Source: Hwanghaeella grinnelliae (GTDB taxonomy: Bacteria > Pseudomonadota > Alphaproteobacteria > UBA8366 > Aestuariispiraceae). From it: 64,000 nt of DNA. Location: contig NZ_SADE01000003.1 of assembly GCF_004005845.1 (NCBI RefSeq), forward strand, positions 1 through 64,000, given 5' to 3'. Shown here piece by piece: positions 1 to 64,000 of the stretch (the first letter of the stretch is position 1; each line of letters begins with the position of its first letter). The translations under genes and the position numbers were made by a program. The notes under the pieces were generated by a model that had not been told where the DNA came from, made no database searches, and saw only the letters and a list, made by a program, of their open reading frames with translations.

Positions 1-122
1 CCGTACGTGTCCGACATAACCTTCGTAATCGCAGCCGTCAGCGTCGTCTTGCCATGGTCAACGTGACCAATCGTGCCGATGTTGCAGTGCGGCTTATTAC
101 GCTCAAACTTCTCTTTCGCCAT
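1..122 (-). CDS. tuf: Elongation factor Tu, N-terminal fragment (cut by window edge)
   Basis: Reading the minus strand from the ATG at 122-120 gives [20 protein letters not shown] followed by [20 protein letters not shown]. This is the EF-Tu start, with the G1 P-loop GHVDHGKT of translational GTPases. EF-Tu delivers aminoacyl-tRNA to the ribosome in the cytoplasm. Only about 40 codons are inside the window; the rest lies to the left. An AGGGAA element sits about 10 bases before the start. The gene follows tRNA-Tyr and tRNA-Gly on the same strand, the order known from the E. coli tufB operon, so co-transcription with the tRNAs is likely (inference). Confidence 0.96.
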
Positions 123-265
123 CTCTACACGTTCCCTGGGTCTACCAGTTAATCTTTCAAGTTCATGCACCGCGCACGGCACACCGCTTCCGACACTTCC
201 AGACCGCGGCCCTTTTACCCGGCTGCGTTGTTGGGCAGCCAAGGCACCGGACAAATCCGGCTGAC

Positions 266-339
266 TGGAGCGGGCAGCGGGAATCGAACCCGCACCAAGA
301 GCTTGGAAGGCTCATGTGATACCATTTCACCATGCCCGC
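266..339 (-). tRNA. tRNA-Gly (anticodon TCC)
   Basis: The minus strand folds as a 74-nt cloverleaf with encoded CCA. The acceptor GCGGGCA pairs with TGCCCGC, the T-loop is GGTTCGATTCC, and the anticodon loop CTTCCAA reads TCC. It lies between tRNA-Tyr and tuf on the same strand. Confidence 0.95.
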
Positions 340-430
340 ACAAAAATCGACGACAGAACGGCCGATACGGTCTTGTCCCGTACCAGCCCTTGTACCGTCG
401 GCCCCATGCAAACCCGCAGGGCACATCGCA

Positions 431-515
431 TGGTGGAGGGAGTTGGATTCGAACCAACGTAGGCTAAGCCAACGGGTTTACAGCCCGTCCCCTTTAACCA
501 CTCGGGCATCCCTCC
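431..515 (-). tRNA. tRNA-Tyr (anticodon GTA)
   Basis: The minus strand gives an 85-nt class II tRNA with a long variable arm and encoded CCA. The acceptor GGAGGGA pairs with TCCCTCC, and the anticodon loop CTGTAAA reads GTA. A long variable arm is expected for bacterial tRNA-Tyr. It is first in a tRNA-Tyr, tRNA-Gly, tuf series. Confidence 0.95.
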
Positions 516-705
516 AGAATGCGTGCCCAAACCGAACCTGGAACTCTTGTCGGCGGCGTGCGGTGTATGACTTGCTACAGGGGATGTCAACTCCATTACC
601 GGCACCAATTGGCCGATGTCGTGCTTGGTTTGCTCTTGCAGCATCGCGCTGCTTGCGGCGCTGCCTTTCCGGACCTACAGCTATCTTCCCGAAGGGAAGG
701 AAGAG

Positions 706-1644
706 ATGACGAAACGCAATCCAAGAAAATCAGGCCTCGGCAAGCCCCCCAGCAAATCCCCCGGTAAATCCCAGGGCAAGCCCCAAGGAAAACCCCAGGG
801 TAATTCCCCGAGCAAATCCCCAGGCAATTCCCCAGGCAATTCCCCAGGCAATTCCAAGGGGCGGAACACGGGCCGGGCAAGGTCCGAAACGCGCGGAAAA
901 GCGCCCCGCGACAAGCGTGTCTGGCTGTTTGGCCAGCATCCGGTGACCGCTGCCTTGGGCAACCCCAATCGCTGGGTCCAGCGACTATTGGCAACGCGGC
1001 AGGGATTGGAGCGCTTGGCCGAGGCAAAAAACCTGCACGATATCTCGGTGGAAGAAACCGACGGTCGAACCCTGGAAACACTGCTGCCGGAAGGCGCGGT
1101 TCATCAAGGCCTTGCCGCCCTCTGTGACCCGCTCGATCCGGTATTCGTCGAGGATATCATTTCCGATGAAAGCGAATCGAAGCCTGTCCTGATCCTCGAT
1201 CAAGTCACCGACCCCCATAACGTCGGCGCTATCTTGCGGTCCGCCGCGATTTTCGGCGCCGCTGCCGTGATCATACAGGATCGCAACGCCCCGCCGGAAA
1301 GCGGTACCCTGGCCAAATCGGCAAGCGGCGCGCTCGAATCGGTCCCTCTGGTCCGCGCCGGCAATCTCAGCCAAACGATCGGAATTTTGCAGACCGCCGG
1401 ATACTGGGTCGTCGGCCTTGCCGGCGAAGCGGAGGGTATGCTTCAGCAGGCAAAACTGAATCGGAAAACGGCGATCGTGCTGGGTGCCGAAGGGGCGGGC
1501 CTGAGACGGCTGACGGCGGAACGATGCGACCAATTGGTGCGTATTCCCATGGCGCCGAACCAGATCGGCAGCTTGAATGTGTCGAATGCCGCCGCCGTCG
1601 CCCTTTACGAATTGTGGCGTGCGGCGTCATCCGCGGATGCGTGA
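706..1644 (+). CDS. rlmB: TrmH/SpoU-family 23S rRNA (guanosine-2'-O-)-methyltransferase, RlmB-like
   Basis: Protein of 312 aa. Motifs of the SpoU SAM-dependent 2'-O-ribose methyltransferases are present: DPHNVGAILRSA (motif 1), VLGAEGAGLRRL (motif 2) and IGSLNVSNAAAVALYE (motif 3). A substrate-binding segment beginning VWLFGQHPV precedes them. The E. coli relative modifies G2251 of 23S rRNA. The start at 706 follows a GGAAGGAAGAG purine run; an upstream in-frame start at 616 lacks this and is not used here. Residues about 13-50 are a lysine/proline/glycine-rich low-complexity tail made of tetrapeptide units such as GNSP, GKPQ and SKSP, absent from the family core. The 3' end overlaps the convergent gene by 18 bases. 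Confidence 0.9.
   Translation: MTKRNPRKSGLGKPPSKSPGKSQGKPQGKPQGNSPSKSPGNSPGNSPGNSKGRNTGRARSETRGKAPRDKRVWLFGQHPVTAALGNPNRWVQRLLATRQGLERLAEAKNLHDISVEETDGRTLETLLPEGAVHQGLAALCDPLDPVFVEDIISDESESKPVLILDQVTDPHNVGAILRSAAIFGAAAVIIQDRNAPPESGTLAKSASGALESVPLVRAGNLSQTIGILQTAGYWVVGLAGEAEGMLQQAKLNRKTAIVLGAEGAGLRRLTAERCDQLVRIPMAPNQIGSLNVSNAAAVALYELWRAASSADA
751..858 (+). repeat. 12-bp-period coding repeat in the 5' end of rlmB
   Basis: A tandem array of about nine imperfect 12-base units encodes tetrapeptides of the type [GS][KN][SP][PQ]. The last three copies are almost identical (core AATTCCCCAGGC). The array stays in frame and adds a disordered basic tail before the methyltransferase domain. Replication slippage is the likely origin (inference). 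Confidence 0.85.
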
Positions 1645-2325
1645 CAGAGATTGAGGCACCGATTGCGGGAACAGTGAGAACAGAAGGACCGGTTCCTGCA
1701 GCAGGTAAAATTCATCGCGCGGCGTCATGTCGGTAATGATGAAGTGAAACTGAACGGCGCCCCCGCTATTCACATGGCCATTCTTGAACCGGACGCGGTC
1801 ATGCGGCTCAGATATCCGTTCACCCACCAGGAAACGGTCGGAATGGAAGGCACTGCGATCTACGGCGCGGGTCTGATCGAACGAAAGACCGTCCCAATAG
1901 TCGCTGGGGCGGCGTAGCTCCTCCTGCAATTCAACATCGAAGCCAACCCAAACGCCTGCTGCGACATTCCGAACACGGCAGACGACCCACAGCCTGAGAA
2001 TCGGTGCCGCGGCGACCGAACCGGCCAGACGCGCATTGCGGATGGTGATCACGAAGGGCCCAAGCCCGTTCAGGTCTTGATCGATCACGATCGGATCATC
2101 GACCGTCCCCGCCCCGGTTACCGATAGAATGTGGAACCCGCCGAGCCTGTCGCTGAATTCAAAGCCACCCGCCCGATGCCATGCGGGTTCGGCCGCGGTT
2201 GCGGTAGACGGCATAAAGGCCATGGCGAGCAGAAACACAGCAACAGCGCAGCTAATGCCGAAACTGATTGGCCCCACAGCCTTACGCCATGCCTTTCGGG
2301 ACCATAGCGTCAAACGTGCCTTCAT
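1627..2325 (-). CDS. Secreted protein of unknown function
   Basis: Protein of 232 aa that I do not recognise. It has a basic N-terminus followed by a hydrophobic stretch (about residues 22-38, ISCAVAVFLLAMAF) and an Ala-rich site (TATAAEP), so it is probably exported. The mature part looks beta-rich, with motifs such as GAGTVDDPIVIDQDL and GGAVQFHFIITD, and has no cysteine-rich or catalytic signature I can name. Its last 18 bases overlap the end of rlmB, so the two genes converge. The ATG at 2325 has no strong ribosome-binding site. Function is not assigned. Confidence 0.75.
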   Translation of the reverse strand: MKARLTLWSRKAWRKAVGPISFGISCAVAVFLLAMAFMPSTATAAEPAWHRAGGFEFSDRLGGFHILSVTGAGTVDDPIVIDQDLNGLGPFVITIRNARLAGSVAAAPILRLWVVCRVRNVAAGVWVGFDVELQEELRRPSDYWDGLSFDQTRAVDRSAFHSDRFLVGERISEPHDRVRFKNGHVNSGGAVQFHFIITDMTPRDEFYLLQEPVLLFSLFPQSVPQSLSRIRG

Positions 2326-2513
2326 GATGATTAAGGATACACCATTATCGGCCCGGCAGCTATCGGTGCCCTTTTCACGGTTTCGTTGACGGCAGGTTGA
2401 CGGCCCATCGCAATAGGCATTACGTCATCGCCGCCTTCCCAGTTGCCTCCAAACGCGCAAAGCGCTAGAGAGTGCCCGTCAAGCCTGGGCTGGCCTAAAA
2501 CAGGCCATTTGGC

Positions 2514-2589
2514 GCCCCTATAGCTCAGTTGGTAGAGCATCTGATTTGTAATCAGAGGGTCGGGAGTTCGAGTCTCTCTGGGGGCACCA
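2514..2589 (+). tRNA. tRNA-Thr (anticodon TGT)
   Basis: 76-nt cloverleaf with encoded CCA. The acceptor GCCCCTA pairs with TGGGGGC (one G-U pair). The D-arm AGCTCAGTTGGTAGAGC, the anticodon loop TTTGTAA reading TGT, and the T-arm GGGAGTTCGAGTCTCTC are all clear. Confidence 0.96.
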
Positions 2590-2643
2590 TCTTCCTTCGA
2601 GGTGTTCTGGACGACCGTTGGCCCAGGATATGTGAGGCGGAAG

Positions 2644-4242
2644 ATGAGCAGCCCGGTTCGGGAAAATCAGGAAGACGCCTTTGCCTGTTTGTACGCCCTT
2701 GCCACGACCGGCGACGCCGAGGCAAAGCGGATCGATACCCACGCCAACGTCATATTCATCGGTCAGGACCGCGTCTACAAAGTAAAGCGGGCCGTCTATT
2801 ACCCCTTCCTGGACTATTCGACAGTCGCGCTGCGCTACCGGTACTGTGCATCCGAAGTGATGCTGAATCGGCGCACCGCCCCGGACCTGTATCTCGGTAT
2901 CATCCCCTTGATCCGGACGCCCGACGGGTCGCTTGCCTCGGGCGACATGATCGACGATCCCGACCCGGTCACCCCTCCGCAGATACATCAACAAGCATCC
3001 GATTGGGCGGTGGTGATGCGGCGCTTCGACGAGAACGCCTTGTTCGACAAATTGGCCGAACGGGAAGAACTCACCAACGACCATCTGCATGATTTGGGCG
3101 AAAGCATCGCGAGTTTCCACGCAAAGACCTCGCCCGTGCGGAACGATTGGGACCGGATAAATCGGGAGGTCCTGACCGACAACCTGGCCGAAATCGCCGA
3201 CGCGCCGTGGCTGCCTGCTGACGCCGTCGCGGATCACCGCAGGCAATGCGAGGCATTGTTCGAAACGCTTGCGCCCCGACTGGCCCAGAGAGCGGCAGAC
3301 GGGTTCATCCGGCAATGCCACGGTGATATCCACCTGCGGAACATCGTCCTCATCGATGGGCGCGCAACACTGTTCGACTGCATCGAATTCAGCGACGACT
3401 TTTCCCAAATCGATTGCCTCTACGATCTGGCCTTCCTGCTGATGGACCTTGAGCATCGGGCAATGCCGGGGGCCGCGTGCCGGGTTCTGAACCGATATCT
3501 CGAAGAAACCGGGGATTATGCAGGCATCGGTCTGTTGCCTTTCTACACAGCCCTGCGCGCCCAGGTTCGGGCGAAAATTGAAATCGCGACCGTCGGTTTC
3601 GCGGAAACGCAGGAACAGGCCGACCAACACCGCCGCGAAGCGATGCAATATTTCAACCTAGCCTGCAGGGCGATCAATCGCCCTCCTGCTCGCCTAATCG
3701 CGGTCGGCGGCCCATCCGGGTCAGGCAAGTCGACACTCGCCATGGCGGTCGCGGAACGCATGTCACGGCATTATGGCCCGGCGGTCATGGTCCTACGCAG
3801 CGATGGGATCCGGAAATCCCTATTCGGTGTTGCCGAAACCACCAAATTACCGCCTGAGGCGTACAAGACCGAGGTCAGCAAGCGTGTTTACCGACATATG
3901 CATGAGGCCGCAGCGCTCGCCCTGACGCAAGGTGCTCCGGTCTTGTTGGACGCCACACATACCCACCCGGACTCCCGACAAGCGGCATCAGACCTTGCGG
4001 CCTCCCAAAGCGTGCCGTTTCAGGGGCTTTGGGCTACGGCCCCGCGGGACGTTCTGGTCGATCGAGTCTCCGCGCGGACGCAGGATGCTTCCGACGCCGA
4101 TGCCGCGATTGTTCGGATGCAGTTGAAGCAGGATTGGGGAGTGCTCGACTGGGCGGAAATAGACACTTCCAAAAGGTCCAGTGGCTTGGATGAACAGGCC
4201 GCCTCGGAAGCGAAAGCCGCCGAAATTCTCAATCTGGCCTGA
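2644..4242 (+). CDS. Fused aminoglycoside-phosphotransferase-like / P-loop kinase protein
   Basis: Protein of 532 aa with two kinase-type halves. Residues about 30-330 match the APH/choline-kinase fold: Brenner motif CHGDIHLRN (His226-Gly-Asp228) and metal-binding FDCIEF (Asp245). Residues about 348-530 form an AAA/zeta-toxin-like P-loop kinase with Walker A GGPSGSGKST (355-364) and a later DATH segment. The family is common in proteobacteria but the substrate is not established; it should not be called a resistance gene on this evidence. Start 2644 was chosen for the preceding GAGGCGGAAG; a further start exists at 2602. It lies 55 bases after tRNA-Thr and converges with the next gene. Confidence 0.85.
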   Translation: MSSPVRENQEDAFACLYALATTGDAEAKRIDTHANVIFIGQDRVYKVKRAVYYPFLDYSTVALRYRYCASEVMLNRRTAPDLYLGIIPLIRTPDGSLASGDMIDDPDPVTPPQIHQQASDWAVVMRRFDENALFDKLAEREELTNDHLHDLGESIASFHAKTSPVRNDWDRINREVLTDNLAEIADAPWLPADAVADHRRQCEALFETLAPRLAQRAADGFIRQCHGDIHLRNIVLIDGRATLFDCIEFSDDFSQIDCLYDLAFLLMDLEHRAMPGAACRVLNRYLEETGDYAGIGLLPFYTALRAQVRAKIEIATVGFAETQEQADQHRREAMQYFNLACRAINRPPARLIAVGGPSGSGKSTLAMAVAERMSRHYGPAVMVLRSDGIRKSLFGVAETTKLPPEAYKTEVSKRVYRHMHEAAALALTQGAPVLLDATHTHPDSRQAASDLAASQSVPFQGLWATAPRDVLVDRVSARTQDASDADAAIVRMQLKQDWGVLDWAEIDTSKRSSGLDEQAASEAKAAEILNLA

Positions 4243-4245
4243 CGA

Positions 4246-5124
4246 TCAACTGGAACCGCCGATCCAATACGGGGCTGGTTGGCCCGCACCCACTCCTGAG
4301 CTCAACCATTCTTCCCAAGTTGTCTCGATCGACCCGTAGACGCCGTTCCCGCGAATCCTCGAAAGCCCGACGTCCAGCGCCTGCGCCAGCCAAACGGACC
4401 TGGCGTTGTCTGCTCTCGAAAAAGACACGAAAAGATCGAAATTGGCCAATTCCGCAACGGGCCTAGGCACCGGAGACATCTTTTCTGCATTGTTGCCGAT
4501 ATGGAACTGGGCAACCTTCTCGTAAACCACGGCAAAATTCGCCCGCCCGCGCGATACGAGGGCCAGCGTCTGCAGATCCGTATCGACCTCGATCTTCCGT
4601 ATACGGGGGTTCCCGTCGAAGACATCTGTATAGGTGTAACCGCGGACCACTGAAAAAGTCGCCGTTTCGAATTGTTGTTTGGTAAAGACTTCCTGAAATG
4701 ACGGCGGGCCATAAACCAAAACCCGGCCGCGAAACAACGGCATCTTGTGGAAAAGGTACCTCTGCAAATTTTCCTCGGAATCCGTGGTGTTGAAACAGCC
4801 GTCTATCCTTCCGGCCTGCACCTCCCGAAGACAGCGGCTATACGGCATCTGAACCAAATCCAACGCACAGCCGACCGCCTCAAACGCAGCCGAGACGATA
4901 TCCAGCGAGAACCCGCGAAGCTGTTCCTCGTAAACACCAGTATAAGGGAAGAAGCTGTCCTCTGCCGCCAACACGACCTTCTCGTCAGGGCTACAGCGCG
5001 GCGAGACAGCGTCCGTCGCGTGCCCCGCGGTCGTCGCCATCACTAGGAATAATGCAATCGCTATTCTAATCAAACCCAAGCCCCGGCACCCAAGACAGTC
5101 CCCACAAAAAGCTATTCTACACAA
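4246..5124 (-). CDS. Amino-acid-type periplasmic solute-binding protein (SBP_bac_3 family)
   Basis: Protein of up to 292 aa. A hydrophobic signal segment (about residues 19-36) precedes a family 3 binding fold: LAAEDSFFPYTG and LRGFSLDIVSAAFEAVGCALDL near the N-terminus, then GRIDGCFNTTDSEEN. Such proteins bind small polar ligands in the periplasm. No permease or ATPase gene is next to it, so it may feed a receptor or be an orphan. The start is uncertain: the longest frame begins with TTG at 5124, and a TTG 17 codons later would give a more normal signal peptide. It diverges from the histidine kinase at 5308 across an AT-rich gap. Confidence 0.8.
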   Translation of the reverse strand: MCRIAFCGDCLGCRGLGLIRIAIALFLVMATTAGHATDAVSPRCSPDEKVVLAAEDSFFPYTGVYEEQLRGFSLDIVSAAFEAVGCALDLVQMPYSRCLREVQAGRIDGCFNTTDSEENLQRYLFHKMPLFRGRVLVYGPPSFQEVFTKQQFETATFSVVRGYTYTDVFDGNPRIRKIEVDTDLQTLALVSRGRANFAVVYEKVAQFHIGNNAEKMSPVPRPVAELANFDLFVSFSRADNARSVWLAQALDVGLSRIRGNGVYGSIETTWEEWLSSGVGAGQPAPYWIGGSS

Positions 5125-5307
5125 AATCCATCAAAAATAACGACCAAGTTAATATTTAGAATAGGCTGAAGTTACATGCCGACACAAAGATAAGAGATAA
5201 CTAAATCTTTTTTCATTATTGCGAGGATATACTTTTTGTTGTTTTGATCAGAGAGATTTTGGGATTCATTATTTAGTTCGTACTTTGAAAACGTCGAAAC
5301 AACTGCA
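5125..5307. promoter_or_regulatory. AT-rich divergent intergenic region
   Basis: This gap separates a minus-strand binding-protein gene from a plus-strand kinase gene and is strikingly AT-rich for the window, with runs such as AAATCTTTTTTCATTATT. Promoters for both directions are expected here. I cannot assign a specific operator. Confidence 0.5.
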
Positions 5308-6762
5308 GTGGAAAGAATGCCGTTCCAACCTTCGTCAATCCCATTTCGGCGCCGACTATCGGTGCGGCAAGCCCAGCTTGCCGTCGTGATCGCGCTCGGC
5401 ATCGGGACGGTATCCGCTTTGGCCCAGATCTTGGCCGATGCGTCCAACGAGCGCGAAAGTTTGGAAACTCATGCCTCATTCGTATTGGATTACGCCAGCC
5501 TTCCAGCAGCGCGGGCGTCATATCGTCTAGACGGTGTCGGTGCACAGGAATTGGCGCAAAGCTTGTTGAGCGATCCCGCGTTAATAGAGACGACTATCCT
5601 CGATGATTTCGGAGACCTCCTCGCGAAAGCCACGCGGCATGCGTCCATGCAACATGGGGTCGTTACGGATTTCCTCCTCGGTTCCAAACCGATCGGTTTT
5701 GAGCGCGACTTGTTCATCAACGCGACCACCTATGTGGGGAAACTAAAGATCGAGATCGACCCCATCGCAGCCGCACCCGGTTTCGAACAACGCACGATAA
5801 ACTCAATAGTGTCCGAATTGGTTAAGAGCTTGCTGCTGTCGGTCCTGCTGCTGGTCATCTACCAGTTTATGGTCACAAAGCGGGTCACGCGCTTGGCCGA
5901 GCAGGTTGCGCTGTCAGGCAATGCTAATGACGGCGAGGTGGACGGGGACGAACTCGACCAACTCGAACAGCGCTTCAGGGATTGGACGATGGCCTTGAAA
6001 AACACCGCCCGGAAAGCCGAGCATGCAAACAATGCGAAGACGGTTTTCCTGGCCAGTATGAGCCATGAGATGCGCACCCCGTTAAACGCGATCATCGGAT
6101 ACGCCGAAATGCTGGAAATGGGCATTGGAATCGATGATCCGTCCAAACGAGCACAATACCTAAAAAGTATCGTCTCATCGGGACGCCACCTCAACAAACT
6201 GCTCGCCGACATCCTTGACTTCTCGAAGATCGAGGCCGGCGCTTTGGACTTCCACCTAGAAGAACTTTCTCCAGCCGAAGTCATCCAGGAGAATGTCAGC
6301 CTCTTTCAAGACATGGTGGGGGAAAACGGTCTAAAATTCGAAACCGACATGACGGCATGCTCAACGACAGTCATCGCCGACCGTTCCAGATTGCGTCAGG
6401 TACTCCTCAACCTGGTTTCCAATGCGGTCAAATACAACAAGCCGGGCGGTATCGTTCGGATAGGCTGTATTTGCACGGACCCGCGCCTCATCCGCCTGTA
6501 TGTAGAAGATACTGGAATCGGCATCCCCGAGGATCAACGCGAGGTCCTTTTTTCCGATTTCGTGAGAGGCCGCCATCACCAGGCGGACATTCCCGGCGCC
6601 GGATTGGGTTTGGCGATTTCGAAACTGCTCACCGAAGGCATGGGCGGAATCATGGGCTGTGACAGCAAACTAGGGGATGGATCTTCTTTCTGGATAGAAT
6701 TACCGGCCAAGACGAGCGCGCCTTCAGGGATCAATACAAAAATCCCGGAAATTCGGACATGA
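5308..6762 (+). CDS. Membrane sensor histidine kinase, first gene of the kinase/binding-protein/kinase unit
   Basis: Protein of 484 aa. It has a basic N-terminus with the motif PFRRRLSVRQA, TM1 at about 25-43, a periplasmic domain of about 125 residues, TM2 at about 172-189, a HisKA domain with phosphoacceptor His253 in SHEMRTPLNAIIG, and an HATPase domain (N-box LLNLVSNAVKY, G1 DTGIGI, G2 GAGLGL). There is no receiver domain, so it must pass phosphate to a separate protein. The GTG at 5308 gives the longest frame; an ATG at 5317 is possible. The following binding-protein gene starts 30 bases after the stop. The N-terminus and sensor resemble those of the kinase at 7954. Confidence 0.9.
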   Translation: MERMPFQPSSIPFRRRLSVRQAQLAVVIALGIGTVSALAQILADASNERESLETHASFVLDYASLPAARASYRLDGVGAQELAQSLLSDPALIETTILDDFGDLLAKATRHASMQHGVVTDFLLGSKPIGFERDLFINATTYVGKLKIEIDPIAAAPGFEQRTINSIVSELVKSLLLSVLLLVIYQFMVTKRVTRLAEQVALSGNANDGEVDGDELDQLEQRFRDWTMALKNTARKAEHANNAKTVFLASMSHEMRTPLNAIIGYAEMLEMGIGIDDPSKRAQYLKSIVSSGRHLNKLLADILDFSKIEAGALDFHLEELSPAEVIQENVSLFQDMVGENGLKFETDMTACSTTVIADRSRLRQVLLNLVSNAVKYNKPGGIVRIGCICTDPRLIRLYVEDTGIGIPEDQREVLFSDFVRGRHHQADIPGAGLGLAISKLLTEGMGGIMGCDSKLGDGSSFWIELPAKTSAPSGINTKIPEIRT

Positions 6763-6792
6763 CGATTGCTGAACCAGGGAGGGCTCGCAGCA

Positions 6793-7950
6793 ATGAGCTG
6801 TAGGGGGGGTGAATTCTCAAACTTTGCGGCTGCCCTGCGACGTGGCTCATTGTATGCCCTTGTTCTGTCCGTGTGCTTGGCGGCCGCATCACCAACACCT
6901 GGCTTTACCAGCGAACCGCCGAAGCGCGTGCTATTCGTGAATCCCGGCTTCGCTGACAAAGGCTTCTGGAAAGCCGTCAGCGAAACGATGGAGGCCGCAG
7001 CCACAGCGTTGGGCTTCGAGTTGACGATCGTCAGCGGGGACAGAAAATGGCCCCTGATGGTGTCGCGCGGCCTTGCCGCACTAAACGACTTGAAACCGGA
7101 TTATGCCATTCTGGTGAACGAACATCAGCAGGTTCCTCAGTTAATGGAAGCCGCCGAAGCAGATGGTATCAAGACAATCCTGCTTCTGAACGGGCTAACG
7201 GCGGACCAAGAGGCGCGCATGAATGGCCCGCGTCAGACCCTGTCTAACTGGTTGGGAACGATCACACCGGACAATGAGATCGCCGGTTACGAAATGGCCC
7301 AATCACTTTTGACAGCTGGCGGCGCGCTAGGACTGGATAAGGACGGCTTGTCGATCCTTACACTCGCTGGGGACTTCAAGACGCCTGCCTCTATCGTCCG
7401 GCTCCAAGGGTTAGACCGGGCTTTGCAGGAATTCAGACCGTTGTCCGAGGCCCGACGAATAACCGTGAATTGGTCGGAACGACAAGCATATGAGCGGACA
7501 AAAATTTTCCTGAAGACCTCACGTGTCGATGGTATTTGGGCTGCTAACGATCCCATTGCGATTGGCGCGATCAAGGCATCGCGCGAAGCCGGTAAGGAGC
7601 CGGGTCGGGATATTGTCGTCACCGGCCTCAATTGGTCGCGCGAAGCCGTCGACCTTGTGCGCGATGGGAAAATGACGCTGACCCATGGCGGTCATTTCCT
7701 GGCCGGGGCATGGGTCATCGTTCTGCTTTACGACTATGAAAACGGTAAGGACTTCGCGGAGATTTCATCGCACCTATCCTTCCCCATGAGCTCGATCCAC
7801 GCCGGGAACGCCGACGCCTATGTCGACGCCTTTGGCGATGGGGACTGGTCCAAGATCAACTTCAAACATTTCAGCCGCGCCGAGAATCCAAGCCTCAAAA
7901 AGTACCCGTTCAACTTGACCGCCCTGCTCTCATCCCGACGCGTGGACTGA
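6793..7950 (+). CDS. LuxP-like periplasmic sugar-type binding protein
   Basis: Protein of 385 aa. A hydrophobic export segment (about residues 17-35) is followed by a type I periplasmic-binding fold: KRVLFVNPGFADKGFWKAVS at the start, a second strand ending in DYAILVNEHQQVP, and VDGIWAANDPIAIGAIKA plus VVTGLNWSREAVDLV in the C-lobe. This layout is shared with LuxP and ribose-type binding proteins. No transporter genes adjoin it; it is sandwiched between two histidine kinase genes, which suggests a sensory co-receptor role (inference, modelled on LuxP-LuxQ). The start at 6793 follows AGGGAGGG at 9-base spacing; a TTG at 6766 is possible. The next gene begins 3 bases after the stop. Confidence 0.86.
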   Translation: MSCRGGEFSNFAAALRRGSLYALVLSVCLAAASPTPGFTSEPPKRVLFVNPGFADKGFWKAVSETMEAAATALGFELTIVSGDRKWPLMVSRGLAALNDLKPDYAILVNEHQQVPQLMEAAEADGIKTILLLNGLTADQEARMNGPRQTLSNWLGTITPDNEIAGYEMAQSLLTAGGALGLDKDGLSILTLAGDFKTPASIVRLQGLDRALQEFRPLSEARRITVNWSERQAYERTKIFLKTSRVDGIWAANDPIAIGAIKASREAGKEPGRDIVVTGLNWSREAVDLVRDGKMTLTHGGHFLAGAWVIVLLYDYENGKDFAEISSHLSFPMSSIHAGNADAYVDAFGDGDWSKINFKHFSRAENPSLKKYPFNLTALLSSRRVD

Positions 7951-7953
7951 CAA

Positions 7954-9606
7954 ATGGCAACCATGACACACGGCATACGGCAAGACATCACAGGACATCC
8001 GAAACGGATTCCTTTCCGCAAGCGGTTGGCCGTCCGCCAAGCTGCATTCGTCGTGACGGTCGCCTGCCTGCTGGGATTGTTGAGCAGCGTTGTCCAGATC
8101 TATTTGGATTTCGGCGATCAGGTCCGTAACAGGGACCGCGATATCGACCACTATATTTCGACCGTTTACGAACCAGCCGCCAACGCGCTTTGGGAACTGA
8201 ACGGCAATATGGCGGATGCAATCGTTGGAGGATTGCTCGGCTACGACCTTTTCGTTGAGGCAACCTTGACCACGGGCAACGGTTTTCCGCTCGCTCAAAA
8301 GGAACGGCCGATCATGGACAGCGGCGCCATCAAAATGGCGGAGTGGTTGTTTGGGGGTCGACAAGAATATGCGGTCGACATCAACTACAACGATGACGGC
8401 CAGCCTTTCCGCGTTGGAACCCTGACCGTCATCTCACATCCCTACAAAATGGGTAGTCAATTCATACAGCGCGCCGCCGTGACTTTTGTTGGCGGTTTCC
8501 TGAAAAGTTTAGTCCTCGCCGGGGTCCTGTTGATTGCTTTCTATCTGACCCTGACCAAGCCACTTGAATCTCTGTCACGTCAGGTCGATGCGCTGGACCC
8601 GACCGATGTCGATGGAGAAAAAGTCGTGATCGACACATCGGCAAAGGACGATGAACTCGACCGGATCGTCCAAGCGATCAACAACCAAATCGACCTGACT
8701 CATAACCATCTCCGAGAACTCGATGCGGCACATCAGGCCTTGGAACAGGTCAACAAAGACCTCGAGACCGCTGTCGATGTGCGGACGAAGGAATTGACGG
8801 ACGAGATCGAAGCCAAGGTCAAAGTCGAACGGCAATTGAGGATCGCGGCGGCCCAAGCCGAGGAAAGTGCCTTGGCACGAACGCAGTTCCTGGCAAACAT
8901 GAGCCACGAATTGCGCACGCCGCTTAACGCCATCATCGGATATAGCGAATTCGCCAAAATCAACTTGGACCACGTCCCACCCGAAAAATTGCACGAATAT
9001 CTGGGCCATGTGCATGGCGCGGGAACGCACCTGCTGGATCTGGTAAACTCTATCCTGGATCTGTCTCGGATGCATGCTGGCCGTATGCCGGTCGATTATG
9101 AAGAAGTGGACCTCAACGAGCTGGTCGCCGATGTTGCGCAAAGCCTTGAATCCGCCTGCACCAAGAACAGAGTTGACCTTACCCTCGATCTCGATCGCGA
9201 CCAGTGCCGGATCGTTACTGATCGTTTGAAAATAAAACAGGTTCTGTTCAATTTGCTCGGGAATGCGGTGAAATTTACAACCGATGGCTCGGTCAGGGTG
9301 GAGAGCCGCTGGGACAGCCCGGAAGAAGACTTGCTCACCATTTCGGTCCATGACACCGGGATCGGCATCGACCCTTTGGCGCTGCCCACAATTTTCGAAA
9401 ATTTTACCCAAGCGGAAACGCATCTCAGTCGGCGTTTCGACGGTTCAGGCCTCGGTTTGTCAATCGTCCGCGAGACCTGCGAATTATTGGGCTGGACGGT
9501 TTCCGTAAAGAGCGAAGTCGGATCGGGTAGCTGTTTCACGCTCGTCCTGCCGCTCGGTTCGGCAACCAGGATCGACCAGAGCGACAGGAGCGGGGAAACA
9601 GCATGA
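7954..9606 (+). CDS. Membrane sensor histidine kinase, third gene of the kinase/binding-protein/kinase unit
   Basis: Protein of 550 aa. It has an N-terminal PFRKRLAVRQA motif matching the kinase at 5308, TM1 at about 31-50, a periplasmic domain with YEPAANALWELNG, TM2 at about 182-200, a HAMP-like linker, and a coiled coil (about 250-305, ending in AAAQAEESALARTQ). The HisKA phosphoacceptor is His318 in SHELRTPLNAIIG. The HATPase has N-box LFNLLGNAVKF, G1 DTGIGI and G2 GSGLGL. No receiver domain is fused. It is translationally close to the binding-protein gene (3-base gap). The start could alternatively be the ATG at 7963. Confidence 0.9.
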   Translation: MATMTHGIRQDITGHPKRIPFRKRLAVRQAAFVVTVACLLGLLSSVVQIYLDFGDQVRNRDRDIDHYISTVYEPAANALWELNGNMADAIVGGLLGYDLFVEATLTTGNGFPLAQKERPIMDSGAIKMAEWLFGGRQEYAVDINYNDDGQPFRVGTLTVISHPYKMGSQFIQRAAVTFVGGFLKSLVLAGVLLIAFYLTLTKPLESLSRQVDALDPTDVDGEKVVIDTSAKDDELDRIVQAINNQIDLTHNHLRELDAAHQALEQVNKDLETAVDVRTKELTDEIEAKVKVERQLRIAAAQAEESALARTQFLANMSHELRTPLNAIIGYSEFAKINLDHVPPEKLHEYLGHVHGAGTHLLDLVNSILDLSRMHAGRMPVDYEEVDLNELVADVAQSLESACTKNRVDLTLDLDRDQCRIVTDRLKIKQVLFNLLGNAVKFTTDGSVRVESRWDSPEEDLLTISVHDTGIGIDPLALPTIFENFTQAETHLSRRFDGSGLGLSIVRETCELLGWTVSVKSEVGSGSCFTLVLPLGSATRIDQSDRSGETA

Positions 9607-9753
9607 AGACCCGTTGCCCGGCCCCACAGAGATAGGTGAGGTAGGGTCTTCGGCCTAGCGCAAAATTCAGAGCGAACGATTGGAAACGCCCTATTGGCGG
9701 CCACCACAAGGGTTCTTGGTTTCCGGCAACGGCGCGGGCGATCTTGAATCGGG

Positions 9754-10224
9754 CTATTGTCTTCGGAGGACATCCCGGAGGATGTCGACGACGATGCGCG
9801 TTCCTTCTTCGACGATGGTCACATCATCCCCCACGATGATCCGTTCCAGGCCTTCCCGAAGCTTCGGCAGGCGCCCCTCCAAATCCGTCGGCAATCCCCG
9901 TTTTGCGATGCCCGGCGGTAGAGGCTTTCCGCGCGCGAGGTTCTTGGCGATGCCCGGCGGCAGGGACTTCGTCCCGATCCCCTTTTCCCGGACGTAGCGC
10001 TCAATGATCGTCCTGTCATTCTCGCCAAAAATCCCGTCCAGAACTTCGTCTATCACCTCGTCTTCGAGCCGATTCTCCTGCTGAGTGCTATTTTTAACCT
10101 GGGCATTGCCTTGCCCATGTCCTTTCGCCTTGTCGTTCTTGGCCATACTTTCCGATGGGAAACCAACCGCAAGTACCACCGTGAGAAGTCCCGTTGCTGC
10201 AGCGGAAGCGATGGTTTTGAACAT
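9754..10224 (-). CDS. Secreted CigR/RcnB-like small protein
   Basis: Protein of 156 aa. A signal peptide (residues 1 to about 28, ending ESMA) is followed by a charged, Lys/Asn-rich segment and then the repeated phrase LPPGIAKNLARGKPLPPGIA, typical of proteins annotated as the CigR anti-virulence or RcnB-like families. The biochemical role of these proteins is poorly defined; a periplasmic or envelope location is likely. GGAGG sits 8 bases before the ATG. It points away from the CHASE4 kinase gene at 10504 and faces the kinase at 7954. Confidence 0.75.
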   Translation of the reverse strand: MFKTIASAAATGLLTVVLAVGFPSESMAKNDKAKGHGQGNAQVKNSTQQENRLEDEVIDEVLDGIFGENDRTIIERYVREKGIGTKSLPPGIAKNLARGKPLPPGIAKRGLPTDLEGRLPKLREGLERIIVGDDVTIVEEGTRIVVDILRDVLRRQ

Positions 10225-10503
10225 TTTACTTACCTCCGTAATGGGGCGTCCCCTACCCGCGATATTGCTGTACCGGCAGAGACGCTTTTACATTAGGTAA
10301 GGTGCAAGCACGACTTCCGCAAATGGCATAGTCGATTATTGTAGTTCCCCGGTGGGTCGGAATTGTCACAAACCTGAAAATTCGGTTGTGCGAGCCCTGA
10401 GATTTTTGAGTATTAATCCCACCAATCCACTATAGTTCCGCAGGTTTTATACTGGAATCGACCAAATTGGGTATTAACAGGCGTAGGGTTCAGGGAAGCC
10501 AAA

Positions 10504-12099
10504 GTGCGTTTCTTTTCTTTTTCCGACAACTCGTCCTTTCACCCAGCGCGACGGTGGCTCTATTGGCAACCGGTGTTTTTTTGTTTCCTGTTCGTCCTCG
10601 TGGCGGCCGGCGCCATCGGCTTTTTTCTGAACGACTTGGCTGAACGCGCAAACCAGGACGCAGCGAAAACCTCGCGCCTGCTGGTGACTACGGCAATCGG
10701 CGTTATCGAAAAGGATCTTGTCGGCAGGATGGTCGATTATTCCTGGTGGAACGACATGAACGACCAGGTGACCGGCAACCTCGACCCGGATTGGGCGGAC
10801 GATAATATCGGTTCATATCTGCAGGAAACGTTCTCATACTCCGGCACCTATGTCCTTTCCGCCGATGGCGAGGTGATTTTTGCAAGCCTTGGGACCGATC
10901 CGCTGCCGGACTCCCCTATAGAGCTTCTTGGAGAAGCCAGTGACGTCTTCCTGGCCAGCCTACAGGAAACGCTCATGGACGAGTCGGTCCCGAGATCGAC
11001 CGCTGCCGTGTACAACGACAAGATCTACCTGCTCGCAGCAGCTGCTGTAACGCCAGAGGATCCAACCGAAGAACAATTGACGTTTCATGTTCGCCCTACT
11101 CTTTTTTTCGTGCGAGAGCTTGACGATGCCATGATGTCCGACATCGCTGAAAACTACGGTGTCGGCAATCCGGTCATTGTTCTAGGACAGTCGTCTACCG
11201 GCGTCCCCCTGACAAATGCGGCCGGCACGGTCTTGGCCAGCGTCGTCTGGGATCAAGCCAGGCCCGGCGATGCAATCCTGGTGGACCTAATCCCGAAACT
11301 GGCGATTGTATCCGCAATGCTGTTGATCGCCGCTTTGACAATTTACTTTTTCTGGATCAGGGCAGCCTTGTCGGCCAGTGAGGCAAAATCACAACTGCTG
11401 GCCAAGATGAGCCATGAATTGCGCACCCCGTTGAACCCCATCCTGGGATTCTCGCAAATGATGATCGGTGAGACCGTCGGCCCGATCGCCCCGATCTATA
11501 AAGGGTACGCAAAAGACATCCACCGAAGTGCGTCGCATCTGCGGAACATCATCGAAGGGTTGTTGGACTTCTCGAAGATCGAGGCAGGGAAGGTGGTCTT
11601 GCGCGAAGACGTGCTGGACCTCGATGGTTTGATCGAAAGCGTCATTCAGATCGTGACACCGGTTGTCCAAACCGATCCGTCGAGTCCAGCCGGAGAGACT
11701 CCGGAGATCCGGCACGAAGTGGCAGAAGATGTGCCGAAAATTCGTGGTGATGAACTTCGAATCCGACAGGTTCTAATCAACATGCTCTCGAACGCCATCA
11801 AATTTTCAGATGGCAAACCGGTAACGATCCGCGCGTTCAAGCATGGTAACAGCGCCCAAATCACCGTCGAAGATAATGGCATCGGCATATCCAAACTCGA
11901 TCAGCGCAAGCTGTTCGAGCCATTCGTCCAGGCCAGCCCCAAGAACGGCACGATTGCTACACCTGGAACCGGACTTGGATTGGTGATTTCACGGGAATTG
12001 ATGCGCCTTCACGGTGGGTCACTCGACCTGAAAAGTGTGCTGGGCGAAGGGACCACGGTCACCTTGACCTTTCCAAACAACAGAACCCTGAACGGCTAA
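10504..12099 (+). CDS. CHASE4-domain sensor histidine kinase
   Basis: Protein of 531 aa. TM1 lies at about 24-42. The extracytoplasmic CHASE4-type domain (about 45-260) carries the signature MVDYSWWNDM. TM2 lies at about 264-284, directly followed by HisKA with His304 in SHELRTPLNPILG. The HATPase has N-box LINMLSNAIKF, G1 DNGIGI and G2 GTGLGL. CHASE4 domains sense unidentified extracellular cues. The start is GTG at 10504, preceded by CAGGGAAG; no better start is seen. No receiver domain is attached and no response regulator is adjacent. A 279-base AT-rich gap separates it from the divergent CigR-like gene. Confidence 0.9.
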   Translation: MRFFSFSDNSSFHPARRWLYWQPVFFCFLFVLVAAGAIGFFLNDLAERANQDAAKTSRLLVTTAIGVIEKDLVGRMVDYSWWNDMNDQVTGNLDPDWADDNIGSYLQETFSYSGTYVLSADGEVIFASLGTDPLPDSPIELLGEASDVFLASLQETLMDESVPRSTAAVYNDKIYLLAAAAVTPEDPTEEQLTFHVRPTLFFVRELDDAMMSDIAENYGVGNPVIVLGQSSTGVPLTNAAGTVLASVVWDQARPGDAILVDLIPKLAIVSAMLLIAALTIYFFWIRAALSASEAKSQLLAKMSHELRTPLNPILGFSQMMIGETVGPIAPIYKGYAKDIHRSASHLRNIIEGLLDFSKIEAGKVVLREDVLDLDGLIESVIQIVTPVVQTDPSSPAGETPEIRHEVAEDVPKIRGDELRIRQVLINMLSNAIKFSDGKPVTIRAFKHGNSAQITVEDNGIGISKLDQRKLFEPFVQASPKNGTIATPGTGLGLVISRELMRLHGGSLDLKSVLGEGTTVTLTFPNNRTLNG

Positions 12100-12141
12100 C
12101 CAATCAGGCCGGATAGTGATCAAGGACCGGCAGACTGCGGG

Positions 12142-12900
12142 TCACTGGTCGCCGAAGCGGACGATCTCACCATGTTTGGTACAAGAGGGTTCCGACAAGC
12201 TGACGAAAAGCTCGGCAACCTGTTCCGGTTGGGTGATTGTTTCCGGTTTCTCACCCGGAAACGCCTGGGCACGCATACCAGTCGCAACCGGCCCCGGGCT
12301 TAACAAATTGACCCGAAGATTGGTCTTCCTGGTCTCCTCCGCATAGGTCTTCACCAAGGCATCCAGCGCCGCCTTGGAGGCCCCGTAAGAAGCCCAATAG
12401 GGTTTCGTACCTTGCGCTGCGCCGGAGGTAACGAAGACGGCCCTGCCGGCGTCGCTTTGCCGTAACACCGCATCACAGGCACGGATCAGGCGTTGGTTGG
12501 CATGAACATTCAGGGCAAAAACGCGCTGCCATTCCTTGGGATCCGCATGCGCCATCGGTGTCAGCTTACCAAGCATGCCAGCATTGCCGATCAGGATATC
12601 CAATTTCTTGAAGCGCTGATAGATCGAGGCACATAGAACATCGATCTGGTCCAGTTGCAGCAAGTCGACCGGCGCCAAGGTAATCGTGTTACCGTCCGCT
12701 TGAACCAGGTCATCCAACTCTTCCAAGCCGCCGACCGTCCGCGCGGTGGCAATCACATGCGCACCTTCTGCCGCGAAGCGACGCGCAACGGCGAAACCGA
12801 TTCCTCGGCTGGCACCCGTGACCAGAGCCACCCTGCCGGCCAGACGCCCTTCGCCCGCGCCGGAGGTTTCCGACGCGGTACTCGTCGATATATCGGTCAT
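12142..12900 (-). CDS. Short-chain dehydrogenase/reductase
   Basis: Protein of 252 aa. The classical SDR signature is clear: cofactor-binding TGASRGIG near residue 30, NAG in the middle (LIGNAGML), the catalytic serine in VFVTSGAAQ and Tyr-x3-Lys in YGASK. It is an NAD(P)-dependent oxidoreductase of unknown substrate acting in the cytoplasm. The start codon shares one base with the purF stop codon (TGATG), so it is translationally coupled to purF. The purF association is seen in related genomes, but a role in purine synthesis is not implied. Confidence 0.88.
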   Translation of the reverse strand: MTDISTSTASETSGAGEGRLAGRVALVTGASRGIGFAVARRFAAEGAHVIATARTVGGLEELDDLVQADGNTITLAPVDLLQLDQIDVLCASIYQRFKKLDILIGNAGMLGKLTPMAHADPKEWQRVFALNVHANQRLIRACDAVLRQSDAGRAVFVTSGAAQGTKPYWASYGASKAALDALVKTYAEETRKTNLRVNLLSPGPVATGMRAQAFPGEKPETITQPEQVAELFVSLSEPSCTKHGEIVRFGDQ

Positions 12901-14363
12901 CAGCTAGCGTCCCGCAGCAGCGACAGTTGCCGTTGCCCCCGGGAAACATCCTCATGGTCCTTCAGACGGATCGGATACTCGCCGGAGAAGCAGGCATCGC
13001 AATATTGCGGCATCTCGTTGTTCCGCCCTTCCTTGCCCATCGCGCGGTAAAGACCGTCCATGGTCAAGAAGTCCAAACTGTCGCAACCGATAAGATGACG
13101 CATTTCCTCAATCGTGTGCTGCGCAGCCAGCAGTTTCGAGCGTTCCGGCGTATCGACACCATAGAAGCAGGAATGCGTGGTCGGCGGACTGGCGATCCGC
13201 ATATGGACTTCGGTTGCACCCGCAGCACGAACCATTTCCACAATTTTGCGGGATGTGGTTCCGCGAACGATCGAATCGTCCACCAAGACGACACGCTTGC
13301 CTTCCAGCATCGCCCTGTTCGCATTGTGCTTCAATTTCACGCCCAAGTGACGGATCTCGTCGGTAGGCTCAATGAAGGTCCGGCCGACATAGTGATTGCG
13401 GATGATCCCGTATTCGAACGGAAAGCCCGATTCCTCGGCATATCCGATGGCGCTGGGCACTCCGGAATCGGGAATCGGGACGACAAGGTCCACCTCAACT
13501 GGGTTTTCCCGCGCCAATTCCATGCCGATCCGCTTACGTGCCTCGTACACGGAACTGTCTTCGATGACGCTGTCCGGCCGGGAAAAATAGATGAATTCGA
13601 AGATGCAGAGCTTCGAGGGGGCGCTTTCGAAGGGGAAATAAGAATGCAGCCCTTCTTCGTCGATGACGATGACCTCCCCGGGGGAGACATCGCGCACCTT
13701 GTCAGCACCGATGATATCAAGGCCGACGGTTTCCGACGCCAGGATGTAGGAAGGGCCAAGCTTACCCAGAACCAACGGCCGCACGCCCATCGGGTCTCGC
13801 ACGCCGATCAGTTTCTTCCGCGTCAGGCATACCAGCGAATAGGCCCCTTCGACCTCACGCAATGTCGAGATCAGGCGGTCGACGACAGAACCGGACATCG
13901 TCGCCATCAGATGAAGAATGACTTCCGTATCCGTCGTAGATTGAAAAATGGAACCTCGGCGAACAAGATCTTCCCGCACGTTGATCGCATTGGTGAGATT
14001 GCCATTGTGAGCAACGGCCAGACCACCGAATTCCAGATCACCGAAAAGCGGCTGAACGTTGCGACGCATGGTATCGCCGGTCGTCGAATACCGGTTGTGG
14101 CCGATCCCCGAATTGCCGACCAGTTGTTCCATCACGGCCGGGTCGCCGAACACGTCCCCAACATGGCCGTTTTCCCGATGTGCGTGGAACTGATCGTCAC
14201 GATCGTCATACGTGACGATCCCGGTACCCTCCTGGCCACGGTGCTGCAGGGCGTGCAGCCCCAAGGCTAGATGCGCAGCGGCATCCGGCGTACCGTAGAT
14301 ACCGAATATCGCGCATTCCTCGCGCAGTTTATCGTCATCAAAAGGGTTGGTCGTGGTGCGCAT
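12900..14363 (-). CDS. purF: Amidophosphoribosyltransferase
   Basis: Protein of 487 aa catalysing the first committed step of purine synthesis: PRPP plus glutamine to 5-phosphoribosylamine. The N-terminal class II glutaminase begins at Cys17 after a 16-residue propeptide (EECAIFGIYG), which must be removed. RCHR-like and GHNRYSTTG segments follow. The PRPP loop is VVLVDDSIVRGTTS. Cysteines in CIFEFIYFSRPD and YCDACFSGEYP suggest the Fe-S-bearing Bacillus-type enzyme. It is in the order radA-cvpA-purF-SDR on the minus strand, conserved in alphaproteobacteria. Confidence 0.97.
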   Translation of the reverse strand: MRTTTNPFDDDKLREECAIFGIYGTPDAAAHLALGLHALQHRGQEGTGIVTYDDRDDQFHAHRENGHVGDVFGDPAVMEQLVGNSGIGHNRYSTTGDTMRRNVQPLFGDLEFGGLAVAHNGNLTNAINVREDLVRRGSIFQSTTDTEVILHLMATMSGSVVDRLISTLREVEGAYSLVCLTRKKLIGVRDPMGVRPLVLGKLGPSYILASETVGLDIIGADKVRDVSPGEVIVIDEEGLHSYFPFESAPSKLCIFEFIYFSRPDSVIEDSSVYEARKRIGMELARENPVEVDLVVPIPDSGVPSAIGYAEESGFPFEYGIIRNHYVGRTFIEPTDEIRHLGVKLKHNANRAMLEGKRVVLVDDSIVRGTTSRKIVEMVRAAGATEVHMRIASPPTTHSCFYGVDTPERSKLLAAQHTIEEMRHLIGCDSLDFLTMDGLYRAMGKEGRNNEMPQYCDACFSGEYPIRLKDHEDVSRGQRQLSLLRDAS

Positions 14364-14453
14364 GCGGCGGCACTCCCTATTTCCGCGACGGTTCCGTCCA
14401 GGTTCCGTGCTTCGGCAAACTGTATATCACAGAGCCCCCAATATCGGGCCTGT

Positions 14454-15140
14454 TCATTCCACTGTCTTCATCAAAGAGTCAAACTGTTGACGTTGCTTAT
14501 CGTCATAGGCCGGTTGCTCGGTTCCGTCCTTTTCACCCTCGCCCTGCGATTTTGTGTCGCTCAGCATCTCGGTCATTTTTTGTGCGTCGTCTATGGCTTT
14601 CTGGGCTTTACGGGCTTCGTCGGCCGCCAGATTCGCCTTTTTCCGAATGTCTTCCGGAAGCACCTTCATAACGAAATCCGCGCCGACCCGGGCGAAAAGC
14701 AGGGACCGGCTATCCTGGACGAATTCAGGCATGTCCTCTTCCTTCTGCTTCATCCATTGTGTCGCAACCAGATAGACAATACTCAAAATCAACACGCCTC
14801 GGAGCAGTCCAAAAAGGAAGCCCAAGGCTCTGTCCACAGATCCGGCATGACTGTCCTGCACCATGCTCGAGGCTTTGCTGGCCAGAACGCTGAGCACGAT
14901 AAGCGTAACGAAACCAACGCCGACGCCCGCAGTAACGTCCGCGACGGCGGGTTCATCAATGTAGTTCAACAGGTATTTCGACAGGAAGCCATATCCATAG
15001 AACCCGGCAAGGACTGCGCCGACCCAGGCGGCAATCGACAGCAATTCGCGGATGAAGCCGCGGAAATAGGCCAGCAAGCCGGACATGACCACAAGCGCGA
15101 TCACAATCAAGTCGAAAATGCCTATAGGCAATTCTTCCAT
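14454..15140 (-). CDS. cvpA: CvpA family membrane protein
   Basis: Protein of 228 aa. The N-terminal 150 residues hold four hydrophobic segments with the family hallmarks GLLAYFRGFIRELLSIAAWVG and RALGFLFGLLRGVL. The C-terminal ~70 residues are a soluble, Lys/Gln-rich tail. CvpA proteins are inner-membrane proteins first linked to colicin V production; later work ties them to envelope-stress tolerance. The position just upstream of purF matches the E. coli cvpA-purF pairing. No strong ribosome-binding site is seen before the ATG. Confidence 0.92.
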   Translation of the reverse strand: MEELPIGIFDLIVIALVVMSGLLAYFRGFIRELLSIAAWVGAVLAGFYGYGFLSKYLLNYIDEPAVADVTAGVGVGFVTLIVLSVLASKASSMVQDSHAGSVDRALGFLFGLLRGVLILSIVYLVATQWMKQKEEDMPEFVQDSRSLLFARVGADFVMKVLPEDIRKKANLAADEARKAQKAIDDAQKMTEMLSDTKSQGEGEKDGTEQPAYDDKQRQQFDSLMKTVE

Positions 15141-15161
15141 CCAGGTTAGACCTTTGCCCTA

Positions 15162-16571
15162 CTAAATCTCTGCGACCCGCGGTTGGCTATCCGCACTTCG
15201 CCCGAAAAATGTTTCCAGACCATGCAAATCCGAAATCTCCATGACCCGAAGCGCGCCGGAATCCGTACGGCTTCGTCGCTTCGGCGTCAACGCGGCGGCG
15301 AAGCCCAGTTTCGCGGCTTCCTTAAGTCGCCCTTCCGACTGACTGACCGCGCGAACCTCGCCGCTCAACCCGATTTCCCCGAAGACAACCATGTCCGCGG
15401 GTATCGGCTCCCCCGTCAGGGAGGAAACCAGCGCGGCTGCGACCGCGAGGTCCGCCGCCGGCTCGGATATACGCATCCCGCCCGCAACATTCAAATAGAC
15501 GTCGTTGCCGCTCAATCGATAACCGGCCCGGCCTTCAAGAACGGCAAGAACCATAGCAAGACGCCCGGAATCCCAGCCAACCACGGCGCGCCGCGGTGTT
15601 CCCAAGGGCGACGGGGCGACCAAAGCCTGTATTTCGACCAGCATCGGCCGCGTGCCCTCGATTCCCGCGAAAACCGCCGCACCGGCGACATCCCGCTGTC
15701 GGTCGCTGAGGAAAAGCTCAGACGGATTGCCCACTTCCATCAGGCCTTCGCCCGTCATGTCGAAGACGCCGATCTCATCCGTCGGTCCAAACCGGTTCTT
15801 CACGCCGCGCAAAATTCTGAAAGGATGCCCGCGCTCACCTTCGAAATAGAGCACCGTGTCGACCATATGCTCCAGGACCCGCGGACCGGCAATCGCGCCT
15901 TCCTTGGTGACGTGGCCGACGATAAGAAGCGCTGTGCCGCGCCGTTTGGCGACACGGATCAACTCCTGAGCACAGGCACGAACCTGGCCCACCGTTCCGG
16001 GCGCGGAATCCAGCGAGTCGACATACATGGTCTGGATCGAGTCGACGACGATGACGGCGGGGCCATCCGCGGCATCCATGGCCGCCGCGATATCCCTGAC
16101 ATTCGATGCCGCGGCGAGTTCTACCGGTGCTTCCGCCACGCCCAGACGTTCCGCCCGCATGCGGATTTGGTCGACAGCTTCTTCACCGGACACATAGGCG
16201 CATTTCGCATGTTTCGACAGCGCCGCGACCGCCTGAAGCAACAAGGTGGATTTTCCGATTCCCGGGTCACCGCCGATCAAGGTCGCGGATCCCTCGACCA
16301 AACCGCCGCCCAGAACACGGTCGAATTCACCGATATCCGTGGCAAGACGGGGTGCACGCTCGCTTACCCCGGTCAACGGCACGAAAGCGATGCGGCCAGC
16401 GCGATTCTTGGCAGATTCGCCCTTCCCCGAGGCTTTTCCGCCGACCGGTGGCGCGTCGACAATCTCTTCGACAACGGTGTTCCATTCGCCACAGCCGTCG
16501 CACTGGCCGGCCCATCTCACATGGACCGTTCCGCAAGACTGACAGACAAAACTGGATTTGGATCGCGCCAT
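15162..16571 (-). CDS. radA: DNA repair protein RadA (branch-migration ATPase)
   Basis: Protein of 469 aa, the normal RadA length. Seen in order: an N-terminal C4 zinc finger (CQSCG and CDGCG), Walker A GGDPGIGKST, the RadA-specific KNRFG motif in GVKNRFGPTDEIG, and a C-terminal Lon-protease-like domain. RadA drives branch migration of recombination intermediates with RecA. It is 21 bases upstream of cvpA on the same strand and diverges from the pirin gene. Confidence 0.97.
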   Translation of the reverse strand: MARSKSSFVCQSCGTVHVRWAGQCDGCGEWNTVVEEIVDAPPVGGKASGKGESAKNRAGRIAFVPLTGVSERAPRLATDIGEFDRVLGGGLVEGSATLIGGDPGIGKSTLLLQAVAALSKHAKCAYVSGEEAVDQIRMRAERLGVAEAPVELAAASNVRDIAAAMDAADGPAVIVVDSIQTMYVDSLDSAPGTVGQVRACAQELIRVAKRRGTALLIVGHVTKEGAIAGPRVLEHMVDTVLYFEGERGHPFRILRGVKNRFGPTDEIGVFDMTGEGLMEVGNPSELFLSDRQRDVAGAAVFAGIEGTRPMLVEIQALVAPSPLGTPRRAVVGWDSGRLAMVLAVLEGRAGYRLSGNDVYLNVAGGMRISEPAADLAVAAALVSSLTGEPIPADMVVFGEIGLSGEVRAVSQSEGRLKEAAKLGFAAALTPKRRSRTDSGALRVMEISDLHGLETFFGRSADSQPRVAEI

Positions 16572-16804
16572 GGTCAGATCGGCATTCGCATCGTTCGGAC
16601 TTGTGGCCTGTCATAGGCGACAATCGCCCGGAGTTCAAACGAGCGTATGCTGCCTTCGAAAAGCATAGCCACGCTCCGCCGATTCCTGCGCCGGTGCAAA
16701 TCTGCTACCGAAAAAAACGAGCGATACAAACCAGCAGTCTTCTTCCGCTGGACACTTATTGTTTCCATTCGTCACCAAACAGCCTCTGGATAGACCGTAG
16801 CCGA

Positions 16805-16822
16805 GACACAATCTTCTGTGTC
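16805..16822. promoter_or_regulatory. Inverted repeat upstream of the pirin gene
   Basis: GACACA and TGTGTC form a perfect 6-bp inverted repeat around ATCTTC. It lies 27 bases before the pirin start and 11 bases before its AAGGAG site, in the 277-base radA/pirin divergent gap. It could be an operator (inference). Nothing else notable is seen in the gap. Confidence 0.35.
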
Positions 16823-16848
16823 GAACGCTTTTTTAAGGAGCTTGAGAC

Positions 16849-17685
16849 ATGCATATCGCCAAATTGGTCCCCGGTATGGAGACATCAGACGGGGCAGGCG
16901 TGCGGCTGACTCGAATGATCGGGACACCGCAGGTCGATATGGTCGACCCTTTCCTGATGTTGGACCGCTTCGACAATGACGATCCCGGTGCCTATGTCGG
17001 CGGCTTTCCCGACCACCCCCACCGTGGATTTGAGACGGTAACGATCATGCTGGACGGCAAGATGCGTCATCGCGACTCGACCGGCGGCGAAGGCGTGATC
17101 GGACCGGGTGACGTTCAATGGATGACGGCCGGTCGCGGCATCATACATTCGGAAATGCCGGAACAGATCGAAGGCCGGATGCGCGGGTTTCAGCTTTGGG
17201 TAAATCTCCCTGCATCCGAGAAGATGAACCCACCCGCCTATCAGGACATTACGGTCGATACGATCCCCGTGGTGGAAGATGCCGGCGTGCGTGTCCATGT
17301 CGTCGCTGGAACCTATGGCGCCGCGGAGGGCCCGGCTAAATCACACACCCCAATTCGTCTCCTTCGTGTGGAGTTGGCACCGGAAACCGCTTGGACGGTC
17401 AAGACGGAACCGGGCCGGAACACATTCTTCTGCCTATACGAAGGCAGCGTCACGGGAGCGGACAATCAGGGCAGCGACAAGGAAGCGATTGCCCCTTCCC
17501 TAGCCGTCCTGGCGGGAACCGGCGAAACCACGCTGACGGCTGGTTCGAAAGGCGCGGCTCTGTTCCTCGGCGAAGGGGTTCCAATCGGTGAGCCGGTTGC
17601 GCGGTACGGGCCTTTCGTCATGAACTCGAAGGATGAACTGATCCAGGCGTTCCAGGATTTCGAGAGCGGACGGCTCGGAACCTGA
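16849..17685 (+). CDS. Pirin family protein
   Basis: Protein of 278 aa with a bicupin fold. The N-terminal cupin carries the pirin metal motif: DHPHRGFETVT (His56 and His58) and later GIIHSEMP (His and Glu). The C-terminal pirin domain follows. Some bacterial pirins act as quercetinases, others bind regulators; the activity here is not determined. AAGGAG sits 9 bases before the ATG. The flavodoxin-like gene begins shortly downstream, so they may be co-transcribed. Confidence 0.93.
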   Translation: MHIAKLVPGMETSDGAGVRLTRMIGTPQVDMVDPFLMLDRFDNDDPGAYVGGFPDHPHRGFETVTIMLDGKMRHRDSTGGEGVIGPGDVQWMTAGRGIIHSEMPEQIEGRMRGFQLWVNLPASEKMNPPAYQDITVDTIPVVEDAGVRVHVVAGTYGAAEGPAKSHTPIRLLRVELAPETAWTVKTEPGRNTFFCLYEGSVTGADNQGSDKEAIAPSLAVLAGTGETTLTAGSKGAALFLGEGVPIGEPVARYGPFVMNSKDELIQAFQDFESGRLGT

Positions 17686-17727
17686 CGGGATAAATACAGG
17701 ATCGGTATTGCCGCGCCGGACGGCGTC

Positions 17728-18213
17728 GTGAAGACTGAAGCAATGAGCGGCGAGAAAACACTACTGGCGGTCATACACGCCCCGTCACCCAATACAAAAC
17801 GGCTGCGGGACGCGGTCGCCAAGGGCGCGAGCCATCCCGATGTTTCCGGAATAGCCGTCACGTGCCTGTCTCCCTTCGAGACGACGCCCGACCATGTCAT
17901 GGCCGCCGACGCGATCATCTTGGGAACGACGGAAAACCTTGGGTATATGTCTGGCGCGCTGAAGGACTTCTTCGATCGGTGTTACTATCCCGTCTTGGAG
18001 GCAAAGCAAGGCACGCCGTACTGCCTGTTCATCCGCGCGGGACACGACGGCACAGGGACCCGCAAGGGCGTCGAGACCATCGTTACCGGATTGCGTTGGA
18101 AAGCTGTGATGGACCCATTGATATGCCGCGGCGACTGGGATGAGGGGTTTGTCCCGCAGTGTGAGGAATTGGGCCTGACGATGGCTGCCGGCTTGGAAGC
18201 CGGTGTGTTTTAG
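17728..18213 (+). CDS. Flavodoxin-like NAD(P)H-dependent FMN oxidoreductase
   Basis: Protein of up to 161 aa. A flavodoxin-type FMN phosphate loop (HAPSPNTKRL) near residue 20 and the isoalloxazine-binding segment GTTENLGYMSGALKDFFDR place it in the flavodoxin/NADPH-dependent FMN reductase fold. The substrate is unknown. The start is either GTG at 17728 or ATG at 17743; neither has a strong ribosome-binding site. It lies 42 bases after the pirin gene on the same strand. Confidence 0.82.
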   Translation: MKTEAMSGEKTLLAVIHAPSPNTKRLRDAVAKGASHPDVSGIAVTCLSPFETTPDHVMAADAIILGTTENLGYMSGALKDFFDRCYYPVLEAKQGTPYCLFIRAGHDGTGTRKGVETIVTGLRWKAVMDPLICRGDWDEGFVPQCEELGLTMAAGLEAGVF

Positions 18214-18249
18214 CCGATCGCCAGGCTCAACATTGCAAAAAAACCGTAA

Positions 18250-18702
18250 TTACGACCCTGCCTTGTCGGCGATAGCTTTCGCCAGCATGTCCCGCTCCTT
18301 ACAGCCGGACGGGCACAGAGCGTCGAGCTTCGCCAGTTGCTCCTTCGCCAAATCCATCTGACCCTGCTGCAGATACAACTCGCCAAGATACTCGTTGGCG
18401 TCGATATGATCGGGGTCCAATGTGAGCGCGCGCTCATACGCGTCCCACGCCAAATCAAACTTCTCTGCGCCCTGCATACGATAACTGAATCCCAACATGT
18501 TCCATATGTCCGGGTTTTGCCGATCCAGCTTCAACGCATCCTTCAACTGATACACGGCGTATCGGTAATTCTCTTTCTTGATGGCAGCCGTGGCTCGGCG
18601 CATGAAGTCTTCCGGCTTGTCCGGGGCATCGGCCCAGCTTTGACCGGAGCATAGAATTCCGAGGGAAATGGTCGACGCTGCAAGAATTCGAAAAAATGGC
18701 AT
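18250..18702 (-). CDS. Secreted tetratricopeptide-repeat protein
   Basis: Protein of 150 aa from the ATG at 18702, chosen because GGAGGAGAA precedes it and the next residues form a signal peptide (FFRILAASTISLGILCSGQSW with an Ala site). The mature part holds two to three TPR units, such as YAVYQLKDALKLDRQNPDIW and AWDAYERALTLDPDHIDANEY. TPRs mediate protein contacts; a periplasmic scaffolding role is plausible. It converges with the flavodoxin-like gene. Confidence 0.85.
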   Translation of the reverse strand: MPFFRILAASTISLGILCSGQSWADAPDKPEDFMRRATAAIKKENYRYAVYQLKDALKLDRQNPDIWNMLGFSYRMQGAEKFDLAWDAYERALTLDPDHIDANEYLGELYLQQGQMDLAKEQLAKLDALCPSGCKERDMLAKAIADKAGS

Positions 18703-18929
18703 GAGGGATTCTCCTCCATCAAATGTCTCCGGCTCGGTTCCCGAAGCCCAACCAGGACGGTTTATCGATACACCCCCAACACGCGTATCATTATACCAAG
18801 GCGAATTGATTGCGATCAAAGATTTTTACCGAGAATGCCTGACAATTAGCGCCTTTCCTGCTGATCCCCCATTGGATAGGGTTTTAGCCAATCGAGGAAA
18901 CGCTCCCACAACAATTGAAAGACAAAACA

Positions 18930-19430
18930 ATGTCGACGACTTTGGAAAGCTTTGCCGCATCCTGCAAAACAGTGCTGACGGAACAGCCGGGAAAACCCGG
19001 TTGGGAAGCCGTGTGCGGACTGGTCCGGGAAGCCTTGGCGGACAAGGAATTCGTTTCGACTTACATCCTTAGCTCTACTGAGAAACGGAAGATCGCCTAT
19101 GAAGACCCCGATCTAGGTTTCTGCGTCTGTATCCACACCTATGACGGTGCCGCCAAGGGCGCCCCGCATGATCATGGTCCCACCTGGGCGATATACGGAC
19201 AGGCGGAAGGCGAAACGGAGATGACGGATTGGGAGATGATAACCCCACCGTCGGACGGAAAACCGGGCAAAGTGCGGCAAACCAGGAGCTACGTCATGAA
19301 ACCGGGTGATGCGCACCTTTATGAACCGGGCGACATACACGCCCCCTTGCGGGAACATCCCACGCGGCTGTTGCGAATCGAAGGGGCCAATACCGACAAG
19401 ATTGACCGCACGCCGATGGAGCCCGCTTAA
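18930..19430 (+). CDS. Cupin-fold protein, cysteine/thiol dioxygenase-like
   Basis: Protein of 166 aa from the ATG at 18930 (a TTG at 18915 is also open). Cupin motif 1 is GAPHDHGPTWAIYGQ, supplying two histidines, and motif 2 is LYEPGDIHAP with a third histidine, consistent with a three-His iron site of thiol dioxygenase relatives. I cannot tell which thiol, if any, is oxidised. A perfect hairpin terminator follows 20 bases after the stop. Confidence 0.7.
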   Translation: MSTTLESFAASCKTVLTEQPGKPGWEAVCGLVREALADKEFVSTYILSSTEKRKIAYEDPDLGFCVCIHTYDGAAKGAPHDHGPTWAIYGQAEGETEMTDWEMITPPSDGKPGKVRQTRSYVMKPGDAHLYEPGDIHAPLREHPTRLLRIEGANTDKIDRTPMEPA

Positions 19431-19450
19431 AAGCCGCATCTGGCATGAAA

Positions 19451-19480
19451 AACGCCGCGGCCAGAGCCGCGGCGTTTTTT
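19451..19480 (+). terminator. Intrinsic terminator, probably bidirectional
   Basis: AACGCCGCGGC and GCCGCGGCGTT form a perfect 11-bp stem around CAGA. Six Ts end the plus-strand side, and an A-run on the other side provides Us for the minus strand. It lies between convergent genes (cupin and SDR). Confidence 0.93.
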
Positions 19481-19505
19481 GTTCCGGATAGCCGGCAATG
19501 TTGGC

Positions 19506-20261
19506 TTAGCCGCGCCCCATGAAGGGCATCAAGTTCGCCATGATCGTCATGGTCTGGATCGACGTATCCAAGGGCAAAGACGCCATTTGAACCACAGCGT
19601 CACCGACATGGGCGACATCCATCCGAGGTTCGACTTTCGTTGTGCCGTCAGGCTGCGGAACACCTTCGGTCATGCGTTCGGTCATCGGCGTCGCTGCATT
19701 TCCGATATCGATCTGATTGCAGCAGATATTGTACCGACGGCCGTCCAACGCGGTCGTCTTGGTGATGCCGGTCACCCCGTGTTTCGTCGCCGTATAAGCT
19801 ATTGAGAACGGCCGCGGCACATGCGCGGAAATCGACCCGTTGTTGATAATGCGGCCACCCTGCGGATCCTGGTTCTTCATGATGCCGAAAGCAGCACGCG
19901 TGCACAGGAAAACACCGGTTAAATTCACATCGACAACCGCTTTCCACTGATCGACGGAAAGTTCATCCATGTCGATGGCAGGCGCCCCCATGCCTGCGTT
20001 GTTGAACGTAACGTCCAACCGGCCAAAGGTCGCGACGGTCTTGTCAAACAGCGCTTGCACCGCATCCGCGTCGGCCACATCGGTCGGCACCACAAGGGCG
20101 CGGTCGCCGGCGCCCGACATGCTCGCCGTCTCCTCCAGGACATCTGCCCGCCGCCCGGCAAGTGCCACCGAATACCCATCCTTCAACAGCGCCAGGGCGG
20201 CCGCGCGTCCGACCCCCGTTCCCGCGCCCGTAACCACTGCAACCTTGCCATTTCCTGACAT
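19506..20261 (-). CDS. Short-chain dehydrogenase/reductase
   Basis: Protein of 251 aa. The nucleotide-binding loop is [12 protein letters not shown], followed by FNNAGMG, catalytic Ser in NGSISAH, and Tyr-x3-Lys in YTATKHG. It is a cytoplasmic NAD(P)-dependent oxidoreductase with unknown substrate. The start at 20261 follows GGGAGGAATTTGGT; a longer frame to 20291 lacks a site. It lies 80 bases downstream of the zinc alcohol dehydrogenase gene on the same strand, and a joint alcohol/ketone oxidation role is possible (inference). Confidence 0.88.
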
Positions 20262-20341
20262 ACCAAATTCCTCCCTAATTGTATCCGCCACGTGACACCG
20301 CGGCGCCCCCCCGGACAGGCCGGGAAACAGTGCCGTTCAGA

Positions 20342-21421
20342 CTAGAATAGAATGACGTTCCTCAGGGCTTCGCCCCGTTTTGTCGAGGCGAGCGCCTCGT
20401 TTATGCCATCTAGGGGATACCGGTTCGTGATCAACTCGTCCAGTTTCAAGCGCCCTTGCCGGTAAAGCGAGATGAGGTTCGGAATATCGACGCCGATCCG
20501 ACTGGTTCCCATTTTCGATCCCAATATACGTTGGTTCGATGCGGCAACGGTTCCGGGATCGACTTCCGCCATAACGCCGCTTGGCGGCATGCCGACCAAG
20601 ACAATCGCCCCACCGCGCGCCGCCATCGGGAAGGCCTGTTGAAAAGCCGGTTTGGCGCCGACGGTCACGAAGACATAATCCGCGCCGCGCCCGCCGGTCA
20701 GGCCGCGCACCTTCTCGATCGCATCATCCCCGGCGGCCTGAACCGCGTGGGTCGCACCGAACCGCAGGGCGGTCTCTAGCTTCACATCGCTGATATCCAG
20801 GGCAACGATTGTCCGCGCCCCGGCGATCGCCGCCCCCTGTACGGTGTTCAACCCGACCCCGCCGGCGCCGATCACCACGACTGTGGCCCCCGGCGGCACC
20901 TTGGCAGTGTTCGCGACGGCGCCATAACCCGTGATCACGCCGCATGCCAGCAACGAGCCCACATCGAACCCCATATCTGTGGGCATGGCGACAATCTGCG
21001 ATTCGTGAACGGTGACCGCCTCGGCAAAAGCGCCGGTTTCCATTCCCTGGACCAAACGCTCACCGCTTTTACTCGTAAGGACAGAGGCGCTGTCCAGGGG
21101 CACCTCCCCTTCACAAGAAACCGGAACACCCTGCATGCAGGAAATGCAATGACCGCAAGAACGGATCAGCGTCACCACAACCGGCTGCCCCGGCTTTACC
21201 GCGGTAACACCCGCACCGACAGAGCGGACGACACCGGCGGCTTCGTGCCCATAGACGGCCGGCAGCGTTCCGCCCCAAGCGCCATCGATAAAGAAGATGT
21301 CGCTGTGACATATCGCACAGGCTTTGATGTCGACGGTGACTTCCCCGGGACCTGCGGGCAGAAGATCTATGTCCTCAAGGGAGAGGGGTTTTCCGAACTC
21401 GCGGCAAACGGCTGCCTTCAT
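20342..21421 (-). CDS. Zinc-dependent alcohol dehydrogenase (MDR family)
   Basis: Protein of 359 aa. Catalytic zinc ligands are in CAICHSD and GHEAAG. The structural zinc loop is CGHCISCMQGVPVSC with four cysteines. The Rossmann motif is GAGGVGLNTVQGA. The layout fits class III-like or aryl-alcohol dehydrogenases. Substrate is not determined. GGGGAG sits about 9 bases before the ATG. It diverges from the enolase-superfamily gene and precedes the SDR gene. Confidence 0.92.
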   Translation of the reverse strand: MKAAVCREFGKPLSLEDIDLLPAGPGEVTVDIKACAICHSDIFFIDGAWGGTLPAVYGHEAAGVVRSVGAGVTAVKPGQPVVVTLIRSCGHCISCMQGVPVSCEGEVPLDSASVLTSKSGERLVQGMETGAFAEAVTVHESQIVAMPTDMGFDVGSLLACGVITGYGAVANTAKVPPGATVVVIGAGGVGLNTVQGAAIAGARTIVALDISDVKLETALRFGATHAVQAAGDDAIEKVRGLTGGRGADYVFVTVGAKPAFQQAFPMAARGGAIVLVGMPPSGVMAEVDPGTVAASNQRILGSKMGTSRIGVDIPNLISLYRQGRLKLDELITNRYPLDGINEALASTKRGEALRNVILF

Positions 21422-21615
21422 ATTTACTCACTCCCCATAGTTGCGCATCCTGCGCAGATCGTCGCTGGCGGTTTCCGAAGTCAGTTTCTAACGCAGGAAT
21501 TTTGTTGCAGGGGGTGAAGAAGTTTCATCCCCTGCGCGACAGAAATCACGCTAACAAAGCCGCAACCGAGTCCGAGCCCCATAAAGTAAATCTGAAAGTA
21601 AATCAGGACGCAAAA

Positions 21616-22818
21616 ATGAAAATCGCAGACGCCAAGACTTTCGTCGTTGGAAATCCGCCACCGCATTTCGGCGGTCGATATTTTCTATTCGTCAAACTCG
21701 TCACCGATACGGGCATCATCGGATATGGAGAGATTTATTGCGCCACCTTCGGGCCCCATACGGTCGCCCAGATGGCGCAGGATGTCATCGACCGCCATTT
21801 CATTGGAGCCGATCCCTTCAAAATTGAAACCCTGTGGCGTCGCACCTATGGCAGCGGCTATACGCTGCGCCCCGATGCCAGTTTGATGGGTGTATTGAGC
21901 GGGATAGAGACCGCCTGCTGGGACATCATCGGCAAGGCGGTGGACAAGCCCGTCTACGATCTGTTGGGCGGGAAGGTGCATGAGCGGATCCGCTCCTACA
22001 CCTACATTTATCCCAAGGCCGACGATGACGCGCATGTTTACAGCGACCCCGACGCGGCGGCACAGCGCGCGGCGGAATATGTCGCCCAAGGCTTTACTGC
22101 GGTCAAATTCGACCCGGCGGGGCCCTACACGGTGTTCGATCCGCGCCAGCCCTCGCTAGAAGCATTGGAGCGCTCAGAACTTTTCGTGAAAAAAATCCGC
22201 GAGGCGGTCGGCACGAAAGCTGACATGTTGTTCGGAACCCATGGCCAATTCACCACCGCCGGCGCCATCCGCCTGGCGCGCCGGCTTGAAGCCTACGATC
22301 CCTTATGGTTCGAGGAACCAACCCCGCCCGAGGTGCCGGAAGAAATGGCACGCGTCGCCCGGCAGACGACAATCCCCATCGCAACCGGCGAGCGACTGAC
22401 AACGAAATACGAATTCGCCCGTGTGCTCCAGCTTCAGGCGGCATCCATTCTGCAAATGGCACTCGGCCGCGTCGGCGGCATCCTGGAAGCGAAGAAAATC
22501 GCAGGGATGGCGGAAACGCACTACGCGCAGATCGCGCCACATCTGTATTGCGGCCCGATCGAAGGCGCCGCCAATGCCCAATTGGCGACCTGCACACCCA
22601 ACTTCCTAATTCTGGAAGGTATCCAGACTTGGGGCGGCTTCCATGCCGACATCCTGAAGAAGCCGGTGCAATGGGAGGACGGTTACGTCATTCCGTCGAC
22701 TGAACCGGGAATCGGCGTGGAGCTAAATGAAGAGGTTGCGGAAGCACACCCCTATACGGATACGCCGCTGCATTTGGAAATGGGCGCCAATCCGGTCAAT
22801 CCGGGCGAGGACATTTAG
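21616..22818 (+). CDS. Mandelate racemase/muconate lactonizing enzyme (enolase superfamily), atypical active site
   Basis: Protein of 400 aa from the ATG at 21616 (AGGACG just upstream). The capping domain and TIM barrel are complete and in the usual order. The metal-ligand glutamates are present in WFEEP (about 233) and the following GER (Glu259), and a His is present in APHL (308). However, the usual first-ligand Asp is Gly207 in FGTHGQ, the second Lys of the KxK pair is Asp166 (VKFD), and the dyad Asp before RVGG is Ala282. A specific sugar-acid dehydratase should therefore not be assumed. Downstream lie DUF4197 and class II aldolase genes. Confidence 0.88.
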   Translation: MKIADAKTFVVGNPPPHFGGRYFLFVKLVTDTGIIGYGEIYCATFGPHTVAQMAQDVIDRHFIGADPFKIETLWRRTYGSGYTLRPDASLMGVLSGIETACWDIIGKAVDKPVYDLLGGKVHERIRSYTYIYPKADDDAHVYSDPDAAAQRAAEYVAQGFTAVKFDPAGPYTVFDPRQPSLEALERSELFVKKIREAVGTKADMLFGTHGQFTTAGAIRLARRLEAYDPLWFEEPTPPEVPEEMARVARQTTIPIATGERLTTKYEFARVLQLQAASILQMALGRVGGILEAKKIAGMAETHYAQIAPHLYCGPIEGAANAQLATCTPNFLILEGIQTWGGFHADILKKPVQWEDGYVIPSTEPGIGVELNEEVAEAHPYTDTPLHLEMGANPVNPGEDI

Positions 22819-22895
22819 GGATTTTGCATGTAAAAGGACGGGACAAGGTGCACAAGCACTATCGCATTTTCGTTTGAGAGATGGAGACCCCTTCC

Positions 22896-23642
22896 ATGCT
22901 GCGTTACATCGCCCCCTTGATCATTGGCGCCGGTCTTTTAGCCGCTCCCGCTTCCGCCGCCGGCCTGTTCGACAAAGCCAAGGATCTGCTGCAGTCCGGG
23001 ACTGGTGGCAGCGATAGCGGCGGCGCAGCCGGCGCGTTGCTTAGTTCCGCCGAAGTATCCGACGGGCTGAAAGAAGCCCTACGCGTCGGCGCGGAACACG
23101 TAACGGCCGACCTGGGGGCCACCAACGGCTTCTTCAAGGACCCGGTCGCCTTCATCCCCCTGCCCGACAGCTTGAAGAAGGCACGCGACCTGATGAAACC
23201 GTTGGGCCTGTCTTCCCTGGGGGATGAGGTCGAGTTGCGTATGAACCGGGGGGCGGAAGCAGCCATGCCCGCCGCCAAGGAAGTACTGGTCAATGCCATC
23301 AGCAACATGACGCTTGATGACGCCAAAGGCATTTTGAACGGACCGGACGACGCCGCGACCCAATACCTGAAACGCGTCGGCGGCGGCGATATCGAAAGCC
23401 GGTTACGGCCCATCATCGACAGCACGCTGAGAGACGTCGGCGCTATCCAGGCGATGGACGCCATGCTGAGCAAGTACAAGAACATCCCCTTTGCGCCGGA
23501 CGTCACGGCCTCCCTCACCGACCATGCGACGGAAGCCGCAATGGGCGGCCTGTTCCACTATATCGCCCAGGAAGAAGCGGCGATCCGTGAGAACCCGGCG
23601 AAGCGGACTACGGACCTGCTGCAAAAAGTGTTTGCGCAATAG
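22896..23642 (+). CDS. DUF4197 secreted protein
   Basis: Protein of 248 aa. An N-terminal signal peptide (LRYIAPLIIGAGLLAAPASA) precedes a Gly/Ser-rich linker and a helical domain with the DUF4197 hallmarks: SDGLKEALRVGAEH, then FIPLPDSLKKARDLM, MNRGAEAAMPAAKEV and IPFAPDVTASLTDHATEAA. The family is widespread in Gram-negative bacteria and its function is unknown. Start 22896 follows GGAGA at 8-base spacing; the ATG at 22881 is less likely. Confidence 0.92.
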   Translation: MLRYIAPLIIGAGLLAAPASAAGLFDKAKDLLQSGTGGSDSGGAAGALLSSAEVSDGLKEALRVGAEHVTADLGATNGFFKDPVAFIPLPDSLKKARDLMKPLGLSSLGDEVELRMNRGAEAAMPAAKEVLVNAISNMTLDDAKGILNGPDDAATQYLKRVGGGDIESRLRPIIDSTLRDVGAIQAMDAMLSKYKNIPFAPDVTASLTDHATEAAMGGLFHYIAQEEAAIRENPAKRTTDLLQKVFAQ

Positions 23643-23705
23643 CGCTGTTGGTGGCGGCAGCGGACCGTCCTACACTTCACAAAAAGCAGATACTGGAGGA
23701 AGCCC

Positions 23706-24500
23706 ATGTCCATTCATGCCGTTGAGGACGCCACGCGCCCGTCACAATATTCCGAAGCCGAGTGGGATGCGCGGGTCCAACTGGCCTGCTGTTACCGATT
23801 GATCGACCATTTCGGCCTGACCGATCTGGTCTACAATCACATCACGGTTCGCCTGCCGGACGACTCTCACGATTTCGGTAAGGAAATCTTCCTGATCAAC
23901 GGGTTCGGCCTGCATTATTCGGAAATCACCGCCTCCAATCTGATCCGCGTCGACATGGACGGCGTCGCACAGGATGAATCGGACTACCCGGTGAACGGCC
24001 CCGGCTACGTGATTCATTCTGCGATCCACGGCGCCCGGCACGATGTCGCGTGCATCATTCATACCCATAGCCTCGCTGGCTGTGCGGTATCGTCCATGAA
24101 GCAGGGTTTGGTTCCCTTGGACCAACAGTCGATGATGTTCCACAACCGGGTCACCTACCACGACCTGGAAGGCATCGCGACGGATCTGGACGAACAGTCG
24201 CGCCTGATCGAAGATCTGGGCGAAAAAAACGCCATGATCCTGCGCAATCACGGCCTGCTCACCGTCGGCCGGTCGGTTGGCGAGGCGTTCCGGCGGCTCT
24301 ACTACCTGGAACGCGCCTGCAAGCTGCAAGTCCAGGCCATGCAGTCAGGCGCGGAACTATTGATCCCATCGGACAAGGTCGCCGAGCATACCGCCCACCA
24401 ATGGGATCACGGCCTGGCCCAGCAAGGCACGATCAACCCGATCGAATGGCCGGCCCTAATGCGCCTTATGCAGCGCAAGGACCCCAGTTTCATGTCGTGA
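23706..24500 (+). CDS. Class II aldolase/adducin family protein
   Basis: Protein of 264 aa. The zinc-binding histidines of class II aldolase/adducin proteins are seen in CIIHTHSLAG and ILRNHGLLTVG, with an upstream LVYNHITVRLP. Related enzymes cleave sugar phosphates or act on other hydroxy-acids; the substrate is not determined. GGAGG lies 6 bases before the ATG. It follows the DUF4197 gene by 63 bases and converges with the histidine kinase at 24530. Confidence 0.9.
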   Translation: MSIHAVEDATRPSQYSEAEWDARVQLACCYRLIDHFGLTDLVYNHITVRLPDDSHDFGKEIFLINGFGLHYSEITASNLIRVDMDGVAQDESDYPVNGPGYVIHSAIHGARHDVACIIHTHSLAGCAVSSMKQGLVPLDQQSMMFHNRVTYHDLEGIATDLDEQSRLIEDLGEKNAMILRNHGLLTVGRSVGEAFRRLYYLERACKLQVQAMQSGAELLIPSDKVAEHTAHQWDHGLAQQGTINPIEWPALMRLMQRKDPSFMS

Positions 24501-24529
24501 CGGTTTGAGGGGGAGACGCGGTTTTTGGA

Positions 24530-26551
24530 CTAACCGCTGGCGGCGGAGGCTAGCGCGACATTCGGCATGATCGTCCGTTCCGACGGGAAGGATACGCGGA
24601 CCGTCGTGCCGGCCCCCGGCTTGCTCTTCACAACCACATCGCCGTCATGCAACAAGGTCAGCTTTCGGACGAGGGAAAGACCTAGGCCCGTCCCTTCATA
24701 TTCCCGCGTCAGTGAATCTTCACCGCGGCTGAACGGTTCGAAGAGGCGCGGCAAAATCTTTTCGTCGATACCGACGCCCGTATCGATGACCTCCAAAATG
24801 ACGCACTCGCTTTCCAGGCTCCATACTACCGTGATCGAGCCACCCGACGGTGTGAATTTCACCGAATTGGAAAGCAAATTGATCAGGATCTGTTTCACCC
24901 GCCGCCCATCGGCATAGAGACGGAGGCCAACAGGGTCGACCTTCGTTTCAATGGTCAAGTTCGCCTTCGTCGCGCGCCCACCGACTAGCTTCAGGCAGGT
25001 GGCGTTGATGCCCTTCAGATCCAGTTCGTATTCTTCCAGGTCCATCGACCCGGCTTCGATCCTGGCAACGTCGAGGATATCGTTGATCAGGTCCAAAAGA
25101 TGTTGGCCCGACGCGCAGATATCTTCGGCATATTCCTGATATCGGGAATCGCTGTGAACGCCATAGACCTCTTGTGAAAGAAGGGAGCCGAAGCCGATAA
25201 CGGCATTTAGCGGCGTCCGCAATTCGTGGCTCATATTCGCCAGGAATTCCGACTTCGCACGGTTGGCGTACTCGGCCTCTTCCTTTGCGCGCCGCAAGCT
25301 CTCCTCGGCCTGTTTCAGCTTGGTCACGTCGACTGTAGACCCTTTGACGCTGATCACATCGCCGGCGGCATTCAATTCCGGCTCTGCGTGTTGATGCAGC
25401 CAGCGTCGTCCGCCATCCGGCGTCTGGAACCTGTGCACCAGATCAAAAGCCAGACCGCGGCGGAGGCAATGATCCAGCGCGATTTCAACGCTGAGTCTGT
25501 CTTCCTCATGCACGCGCGCCAGGAACTGATCGGTCGTGATTTCCTGACCGTGGAGATCGCCGAACAAGGTACCGGCGGATTCCTGCCATTCCATGATCGC
25601 ATCACCCGGATAGGCAACCCAACTGCCGACGCCGGCCATGCGGTGCGCTTCCGACAAACGACGTTTACTTTCGCGAAGCTGCACTTCCGCGCGCTTGCGG
25701 TCTTCAATCTCAGTCAGGATACCGGCGAAACGCGTCGGTTTTCCGTCGTCACCCACCATGCTTTGGCCGCGGGCATGGAACCAGCGATGGCCATGACGTG
25801 CGGTCAACAACCGTAATTCGGCGTTGTAGGGCTGCGCGGGTTCTTCGAAATGCGCTTTCAGTCCGGCCTGATACTCGTCGCGTTGCTCCTCATGCACCAG
25901 ATGCAGCAGGAATCGGCGTGCTAGTTTGTCGAAATTCGGCCGGTCAAAGCCCAGCATCTCGCTAAAGCGGGGTGAGAAATAGACCGTGTCGTTCACCAGG
26001 TCCCAATCCCAAACGCCGGCTTGGCTGACCGCAAGGTCATAGCGACGCTGATTGATCTGAAGCCTCTGTTGCGCCCGCATCCGGACGTATTCTGCGCCGA
26101 CGCGTTGGCTGACCAGACGGAAAAAGGCTTCATCGTCCGGTGAATCCTCGACAGCCGAGCGGCTTACCGCGAAAACATGACCGACGGGTTTGCCATTTTC
26201 ATCGTAGAAAACTTGTCCACGGAAACTGCATGCGCTCAACAGGCTGACCGTGTCCGAGTCCGGAAAGGCTTCCGCTAACCCATCCGGCACGAAGCCGTAC
26301 GACTCCTCCGGCGGCCGCTGAAACAAGTCGGCGCAGGGTGACGAAGCCAGTTTGTAGGATTTGGGAAGTTCGACCCCGTCCGAACTGAACTGGGCCAACA
26401 GGACGATGTCCGAACCGTCCTTGCTCAACAGGCCGATGCCCACGAATTCGCAGCCGAACCCGATGCAAACTGCCTCAGCCGCTGTCGAGAAAAAATCGGT
26501 TCCCGAATGAGAACCGGCCAATAGGGCCAATGCTTGTTCCCTATTACCCAT
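24530..26551 (-). CDS. Soluble GAF/PAS/PAS sensor histidine kinase
   Basis: Protein of 673 aa without transmembrane segments. Residues about 1-160 look GAF-like, PAS units lie at about 170-290 and 300-415 (each ending in a PAC-type segment, e.g. FAGILTEIEDRKRAE), a short coiled coil follows, then HisKA with His442 in SHELRTPLNAVIG and HATPase (N-box LINLLSNSVKF, G1 DTGVGI, G2 GTGLGL). It senses an intracellular cue. No receiver domain or partner regulator is adjacent. The start at 26551 is the first ATG; its ribosome-binding site is weak. Confidence 0.9.
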   Translation of the reverse strand: MGNREQALALLAGSHSGTDFFSTAAEAVCIGFGCEFVGIGLLSKDGSDIVLLAQFSSDGVELPKSYKLASSPCADLFQRPPEESYGFVPDGLAEAFPDSDTVSLLSACSFRGQVFYDENGKPVGHVFAVSRSAVEDSPDDEAFFRLVSQRVGAEYVRMRAQQRLQINQRRYDLAVSQAGVWDWDLVNDTVYFSPRFSEMLGFDRPNFDKLARRFLLHLVHEEQRDEYQAGLKAHFEEPAQPYNAELRLLTARHGHRWFHARGQSMVGDDGKPTRFAGILTEIEDRKRAEVQLRESKRRLSEAHRMAGVGSWVAYPGDAIMEWQESAGTLFGDLHGQEITTDQFLARVHEEDRLSVEIALDHCLRRGLAFDLVHRFQTPDGGRRWLHQHAEPELNAAGDVISVKGSTVDVTKLKQAEESLRRAKEEAEYANRAKSEFLANMSHELRTPLNAVIGFGSLLSQEVYGVHSDSRYQEYAEDICASGQHLLDLINDILDVARIEAGSMDLEEYELDLKGINATCLKLVGGRATKANLTIETKVDPVGLRLYADGRRVKQILINLLSNSVKFTPSGGSITVVWSLESECVILEVIDTGVGIDEKILPRLFEPFSRGEDSLTREYEGTGLGLSLVRKLTLLHDGDVVVKSKPGAGTTVRVSFPSERTIMPNVALASAASG

Positions 26552-26659
26552 ACCGTATTTCGCCCCAAACAGTCAGAGACTGTCCCCCAATATACCCACA
26601 AGCGCCAATTGTAACACTTCTGTGCTTTCTAGATTTTTGACGCTTGCATCGATCATCCG

Positions 26660-26672
26660 ATCCAATTTGGAT
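26660..26672. promoter_or_regulatory. 13-bp palindrome in a divergent promoter region
   Basis: ATCCAA-T-TTGGAT is a perfect palindrome with one central base. It lies in the 276-base gap between the PAS kinase (minus) and the MBL hydrolase (plus). An operator is possible; no other element is recognised in the gap. Confidence 0.3.
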
Positions 26673-26827
26673 AGAGATGCCGTTGAAAACACGTTGCAGA
26701 CCGTTGCCCCCCGGAACACGGAATCCGAACGCACCACACAATACACTAATTTTCGGCCCAAACGATAAGGCCGTACGAGCAAAACACCAAGACAATAATG
26801 ATCAAGTAACAATCGGAATAGACCGCA

Positions 26828-27517
26828 ATGCCCACGAATATGGACAAGTTACATCCCGAGATACCGCCACTGAACGCTTTGTTGTGTCCAGTAACACCGT
26901 TTCAGCAGAACTGTACGTTACTTTGGTGCACCAAGACGAAGCAGGCCGCTTTTGTCGATCCAGGCGGGGAAGTCGATCGTTTATTGGCAGCCGTCGAGGC
27001 ACAGGGTGTCACACTGGAAAAAATTCTGATCACGCACGGTCATATCGACCATGCCGGCGGGGCCGCGGAACTGTCCGAGCGTGCGGGCATTCCGATTGAA
27101 GGGCCGCACAAGGACGACGCCTTCTGGATCGATACGATTGAGAAGGACGGACCGCAATGGGGGTTGCCAGACGCACGGTGCTTCGCGCCGAACCGTTGGC
27201 TTGCGGATGGCGATACGGTCACGGTCGGCGACGTGAGCTTCGATGTCTATCACTGTCCGGGCCATACACCCGGTCACGTGATCTTCTACAATGATGCGGT
27301 TTCACTCGCGTCCGTTGGCGACGTGCTATTTCAAGGCTCCATCGGGCGAACGGACTTTCCGCGCGGTGACCACGCGACCCTGATCAAGTCTATCACCACG
27401 AAGCTCTGGCCTTTGGGTGATGATGTCACCTTCATTCCGGGCCATGGTCCTGCCGGGACCTTTGGACACGAACGGCAAACGAATCCTTTCGTCGGCGACC
27501 ATGCCCTCGCCCGCTAG
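26828..27517 (+). CDS. Metallo-beta-lactamase-fold hydrolase (glyoxalase II/YcbL-like)
   Basis: Protein of 229 aa. The binuclear metal motif HGHIDHAGG (His70, His72, Asp74, His75) is followed by CPGHTPGH (His146), Asp165 in SVGDVLFQGS and a C-terminal IPGHGP. The short C-terminus without the glyoxalase II helical domain fits YcbL-type thioester hydrolases. The substrate is not known. It converges with the cytochrome c gene across a terminator. An alternative start is the ATG at 26840. Confidence 0.9.
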   Translation: MPTNMDKLHPEIPPLNALLCPVTPFQQNCTLLWCTKTKQAAFVDPGGEVDRLLAAVEAQGVTLEKILITHGHIDHAGGAAELSERAGIPIEGPHKDDAFWIDTIEKDGPQWGLPDARCFAPNRWLADGDTVTVGDVSFDVYHCPGHTPGHVIFYNDAVSLASVGDVLFQGSIGRTDFPRGDHATLIKSITTKLWPLGDDVTFIPGHGPAGTFGHERQTNPFVGDHALAR

Positions 27518-27550
27518 AAAAACAGAAAACCGGGCGCCTAAAGCGCCCGG
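27518..27550 (-). terminator. Intrinsic terminator of the cytochrome c gene
   Basis: On the minus strand a CCGGGCGC/GCGCCCGG stem of 8 bp is followed by TTTTCTGTTTTT. It lies 35 bases beyond the cytochrome c stop and directly abuts the stop of the convergent MBL gene. Confidence 0.85.
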
Positions 27551-27585
27551 CTCTTCTGATTTCCACGCCTATAACGGCAGAATCG

Positions 27586-27975
27586 CTATTCGACAGACTT
27601 CAGATACGCGATCACGTCCGCGCGCTGTTCGGGCTTACGCAGGCCTGGAAACGCCATCTTCGTCCCTTTGACAAGTCCCTTCGGCTTTTCGAGGAAACTG
27701 TTCAACAGGTCCTCATCCCAGGTTTTACCTTCACCAAACGCCTTCATCGCCTTGGAATACTTAGTAAAGCCATCCGCGGTGGCAACTTCACGCCCAACGA
27801 TGTTGTGCAGCGACGGCCCAACACCGTGCTTGCCGGCTTCCAACTTGTGGCAAGCGCGACACTTCGCGAAGACCTTTTTGCCCGCCGCGGCGTCGCCATC
27901 CGCCATCGCGGGCGCGCCCAGGCCAAAAACAAACAGCGCCCCAAGACCTGCAATCACCGTATTCCTTACCTTCAT
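27586..27975 (-). CDS. Class I cytochrome c (c2/c550-type)
   Basis: Protein of 129 aa. The signal peptide (about residues 1-25, ending PAMA) directs it to the periplasm. The heme motif is CRACH, and the axial methionine is in GTKMAFPG. A KLEAGKHGVGPSLHNIVGR segment is typical of soluble alphaproteobacterial cytochrome c2. It acts as an electron carrier. AGGGAAGAG precedes the ATG. It is a single-gene unit with its own terminator. Confidence 0.95.
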   Translation of the reverse strand: MKVRNTVIAGLGALFVFGLGAPAMADGDAAAGKKVFAKCRACHKLEAGKHGVGPSLHNIVGREVATADGFTKYSKAMKAFGEGKTWDEDLLNSFLEKPKGLVKGTKMAFPGLRKPEQRADVIAYLKSVE

Positions 27976-28235
27976 GATCTCTTCCCTATTTTGTCCAACC
28001 CGGTTCAGGTACGTTCTTTCGCGAATTTATCGCGCTGATACTCTGATTAACAGTCCTGTACCTGCGACCAAATACCTACCTTAGTGCACGCTGGCGTTTT
28101 TTCAGATCGCACACGGCAGTACTCCGCACAGTTCATTCCGCCTAACATAGGTGGTTTGGGAACAGCCCATCATATCGAGTCACAAACATGTCAGCCCACG
28201 ACCCACGATCGGACCGGATATGCCGCCGCTGAGGA

Positions 28236-30086
28236 CTATTTGTGATCCAGTGTCCAGACACCGTCCCAATCCTCCGGGGGTGAATCGACACGCAAATGCT
28301 CCAACCGCTTCAGGAACATCGTGGAAACGGCATCATCCGGCCAAATCGACAGACAATGCCTGAATGCTGTTTCAGCGGCACTGAATTCACGGGCACGATA
28401 GGCGGCTAGGCCATCTTCAAAGGCTTTCACGACGGATTGCATCGTCGCGCGTTTTTCCGGCTGCTCATCCAACAATGCAAAGGTCGTCAGCGGCTGGAAG
28501 ATACGCACCGGCATTTTCCGGCCTTTCACGCGCAGAGAGTCGATTTCACGGAACAGCACACCATCGGTCCGCCGCCAGGTCTCCTCGTCGACGAGGAAAT
28601 GCAAATCGTAATTCTTGCAGGCCCCTTCAAGCCGGGACGCAAGGTTCACGATGTCGCCCATCACCGTATAGTTCCGGTGCGCCCGCGACCCGACCGTTCC
28701 GACAACCGCCGGCCCGGTGGCGATACCGATCCGCATGTCGATATCGAGGTTGTCCAAATGGACGCCCAGGATTTCCGGAACCTTTTCCCGGAATTCATGG
28801 ATCAGACGGCGTTGCATCAGGCCTGCCTGTACCGCGTTCGTCGCTTGGGCCGTTTCCTCCACAAATGGCTGGCCCCAATAGGCCATGATCGCGTCGCCGA
28901 TGAACTTGTCGATGACGCCGTCCTCATGCCGGATCGGCTCGGACATGGTCGAGAAGTACTCATTGAGCAACCGAACCAGGACATCTGGCGTCAGCATTTC
29001 CGACAGGCTGGTGAAACCGGCCAGATCGGTGAAAAACACAGTCATCGTCCGGCGATCGCCGCCCGGCCGCGTCATCGCCGGATTTCCGATTAAGCCCTGC
29101 ACGACACGCGCATCGACATATTTACCGAAGGTTTCCGTAATTCGATCCTTTGCCCGCAGGCCCGCAACCATTTCGTTGAAGCCGTTGGCGAGCCAAGCCA
29201 ACTCATCCTTGGTGCTGGCCTTTGCCTCGATATCGAGATTGCCTGTCTGTACGTCATGCATTCGATCGACAAGGTCATGAACCGGTTGGACGATCCGGCG
29301 TGAAATAACCCAGGCAAGCAAAAGACCGAGCGATGCGGCCGCCGCGGTCAGAACACCGATCAGCCAATTCAAAACGTTCTGAAGGCGCAGTACCTTTTGG
29401 AGCGACTGGGTCACGTAAGACTGGATTTCAGCGCGTATCAGTTCCAGTGTGTAGTAGATTTCACGCTCTTCACGGGACATGATATCGTTGAAGGCACGTG
29501 CCAGTTTCATATCGCCTTGGCGAATGTTTTCGGTCATCTTCTCCATGGCCGAGTGATACGCTTCATGGTTGCGGTCCACCGCTTCCAGACGCGCCGTGAT
29601 GGTCGCGACGACGACCTTTGAATCACTGTCGAGAACATTCTCCTGATGATCGTTCAGCAAATCCCTGACGTGGAGAATTTCGTCTTCAATCTCGTCATGA
29701 AGGGCGACCGTTTCCCGGGCAACCGCCGCGGCCATATCGGGATCAAGACTGTTTTCGATCATGTCGATCCGCAGGCGCTCGACCAAAACCTCCGCCTCAA
29801 GCACGGCGGTCTCGATATCCGCGATGTCATCGGCGAGCGGTTGGAAGACAAGCGCCTCGACCTGCAATTCATGCCGGACCTGCCCCACCATGACGATGGA
29901 GGCTGCCGAAACCAGGATCATCAAGACGACAAGGACGAGGGACGCCCCGAAAATCTTCAACCCGAGAGACATGCCCGGAACGCGGGTCGGTCGTTCCCAG
30001 GTTGCCTCGTCATCCTGCGGAATGCTCTGTATTTCGGCCACGCCGTCCCCCGACCCCATTGATGTCATGAATAGCGGGCCAAGCAT
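28236..30086 (-). CDS. Membrane-bound class III adenylate/guanylate cyclase with HAMP domain
   Basis: Protein of 616 aa. TM1 (about 44-67), a periplasmic helical sensor of about 175 residues, TM2 (about 243-267), HAMP, and a class III cyclase domain at about 345-535. Metal-binding Asp residues are in FFTDLAGFTSLSE and DKFIGDAIMAYWG, and the transition-state pair is in GDIVNLASRLEGA. A short TPR-like C-terminus follows (AYRAREFSAAETAF). It likely makes cAMP; base specificity is not proven. It lies 45 bases downstream of the HtrA-like gene on the same strand, with an inverted repeat between them. Confidence 0.92.
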   Translation of the reverse strand: MLGPLFMTSMGSGDGVAEIQSIPQDDEATWERPTRVPGMSLGLKIFGASLVLVVLMILVSAASIVMVGQVRHELQVEALVFQPLADDIADIETAVLEAEVLVERLRIDMIENSLDPDMAAAVARETVALHDEIEDEILHVRDLLNDHQENVLDSDSKVVVATITARLEAVDRNHEAYHSAMEKMTENIRQGDMKLARAFNDIMSREEREIYYTLELIRAEIQSYVTQSLQKVLRLQNVLNWLIGVLTAAAASLGLLLAWVISRRIVQPVHDLVDRMHDVQTGNLDIEAKASTKDELAWLANGFNEMVAGLRAKDRITETFGKYVDARVVQGLIGNPAMTRPGGDRRTMTVFFTDLAGFTSLSEMLTPDVLVRLLNEYFSTMSEPIRHEDGVIDKFIGDAIMAYWGQPFVEETAQATNAVQAGLMQRRLIHEFREKVPEILGVHLDNLDIDMRIGIATGPAVVGTVGSRAHRNYTVMGDIVNLASRLEGACKNYDLHFLVDEETWRRTDGVLFREIDSLRVKGRKMPVRIFQPLTTFALLDEQPEKRATMQSVVKAFEDGLAAYRAREFSAAETAFRHCLSIWPDDAVSTMFLKRLEHLRVDSPPEDWDGVWTLDHK

Positions 30087-30092
30087 CGACCC

Positions 30093-30121
30093 GATTTCGT
30101 TAAATAAACTTAAACGAAATC
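30093..30121. promoter_or_regulatory. Perfect inverted repeat before the cyclase gene
   Basis: GATTTCGTT and AACGAAATC form a perfect 9-bp inverted repeat around an 11-base AT-only-rich centre. It ends 7 bases before the cyclase start and 11 bases after the HtrA-like stop. There is no T-tract, so an operator is more likely than a terminator (inference). Confidence 0.5.
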
Positions 30122-30131
30122 CACTGCCTGG

Positions 30132-31109
30132 TCAGTGCAACCGAGGCGACTTTAGAAAGTCATTCCTGTCAGCCGACGGCACTTTCACCGTGACGCGCGC
30201 ACCATCCCGAACCAGGGTCAAGGGGACGGTCACACCGGCATCGCCCAAGGACCAGATCGTCCGAAACAAATCCGCAAGATCCCCAACCGGCGAACCTGCA
30301 ATCTCAAGCACGACGTCGCCTGTCTCCACGCCCGCCTTTTCCGCCGGGCCGTTAGGTGCGATTCCCGCGATGATAAGATGGTTTTCCGCTTCCGCCGTGT
30401 AGAATCCCAACCATGGTCGCGACTGAATGCTGACACGGCCCTCGTTCGCGATTTCTTCCAACAACGGCTTAGCCAAATCGATCGGTACGATCATATTTCC
30501 TTCGGACGGCATGCCATGGCCGCGCGCATCGCCGACATAGAGAGAGCCGATTCCGACCAGTTCACCCTTGTCGTTCAGCATCGCGCCGCCGCCCCAAAAC
30601 GGGTGCGCCGGCGTCGTGAACATCGCCTCGTCGAGCACGTATTCCCAGTAGCCCGCGAATTCACGCTTTGAAACGACCTGCGCGGCCAAGGCGTGGTCCA
30701 GGCCGCCCGCGCTCGCGAACACCACTCTGTCGCCGACATGGACGGCAGACGAGTTCCCCAGTGTCAGGGGCGGGTGAGACAGTTTTCCAAGTGCCTGCAC
30801 CAGTCCAAACCCGGTGGTGAAGTCATAGGCGATGGGATGGCCTTCGACTGCGGCCCCATCCTGCCCGATGATCCAAAGTTTTTCCGCTTCAGCGACAAGA
30901 TAGCCAATGGTCAGCAACAACCCTTGGGCATTCACCAGCACAGCTGTCCCGGCACGCTCGGTCCCAAGCGCATGCGCCGTAAAGGCGTCTTCCGGAATTT
31001 CCGACCGAAGCGTGAACAGAGATCCCAGAGCCACCGTCAAATCATAGTCCAGATTCTCCGGACGGGGTTGGTTGTCCTCTGCAATCGCCCAATCTTGTTC
31101 ATCAGCCAT
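30132..31109 (-). CDS. HtrA/DegP-like trypsin-fold protein with PDZ domain, catalytic triad lost
   Basis: Protein of 325 aa with a trypsin-like domain (about 25-225) and a PDZ domain (about 230-310, e.g. PNGPAEKAGVETGDVVLEI). In the positions that hold the S1C triad, His is Tyr70 (LLTIGYLV), Asp is Gly100 (DFTTGFGLV) and Ser is Gly173 (PFWGGGAML). No signal peptide is visible, so it is probably cytoplasmic. It is best viewed as a pseudoprotease or ligand-binding scaffold (inference). GGGAAAGG precedes the start. It lies between the MttB-like methyltransferase and cyclase genes on the same strand. Confidence 0.85.
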   Translation of the reverse strand: MADEQDWAIAEDNQPRPENLDYDLTVALGSLFTLRSEIPEDAFTAHALGTERAGTAVLVNAQGLLLTIGYLVAEAEKLWIIGQDGAAVEGHPIAYDFTTGFGLVQALGKLSHPPLTLGNSSAVHVGDRVVFASAGGLDHALAAQVVSKREFAGYWEYVLDEAMFTTPAHPFWGGGAMLNDKGELVGIGSLYVGDARGHGMPSEGNMIVPIDLAKPLLEEIANEGRVSIQSRPWLGFYTAEAENHLIIAGIAPNGPAEKAGVETGDVVLEIAGSPVGDLADLFRTIWSLGDAGVTVPLTLVRDGARVTVKVPSADRNDFLKSPRLH

Positions 31110-31204
31110 TCTGACGTGCCTTTCCCGAAACTCTTCGGTTCCGATTCAAATAACATTCTGGCACGACCGGCGCCCAAAACGCCATGGCGTATCGGTCAAA
31201 AGCG

Positions 31205-32749
31205 TCACTGCATCGGCGCGCCGCCCTCTTCCCTTCGCTTGGAAACGAATGCGCCGAGCTCTTCCGCTACCGCAACATCCATTGACGGCGCCCGGAAATC
31301 GGCCAGAACTTTCTTGTAAATCTGGTGTGCTCGCGTTGTCGCATCAAGCGAGCCGGCATCCTGCCATGTTTCATAGTTGCGCCAATCGGACAGGAACGGT
31401 GCATAGAACGCCGTCTCGTACCGTTCAAGGGTGTGTTGCGCCGCGAAGAAATGCCCACCTGGGCCGACTTCTCGGATCGCATCGAGGCCCAGTGTCGCGT
31501 CGTCGATGACAAGCGGCTCCATGAATTGTGCCATCATCTGCATGATTTCCACGTCGATGATGAACTTTTCAAACGAAGCGCTCAGCCCGCCCTCCAGCCA
31601 ACCAAGACCATGCATCACGATATTCGTGTGCCCCATCACGACTGACCAGGCGGAATTTACGGATTCATAGGTCGCCTGCGCATCCGGCGCGTTGGAAGCA
31701 TTCACGTTCGACGCCCGGAAGGGAAAATTGTACCGACGCGCCAACTGTGCGCCCAACAATGTCGCCTTCGCGTATTCGGGCGTACCGAATGCAGGCGACC
31801 CTGTCTTCATGTCTACATTCGAGGTGAACCCGCCATAGACGGCCGGCGCCCCCGGATTGACGATCTGAAGGAAGGCGATACCGGCCAGCGCCTCCGCATT
31901 CTGCTGCACCACCGCGCCCGGCATCGTCACCGGCGCCATCGCGCCCGCCAGGGTGAATGGTGTCACGCAGACGGGCTGATTGCGCTTCGCCATTTCAATC
32001 ATTCCCCACAACATCGGTATATCCAATTGCAGGGGCGAGTTCGTATTGACGATGGTCCAGATACTCGGCTCCCGCAGCAATTGTTCCTCGCTGATACCGC
32101 GCGCTATGCGCGCCATTTCGATGACGTCGAGGATACGATCCCGCCCAAGCGAATAGCCGAAAACGACCTTGTCGGTCAGTTCCAGCATCATCTGCATTGC
32201 TTCAAGATGCCGCATCGGAACCGGCATATCAGTCGGTTCGACCGGATAGCCGCCCAACATATGACAAATGTTGAAGTACTGGCTTAGGCGCAGAAAGTTC
32301 CCGAAATCTGTCCTGTTGCCGGGCCGGCGGCCACCGGACATGTCTATGGCGTTCGGCGGGCTGGCGATGCTGGTCACATTGATCGCGTTTCCACCGATTT
32401 CCCGGGCCCTTTCCGGATTGCGCGAATGCAGCGTGAAGACGGGCGGGACCGTTGCGATCGCCTGCTCTATCAAACCGCGGTCGAAACGCACACGGTCGCT
32501 GTTCGGGTCGACATCCGCGCCGGCCTTTTTGAGGATTTCCTTGGCTTCCGGCAGCAGGAAATTCATCCCGATTTCTTCCAACACCTGCAGCGATGCCAGA
32601 TGAACCGCTTCCAATTGATCGGCCGACACGACCTCAATCGGCGCATAGGGGTTCCGGTATGTGCTAAATGGCAGTTGTTTCAAACTACCGGCAGGCGATG
32701 TCCGCTCTCTCGCTCTAGCCTTGCCTTCCGCCCGTGGCCGCCGTGCCAT
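31205..32749 (-). CDS. MttB-family (non-pyrrolysine) methylamine-type methyltransferase
   Basis: Protein of 514 aa matching the trimethylamine methyltransferase (MttB) superfamily over its length, e.g. LEEIGMNFLLPEAKEIL near the start and REVGPGGHFFAAQHTLERY near the C-terminus. The frame has no in-frame amber codon, so it is the non-pyrrolysine branch. Characterised relatives demethylate quaternary amines such as glycine betaine or carnitine with a corrinoid protein; no corrinoid protein gene is in this window. The start at 32749 follows GGAGAG. It lies 186 bases after mtnA and 95 bases before the HtrA-like gene, all on the minus strand. Confidence 0.9.
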   Translation of the reverse strand: MARRPRAEGKARARERTSPAGSLKQLPFSTYRNPYAPIEVVSADQLEAVHLASLQVLEEIGMNFLLPEAKEILKKAGADVDPNSDRVRFDRGLIEQAIATVPPVFTLHSRNPERAREIGGNAINVTSIASPPNAIDMSGGRRPGNRTDFGNFLRLSQYFNICHMLGGYPVEPTDMPVPMRHLEAMQMMLELTDKVVFGYSLGRDRILDVIEMARIARGISEEQLLREPSIWTIVNTNSPLQLDIPMLWGMIEMAKRNQPVCVTPFTLAGAMAPVTMPGAVVQQNAEALAGIAFLQIVNPGAPAVYGGFTSNVDMKTGSPAFGTPEYAKATLLGAQLARRYNFPFRASNVNASNAPDAQATYESVNSAWSVVMGHTNIVMHGLGWLEGGLSASFEKFIIDVEIMQMMAQFMEPLVIDDATLGLDAIREVGPGGHFFAAQHTLERYETAFYAPFLSDWRNYETWQDAGSLDATTRAHQIYKKVLADFRAPSMDVAVAEELGAFVSKRREEGGAPMQ

Positions 32750-32935
32750 ACGCACTCTCCCTTTGTCGGACTTTTCAGTCGATCATATTCGAATTTCGGG
32801 AATACCGGCTTGCGTTGAAGATTGTGTCCCCAACCGTCCGATCGCATCACCGGAACACGCCCCACCCCAATCCGGCAATACGAAAAAAGATGCACCAGAG
32901 GCAAATATTGTTTGGTCGGAATGCGACGCAAACTA

Positions 32936-34042
32936 TCAAGCTTGTTCAGGAAACATACTCTTCAGCCCGTCGCGCGTGGCCGGTGCCACACCGCGTTCGG
33001 TGATCAGGCCCGTCACCAGCCGCGCCGGTGTTACATCGAAAGCATAATTCGCGGCGCATGTCGTTACAGGCGGTACCGTCACGGTCTGGATCGTGCCATC
33101 CGCCGTTAGGCCGCGAACCTGGGTTACTTCCTCGCCCGCGCGTTCCTCAATTGGAATTTCTTTAACCCCGTCATTGACCGTCCAATCGATGGTGGTGGAC
33201 GGAAGCGCGACATAGAAAGGCACCCCGTTGTCATGCGCCGCCAAGGCTTTCAGATACGTGCCGATTTTGTTGCAAACGTCACCGGACGCCGTCGTCCGGT
33301 CCGTTCCAACAATGCACATGTCCACCATGCCGTGCTGCATAAGATGACCGCCGGTATTGTCGGTGATCAAGGAATGCTCGATACCCGAACGGCCGAGTTC
33401 CCAGGCCGTCAGCGCAGCGCCCTGATTGCGGGGACGGGTTTCGTCGACCCAGACATGAACGGGAATGTGATCAATTTTCGCAAGATAGATGGGGGCCGTC
33501 GCCGTGCCCAGGCCACAGGTGGCAAGCGCACCCGCGTTGCAATGGGTCAGGATGTTAACCGGCGCATTGCCGCCTTTCTTCTGATAGATATCACGGATCA
33601 GCTTCAGCCCATGCTCGCCAATGCCGAAGCAGATTGAATTGTCTTCCAACACGACATGGGCGGCCCTGTCATAGGCCGCCGATTCACGGTCAGCCTCCGC
33701 ACAATTCTTCAACACAGCCTTCATGTCATCCAACGCCCAGCGCAGATTGACCGCTGTCGGCCGTGTTTCCAGCAATCGATCATAGGCGTCCTGCAGGTTT
33801 GCGTCGCTCGGGTCCTGTCGCATTGCCAACGCCATGCCGTAGGCCGCCGTCGCACCGATCAAAGGGGCGCCACGCACCAGCATGTCCCGAATCGACACCG
33901 CCGCTTCGGCCATCGTGGTCAAGCGAACCGTCTTGAATTCATGCGGAAGCAGCGTTTGATCCAAAATATCGACTGACCACCCGTCCTCGGACAGATGAAT
34001 CGTCGAAAACCCCATATCCGATTGCGTCGGTGCAGCAGTCAT
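32936..34042 (-). CDS. mtnA: S-methyl-5-thioribose-1-phosphate isomerase
   Basis: Protein of 368 aa from the ATG at 34042 (GGGGGA upstream). It converts methylthioribose-1-phosphate to methylthioribulose-1-phosphate in methionine salvage. Family signatures: [13 protein letters not shown], the catalytic cysteine in [11 protein letters not shown], and the catalytic Asp in [19 protein letters not shown]. No other methionine-salvage gene is nearby. It diverges from the MarR gene. Confidence 0.95.
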
Positions 34043-34197
34043 TTTTTCCCCCAAAAAAGGCAGGCCAGCCTGCGTGACCAGCCTCATGAGACTGTGGGTG
34101 CGCTGTTTTGTTGCGCCCGCAACAGTCTTGCCTCTTCATCATGTTTCGGCCAAAGCCTATACCTGTATCGGGCCGTATTCTATAGGAGCCGTTCGAC

Positions 34198-34665
34198 TTG
34201 CCGAGACCGTCCCAATATCGCGACTTCCGATATGAAGATTTCATACCGGCGAAAGTCCAGTCTCTTTCGGCCGCGATAACGCAGTTGGTCAGTAAGGAGT
34301 TGGAAGACGCGCATTCGCTTTCGTTGAACGAATGGCGGATCCTGGCCCATATCGCAGCCGTAGAAGGCGCCACGGCGCAATCGGTCGCGGATACAAGCGG
34401 CGTCGACAAAGGTTGGGTCAGCCGATCGCTGAACGCCCTCTTGGAAAGAGGGTTGGTTGTCCGAAGCACGGACCGGAACGACCGTAGGAAACGTCCCCTG
34501 GAACTGACGGAGGACGGCGTCGCGACTTTCGAGAAAGCGGCCGGCGATATCCGTTCCCTGCAAAACCGACTGCTCGACGCATTCTCTGCAGAAGACCACG
34601 AAGCCTTCGTGCGGTTGATGACACGGCTGCAACGCGCCGCGGAAACCGTGCGCACGGAAGGTTGA
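34198..34665 (+). CDS. MarR-family transcriptional regulator
   Basis: Protein of 155 aa. A winged helix-turn-helix is seen at about 40-105: SLNEWRILAHIAAVEG, then VDKGWVSRSLNALLERGLVV, then DRRKRPLELTEDG in the wing. The start is TTG at 34198, supported by AGGAG at 9-base spacing and the lack of another start. It lies 30 bases upstream of the MFS gene, which it may regulate (inference). Confidence 0.92.
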   Translation: MPRPSQYRDFRYEDFIPAKVQSLSAAITQLVSKELEDAHSLSLNEWRILAHIAAVEGATAQSVADTSGVDKGWVSRSLNALLERGLVVRSTDRNDRRKRPLELTEDGVATFEKAAGDIRSLQNRLLDAFSAEDHEAFVRLMTRLQRAAETVRTEG

Positions 34666-34695
34666 GGCGAAACAGTTGGGAGCCTGACAGGCGCA

Positions 34696-35976
34696 ATGGT
34701 TTTCCATCTGCCACAACACAAGAGAAAGGTCGCGGTCATTGCCGGCGTTATCGGCAATGTCATGGAGTGGTACGATTTCGCGCTCTACGGATACATGGCG
34801 GCAATCCTGGCGCATTTGTTCTTCCCCGGTGACAGCAAGGTCGCCTCTCTCCTGGCCGTTTACGGAACCTTCGCCGCCGGTTTCATCATGCGGCCAATAG
34901 GATCGGCGCTGTTCGGATGGCTGGGCGATACGACCGGGCGCAGCGCGACGATGATGATTTCCGTATCGATGATGGTCGTACCCACGGTCGCGCTCGGCCT
35001 ATTGCCCACTTATGCGACCATCGGAATCGCCGCGCCCATCTTCCTAGTGATCATCAGGCTGGCGCAGGGCCTTTCGGTCGGTGGCGAGTTTTCCAGTTCC
35101 GTCACCTATCTGGTGGAGACATCTCCGCCCGGGCAACGAGGCCTATCGGGTAGCTTTGCCAATGTCGGCAGCCTTATGGGTTCCCTGCTTGGGTCAGGCA
35201 TGGCCGCAGCCGTCACCTGGTTTCTGAATCCGGCCGATCTTCACGAATGGGGATGGCGCCTGCCGTTCCTGTTCGGTGGCGTTCTTGGCGTCAGCGCCAT
35301 CTACCTGCGTCGTCACCTGCCGAAGTCGGAACATTTCGCCAAGCATGTCGCCGAGCGCGGCAAAACCTCACCCCTGGCGGAAGCATTTTTGAACAATCGT
35401 CGACAGATGATGCAAGGGACCCTGTTCGCCGCTTCCTATGGGTCACTCTATTACCTAATCCTTGTGTATCTTCCGACATGGCTATCGCACTACACGCCCC
35501 TTGCGCTGAAGGACGCGATGCCTTGGAACACGCTGGCAACCGCGTTGCTGATTCCGATCATCCCATTAGCCGGCTGGATTTCCGACCGGTATTTCCGGCG
35601 TACGCATGTCTTGGTGGCGGTCATGCTGACGCTGGCCGGACTGGCTATTCCGATGTTCCACTTCATCAAGACGGGTGATCCGATTGTAGCCGGGGTCGCG
35701 CAGATTGTTTTCGCACTGCTCATCGCCTTTCCCTGCGGCATCGGTCCGGCCCTGTTTACGGAGTTATTTCCGACCAGGGACCGCCTCTCGGGTTATTCCG
35801 TGTCATTCAATGTCGGCATGGGTCTCGTCGGCGGCGCTACGCCCGCCCTTGTTACTTGGTTGATATCGGTCACCGGGTACGACGCCTTGCCTGGGCTGTT
35901 CATGGTCGTCGCCGGGTTGATCGCCGCCGTCAGTCTAATCTGGATGCGTGATCGCAGCCGGGAACCGCTGGAATAG
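34696..35976 (+). CDS. MFS transporter, metabolite:H+ symporter (MHS) family
   Basis: Protein of 426 aa with about 12 transmembrane segments. The MHS-family signature NVMEWYDFALYGYMAA is at the start, and the loop RPIGSALFGWLGDTTGR follows TM2. Members import organic acids, betaines or osmolytes; the substrate is not determined. It is coupled to a MarR regulator. A 472-base gap follows before the dcw cluster. Confidence 0.93.
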   Translation: MVFHLPQHKRKVAVIAGVIGNVMEWYDFALYGYMAAILAHLFFPGDSKVASLLAVYGTFAAGFIMRPIGSALFGWLGDTTGRSATMMISVSMMVVPTVALGLLPTYATIGIAAPIFLVIIRLAQGLSVGGEFSSSVTYLVETSPPGQRGLSGSFANVGSLMGSLLGSGMAAAVTWFLNPADLHEWGWRLPFLFGGVLGVSAIYLRRHLPKSEHFAKHVAERGKTSPLAEAFLNNRRQMMQGTLFAASYGSLYYLILVYLPTWLSHYTPLALKDAMPWNTLATALLIPIIPLAGWISDRYFRRTHVLVAVMLTLAGLAIPMFHFIKTGDPIVAGVAQIVFALLIAFPCGIGPALFTELFPTRDRLSGYSVSFNVGMGLVGGATPALVTWLISVTGYDALPGLFMVVAGLIAAVSLIWMRDRSREPLE

Positions 35977-36448
35977 CAGCCGTCCCGGCACGGCGATAGA
36001 ATGCCCTGCCCCTGGTATAGCCAACTCCGCTCCTCTTCCTGATCGGCATTCCCCGAATTGGGCAAGCGTGCCCATGCTGTAATTGTTTTCTATTTGTTCC
36101 GGATAAAATCGGATATTTCGCCGACATCACGCCTAAAATAGAACAAAAAGAGATCAAACAGAAAGCCCTGAAAGCCGCAGAATTCCCAGGCTTTTACACT
36201 GCTTTCCATTGACGAGACGTAAATTCCCATGATATCCCATCAATACCCAAATCACACCACTCTGGGGGCAGGTGCGACCGGTTTGGGCACGGCGCGACGG
36301 CGCCGGCCGCATTTGCCGAGAGCAAATCGACCTTCGTCGTCAGCCGGCGGACACGGAGTTTTAACGGATCCCGGCCAATGGCCGGCCCCAGAAAAATCCG
36401 CCGTTTATCGTTTTTTTGGTTTTCATGCATTCAGGGGTGACGCGGAAA
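35977..36448 (+). promoter_or_regulatory. mraZ: Promoter/leader region of the dcw cluster
   Basis: No gene is seen in this stretch. It starts with an AT-rich zone (about 36080-36180), then holds the triple MraZ operator at 36225-36249, a possible TTGACG -35 at 36209 overlapping it with a weak TATCCC -10 at 36233, a CCGGCCA-A-TGGCCGG palindrome (36371-36385), and a T-rich stretch before the mraZ ribosome-binding site AGGGGTGA. Confidence 0.55.
36225..36249. promoter_or_regulatory. MraZ operator: three TGGGN boxes at 10-bp spacing
   Basis: On the minus strand TGGGT, TGGGA and TGGGA occur with exactly 5 bases between them; a degenerate fourth (TGGT) continues the phase at 36256-36259. In E. coli MraZ binds direct repeats of TGGGN separated by 5 nt upstream of mraZ, so autorepression is likely here. 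Confidence 0.85.
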
Positions 36449-36925
36449 ATGCCGCTGTTCACAGGGACATACGAGAACAAGGTCGACAGCAAGGGGAGAG
36501 TCTCTTTGCCGGCGCCGTTCCGTGACCGCTTGTCCCAAGCCGCCGGAGGGTCCGGCTCCGAACGGTCCTTTTACATTTTTCCGTCCCCGAACTCTCCGGG
36601 CCTGGAGGCCGCAGATGAGAGTTTCATGGACATGGTTGCCGAAAGTATCGAAGCGCAAGCGGAGCTGTTCTCGGAAGAAGAAGAGGCGTTGAGTCAAATC
36701 GTGGCCGATGCCCTTCCTGTTTCTTATGACAGCACCGGCCGCTTCATCCTGCCGCCCCGCTTCCAGTCCCACGCCGATATCGGTGGCAAGGCGCTGTTCG
36801 TGGGCAAGTCCAAACGCTTTCAAATCTGGGACCCCTCAACGTATGAAAGCTATGCCAATAAGGCGCGCGAACGCGCCAAGGGACTTACCCTGAAATTGCG
36901 TTCGGGACCGGGAGGCGGGGCATGA
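36449..36925 (+). CDS. mraZ: Transcriptional regulator MraZ
   Basis: Protein of 158 aa from the ATG at 36449, preceded by AGGGGTGA. Two AbrB-like halves carry the DxxGR motif: VDSKGRVSLPAPFR near residue 13 and YDSTGRFILPPRF near residue 95. MraZ is a ring-forming DNA-binding protein that represses its own dcw operon. Operator boxes lie 200 bases upstream. The stop overlaps the rsmH start by 4 bases (ATGA). Confidence 0.96.
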   Translation: MPLFTGTYENKVDSKGRVSLPAPFRDRLSQAAGGSGSERSFYIFPSPNSPGLEAADESFMDMVAESIEAQAELFSEEEEALSQIVADALPVSYDSTGRFILPPRFQSHADIGGKALFVGKSKRFQIWDPSTYESYANKARERAKGLTLKLRSGPGGGA

Positions 36926-37899
36926 CCGAACAGCATATCCCCGTCCTGTTGAACGAAATGATCGATGCGCTCGCCCCGCGCGACGGCGGTATTTACCTGG
37001 ACGGCACGTTCGGCCGCGGCGGATACAGCCGCGCTATCCTTCGGGCGGCCGACTGCCGTGTGTGGGCCATCGACCGCGACCCGAGTGCGATTGAACAAGC
37101 CCAGAAGGTGGATGCGGAGTTTCCAGGCCGCTTCACCATCCTCTGCGGCAAATTCGGCGACATGGAAGACCTGCTGGCCGGTGCCGGCGTCGACAGCCTG
37201 GACGGTGTCGTCCTCGACATCGGCGTATCTTCCCCCCAAATCGACACGGCAGAGCGCGGCTTTTCCTTCCGCATGCCGGGCCCTTTGGACATGCGTATGG
37301 GCAATGAAGGCCCGACCGCCGCGGATATCGTGAACAGCTGGGGCGAAGACGAACTGGCCCGCTTGATCCGCGATTTCGGCGAGGAACACCGGGCGCGCCA
37401 AGTTGCGCGTGCCATCGTCCGGGCCCGCGATATCGAACCGATCGCTACGACGACGCAATTGGCCGACATCGTCCGGTCTGTGGTCCGCAAGGCCAAGGAC
37501 GGCCTGGACCCGGCAACGCGGACGTTTCAGGCATTGCGTATTCAAGTGAATGACGAGCTGGGGCAGTTGGACCGCGCCTTGGCCGCCGCCGAGCGGCTTT
37601 TGCGCCCGGATGGTCGCCTTGTCGTCGTTGCTTTCCACAGTTTGGAAGACAAACGGGTGAAAGCCTTCTTGAGCGCGCGTTCCGGTGCGAAAGGAATCTC
37701 ACGACATCTTCCCGGTCCCGCCCCGGACGCCCCCAAGCCCACCTTCACGCTGGCCAAGCGCGGCACGATCAAGCCGAGTGAAGCAGAAATGCGCGCCAAT
37801 CCGCGCTGCCGGTCTTCCCGTTTGCGTGTTGCCGTGCGGACCGATGCGCCCGCCTGGGCCGCCGACCGCCCGAAAAGCGTCAGAGGGAAACGGGCATGA
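36922..37899 (+). CDS. rsmH: 16S rRNA (cytosine1402-N4)-methyltransferase
   Basis: Protein of 325 aa. The N-terminal HIPVLLNEMIDAL, the SAM-binding DGTFGRGGYSRAIL, DIGVSSPQID and C-terminal ALRIQVNDELGQL motifs identify RsmH (MraW). It methylates N4 of C1402 in 16S rRNA. It overlaps mraZ and ftsL by 4 bases at each end, so it is translated as part of the operon. Confidence 0.97.
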   Translation: MTEQHIPVLLNEMIDALAPRDGGIYLDGTFGRGGYSRAILRAADCRVWAIDRDPSAIEQAQKVDAEFPGRFTILCGKFGDMEDLLAGAGVDSLDGVVLDIGVSSPQIDTAERGFSFRMPGPLDMRMGNEGPTAADIVNSWGEDELARLIRDFGEEHRARQVARAIVRARDIEPIATTTQLADIVRSVVRKAKDGLDPATRTFQALRIQVNDELGQLDRALAAAERLLRPDGRLVVVAFHSLEDKRVKAFLSARSGAKGISRHLPGPAPDAPKPTFTLAKRGTIKPSEAEMRANPRCRSSRLRVAVRTDAPAWAADRPKSVRGKRA

Positions 37900-38318
37900 A
37901 GATTACCGCCGCACTCGTCTGGATCACACTTTGCGTCGCCAGCGGTTTCGCCCTGTTCAGCATCGCCTTCGCGGTGGAGGACCTGGAGTCCGAACTGGCT
38001 GCCATCAACAGCAATATCGAGCGTGAGCGGGAAGCCCAGCACGTGCTGGAGGCAGAATGGACTTACCTCAACCGGCCTGATCGGATCGAGGATTTGGCCC
38101 GTCAATTTCTGCCGCACCTGGCCCCGCCGACCATCGAGCAGTTGGTCGCGATGGAGGACATCCCCTTTCCTTCGGAAATCCCGCCATCAGCGGCGCTGGA
38201 TATCCCCCTGACCGAAACGACCGGCCTGACCACACAGGGCGCAGAAGCGCCCGCTGTCATCGCCCCCCGTCGGAGCGGCTTGCGCACCGGCGCGATGACC
38301 TTGGGAGGACAAGAATGA
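37896..38318 (+). CDS. ftsL: Cell division protein FtsL
   Basis: Protein of 140 aa: a short N-terminus, one transmembrane helix (about residues 4-24), then a heptad-rich periplasmic coiled coil (EDLESELAAINSNIEREREA) and the LNRPDRIEDLARQF segment typical of alphaproteobacterial FtsL-like proteins. The Pro/Thr-rich C-terminus is variable. It bridges FtsQ/FtsB and FtsWI in the divisome. It overlaps both neighbours by 4 bases. Confidence 0.85.
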   Translation: MKITAALVWITLCVASGFALFSIAFAVEDLESELAAINSNIEREREAQHVLEAEWTYLNRPDRIEDLARQFLPHLAPPTIEQLVAMEDIPFPSEIPPSAALDIPLTETTGLTTQGAEAPAVIAPRRSGLRTGAMTLGGQE

Positions 38319-40345
38319 TCCTTCGTGCCACAAAAAACGACGGAACCGATGCGGAAGAACGTGTCGCCCGCAGCATCGGAGCACCCGAAACGCGGGTCGA
38401 GCCCCGGCTGACCAAGAAGGATCGAACGAGTGACGATGCCTCGCAGGCGCAGCCTCCTCGGAAGAAATTGATCATCGAGCGCCGCGAACCGGAACAGGCC
38501 GCTCAGACCGAAGTCCGCAGCGACAAGAGGCCCGAGCGCGCCCGCGCGGAGCGCAAAGGCTTTTCGGTGCGGGCCAAGATTGCGCCGGCACGGTCTAAAT
38601 CCGCACCCACGGAGCGGAAGACCCCGGTCGCCGCCGACACCCGTCGCCCCTCCTTCGGGAAGGACGGCGCGCAACGCGACGGCGTATTTCGATCGGCTAT
38701 GGAAACCGGTCGCACCCGTCTTTTGATTACCGGCACCGTCATCACCCTGGCCTTCGCGGTGATCGGGGCGCGTTTGGTGGATGTCACCGCCATGCGCGCT
38801 CCGACGGAGCCGGCTTCCAAGGTTGCGGCGACCGTCCCGGCCCCGAAGAGCGAGCGGGCAGGCATCGTCGACCGCAATGGCGTGCTTCTGGCCACGAACC
38901 TGTCCACCGTTTCCCTGATCGCGGACCCCAAATACGTCCAGAACCCAAGGGAAACGGCCTATAAGCTGGCCGCAGTCCTCCCCACGCTGGACCCGAAGGC
39001 AACCGAAGACAAACTGCGCAAAAAATCCCGCTTTGTGCCGTTGATGCGGACTCTGACACCGCAACAGCAATACGACGTCAATGCCCTAGGCTTGCCTGGG
39101 ATCGATTTCGACAGAAAACAGACACGGATTTATCCGCATGGCCCGCTTTTTGGCCATATCCTTGGGCAGACGGACACGGACAATAACGGTATCGCCGGGT
39201 TGGAACTGCGCTTCGACACGGACCTGCAGGAGGGCACGGAGCCCCTGCAATTGTCGCTCGATGTGCGCGTACAACACATGCTGCGGGAAGAACTGGGCGC
39301 GGCGATTTCGAAGTTCAGTGCCGTCGGCGGCGCGGCGATCGTCATGGATGTCCATAACGGGGAAGTTTTAGGCATGGTTTCCTTGCCGGACTTCGACCCG
39401 AACGAGCCTATCGCCCTGGATGACGAGTCCTTGTTCAACCGGGCGACCAAAGGGGTCTACGAACTTGGCTCCACCTTCAAGATCTTTAATACGGCGCTCG
39501 GCCTCGAGTCCGGCTCCGTCTCTCTCACCAGCAGCTATGACGCGACCAAACCGATCCGCGTCGGCCGGTTCAATATCACCGATTATCATGCCAAGAACCG
39601 TTGGCTCTCGGTGCCGGAAATATTCATCTATTCCTCGAATATCGGGTCCGCGAAAATGGCCCTGGATGTCGGCGGACCGGAACAGAAACGCTTCTTCGAC
39701 AAGATCGGCTTCCTGAAGCCGCTCGACGTGGAAGTTCCGGAAGTCGGATACCCGCAAAGCCCTGCGGTCTGGCGTCCCGTAAACACGATGACGATTTCCT
39801 TCGGGCACGGGCTTGCGGTCAGCCCCTTGCATCTGGCGACCGGTGTTTCGGCAATGGTAAACGGTGGGACGCTATATCGTCCGACTGTTCTGAAGGCGAC
39901 GGAAGCGCCGCATGGCAAGCGTGTCATATCGGAAAAAACCAGCAACGCGATCCGCGCCTTGATGCATTTGAATGGGATCGAAGGGTCGGGCAAGAACGCG
40001 CAGGCGGAAGGATATGTCGTTGGCGGCAAGACCGGCACCGCGGAAAAGGCGGTGTCAGGCGGTTATCGCGGCAAGTCGCTGATTTCCAGTTTCGTCGGGG
40101 CCTTCCCGATGCATGCGCCACGCTACACCGTCTACGTTGTTCTGGACGAGCCGCACGGCATTAAAGAGACTTATGGTTACGCCACCGGCGGTTGGGTTGC
40201 GGCCCCGGTTGTCGGCAATGTCGTGCGCCGCCTTGCGCCGATGATGGGTATCAAGCCGACCGATGCGGACGCGCCTGAGGTTCGCCAACACTTCGCCATT
40301 CTGCCGCCACAAATGGGTGCCAGCTTGGCCTCCCTCAGACAATAG
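38315..40345 (+). CDS. ftsI: Peptidoglycan D,D-transpeptidase FtsI (PBP3)
   Basis: Protein of 676 aa, longer than E. coli FtsI (588). An Arg/Lys/Pro-rich cytoplasmic extension of about 130 residues precedes a single transmembrane helix (136-157). The PBP dimerisation domain starts at RAGIVDRNGV. The transpeptidase motifs are STFK (Ser386), SSN in YSSNIGSA, and KTG in GGKTGTAEK. It crosslinks septal peptidoglycan. It overlaps ftsL by 4 bases and is 12 bases from murE. Confidence 0.97.
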   Translation: MILRATKNDGTDAEERVARSIGAPETRVEPRLTKKDRTSDDASQAQPPRKKLIIERREPEQAAQTEVRSDKRPERARAERKGFSVRAKIAPARSKSAPTERKTPVAADTRRPSFGKDGAQRDGVFRSAMETGRTRLLITGTVITLAFAVIGARLVDVTAMRAPTEPASKVAATVPAPKSERAGIVDRNGVLLATNLSTVSLIADPKYVQNPRETAYKLAAVLPTLDPKATEDKLRKKSRFVPLMRTLTPQQQYDVNALGLPGIDFDRKQTRIYPHGPLFGHILGQTDTDNNGIAGLELRFDTDLQEGTEPLQLSLDVRVQHMLREELGAAISKFSAVGGAAIVMDVHNGEVLGMVSLPDFDPNEPIALDDESLFNRATKGVYELGSTFKIFNTALGLESGSVSLTSSYDATKPIRVGRFNITDYHAKNRWLSVPEIFIYSSNIGSAKMALDVGGPEQKRFFDKIGFLKPLDVEVPEVGYPQSPAVWRPVNTMTISFGHGLAVSPLHLATGVSAMVNGGTLYRPTVLKATEAPHGKRVISEKTSNAIRALMHLNGIEGSGKNAQAEGYVVGGKTGTAEKAVSGGYRGKSLISSFVGAFPMHAPRYTVYVVLDEPHGIKETYGYATGGWVAAPVVGNVVRRLAPMMGIKPTDADAPEVRQHFAILPPQMGASLASLRQ

Positions 40346-40357
40346 AGGGAGCGATAG

Positions 40358-41821
40358 ATGAACGGCGAAGGCATCCTGCCCAATATTCCAATCACCGGCC
40401 TGACGGCAGATAGCCGCAAGGTACAGCCCGGCTTTCTGTTCGCGGCCATCCCGGGCCTTGCCCTGGACGGCCGGAACTTTATTTCCGACGCCATTAAGAA
40501 AGGTGCCGTGGCCATCCTGACCACACCCGACGTCACGTCGGACAGCCCTCTGCTGGGTGAACAGGGCAAGACCGCCGTGACCTTGGTCCACGACGCCAAT
40601 CCGCGGCGGCGCCTGGCAAAGATGGCGGCCGCATACTTCTCCCCTCAGCCGGAAATCATGGTCGCGGTCACCGGCACGAACGGTAAAACCTCGGTTGCCA
40701 ACTTCACCCGTCAACTTTGGCAGGCAATAGGCAGTGAGGCGGGCGCGATCGGAACTTTGGGCGTGAGAGCCAACGGGTTCGATACCGACCACGGACTGAC
40801 CACACCGGACCCGGTCGATCTGCACAGCCTGCTCGGCGCCATGAAGCAGGCGGGCATCGACCATGTCGCTATGGAAGCGTCCAGCCACGGCCTCGACCAA
40901 TACCGCCTGGACGGTGCACGTTTCTCCGCAGCCGCCTTCACCAATCTCAGCCGCGATCATCTGGATTATCATCACAACATGGATGCCTATCGCGCGTCCA
41001 AGATGCGTCTGTTCGAGGAGTTGCTGGCACCGGGCGGCGTTGCCGTCGTGAACTCAGCCTCGGCAGAGCATGACCGCATCGCGAATATTGCGGCCGAGCG
41101 GAAACAACGCCTGTATTCCTATGGGCTTCGAAACGGTCAGATCCGCTGTGTGAAAATGGAGCCGCGGGCCAACGGTTTCGATCTGGAAATCGACATCTTC
41201 GGGGAGAGGTTGTCGGTCGATTTCCCCCTTCCCGGTGCGTTTCAGGTCGAGAACGCCCTTGCGGCCTTGGGCTTGGTGCTTGCGACCGGGTCCGACCTGC
41301 GCCATGCGGCTCCGAACCTGTCGCGTCTGACGGGCGTTCGCGGGCGAATGGAACGCGCGGCCGTTCTACCGAACGGTGCGGCAGTCTATGTCGATTATTC
41401 ACACACGCCGGATTCAATTGCGACCGTCCTGAAAGCCCTGCGCAGTCACGTTGGCAATCGCCTTCGTATCGTCTTCGGTTGCGGCGGGGACCGGGATCCC
41501 GGAAAGCGGATTCTAATGGGTCAGGCGGCCGCGCAATATGCCGATATGGTCACCGTGACCGACGATAACCCGCGCAGCGAGGATCCTGCCGAAATCCGCA
41601 TCCAGGCCATGGAAGGATGCCCGGGCGCCGCCAATATCGGCGACCGCCGTGAAGCGATCTTCGCCGCTATGCGGGCACTCGAACCTGGGGACGTACTTTG
41701 CGTGGCGGGCAAAGGCCACGAACAAGGTCAGACCATCGCCGGCCGCGTCATCCCCTTCGATGACGCAAGTGTCGTGCGCGAATGCGCTGAAGAACTGGCC
41801 GGGGGTGTGGAACCGGCATGA
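40358..41821 (+). CDS. murE: UDP-MurNAc-L-Ala-D-Glu:meso-diaminopimelate ligase
   Basis: Protein of 487 aa. ATP-binding VTGTNGKTSVANF, the carbamylated-lysine region, and the DNPRSEDP motif that selects meso-diaminopimelate are present. It adds the third residue of the peptidoglycan stem. GAGGGAGCGATAG lies before the ATG. It overlaps murF by 4 bases. Confidence 0.97.
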   Translation: MNGEGILPNIPITGLTADSRKVQPGFLFAAIPGLALDGRNFISDAIKKGAVAILTTPDVTSDSPLLGEQGKTAVTLVHDANPRRRLAKMAAAYFSPQPEIMVAVTGTNGKTSVANFTRQLWQAIGSEAGAIGTLGVRANGFDTDHGLTTPDPVDLHSLLGAMKQAGIDHVAMEASSHGLDQYRLDGARFSAAAFTNLSRDHLDYHHNMDAYRASKMRLFEELLAPGGVAVVNSASAEHDRIANIAAERKQRLYSYGLRNGQIRCVKMEPRANGFDLEIDIFGERLSVDFPLPGAFQVENALAALGLVLATGSDLRHAAPNLSRLTGVRGRMERAAVLPNGAAVYVDYSHTPDSIATVLKALRSHVGNRLRIVFGCGGDRDPGKRILMGQAAAQYADMVTVTDDNPRSEDPAEIRIQAMEGCPGAANIGDRREAIFAAMRALEPGDVLCVAGKGHEQGQTIAGRVIPFDDASVVRECAEELAGGVEPA

Positions 41822-43239
41822 CGGCGCTGTGGACAGAAACAACGGTAGAGGAGGCGACGAACGGACGTTCGACGGCGCCCTTTTCCGCGTCCGGCGTTCA
41901 GATCGACAGTCGGTTCGTTCAACCAGGCGATCTTTTCATCGCCATTCGCGGCGCCAAGCAGGATGGCCACGCCTTTATCGACAATGCGGCCGAAGCCGGC
42001 GCTGCCGCTGCCGTGGTTGCCAAGGATTGGGCAGACAAATATGCCGACCGCGCGACCCTGACGCCGCTTCATGTCGTCGACGACACATTCGACGCTTTGT
42101 ACGACCTTGCCCGCAGCGCAAGGGCACGCACCCACGCAAAACTCGCGGCCGTGACGGGCAGCATGGGAAAGACCGGCACCAAGGACGGGTTGGCGACGGC
42201 ATTGGCCGTCGACGGCCCCGTTCATGCAACATCCGGCAACCAGAACAACATGTACGGGCTGCCGCTTACGCTGGCGCGCCTGCCCGAGGATGCTGCATTC
42301 GGCGTTTTTGAAATAGGCATGGACCATGCCGGAGAAATCGAACCGTTGAGTGCGTTGCTACGACCGCACCTCGCCATCATTACGACCGTCGCCCCCGTGC
42401 ATCTGGAATTCTTCGAGTCCGTCGAAGGCATTGCCGATGCAAAGGCGGAAATCTTCGCTGGGCTTTCACCGGACGGCGTCGCGGTACTGCCTCGCGACAA
42501 CGCACATTTTCCGAGACTCAAAGCCAAAGCCGCCGAACAGGGTATTCGTACCATCATCACCTTCGGCACCCATGCGGAAGCCGACTTCCGACTTATCGAC
42601 GCCATGACGACCGCTTCCGGCACAGAGATCATGGCATCGATCTTTGGCAAGCGGTTCCTGTATCGCCACGGTATACCCGGCATTCAATGGGCGACGAACA
42701 GCTTGGCGATCCTGGCGGCCGTGCACGGGCTGGGCGGCGACTATCGCCGCGCAAGCGATACGTTCATGAGCATGCAAGCCGGCGCCGGCCGGGGAAAGCA
42801 AACCGCCATTGCCTTGCCCGCAGGCGGCAACGCAACGCTGATCGACGAAAGCTACAACGCCAACCCCGACGCGGTTCGCGCGGCACTGGCCGTGCTCGAC
42901 ATGGCCGCCGGCAGTGCCGGCGGCAGACGCCTCGCCGTCCTTGGCGACATGCGCGAGTTAGGGCCGAATGCGCCCCAAATGCATGCGGGCCTGGCCGACG
43001 CGGTGATCTCCCACAAAGTGGACCGCCTGTTCTGCTGCGGTCCGCATATGGAGCATCTGGCCCAAGCACTAGAAGGCCGGGTCGACACGATGCATGCGGC
43101 AAAAAGCACCGGTCTCATCCAAGCCCTGACCGACACTGTCGGCCCCGGCGACGTGGTGATGGTTAAAGGCTCTCTTGGTACCAACATGAAGCCGATCGTC
43201 GAGGCGATGCTCGACCTCGACGCTGCGGCTCGAGAATAA
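41818..43239 (+). CDS. murF: UDP-MurNAc-tripeptide:D-Ala-D-Ala ligase
   Basis: Protein of 473 aa. The Mur ligase P-loop VTGSMGKTGTKDGL is present, along with SGNQNNMYGLPLTLARL and IDESYNANPDAVRAAL, typical of MurF. It adds D-Ala-D-Ala to the tripeptide. It overlaps murE by 4 bases and lies 15 bases before mraY. Confidence 0.97.
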   Translation: MTALWTETTVEEATNGRSTAPFSASGVQIDSRFVQPGDLFIAIRGAKQDGHAFIDNAAEAGAAAAVVAKDWADKYADRATLTPLHVVDDTFDALYDLARSARARTHAKLAAVTGSMGKTGTKDGLATALAVDGPVHATSGNQNNMYGLPLTLARLPEDAAFGVFEIGMDHAGEIEPLSALLRPHLAIITTVAPVHLEFFESVEGIADAKAEIFAGLSPDGVAVLPRDNAHFPRLKAKAAEQGIRTIITFGTHAEADFRLIDAMTTASGTEIMASIFGKRFLYRHGIPGIQWATNSLAILAAVHGLGGDYRRASDTFMSMQAGAGRGKQTAIALPAGGNATLIDESYNANPDAVRAALAVLDMAAGSAGGRRLAVLGDMRELGPNAPQMHAGLADAVISHKVDRLFCCGPHMEHLAQALEGRVDTMHAAKSTGLIQALTDTVGPGDVVMVKGSLGTNMKPIVEAMLDLDAAARE

Positions 43240-43254
43240 AGGGGAGCGCACAGA

Positions 43255-44340
43255 ATGTTATACGCCCTTCTCGCGCCCCTGGCGGACGAGTATCAGGTCT
43301 TCAACCTCTTCCGGTATCTGACTTTCCGAACCGGCGGCGCCATGATGACCGCCCTGGTAATCAGCTTTCTGATGGGCCCGACAGTCATCAATTGGCTGCG
43401 ACAACAGCAGCGCGGCGCCAGCAATATCCGCGAAGACGTGCCTGAACAGCATTTGGCCAAGGCCGGGACACCGACAATGGGCGGCTTCCTGATCCTGATC
43501 GCGCTGATCTGCAGCACCCTGCTGTGGATGGATCTTAAGAACGCCTATATCTGGATCGTGCTTCTGGTGACGGCGGGTTTCGGATTGATCGGCTTCGCGG
43601 ACGATTTTCTGAAGCTGACCAAAAGAAATTCAAAGGGGCTGTCCGGCAAACTGAAACTCGTTGGCCAGATCACCATCAGCTTGGGGGCCGCCTATTGGGT
43701 TACAGCCGTCACGCCGGACACGCTGTCCTCCAGCCTCGCCCTTCCCTTCTTGAAGGATGTGTTGCTGAACCTGGGCTGGTTCTTCCTGCCCTTCGCTGTC
43801 TTCGTCATCGTCGGTGCGTCCAATGCGGTCAACCTCACGGACGGGTTGGATGGCCTTGCCATTGTCCCGGTGATGATCGCGGCAGGGTGTTTCGGGTTCA
43901 TTTCTTATCTGGTCGGGAACGCAATCTATTCCGACTATCTTCAGCTCCATTTCGTCGCGGGCTCTGGTGAGTTGGCGGTCTTCTGCGGTGCTATTGTCGG
44001 CGCCGCATTGGGTTTCCTGTGGTTCAACGCACCGCCTGCCATGGTTTTCATGGGCGATACCGGCTCGCTGTCGCTTGGCGGCGCGCTGGGGGCGATCAGC
44101 ATCGTCACGAAACATGAAATCGTGCTGGCAATCATCGGCGGGTTGTTCGTTCTGGAAACCGTTTCGGTGATCGTCCAAGTGACCAGCTTCAAGCTGACGG
44201 GCAAGCGCGTCTTCGCGATGGCCCCGTTGCACCATCATTTCGAAAAGAAAGGGTGGGCCGAACCCACCATCGTCATCCGCTTTTGGATCATTGCGATGAT
44301 CCTGGCGATGATCGGCCTGTCGACGCTGAAGCTTCGGTAA
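43255..44340 (+). CDS. mraY: Phospho-N-acetylmuramoyl-pentapeptide transferase
   Basis: Protein of 361 aa with about ten transmembrane segments. Signatures: [11 protein letters not shown], the Asp pair in [24 protein letters not shown], and the catalytic histidine stretch [11 protein letters not shown]. It makes lipid I from UDP-MurNAc-pentapeptide and undecaprenyl phosphate. AAGGGGAG lies before the ATG. Confidence 0.98.
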
Positions 44341-44398
44341 GTCGTTTTTTGTTTTCGCCGGCAATTACATGCGCCGGTCGAATTAAGGGTTTTGAAAA

Positions 44399-45802
44399 GT
44401 GAGTGTCGTGGTGACCATGTACAAGGACAACACCGTCGCGGTTGTCGGGCTCGGGAAATCGGGTCTGTCGGCGGCGCGCGCGCTGAAAGAAGGCGGTGCG
44501 GATGTCCTGGTATGGGATGACCGCGCGGATGCACGCGACGATGCACAAAAGGCCGGCTATCAGCTGGCCGCACCGGATACGTATGACTGGTCGGGCGACG
44601 CCCCCGCAGCACTGGTCTTGAGCCCCGGCATTCCATTGACCCACCCGCAACCGCATCCCGCGGCAACCGCGGCCGGCATCCATGGTATTCCGGTTCTTGG
44701 CGATGTCGAATTGCTATACCGCGCCTGCCCAAGGGCCCGGTATATCGGCATCACCGGAACCAACGGGAAGTCGACCACCACGGCCCTGATCGGCCACATC
44801 CTGACATCGACAAATCGCACGGTTGAGGTTGGCGGTAACCTAGGCACGCCGGCACTCGATTTGGCGCCCTTGGATGCCGATGGGATCTATGTGTTGGAAA
44901 TGTCGTCCTACCAATTGGACCTGACTCATTCGGTCGCCTTCGACAGCGCAATACTCTTGAACGTTACCGCGGACCATCTGGACAGACACGGCGGGATGGA
45001 CGGCTATATCGCCGCGAAGAAACGGATATTCCGCAACCAGGGCGGTGAGACCGCCGCCATCGTCGGGGTGGACGACAACCATTGCGACGCGGTGGCAACA
45101 GCGCTGGAGGATAACGGGCACACGGTGATCCGTCTCTCCGTGACGCAACCGGTTGAGTATGGCGTCTACATTGCCGACGGAAAGCTGATCGATGCGATGA
45201 CGGACGACCCAATCGCGGTCCTCGACCTGAACGATGCACCCGCCCTGCCCGGTCTGCACAATGCCCAAAACATCGCGGCCGCCTATGCCGCAACACGCCG
45301 CGAAGGTCTGTCCCCGGCGGAGATCCGCGACGGCATTCTCACCTTCCCCGGCCTGGCCCATCGGTTGGAGACTGTCGCAGTCGAGGACGGTATCCGTTTC
45401 GTCAACGACAGCAAAGCGACGAACGCTGAAGCGACTGCCCGGGCGCTTGCCAGCTTCGAGCGAATCTACTGGATTGCGGGCGGTCGGGAGAAAGAAGGCG
45501 GCTACGATGTTCTTCGCCCCTACCTGCCGGCTGTTCGAAAAGCATTTCTTATCGGCGAAGCGGCCGACAACATGGCCGCGGCGCTTTCAAAGTCATTAGA
45601 GGTCGAGATTTGCGGCACGCTGCAGCGCGCCGTGGAACAGGCTACAGCCCTGGCAATGGCGGAAGGGGTGCGTGGGTCGGCGGTATTACTGTCGCCTGCC
45701 TGCGCCTCCTTCGACCAATTCCCGAATTTTGAGATCAGAGGCACGGCCTTCACCGAGGCGGTGGCTGACACTCTTCGCCACCGGAGGGAGCATCGGTCAT
45801 GA
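44399..45802 (+). CDS. murD: UDP-MurNAc-L-alanine:D-glutamate ligase
   Basis: Protein of 467 aa. N-terminal VAVVGLGKSGLSAARAL, P-loop ITGTNGKSTTTALI, and SKATNAEATARAL near the C-terminus identify MurD. It adds D-glutamate to UDP-MurNAc-L-Ala. The start is GTG at 44399 with AAGGG 9 bases upstream; GTG 44408 and ATG 44417 are alternatives. The 58-base gap from mraY is the widest in the mur part of the operon. It overlaps ftsW by 4 bases. Confidence 0.96.
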   Translation: MSVVVTMYKDNTVAVVGLGKSGLSAARALKEGGADVLVWDDRADARDDAQKAGYQLAAPDTYDWSGDAPAALVLSPGIPLTHPQPHPAATAAGIHGIPVLGDVELLYRACPRARYIGITGTNGKSTTTALIGHILTSTNRTVEVGGNLGTPALDLAPLDADGIYVLEMSSYQLDLTHSVAFDSAILLNVTADHLDRHGGMDGYIAAKKRIFRNQGGETAAIVGVDDNHCDAVATALEDNGHTVIRLSVTQPVEYGVYIADGKLIDAMTDDPIAVLDLNDAPALPGLHNAQNIAAAYAATRREGLSPAEIRDGILTFPGLAHRLETVAVEDGIRFVNDSKATNAEATARALASFERIYWIAGGREKEGGYDVLRPYLPAVRKAFLIGEAADNMAAALSKSLEVEICGTLQRAVEQATALAMAEGVRGSAVLLSPACASFDQFPNFEIRGTAFTEAVADTLRHRREHRS

Positions 45803-46926
45803 TGCATTTCGCCCGAAACGACACATCCATTCTGGGTAACTGGTGGTGGACCGTGGACAGGTGGCTGCTGGGGGCGGTCGTTCTATTGGGGGCGCTCGGC
45901 CTCCTGCTGACGACGACGGCCAGTCCGCCCGTGGCGGAACGCATCAATGTCGACTCCTTCCATTTCGTGAAGAAGCAGGCATTCATGCTGGCGCCGGCCT
46001 TGTTCACAATCATCGGGGTTTCCCTACTGAACCTGAAACAGATCCGCCGCCTGGCGTTGGTGGTCTTTGTCGGTGCATTGGTGCTGATGGTCGCGGCCAT
46101 TTTGTTCGGAACCGAGATCAAGGGCGCCACCCGATGGATTTCCCTCGGTGGATTAACCATCCAACCTTCTGAATTCGCGAAACCCGCTTTCGCCGTTCTG
46201 GCGGGATGGATATTAGCCGCTCGGCGGATGGGCGAAGACGTCCCCGGCTATGCGATTTCAGCCGCCCTCTGCGTGTTGGTGGTCGGTCTGCTGGCTTTGC
46301 AACCGGATATTGGCCAAGCCTTCGTTGTCTGTTCCATCTGGTTCACCCAGCTGTTCATCGCAGGTCTGTCGATGAGCTTCGTCATCTTCGCGGTGCTCGG
46401 CGGCCTCGCCGCACTGGTCGCCGCGTATTACATATTTCCGCATGTCGCGACCCGGATAGACCGATTTCTCGACCCGCAGGCGCATGACAGCTATCAGATC
46501 GACAAGGCGATGGAAGCCTTCCAATCCGGCGGCATTATGGGCCGCGGTCCCGGTGAAGGGATCGTGAAACAAAGCCTGCCCGACGGCCATGCGGACTTTA
46601 TCTTCGCGGTCGCGGGTGAGGAGTTCGGCCTGTTCGCCTGTATGTTCATCGTGGCAATTTTCGTGTTCGTGGTGGTGCGTGGCTTGTCGCGCCTGCTGCA
46701 AGACAACGACATGTTCGTCGTCCTGGCAGCGACCGGCCTGATCGTGCAATTCGCACTGCAAGCCCTGGTCAACATGGCCTCGACCTTGAGCCTCATCCCC
46801 ACAAAGGGAATGACCTTGCCGTTCATTTCCTATGGTGGGTCCAGCCTGCTGGCCCTTGCACTGGGTATGGGCATGCTTTTGGCGCTTACCCGCCGCCGAC
46901 CGGAGATCGCGTCATGGCGGGATTGA
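45799..46926 (+). CDS. ftsW: Lipid II polymerase FtsW (SEDS glycosyltransferase)
   Basis: Protein of 375 aa with about ten transmembrane segments. SEDS hallmarks: KGATRWISLGG followed by QPSEFAKPAF, then GGIMGRGPGEGIVKQ and DFIFAVAGEEFG, and the C-terminal KGMTLPFISYGGSS. It polymerises septal glycan with FtsI. It overlaps murD by 4 and murG by 13 bases. Confidence 0.97.
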   Translation: MMHFARNDTSILGNWWWTVDRWLLGAVVLLGALGLLLTTTASPPVAERINVDSFHFVKKQAFMLAPALFTIIGVSLLNLKQIRRLALVVFVGALVLMVAAILFGTEIKGATRWISLGGLTIQPSEFAKPAFAVLAGWILAARRMGEDVPGYAISAALCVLVVGLLALQPDIGQAFVVCSIWFTQLFIAGLSMSFVIFAVLGGLAALVAAYYIFPHVATRIDRFLDPQAHDSYQIDKAMEAFQSGGIMGRGPGEGIVKQSLPDGHADFIFAVAGEEFGLFACMFIVAIFVFVVVRGLSRLLQDNDMFVVLAATGLIVQFALQALVNMASTLSLIPTKGMTLPFISYGGSSLLALALGMGMLLALTRRRPEIASWRD

Positions 46927-48092
46927 GCGCGACCAACACCGACAACGGCCTGATCGCCCTGGCGACCGGCGGCACGGGCGGGCATGTCTTCCCGGCCGAG
47001 GCACTGGCGCGGGAATTGGAATCCCGCGGCTACCGCCTCGCCTTGATCACCGACCGGCGCGGCGACGCCTTCGGCGGCACCTTGGACCGGATCGACCTGC
47101 ATACGATTTCCGCCGCTGCGGTAAGCGGGCGTGGCATCCTGGGCAAGGTTGGCGCGGCATTCAGCCTCGCGCTCGGCTATATCCAAGCCAGCAACCTATT
47201 GAAACAGCTACGGCCCTTGGCGGTTGTCGGGTTTGGCGGATATCCCTCGGTCCCGACCATGCTGGCGGCCAGCCGGAACCGCCGCATCAAATCAGCCATC
47301 CATGAACAGAACGCAGTTCTGGGACGAGCCAATCGCCTGTTGGCCCCGCGTATGGATAGAATTGCGACATCCTTTGCCGAAACCAGCGGCTTGCGGCAGT
47401 CGGACCGGAATAAAGCTGTCTGGACAGGGAACCCCGTTCGTCCCGACATCATGCAAATGGCGAATACACCTTATGCCCCGCCGCGCCAGGAGGATCCATT
47501 TCAGTTGCTCGTCGTTGGCGGCAGCCAAGGCGCACGCGTATTCGGCGACGTTATTCCAGCGGCGATCGCGCTGCTGCGTGACGATCAGCGCAATCGCCTG
47601 CGCATCGTGCAGCAGGCACGGGAACCGCAAGTGCAGGATGTCTCACAACACTATCGGCGCATCGGCGTCGACGCAGAAGTCCGCAGCTTCTTCGGCGACA
47701 TGCCGCTGCAACTGACCAAGGCGCATCTAGTGATCAGCCGCGCCGGCGCATCGACCATCGCGGAACTGACGACGACCGGGCGCCCTTCCGTCCTGGTGCC
47801 GTACCGATATGCCATCGACGACCACCAAACCGAAAACGCAGCGCGGATCTGCGATTCAGCCGGCGCTTGGATGATGCCGGAAGCGGATATGGATGCGGCG
47901 GTCTTGGCCCAGCGCCTCGGCGATTTGATGGACCAGCCGCATACGCTTGCCAGCGCGGCCGCCGCAGCGCGCCGAATTGGCACGCCTGAGGCAACGCGCA
48001 AGCTTGCCGACATTGTCGTCGACTTGGTCGGCGGAACCGTGACCTCGCCCAATACCCAGAAAAACGAAAAAGCCCGGGAGGCCCTCGCCTGA
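46914..48092 (+). CDS. murG: UDP-GlcNAc:undecaprenyl-PP-MurNAc-pentapeptide GlcNAc transferase
   Basis: Protein of 392 aa. N-terminal [41 protein letters not shown] and C-lobe [14 protein letters not shown] identify MurG, which converts lipid I to lipid II at the inner face of the membrane. The start overlaps ftsW by 13 bases, and its last base is shared with the murC start. Confidence 0.98.
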
Positions 48093-49513
48093 TGCAAGTA
48101 CCCCTTTCCATCGGCCCGTTGCATTTTGTCGGTATCGGCGGGATCGGCATGTCCGGCATCGCCGAGGTGATGAAGAATCTGGGCTATACGGTCGGCGGGT
48201 CTGATATTGCGGAAACCGCCAATGTGAAGCGGCTGCGCGAACTGGGAATTCCGGTCACCGTGGGTCATGCGGCTGAAAACATCAAAGACGCCTCGGTTGT
48301 CGTTGTCAGTTCCGCGATCCGTCCGGAAAATCCTGAGCTGCTCGCCGCGCGGGAACGCTTGATTCCCGTCGTCCGGCGCGCCGAAATGCTGGCGGAACTG
48401 ATGCGGTTGAAATGGTCTGTCGCCGTTGGCGGCACCCATGGCAAGACGACCACGACATCCCTGGTCGCCGCGCTGCTGGACGGGGGCGACCTGGACCCAA
48501 CCGTCATCAATGGCGGCATCATCAACGCCTACGGCACCAATGCCCGCCTCGGCCAGGGTGATTGGATGGTCGTCGAAGCGGATGAATCCGACGGGTCTTT
48601 TACCAAGTTACCGGCCACTATCGCCATCGTCACGAACATCGACCCCGAGCATATGGAACATTACGGTTCCTTCGAAAAGCTGCGGGACGCCTTCCGGATA
48701 TTCGTCCAGAACATCCCCTTCTACGGTTTCGCGGTGATGTGCATCGATCATGCCGAAGTGCAGGCCATGATCGGGAAGATCGAGGACCGGCGTGTCATTA
48801 CATATGGCTTCAACCCGCAAGCGGAGATCCGAGCCTCGAACGCGGCGGCCTCGCCGGGCGGATACACGTTCGATGTCACCGTCGCGCTTCGCGGCGATGA
48901 ACCCTGGGCCATTGAAGGCCTGCATCTGCCGATGTATGGCGAGCACAATGTTCAGAATGCCCTCGCTGCGATCTCTGTGGCGTTGGAAATGGGCATCGAG
49001 GTTGACGATATCCGCAATGCACTGGCGCGCTTCTCGGGCGTCAAACGGCGTTTCACGAAGACCGGCGAAGCCGGCGGCGTGACCGTCATCGACGATTACG
49101 GTCACCACCCGGTTGAAATCACCGCCGTCTTGAAAGCGGCACGCGACGCCACGCGACGGAACGTAATCGCCGTGGTGCAGCCTCACCGTTACACGCGTTT
49201 GCGGGACCTTTTCGAAGAGTTCTGCGCCTGCTTCAACGATGCGGACAAGGTCATCATCGCGCCGGTCTATGCGGCCGGTGAAGAACCCATGGAAGGCGTC
49301 GACCGTGACGCCCTTGCGCAGGGCTTAAGGACACGGGGCCACCGTGGTGTGGTCACCATTGACGGTCAGGATGACCTGGCCGAAGCGGTTGCTGACGTGG
49401 CGCGGGAAGGCGATCTCGTCGTCTGCTTAGGGGCCGGGACGATCACGAATTGGGCGCAAGCCCTGCCGGATGAGCTGAAACTACGCTTTGGCAGGAGCCG
49501 CGCCGGAAAATAG
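48092..49513 (+). CDS. murC: UDP-MurNAc:L-alanine ligase
   Basis: Protein of 473 aa. N-terminal [16 protein letters not shown]-loop [14 protein letters not shown], and C-terminal [10 protein letters not shown] identify MurC. It attaches L-Ala to UDP-MurNAc. It shares one base with murG and lies 2 bases before murB. Confidence 0.98.
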
Positions 49514-49515
49514 AC

Positions 49516-50457
49516 ATGATGAGCAACGCCCAGACGACATCCGACACACCTTTCGACCTGCCGCCTGTCCGCGGCCGCGTCACGTTCGACGCCCCCTTGT
49601 CGAAGGTCACGTGGTTCCGCGTCGGCGGGCCGGCGGATGTGGTCTTCCGCCCGGAGGACCAGGAAGATCTAAGTGCTTTTCTTGCCTCCCTGCCGGACGA
49701 TGTCGACGTCATGGTCATCGGCATCGGTTCGAACCTGTTGGTCCGCGACGGTGGCGTGCGCGGCGTGGTTATCAGGCTGCTGGGACCTTTCGCCGGGATC
49801 GAAGTCGATGGAGAGATCGTGCGCGCAGGTGCCGGCGCCCTGGATCAAAATGTCGCCAAGGTAGCGGCCCGGCACGGATTGACCGGCCTTGAATTCCTTA
49901 GTGGCATCCCCGGATCGATCGGTGGGGCTTTGCGCATGAACGCCGGAGCCTATGGGGCAGAGACGAAGGATGTCCTGATCAGCGCCACGGCTGTCGACCG
50001 CCAGGGCAATGCCCACGAAGTGACGGCCGCGGAGATGGGCTTTGGTTACCGCAAATCGTCGGTGCCCGCGGATTGGATTTTCACCGAAGCCGTTTTTCGT
50101 GCAGCCCCGGGGAACCGGGAAGAGATCGAGGCAAAGATGGCCGAGATCGCCGAAAAACGGGCCGACAGCCAACCGATCAGAAGCCGCACGGGCGGGTCGA
50201 CTTTCAAAAATCCGGGCGCCCTGGACCCGGATGGACCGAAGGCTTGGAAGCTAATCGACTCGGTTGGTGGACGAGGATTGACGATTGGCGGCGCCCAAGT
50301 AAGCAATCAGCACTGTAATTTCTTAATAAATACTGGCGAAGCAACCGCAGAAGATTTAGAAAGACTAGGGGAAGTGTTACGTGCGAAAGTCAAAGAGAAA
50401 ACTGGTATAAATCTTGAGTGGGAAATAAAACGCGTAGGCGAGACAAAAGATGAGTAA
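49516..50457 (+). CDS. murB: UDP-N-acetylenolpyruvoylglucosamine reductase, with AT-rich 3' end
   Basis: Protein of 313 aa. FAD-binding motifs TWFRVGGPADVVF, GIGSNLLVRDGGV, FLSGIPGSIGGALRMNAGAY and the C-terminal RTGGSTFKNP and QVSNQHCNFLINTG are present. It reduces enolpyruvyl-UDP-GlcNAc to UDP-MurNAc. Codons from about 262 to the stop change sharply: roughly 40% GC with TTA, ATA, AGA, CTA and AAA, unlike the rest of the gene. The encoded C-terminus is still a normal MurB sequence. It overlaps ddl by 8 bases. Confidence 0.96.
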   Translation: MMSNAQTTSDTPFDLPPVRGRVTFDAPLSKVTWFRVGGPADVVFRPEDQEDLSAFLASLPDDVDVMVIGIGSNLLVRDGGVRGVVIRLLGPFAGIEVDGEIVRAGAGALDQNVAKVAARHGLTGLEFLSGIPGSIGGALRMNAGAYGAETKDVLISATAVDRQGNAHEVTAAEMGFGYRKSSVPADWIFTEAVFRAAPGNREEIEAKMAEIAEKRADSQPIRSRTGGSTFKNPGALDPDGPKAWKLIDSVGGRGLTIGGAQVSNQHCNFLINTGEATAEDLERLGEVLRAKVKEKTGINLEWEIKRVGETKDE

Positions 50458-51385
50458 GGAAAACACACCCCAGCGCAGCAAGAAAAGGGTGGCCGTCCTA
50501 TTGGGCGGCTGGTCGGCTGAGCGTGAGGTTTCCTTGGTCTCGGGCCGGGATTGCGCCGACGCTCTCGAGAAAGCCGGCTACGACGTTACGCGGATCGATG
50601 TGACGCGGGATCTGAAGGCGTTGGTCAATGCCCTGACCCCAGCGCCCGATGCCGTTTTCAATGCGTTGCACGGTCGTGGCGGCGAGGACGGCACCATTCA
50701 GGCCGTACTCGACATTCTTGGTATTCCCTACACCCATTCCGGCATGCGCAGCTCGGCCATTGCGATGGACAAGCCAACAGCGATTGCGGCCTTCCGGGCC
50801 GCCGGGCTTCCCTGCCCGAAAGGCGTCGTTGTAGCGGAAGAAGATCTGGGCAAAGGCGATCCCCTACCTCGACCCTATGTGGTGAAACCCACCCATGAAG
50901 GTTCCAGCGTCGGGGTTTACATCGTTCTGCCGGGCGACAACGGACCGGACTTTTCCGGTTGGCATTTCGGCGATGCCTTGGTTGAGGAATATGTCGCCGG
51001 GCGGGAACTGACGGTGACGGTCATGGGCGACAAACCGCTTTGCGTGACCGAACTGCGCCCCAATGACGGCTTTTATGACTACGAAGCCAAATATACCGAA
51101 GGCAAAACAGTGCATATCTGCCCGGCGGATATCCCGGAAGACATCGCGGAGCAGTGCAAGGACTACGCTTTGCGTGCGCACAATGCCCTGGGCTGTCGCG
51201 GTGTCACACGGTCCGATTTCCGTTGGGACGACAGCGCCCATAACGGATCGCGCCTGTTCCTTCTGGAAGTGAACACCCAACCCGGCATGGCGCCTTTGAG
51301 CCTCGCCCCGGAACAGGCCGCGCATGCCGGCCTGTCCTTCCCGGAGCTGGTCAGCTGGATGGTGGAGGAGGCGCAATGCGACTGA
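50450..51385 (+). CDS. ddl: D-alanine:D-alanine ligase
   Basis: Protein of 311 aa. ATP-grasp motifs: VAVLLGGWSAEREVSLVSG at the start, NALHGRGGEDGTIQ, KPTHEGSSVGV, and LEVNTQPGMAPLSLAPEQAA. It makes the D-Ala-D-Ala substrate of MurF. The start lies in the AT-rich end of murB, 8 bases overlapping. It overlaps ftsQ by 10 bases. Confidence 0.97.
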   Translation: MSKENTPQRSKKRVAVLLGGWSAEREVSLVSGRDCADALEKAGYDVTRIDVTRDLKALVNALTPAPDAVFNALHGRGGEDGTIQAVLDILGIPYTHSGMRSSAIAMDKPTAIAAFRAAGLPCPKGVVVAEEDLGKGDPLPRPYVVKPTHEGSSVGVYIVLPGDNGPDFSGWHFGDALVEEYVAGRELTVTVMGDKPLCVTELRPNDGFYDYEAKYTEGKTVHICPADIPEDIAEQCKDYALRAHNALGCRGVTRSDFRWDDSAHNGSRLFLLEVNTQPGMAPLSLAPEQAAHAGLSFPELVSWMVEEAQCD

Positions 51386-52284
51386 CCCTCCCCTTCCTGA
51401 ACAAGGATGCGAAGAAAAAGACCGCCAAGAAGGGCGCAACGAAGAAAAGCCGGATTGCCGCTGAAGGTCGGCGGGCCGCGCGTCGCCGCGCCCGCGCCCG
51501 GTGGATGAAACCTGCGCTGAAAATCGGCGCGCCGGTGGCAATCGCCGGCGCCTTGTCGGCTGCCGGGTTCGTGCTGTGGTCGAACGGCACGATCCAGCGC
51601 ACTTATGACAACGCCGTCGCGGCAACCATGAAAACCTCGGCCGAAATGGGGCTTGCGGTGTATCAGGTTTCCGTCTCGGGCCGCCGCGAAACCAACAAGG
51701 ACCGCTTGCTGAAAGCGGTTGGTGTCCGGGTCGGCGACCCGATCCTGGCGGTCGACATTCAAGACATTCTAGATCGCGTAAACTCCATTGGTTGGGTGGA
51801 ATCCGCGGTTGTGGAACGGCGGCTGCCGGACCATCTGCATATCCAGATCGAGGAACGCAAAGCCGCCGCAATCTGGCAGAAAGATCATGAATTTGTTCTG
51901 GTCGATATAGACGGCAACGTCATCGGCACCGATGGGCTTGAGCGCTACCGCCATTTGAAAGTGGTGGTGGGCGACGGCGCGCCGGACAGAACCGCCGAAC
52001 TGGTGTCGCTGCTGGAGCGCGAACCGATGCTGAACAGCCGCATCGTGGCTGCGGTCTGGGTCGCGGGTCGGCGATGGAACCTGCGTTTGGACAATGGCAT
52101 CGACATCCGCCTGCCGGAAGAAAACCCAGGCGACGCACTACAGCGTTTGGCGCAGCTTGAGCGCGACCACCGGCTTTTGGCCCGGGACATCGCGGCAATC
52201 GATCTGCGTCAATCGGACCGTCTTATCGTTCGGATGACGGAAGAAGCCGCCGAACGGAAACGAGCCCACAAGGATGAAACCTAA
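51376..52284 (+). CDS. ftsQ: Cell division protein FtsQ
   Basis: Protein of 302 aa. A very basic cytoplasmic N-terminus (about 1-50, many Lys/Arg) precedes one transmembrane helix (about 53-72), then a POTRA domain (NKDRLLKAVGVRVGDPILAV, then SIGWVESAVVERRLPDHLHI) and an FtsQ-type domain. It recruits FtsB/FtsL at the septum. It overlaps ddl by 10 bases and is 73 bases from ftsA. Confidence 0.95.
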   Translation: MRLTLPFLNKDAKKKTAKKGATKKSRIAAEGRRAARRRARARWMKPALKIGAPVAIAGALSAAGFVLWSNGTIQRTYDNAVAATMKTSAEMGLAVYQVSVSGRRETNKDRLLKAVGVRVGDPILAVDIQDILDRVNSIGWVESAVVERRLPDHLHIQIEERKAAAIWQKDHEFVLVDIDGNVIGTDGLERYRHLKVVVGDGAPDRTAELVSLLEREPMLNSRIVAAVWVAGRRWNLRLDNGIDIRLPEENPGDALQRLAQLERDHRLLARDIAAIDLRQSDRLIVRMTEEAAERKRAHKDET

Positions 52285-52357
52285 AGCGCGACGGCAACCA
52301 AAGAGAAAAACGGAACGCCCCGACCGCCAACGACCGATAGAATGAACGAAACGAAGA

Positions 52358-53596
52358 ATGTCCAGTCACCGTACCATTGCCGCCCTGGATGTAGGGTCCT
52401 TTAAGATCTGCTGCTTCATTGCCGAAGCCCGCGGACCCGGAAAGGTGCGCGTGACAGGCATGAGCCACCAGGCAAGCGCGGGAATCCGCCAAGGCATGGT
52501 GGTGGACATGGATGCCGCGCAACAGGCAATTTCCTCGGCCGTTCACAGCGCCGAGCAGATGGCGGGATCGCAGGTTCACGAGGTCGTCGTCAGCCTGACC
52601 GGCGGGCAGCCCCGCAGCCAGGTGCTGCGTCGGGAAATGACCATCGGCGGCGGCGCCATCAAGGACATGGATGTCCGCCGCCTGCTGCACGATTGCCGCG
52701 GCTCGGCAAGCTTGACTGACAGCATGCTGATCCATGCCGTCCCGGTCGGGTATTCGATCGACGGTTCGCCGTTGACGCCGGATCCGCGCGGTATGCATGG
52801 TCAGACACTGGGCGTTCGCATGACGGTCGTCAGCGCAGCGGAAAGCGCGGTTCGAAACCTTTTGACCTGCGTCGCGCGTTGCCATCTGGAGGCCCGGGAC
52901 CTGGTGGTATCCCCCTATGCGGCCGGCCTGGCGGCCTTGGTTGAGGACGAACGCGACCTTGGCACGACCATCGTGGAAATGGGGGCCGGCACGACGTCCT
53001 TGGCCGTCTTCTACGAAGGGGCGGCGATCCATACCGACGTCATCCCGATCGGCGGCCGGCATGTGACCAACGATATCAGCCAAGGCCTGCACACCCGCAT
53101 CGACCATGCGGAGCGGTTGAAGACGCTGTATGGAAACGCGATCCGTTCTTCCAACGAAGACCGAGAGATGATCGACGTCGTGCAGATCGGTGAAGACCCC
53201 GATGCGACGCCGCAGCAGGTTCCGCGCAGCCATCTGAATGGAATTATTGCGCCGCGCGTCGAAGAAACATTGGAACTGGTGCGCCAGCGCTTGGACAAGT
53301 CCGGGGTTTCCGGCCTTGCCGGCCAGCGTGTCGTCCTGACCGGCGGCGCGGCGCAATTGCCCGGCCTTAGAGAATTGGCGGGCCAGATCCTGGACAAACA
53401 AGTACGCATCGGCCGTCCCCTGCGCATTTCGGGGCTGGCTGAGGCAACCGGTGGACCGGCATTTGCAACCTGTGCCGGCCTGCTCATGTTCGCCGTTGAC
53501 GATCGGGGGGAGGCAAGGTCCGCCCAAGCCCACAAACCGCCGGCCAACGGTTCACTGTTCGGACGACTAGGAGGGTGGTTTCGTGAAAACTTTTAA
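52358..53596 (+). CDS. ftsA: Cell division protein FtsA
   Basis: Protein of 412 aa, actin-like. Phosphate-binding ALDVGSFKICC is at the N-terminus and EMGAGTTSLAVF is in the second lobe, followed by VLTGGAAQLPGL. The C-terminal LFGRLGGWFRENF is the amphipathic membrane-targeting helix. It anchors FtsZ to the membrane. A 237-base gap with a hairpin separates it from ftsZ. Confidence 0.97.
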   Translation: MSSHRTIAALDVGSFKICCFIAEARGPGKVRVTGMSHQASAGIRQGMVVDMDAAQQAISSAVHSAEQMAGSQVHEVVVSLTGGQPRSQVLRREMTIGGGAIKDMDVRRLLHDCRGSASLTDSMLIHAVPVGYSIDGSPLTPDPRGMHGQTLGVRMTVVSAAESAVRNLLTCVARCHLEARDLVVSPYAAGLAALVEDERDLGTTIVEMGAGTTSLAVFYEGAAIHTDVIPIGGRHVTNDISQGLHTRIDHAERLKTLYGNAIRSSNEDREMIDVVQIGEDPDATPQQVPRSHLNGIIAPRVEETLELVRQRLDKSGVSGLAGQRVVLTGGAAQLPGLRELAGQILDKQVRIGRPLRISGLAEATGGPAFATCAGLLMFAVDDRGEARSAQAHKPPANGSLFGRLGGWFRENF

Positions 53597-53623
53597 AAGT
53601 TACTTCGCCACAACCGCCGGCGC

Positions 53624-53644
53624 GGCAGGTTTTTGCAACCTGCC
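53624..53644 (+). other. Hairpin in the ftsA-ftsZ intergenic region
   Basis: GGCAGGTT and AACCTGCC form a perfect 8-bp stem with loop TTTGC. Flanking CCGCC and GGCGG could lengthen the structure. There is no T-tract after it, so it may be a processing or attenuation element rather than a terminator (inference). Confidence 0.5.
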
Positions 53645-53833
53645 GGAGACTGGCGGCGAATCCAGTACCAAGGAGCACCACCCTACTCAAAAAGAAGGCA
53701 GCACAGCTCATGTTAAAGAGTGGAAGCCGCACCCGAAAAGTACCGCAAAACCCGACTTTTCAAGCTGGCCCGCATTGCGGACCGGCACGTCGGGATAACA
53801 GTCTGACCAAAAACGCACGTACGGAGGCGTACC

Positions 53834-55681
53834 ATGACCATTAAATTCACGCCCCCCGGACCGGATCCGGAAATGAAGCCGAGGATAGTTGTCGTCGGCG
53901 TCGGCGGAGCCGGGGGAAATGCCGTCAACAATATGATCGCTTCCAATCTGGAAGGGGTCGAATTTGTCGTTGCCAACACCGACGCGCAAGCGCTCACCCA
54001 GTCGAGCGCGGAACGCTGCATCCAACTCGGTTCCGGCATCACCAAGGGGTTGGGCGCCGGCGCACAGCCCGAAGTCGGCCGCGCCGCGGCTGAAGAAGCC
54101 ATGCCTGAATTGATGGAGCATTTGGCTGGCGCCAACATGCTGTTCATCACCGCCGGCATGGGCGGCGGCACCGGTACCGGTGCAGCCCCCGTCATCGCCG
54201 AAGCGGCCCGTGAAAAGGGGATGCTGACGGTCGGTGTCATCACCAAGCCCTTCCACTTCGAAGGCCGGCACCGCATGAAACTTGCGGAACAGGGCATCGA
54301 GGAGCTGCAAGGCTTGGTCGATACCCTGATTATCATTCCGAACCAGAACCTGTTCCGGGTCGCGAATGAAAAGACGACCTTTGCCGATGCCTTCAAGCTG
54401 GCTGATGACGTCCTGTATTCGGGCGTCCGCGGCGTTACGGACCTGATGGTCATGCCGGGCCTGATCAACCTCGACTTCGCCGATATTCGCACGGTGATGA
54501 GCGAAATGGGCAAAGCCATGATGGGGACCGGCGAAGCGGAAGGCGAAGACCGCGCCCGCGCGGCAGCCGAAGCCGCCATTTCCAACCCGCTGCTGGAAGA
54601 TGTGACGATGAAGGGCGCGCTTGGCGTTCTGATCAACATCACCGGTGGACCGGACATGACGCTGTTCGAAGTGGACGAAGCGGCGAACCGCATCCGCGAG
54701 GAAGTGGACGAAAACGCCAATATCATCTTCGGTTCCACTTTCGAAGAAGCCCTGGAAGGCAAGATGCGGGTTTCCGTCGTGGCGACCGGCATTGAAGCTG
54801 AAGCCCAGACTCAACCGCGCCCGGCATCGACCCGTTCGATCAGCCTGACCCGTCCGAAACGCCCGGCCGCCGCCCCTTCCGAGACGGAAGAATCCGGCGA
54901 TACCGAAGCGGCGGCCCCCGCGGTTACCGCAACGGTCGGTGAGCCGGCCGCAGAGACACCCGCCACACCGATTGCGGCCGGTTTCGAAGTGCATACCGTG
55001 AACGAAGAAAAGCCGGTGGAAAACAACAACGGCCAGCAGGAAAACGGCGAAAGCGATGCTTTGGCTGCTTCCCAACCGGTCGAGCCTTCACCGGCGATGA
55101 CAGGCGCCGCGGAAACCGACGGAACCGTTCAGAGGGATCAGCAGGAAGCGGTTCAGGAACCGCACCTGTTCGACGAGCTGAACCAACCGACCGCGGAAGA
55201 ACAGGAAGCACCGGAAGCGCCGGTTGCCCGTCCGGCCCCGGAAGCTGCGGCACCTCAACCCCGCCGACCGGACGTGACGGCACCGCGTGATGCGTTTATC
55301 CCGCCGCCGCCGATCACCGTTAAGCCGGCCAAGGATAGCCAATCGGATCTGGGCGGCGACCCCTTTGCCGAGGCCGACCTGGCCAATGGCCGGAGCGATG
55401 CGCCGAAGAAACGGTCAAACCTGTTTCGTCGGGTAACGAATGTCCTGGGCACGAAACAGGACCGATCCGAAGAGGACGCCGCGTCGGTTGAACAGCATCC
55501 CGCTGCACGGACCGGTACCGGTGAACCATTGCGCCGCACCACCGCACAAACCACGCAAGGCGCGGCGCCGGCGCAAAGCAGCTTGGACACGCAACCGTCC
55601 GAAGAGCGGATGGAACCCGCGTCACCGGCCGATTCGGAACTGCTGGAAATTCCGGCATTCCTGCGTCGCCAGGCAAACTAG
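53834..55681 (+). CDS. ftsZ: Cell division protein FtsZ with long C-terminal linker
   Basis: Protein of 615 aa; E. coli FtsZ has 383. The GTPase core (about 1-325) holds [13 protein letters not shown], the tubulin signature [16 protein letters not shown] and the [11 protein letters not shown] region. Residues about 326-600 are an Ala/Pro/Glu/Gln-rich disordered linker. The end [13 protein letters not shown] is the conserved peptide that binds FtsA and other partners. GGAGG lies 6 bases before the ATG. A strong terminator follows. Confidence 0.98.
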
Positions 55682-56037
55682 CGGCCACCTTACTGCGTTT
55701 TAAGTCAGACACATTCCTGCCGGCATGATCGCATTTCTAACGAAAGACGATCATGCCGGTTTCTTTTGGCCCTTTTCTTGAGAAATTGATTCTTTGTTAA
55801 CTTATTGAATATTAGAAACAAAACATCACCGATCCCTGGTTCGAAGGATTGCCGTTCTTGGGGATGCCGAAGTAACAATTCGAAACAATGTTTGATTTGA
55901 GGGTGCACAGCCCAGTTGGTACACAGAAGCTGAGAGAACTAAGCGGATTTATTTATTTGACTACGTTCTTGGTAAATTTTCCGGGTTGGCCCGGGTTTAG
56001 TTGATTTGTCTTGGAACTACTTTGAGAGATACTTCCA
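55682..56037 (+). other. ftsZ-lpxC intergenic region
   Basis: No gene is seen. It contains the ftsZ terminator at 55720-55767, then an AT-rich stretch (about 55770-55830) that could hold the lpxC promoter, with a near-CtrA sequence TTAA-N7-AATA at 55797-55811, and a small CCGGG/CCCGG hairpin at 55981-55994 close to the lpxC start. Confidence 0.5.
55720..55767 (+). terminator. Intrinsic terminator of the dcw operon
   Basis: CCGGCATGATCG and CGATCATGCCGG form a perfect 12-bp stem around a 16-base loop, followed by TTTCTTTT. It lies 39 bases after the ftsZ stop. Confidence 0.9.
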
Positions 56038-57018
56038 GTGCGGGGCGATATGCTTGACGGTCTTAGTGAAAACGTCGGTACGGTAGGAAAGTCATCCGGG
56101 CATTCCAGTATCGGAATATCGTTCCAGCAAACGATAAAATCATCGATTTCCTGCCGCGGTGTCGGCCTTCATTCGGGAGCGCCCGTTTCGATGGTCCTGC
56201 ACCCCGCACCGGCAGGTCATGGCGTGGTTTTTCGCCGCACCGACTTGGAAGATGGCAGCAATGAGATCCCGGCGCGCTACGACGCGGTCACAAACACCAC
56301 CCTCTGCAGCACGATCGCGAACGATGCGGGCGCGTCGGTTGCAACGATTGAGCATTTGATGTCCGCCATCGCCGGTTTGGGCGTGGACAACCTGTTGGTC
56401 GAACTCGACGGCCCGGAAGTTCCGGTCATGGATGGCAGCGCAGAGCCGTTCGCGTTCCTGCTGGAATGCGCGGGTATCGCCGGGCAGGAAACGCCCCGTA
56501 AGGCGGTCCGTATCCTGCGTGACGTGACAGTCACCCATGGCGGCAGCACCGTGACGATATCTCCGGCCGACGAATTCATCGTTGAAATGGTCATCGATTT
56601 CGATTCTGCGGCAATCGGGCGTCAAAACCTTGCCGTACAGGTTTCGCCGGAATTGTTCCGCAACGATATCGCCAAGGCGCGCACATTTGGCTTCCTGCAC
56701 GAAGTCGAAGCGATGCGCAAAGCCGGGCTGGGCCGCGGCGGCAGTCTGGAAAATGCTGTTGTGATCGATGGTGATCGCGTCATGAATGACGAAGGGCTGC
56801 GCTTCACGGACGAATTCGTACGTCACAAGATCCTGGATTGCATCGGTGACCTGGCGCTGGCCGGTTATCCGATCATGGGTCATGTGGTCGCCGAAAAGGC
56901 CGGACATGCCCTGAACAACAAGCTGTTGCGCGCGGTTTTCGCCGACCCCGCGAATTGGGAAGTCGTTGATGTCGATATCCTGCCGGTTGGCGGTGCCTTT
57001 CTGACCGCGGCTGAGTAA
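56038..57018 (+). CDS. lpxC: UDP-3-O-acyl-N-acetylglucosamine deacetylase
   Basis: Protein of 326 aa. Zinc and catalytic motifs: TIEHLMSAIAGLGVDN (His106), FVRHKILDCIGDLALAG (His and Asp) and AGHALNN. It performs the committed step of lipid A synthesis. The start is either GTG at 56038 (GAGAG about 10 bases upstream) or ATG at 56050; either gives about 20 residues more than E. coli LpxC before GVGLH. Own promoter is likely given the terminator upstream. Confidence 0.96.
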   Translation: MRGDMLDGLSENVGTVGKSSGHSSIGISFQQTIKSSISCRGVGLHSGAPVSMVLHPAPAGHGVVFRRTDLEDGSNEIPARYDAVTNTTLCSTIANDAGASVATIEHLMSAIAGLGVDNLLVELDGPEVPVMDGSAEPFAFLLECAGIAGQETPRKAVRILRDVTVTHGGSTVTISPADEFIVEMVIDFDSAAIGRQNLAVQVSPELFRNDIAKARTFGFLHEVEAMRKAGLGRGGSLENAVVIDGDRVMNDEGLRFTDEFVRHKILDCIGDLALAGYPIMGHVVAEKAGHALNNKLLRAVFADPANWEVVDVDILPVGGAFLTAAE

Positions 57019-57026
57019 TCTTCCCC

Positions 57027-57048
57027 TAAATCCCTCCACTTGGATTTA
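57027..57048. other. Inverted repeat after lpxC
   Basis: TAAATCC and GGATTTA form a perfect 7-bp inverted repeat around CTCCACTT, 8 bases beyond the lpxC stop. There is no T-tract; it may be a weak terminator or mRNA-end structure. Confidence 0.3.
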
Positions 57049-57060
57049 TGCCGAATTCCG

Positions 57061-57082
57061 CTTATACCGTTCGCGGTATAAG
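57061..57082. other. UUCG-loop hairpin before bamD
   Basis: CTTATACCG and CGGTATAAG form a perfect 9-bp stem closed by the stable tetraloop TTCG. It lies 55 bases before the bamD start, just after the inverted repeat at 57027, with no T-tract. Confidence 0.45.
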
Positions 57083-57137
57083 GCGCGCTTGACCGTGAGT
57101 GTTGACGGCAGGGGTGTGACCGTATCTATCTTTTCAG

Positions 57138-57968
57138 ATGCAGATGTGCAGCATGAAACTTTCCGGACGCTTTGGGATTGTCGCAGCCACAGGCCTTTTG
57201 GTTTTGGGCATTCTTTCCGGCTGTTCCGACGACGAAGCCATCCCCTATGTGGAGCGCCCGCCGGAAGAGCTTTATAATACGGCGCTTGATGCGCTCGCAG
57301 CGGAAGACTTTGAAGTCGCGTCGCAGAACTTCGAGGAAGTCGACCGGCAGCATCCCTACTCTATCTGGGCGACGAAGGCGCAGCTAATGGCGGCCTATGT
57401 CTATTACCTGGATGACGAGTACGACGAAGCGGTCATTGCGCTGGAACGCTTCATTGACCTGCATCCGGGCAGTCCCGACGCAGCCTACGCATATTATCTG
57501 CGCGCCATCAGTTACTACGAGCAAATCGTCGACGTCGGCCGCGATCAAAAGATCACGCGCCTCGCGCTGGATTCGCTGCGGGAAGTCGCCCGGCGCTTCC
57601 CAGGAACCGCGTATTCGCGCGACGCCGAGTTGAAGATCGACCTGACGCTGGACCATCTGGCCGGCAAGGAAATGGAAATCGGCCGTTTCTATCAGAACAG
57701 GGGTGAACTGCTGGCCGCGATCAACCGCTACAAGGTGGTGATAGACCAATTCCAGACGACAACCCATGTGCCCGAAGCCCTGCACCGGGTCGTCGAATGC
57801 TATCTGATGCTCGGCGTTACCGATGAGGCACAAACCGCGGGTGCCGTTCTCGGCTATAACTATCCGGGCAGTGAGTGGTACGCTGATAGCTTCACCCTTC
57901 TGGAGGGGCGTTCGCTCGCCCAGTCAGATAAAGGCTGGTTCTCCTCCCTATGGTCATGGGCATTCTGA
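57138..57968 (+). CDS. bamD: Outer-membrane assembly lipoprotein BamD
   Basis: Protein of 276 aa. A signal peptide ends in the lipobox LSGC (Cys29), so it is a lipoprotein. TPR units follow: PEELYNTALDALAAEDFEVA, then HPYSIWATKAQLMAAYV and HVPEALHRVVECYLMLG. BamD works with BamA in folding outer-membrane beta-barrels. ATG 57138 or ATG 57153 could be the start. It precedes recN by 16 bases. Confidence 0.95.
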   Translation: MQMCSMKLSGRFGIVAATGLLVLGILSGCSDDEAIPYVERPPEELYNTALDALAAEDFEVASQNFEEVDRQHPYSIWATKAQLMAAYVYYLDDEYDEAVIALERFIDLHPGSPDAAYAYYLRAISYYEQIVDVGRDQKITRLALDSLREVARRFPGTAYSRDAELKIDLTLDHLAGKEMEIGRFYQNRGELLAAINRYKVVIDQFQTTTHVPEALHRVVECYLMLGVTDEAQTAGAVLGYNYPGSEWYADSFTLLEGRSLAQSDKGWFSSLWSWAF

Positions 57969-57984
57969 CCGCTCGAAGGCACCC

Positions 57985-61769
<3,785 letters not shown>

Positions 61770-61835
61770 CCCGCTAGGGTACATTTAGGCCTTCCCAAAG
61801 AAACAAACCCGGCAAAGCTGGGCACAGAACGGGGA

Positions 61836-61850
61836 TTAACCCGGGATTAA
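61836..61850. promoter_or_regulatory. CtrA-type binding box
   Basis: TTAA-CCCGGGA-TTAA with a following C matches the TTAA-N7-TTAAC consensus of the alphaproteobacterial cell-cycle regulator CtrA. The core GGGATTAACC is also a tandem repeat with 11-bp period. It lies 116 bases before the subtilisin-like gene start. Confidence 0.65.
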
Positions 61851-61965
61851 CCAAGTTTAGGTGAGAGTCCCCCAGAGGTTCTTCTGACAACCGAAAAACA
61901 CCCGTGATGCGTGTATGCTATGCGAGTGTATCTGTTGTGATGTCTTGTGGAGGGGATGAATAGCG

Positions 61966-63300
61966 ATGTCGGACTGGGGGCGATACGTGTTTCGCGCGGT
62001 CACGGCGGCGGTATTCGTTTTCACTCTGGCATTGTCCTCGTTCGCCTCGTCTGCATGGGCGCAAGACAATCTGGGGGATCCTCCGTCTCCATCCTGGCGA
62101 ATTCTGAAACGCGACGCTGAGGGCAGGCCCATCATTCTGGATAAGGGGACCGGTCGGGAACTGGAGGTCGAAAAGACCGAAACGCCGGATGCGACGCCCC
62201 CCAGCGAAAGCGAAATAAACAAAATCAGTCCCAGCAATCTGATGCGGGGACAATTGCTTCTGGTGAATCCGGCCCGAAACATCCGGGCACAACTTGAAAA
62301 CGACGGCTTCAGGATCCTGGAAGAAATGCGGCTGCACGCAATGGGCGCTGAAGTATGGCGCGTCAGCATCCCGCCAAGCATGAGCGAAAAAGGCGCCCTC
62401 CGAAAACTTAAGAAGGACTTCCCGGACCTACTCGTCGATACGAACCAGACATTCGACCTGTCCGCCGGGCGTTTCGGCCCGGATTTTTCCCGGGGTTTTG
62501 TCGGCTGGGGTCCCGTCTCGCCGGGCTGCGGCGCGGGTATGAGGATCGGTATGATCGACGGCGCCGTCGATATCAATACGCCTCCACTTCGCAAACAACG
62601 TGTCTCTTACGAAGGTTTCAACGCCAAGGATCGCAAGCCCGCTGGGGAGGCGCATGGAACCGCGGTCGCTTCGATGTTGGTCGGACGGCCAGCCGATGCT
62701 GATAAGAATATAGGCGGCTTGTTACCCGGTGCCTCCCTCTACGCAGCCGGTATTTTCGAGATGCGCGGCGGCAAGGAGGTCGGAAACCTCGGCAATATGC
62801 TGAAAGCGGCGGATTGGCTGCTCAAGAACCGCATCAGCGTCATCAACATGTCCATCGCCGGTGGCGGCAATGGCGTGATGACCTTCGTATTGAACAAGTT
62901 GCTGGAAGAGGGTGTCGTCGTGGTCGCCGCCGCGGGAAACAATGGCCCCCGTGCCGAACCTGCCTGGCCGGCCGCCCACCCGAAGGTGATCGCGGTGACC
63001 GCCATCGACAATCAGTTGAACATCTACGAACAGGCGAACCAAGGGGCTTATGTGGACTTTTCCGCGCCGGGCGTGAACCTTGTAACCACGGTACCGGATG
63101 GGTTGAAGCTGCAGAGCGGCACATCATTCGCGTCGCCCTTCATCACAGCCATGGTCGCCATTCATCTTGATGCGGGTTTCCCGACCGACCCCGATCAATT
63201 GCGCGCCAGCCTTAGACGGTACACAAAGGATCTTGGCCAAAGCGGCAAGGACGATGCTTTCGGATGGGGCTTGGTCCGATTGAAACCGACCTGCCGGTAA
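61966..63300 (+). CDS. Secreted subtilisin-like (S8) serine protease
   Basis: Protein of 444 aa. The signal peptide spans about residues 1-32 (SSAWAQ). A pro-domain of about 150 residues precedes the S8 catalytic domain: Asp198 (GMIDGAVD), His230 (EAHGTAVAS), oxyanion Asn325 (AAAGNNG) and Ser387 (SGTSFASPF). All triad residues are present, so it is likely active in the periplasm or outside. Substrates are unknown. A CtrA-type box lies upstream. It converges with the M24 peptidase gene. Confidence 0.93.
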   Translation: MSDWGRYVFRAVTAAVFVFTLALSSFASSAWAQDNLGDPPSPSWRILKRDAEGRPIILDKGTGRELEVEKTETPDATPPSESEINKISPSNLMRGQLLLVNPARNIRAQLENDGFRILEEMRLHAMGAEVWRVSIPPSMSEKGALRKLKKDFPDLLVDTNQTFDLSAGRFGPDFSRGFVGWGPVSPGCGAGMRIGMIDGAVDINTPPLRKQRVSYEGFNAKDRKPAGEAHGTAVASMLVGRPADADKNIGGLLPGASLYAAGIFEMRGGKEVGNLGNMLKAADWLLKNRISVINMSIAGGGNGVMTFVLNKLLEEGVVVVAAAGNNGPRAEPAWPAAHPKVIAVTAIDNQLNIYEQANQGAYVDFSAPGVNLVTTVPDGLKLQSGTSFASPFITAMVAIHLDAGFPTDPDQLRASLRRYTKDLGQSGKDDAFGWGLVRLKPTCR

Positions 63301-63321
63301 GACGGCACCATCGGTTCGGCG

Positions 63322-64000
63322 TCAGATCGGCCGGGTGGCATTCTCCAACCAAGCCACCGCCTTGGCGTCATCCATCAATTGGGGAGCGACCTTGCGGCGA
63401 ACCTCCGCATGATAGTCATTCAACCAAGCCCGTTCGCTTTCCGTCATCAACGAGACCTCGACCAAATTCAAATCTATCGGTGCGAATGTGATCGTCTCAA
63501 AACCGAGTAACGGTTTTTCTCCCAACCCCTGCCCTTCCAACTCCGTCACCACGACGAGATTCTCGATCCGGATCCCGTATTCCCCGGTCTTATAGAAACC
63601 GGGTTCGTTCGACAGGATCATCCCGGGCTGGAGGGATACGCCGCCGACGCCCTTCGATATCCGTTGCGGTCCTTCATGAACATTCAAATAACTGCCGACG
63701 CCATGGCCCGTTCCGTGATCAAAATCCAGGCCCACCGACCATAGGAACTGCCGTGCGAAACCATCCAACTGACCGCCATTAACGCCCGCCGGAAAGCGCG
63801 CCGTTGCGATGGCGATATGGCCTTTCAGCACACGCGTGAATCGATCCTTCATCTCAGCGGTCGGCTCGCCGATTGCTATTGTGCGCGTGATATCCGTCGT
63901 GCCGTCCAGATACTGCCCACCGGAATCAACGAGATAGAGTTCTCCCGGACGCAACGGGCGGTCGGTTTCCTCCGTCACGCGGTAATGCACAATCGCCCCA
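63322..64000 (-). CDS. M24 family aminopeptidase P (C-terminal part, cut by window edge)
   Basis: At least 226 residues of the C-terminal catalytic domain. Metal ligands: the two Asp in DSGGQYLDGTTDITRT, His in GLDFDHGTGHGVG, Glu in SNEPGFYKTGEYGIRIEN and a later Glu. The pita-bread fold is complete from the first Asp. The frame runs off the right edge at 64000, so the N-terminal domain is outside. Xaa-Pro aminopeptidases remove N-terminal residues before proline. Confidence 0.94.
   Translation of the reverse strand, partial: GAIVHYRVTEETDRPLRPGELYLVDSGGQYLDGTTDITRTIAIGEPTAEMKDRFTRVLKGHIAIATARFPAGVNGGQLDGFARQFLWSVGLDFDHGTGHGVGSYLNVHEGPQRISKGVGGVSLQPGMILSNEPGFYKTGEYGIRIENLVVVTELEGQGLGEKPLLGFETITFAPIDLNLVEVSLMTESERAWLNDYHAEVRRKVAPQLMDDAKAVAWLENATRPI

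Follow-up and report, generated by a model that had tools for sequence, protein, structure and literature searches.

Why does the murB gene of a GC-rich bacterium end in a sharply AT-rich stretch, and is this stretch foreign DNA or a part of the genome that its lineage keeps for a function of its own? We addressed this question in the window, the first 64,000 nucleotides of contig NZ_SADE01000003.1 of Hwanghaeella grinnelliae (GCF_004005845.1), and in relatives of its murB locus.

Results

A sharp composition shift at the end of murB

On the + strand, the window carries the genes murG, murC, murB, ddl, ftsQ, ftsA and ftsZ in this order. The murB gene (49516..50457, +) encodes a UDP-N-acetylenolpyruvoylglucosamine reductase of 313 residues; the open reading frame is supported by full-length relatives in all 14 genomes of the family. 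Its name was given from the position in the cluster and from these relatives, and the names of the neighbouring genes were likewise assigned from sequence and order. The ddl gene (50450..51385, +; D-alanine--D-alanine ligase, 311 residues), recognised by its reading frame and by its position in relatives, overlaps the end of murB by 8 bases. The AT-rich tail (50299..50457, +) comprises codons 262 to 313 and the stop codon of murB. Whereas the murB head has a GC content of 0.63 and a GC3 of 0.72, these values fall to 0.40 (0.397) and 0.33 from codon 262 onwards, and GC is back to about 0.62 shortly past the ddl start. The tail contains three TTA, three ATA, one AGA and one CTA codons; in the genome, TTA, AGA and CTA each make up 2-4% of the codons for their own residue and ATA 9%. 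An earlier sequence-only reading had pointed to this abrupt, rare-codon tail, and its coordinates, GC content and codon counts, as well as the position of a TATAAAT motif at 50406, were all confirmed.

The shift results from both codon choice and residue content. Recoding the tail residues 20000 times with the codon usage of the genome gave a GC of 0.518 ± 0.022 (minimum 0.423), and the observed value lies at z = -5.5; roughly half of the fall thus stems from residue content and the remainder from codon choice. We then ranked the tail within 464 kb of the genome (the window plus 20 stretches of 20 kb, with genes called simply as the longest ORFs). Among 347 gene ends, murB showed the steepest fall in GC3 from body to tail (-0.40; runner-up -0.29). 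For the lowest 51-codon GC3 stretch within any gene, murB was second of 382, behind an ftsH-like ORF whose call apparently overruns into upstream intergenic DNA, as judged by eye from its translation. For the z-score of the best 52-codon stretch it ranked fifth of 382, after the same ORF and three adjacent genes of low GC3. These three genes (L154:3419-8127, near 503400-508100 of contig C1; GC3 0.42-0.45, most genes being at about 0.7) are perhaps an acquired segment.

The tail is confined to one clade and is inherited

The AT-rich tail is present in three genomes of the family, namely the window genome (G000), a second genome of the same genus (G001, a fragmented assembly of 360 contigs with 7% contamination) and a genome of a neighbouring genus (G007), and it is absent from the other 11 of the 14. 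Among the matches listed, only these three of 239 distinct alphaproteobacterial murB tails showed a GC fall of more than 0.2 (-0.30, -0.28 and -0.23; next -0.17, at L188), and their GC3 falls of 0.52, 0.46 and 0.39 were followed at a distance by 0.24 (L204). The 239 tails are deduplicated, whereas an earlier tally of 135 rows includes duplicates (L031 repeats L001). Milder AT-rich murB tails occur in three other families (L204, L194 and L188, from G069, G243 and G143), with GC changes of -0.13 to -0.17; they begin near the same HCNF-coding stretch and are possibly independent, weaker cases. We also observed that one genome (G441) carries two full-length murB genes (on C77 and C79; 66% and 62% identical to that of the window), and that a murB relative with 64% identity (L044) lies on plasmid pTM3 of Tistrella mobilis (NC_017958.1, a record titled as a 1.1 Mb plasmid).

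The tail core (50320..50430, +; codons 269 to 305) has a GC3 of 0.27 in the window genome, 0.14 in G001 and 0.19 in G007. A 20-nt block (50317..50336, +) is exactly identical in G000 and G001, and the alignment shows that it is not shared by G007. A second block of 23 nt, AATCTTGARTGGGAAATARAACG (50410..50432, +), is kept in all three carriers, where it occupies positions -40 to -18 and ends 17 nt upstream of the ddl ATG; even with up to three mismatches allowed, it occurs only once in each of these genomes. Compared with the two other carriers, G007 has a shorter AT-rich part that stops farther from the ddl start.

We compared the descent of the tail with that of the cluster. In a tree of the MurG, MurC, FtsA and FtsZ proteins from the 14 genomes, the carriers formed a single clade with a support of 1.000, and a tree built from the 48-residue tail alone returned the same three-carrier clade with a support of 0.977. 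The sequence-only reading had proposed a recombination tract from an AT-rich donor, and a phylogeny of the tail against the rest of murB as the way to detect it; the agreement of the two trees and the presence of the tail in two genera speak against that proposal. Neither the patchy distribution nor the conflict between phylogenies expected of a horizontal tract was observed. To the extent that three carriers can tell, the AT-rich tail was vertically inherited from a single origin.

A broader version of this explanation is that an AT-rich donor supplied the tail, in one event or several, and that it survives as a relic. The boundary is indeed sharp, the residues are AT-rich as in AT-rich genomes, and the DNA matches the murB ends of AT-rich alphaproteobacteria, among others, at 67-83%. 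However, within the family the tail protein clusters with the clade of its own genomes, and the closest tail to that of the window genome is that of G001 (0.81 identical). We found no second copy of the tail in the window genome, no copy of the G007 tail in the three genomes other than that in murB, and no viral relative of murB (none of 53 pattern matches was a relative). We therefore consider it improbable that the tail is a relic of this kind.

The tail is probably under selection

The age of the tail was assessed from the rest of the gene. Where the residues of the murB heads agree, the carriers use identical codons at 46-48% of the sites, which matches the figure for GC-rich pairs that are unrelated (0.48 ± 0.05). 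Synonymous sites are thus saturated among the carriers, and a neutral AT-rich relic should have ameliorated. When codons were redrawn at this saturation from a starting GC3 of 0.25, the mean GC3 reached 0.56 with a 1% quantile of 0.40, whereas the observed tails stay at 0.33, 0.25 and 0.35. A recent transfer tract was rejected, since the tail is found in two genera, forms the same clade in the gene tree and in the tail tree, and is unameliorated.

Codon identity in the tails also exceeded the expectation for AT-matched sequences in the three carrier pairs (26 of 38 against 16.4, 15 of 28 against 11.4, and 17 of 30 against 12.7). The p for the sum was about 0.0006, the pairs gave p values of 0.0012, 0.096 and 0.072 (the latter two not significant), and the head control gave 0.07; the AT-type null was built on eight loci, with three carriers. 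A local mutational process could in principle keep the stretch AT-rich in the absence of selection, and the low GC at codon position 2 is in line with it. However, such a process would have to operate at an identical position in both genera, and it would not be expected to raise codon identity beyond the AT-matched null, so that this explanation is very improbable.

The composition also reaches the protein. Within codons 269 to 305, second-position GC in the three carriers is below that of all ten GC-rich relatives, and the FYMINK residues number 10, 10 and 12 in the carriers as compared to 5-9 in these relatives and 11 in the AT-rich G006. The pressure is acting on the nucleic acid and extends to the MurB protein. 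Slow translation offers another reading, in which rare codons delay the ribosomes near the murB-ddl overlap; the four codons are uncommon in the genome and several are placed identically in G000 and G001. However, the G007 tail is equally AT-rich with TTA once, ATA twice and neither AGA nor CTA, which shows that the composition, and not these codons, is retained. We regard an effect of the rare codons as highly unlikely.

Several known kinds of element were searched for and rejected. No Rfam element matched at E ≤ 1 in 49800-50900, and 195 of 200 shuffled sequences folded at least as well as the native one, which speaks against a stable RNA fold. No alternative reading frame runs uninterrupted through the entire tail in all three carriers: the sense frames contain stops in all three, the codon-aligned antisense frame is free of stops in just the final part of the tail, and each of the remaining antisense frames is interrupted in one or more of the three genomes. 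As to repeats, one scan gave two tandem rows, both short, of low score and located outside the tail, and another gave no repeat in the window stretch and one 10-nt direct pair in G007. Taken together, these data suggest that the AT-rich tail of murB is probably an element of some kind under selection.

RNA-level evidence at the ddl start

Since the tail runs into the ddl start, we analysed whether its AU-rich, weakly folded RNA may be a landing or enhancer region for ribosomes, in place of a strong Shine-Dalgarno (SD) sequence. We hold this reading to be possible, albeit doubtful. The ddl SD of the window genome, AGGCGAGA (50436..50443, +), is weak: it yields -3.3 kcal/mol, and the values for G001 and G007 are -6.0 and -3.3, as compared to -6.4 to -10.1 in eight relatives with GC-rich tails. 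The AT-rich-overall G006 gives -4.0. All values were computed for the ATG nearest to the murB end; two relatives have no ddl after murB. In these two, both of genus g3 (G003 and G008; L142 and L150), ftsQ directly follows murB. The weak ddl SD in all three carriers points to the RNA level rather than the DNA level, and the AT-rich 23-nt block located directly upstream of the SD in each of them agrees with this. Of the loci with the ten largest falls in GC3, eight have an SD value, and in seven of these the SD is weak (above -6.1); the overall frequency is 40 of 177, and this post hoc comparison counts the three carriers. However, a weak SD also occurs without an AT-rich tail in 17 other GC-rich loci.

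An unstructured ddl start had also been suggested from the sequence, and this was borne out only in part. The tail is less folded than its recodings in two of the three genomes (none of 60 recodings was as open in G000, and 2% in G001). In contrast, the ribosome-binding site was clearly more open in G007 only, the fraction of the 60 recodings at least as open at the ddl start being 0.68 in G000, 0.23 in G001 and 0.03 in G007, with the codon usage of G000 applied to all three. The predicted openness does not give consistent support to the RNA-level reading.

We then investigated whether SD strength and murB-tail GC vary together across GC-rich junctions. In 79 junctions, with the three AT-rich tails excluded, a negative correlation was observed (raw rho -0.41, PIC r -0.58), and no comparable negative correlation was found at the murC-murB, murG-murC and ddl-ftsQ junctions (66, 54 and 62 cases). 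A control stretch of murB, from -350 to -240, gave a PIC r of -0.26 (p 0.018). However, in 95 fresh junctions, among the matches listed, the correlation was absent (raw rho -0.10, PIC r 0.01), apart from a nominal value for the sub-stretch from -130 to -60 (raw -0.22, p 0.03); we therefore give it no weight. The pooled 174 junctions gave -0.24 (raw) and -0.22 (PIC r). From the first set, 46 of 128 rows were dropped (23 with a body GC of at most 0.58, 11 with no ATG near the stop, nine in which ddl was not next and three duplicates). The fresh set consisted of the best 122 loci of a class-wide draw in which 380 of 387 genomes matched, and 27 of them were dropped (12, six, one and eight for the same reasons). 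Loci L001-L013, L015, L031, L032, L038 and L132-L137 were left out of this comparison, family loci being represented by longer copies. Two further points argue against an RNA-level enhancer: the AT-rich patch is longer than such an enhancer requires, and A/U-rich enhancers are reported to aid strong SD sequences more than weak ones (PMC2176067).

A possible DNA-level control region within murB

Among the ideas of the sequence-only reading, the best fit is the broader one of selection acting on DNA or RNA around the ddl start, and the tail most likely serves ddl-ftsQA as a cis-acting control region within murB. The DNA level is slightly favoured over the RNA level. Our tentative first choice, to which we would give somewhat less than an even chance and which we reach by inference only, is a clade-specific DNA-level cis-acting region, that is, an internal promoter or operator for ddl-ftsQA. 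The AT-rich tail would have arisen once, in the ancestor of the window genus and the neighbouring genus, and selection on the nucleic acid would have kept it AT-rich since then. The 110-150 bp of AT-rich DNA may bear sites for RNA polymerase, for a regulator or for both, and may thereby act on ddl and the downstream division genes.

Composition elsewhere in the cluster is in line with the promoter reading. The patch lies 0.25 to 0.33 below the local mean, and the ftsZ end reaches a similar depth in G000, G007 and G004. In six genomes of genus g5 (L143-L145, L147, L148 and L151), an AT-rich patch near the ftsA end precedes ftsZ (-0.19 to -0.26), where the clade with the AT-rich murB tail shows only -0.11 to -0.12. 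Patches of similar depth at these other junctions, the ftsZ end and the ftsA end of g5, count for the promoter reading. In Rhodobacter sphaeroides, a promoter region is named at ddlA (PMC9275681).

The sequence-only reading had singled out the TATAAAT motif (50406..50412, +) as an internal promoter. A promoter at this place keeps its standing among the candidates, but no sigma-70 consensus is conserved. The motif is retained in G001 and reads CGTTAAT in G007, and no -35/-10 pair with proper spacing was found in the tails of G000, G001 and G007. The best sigma-70 scores on the + strand of the three tails (7, 7 and 8 of 12) are ordinary for coding DNA; this consensus test has a low power, a score of at least 9 of 12 being reached in 15 of 202 upstream regions and in two of 214 coding pieces of the genome. 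The conserved 23-nt block has no promoter-like appearance. Two EM promoter models trained on the upstream regions of the genome were not used, as one drifted to a start-region-like pattern and the other to an uninformative motif. Judged from these motifs, the promoter reading would appear weakened by the lack of a conserved consensus and by the altered TATAAAT in G007.

The patch might instead be a putative binding site for a nucleoid protein with a preference for AT-rich DNA, of the MucR type or another. All five genomes tested encode MucR-type proteins, with two matches each, and the recruitment of MucR is reported to increase with AT% (PMC8857273). However, G009 and G004 encode MucR-type proteins and have no AT-rich tail, showing that the presence of the protein does not explain the tail; we think such binding a poor candidate. 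It is likewise unlikely, if a shade less so, that the tail, as an AT-rich island selected as nucleic acid within an essential gene, overriding the GC-rich codon usage and bending the residues of MurB, serves as a clade-specific control site for wall and division genes through a mechanism distinct from both an ordinary promoter and a Shine-Dalgarno leader.

Discussion

The murB tail is a real, old feature of one clade that looks selected and not like a transfer tract. A sharp shift of composition within a gene is usually taken as a sign of foreign DNA; this tail has been inherited and apparently retained, and it warns against calling transfer from GC content alone. It also marks a precise site for a possible control of ddl and the downstream division genes. 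In the open-access literature searched, a scope outside which most subscription journals fall, no title dealt with an AT-rich murB end.

In E. coli, the ftsQ promoters are located inside ddlB. The murB tail is like these promoters and the ddlA promoter region of R. sphaeroides (PMC9275681) in its place upstream of ddl within a compact cluster and in being an AT-rich patch amid GC-rich DNA. It differs from them in that no consensus promoter is conserved, the patch lies wholly inside the murB frame, it is restricted to one small clade, and it is known from sequence alone. With the A/U-rich enhancers and the SD-independent initiation in unfolded leaders (PMC2176067 and PMC3121790), it has in common that a weakly folded RNA, rich in A and U, immediately precedes a start codon whose SD is weak. 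However, the murB tail is far longer (110-150 nt), it lies within the upstream reading frame, and its openness at the start codon is inconsistent across the three genomes. Finally, like the targets of the MucR silencer in alphaproteobacteria (PMC8857273), it is AT-rich and lies in a GC-rich alphaproteobacterium with MucR-type proteins; that paper is concerned largely with foreign or accessory genes, whereas here a stretch of 150 bases, known from its sequence, belongs to a vertically inherited core gene.
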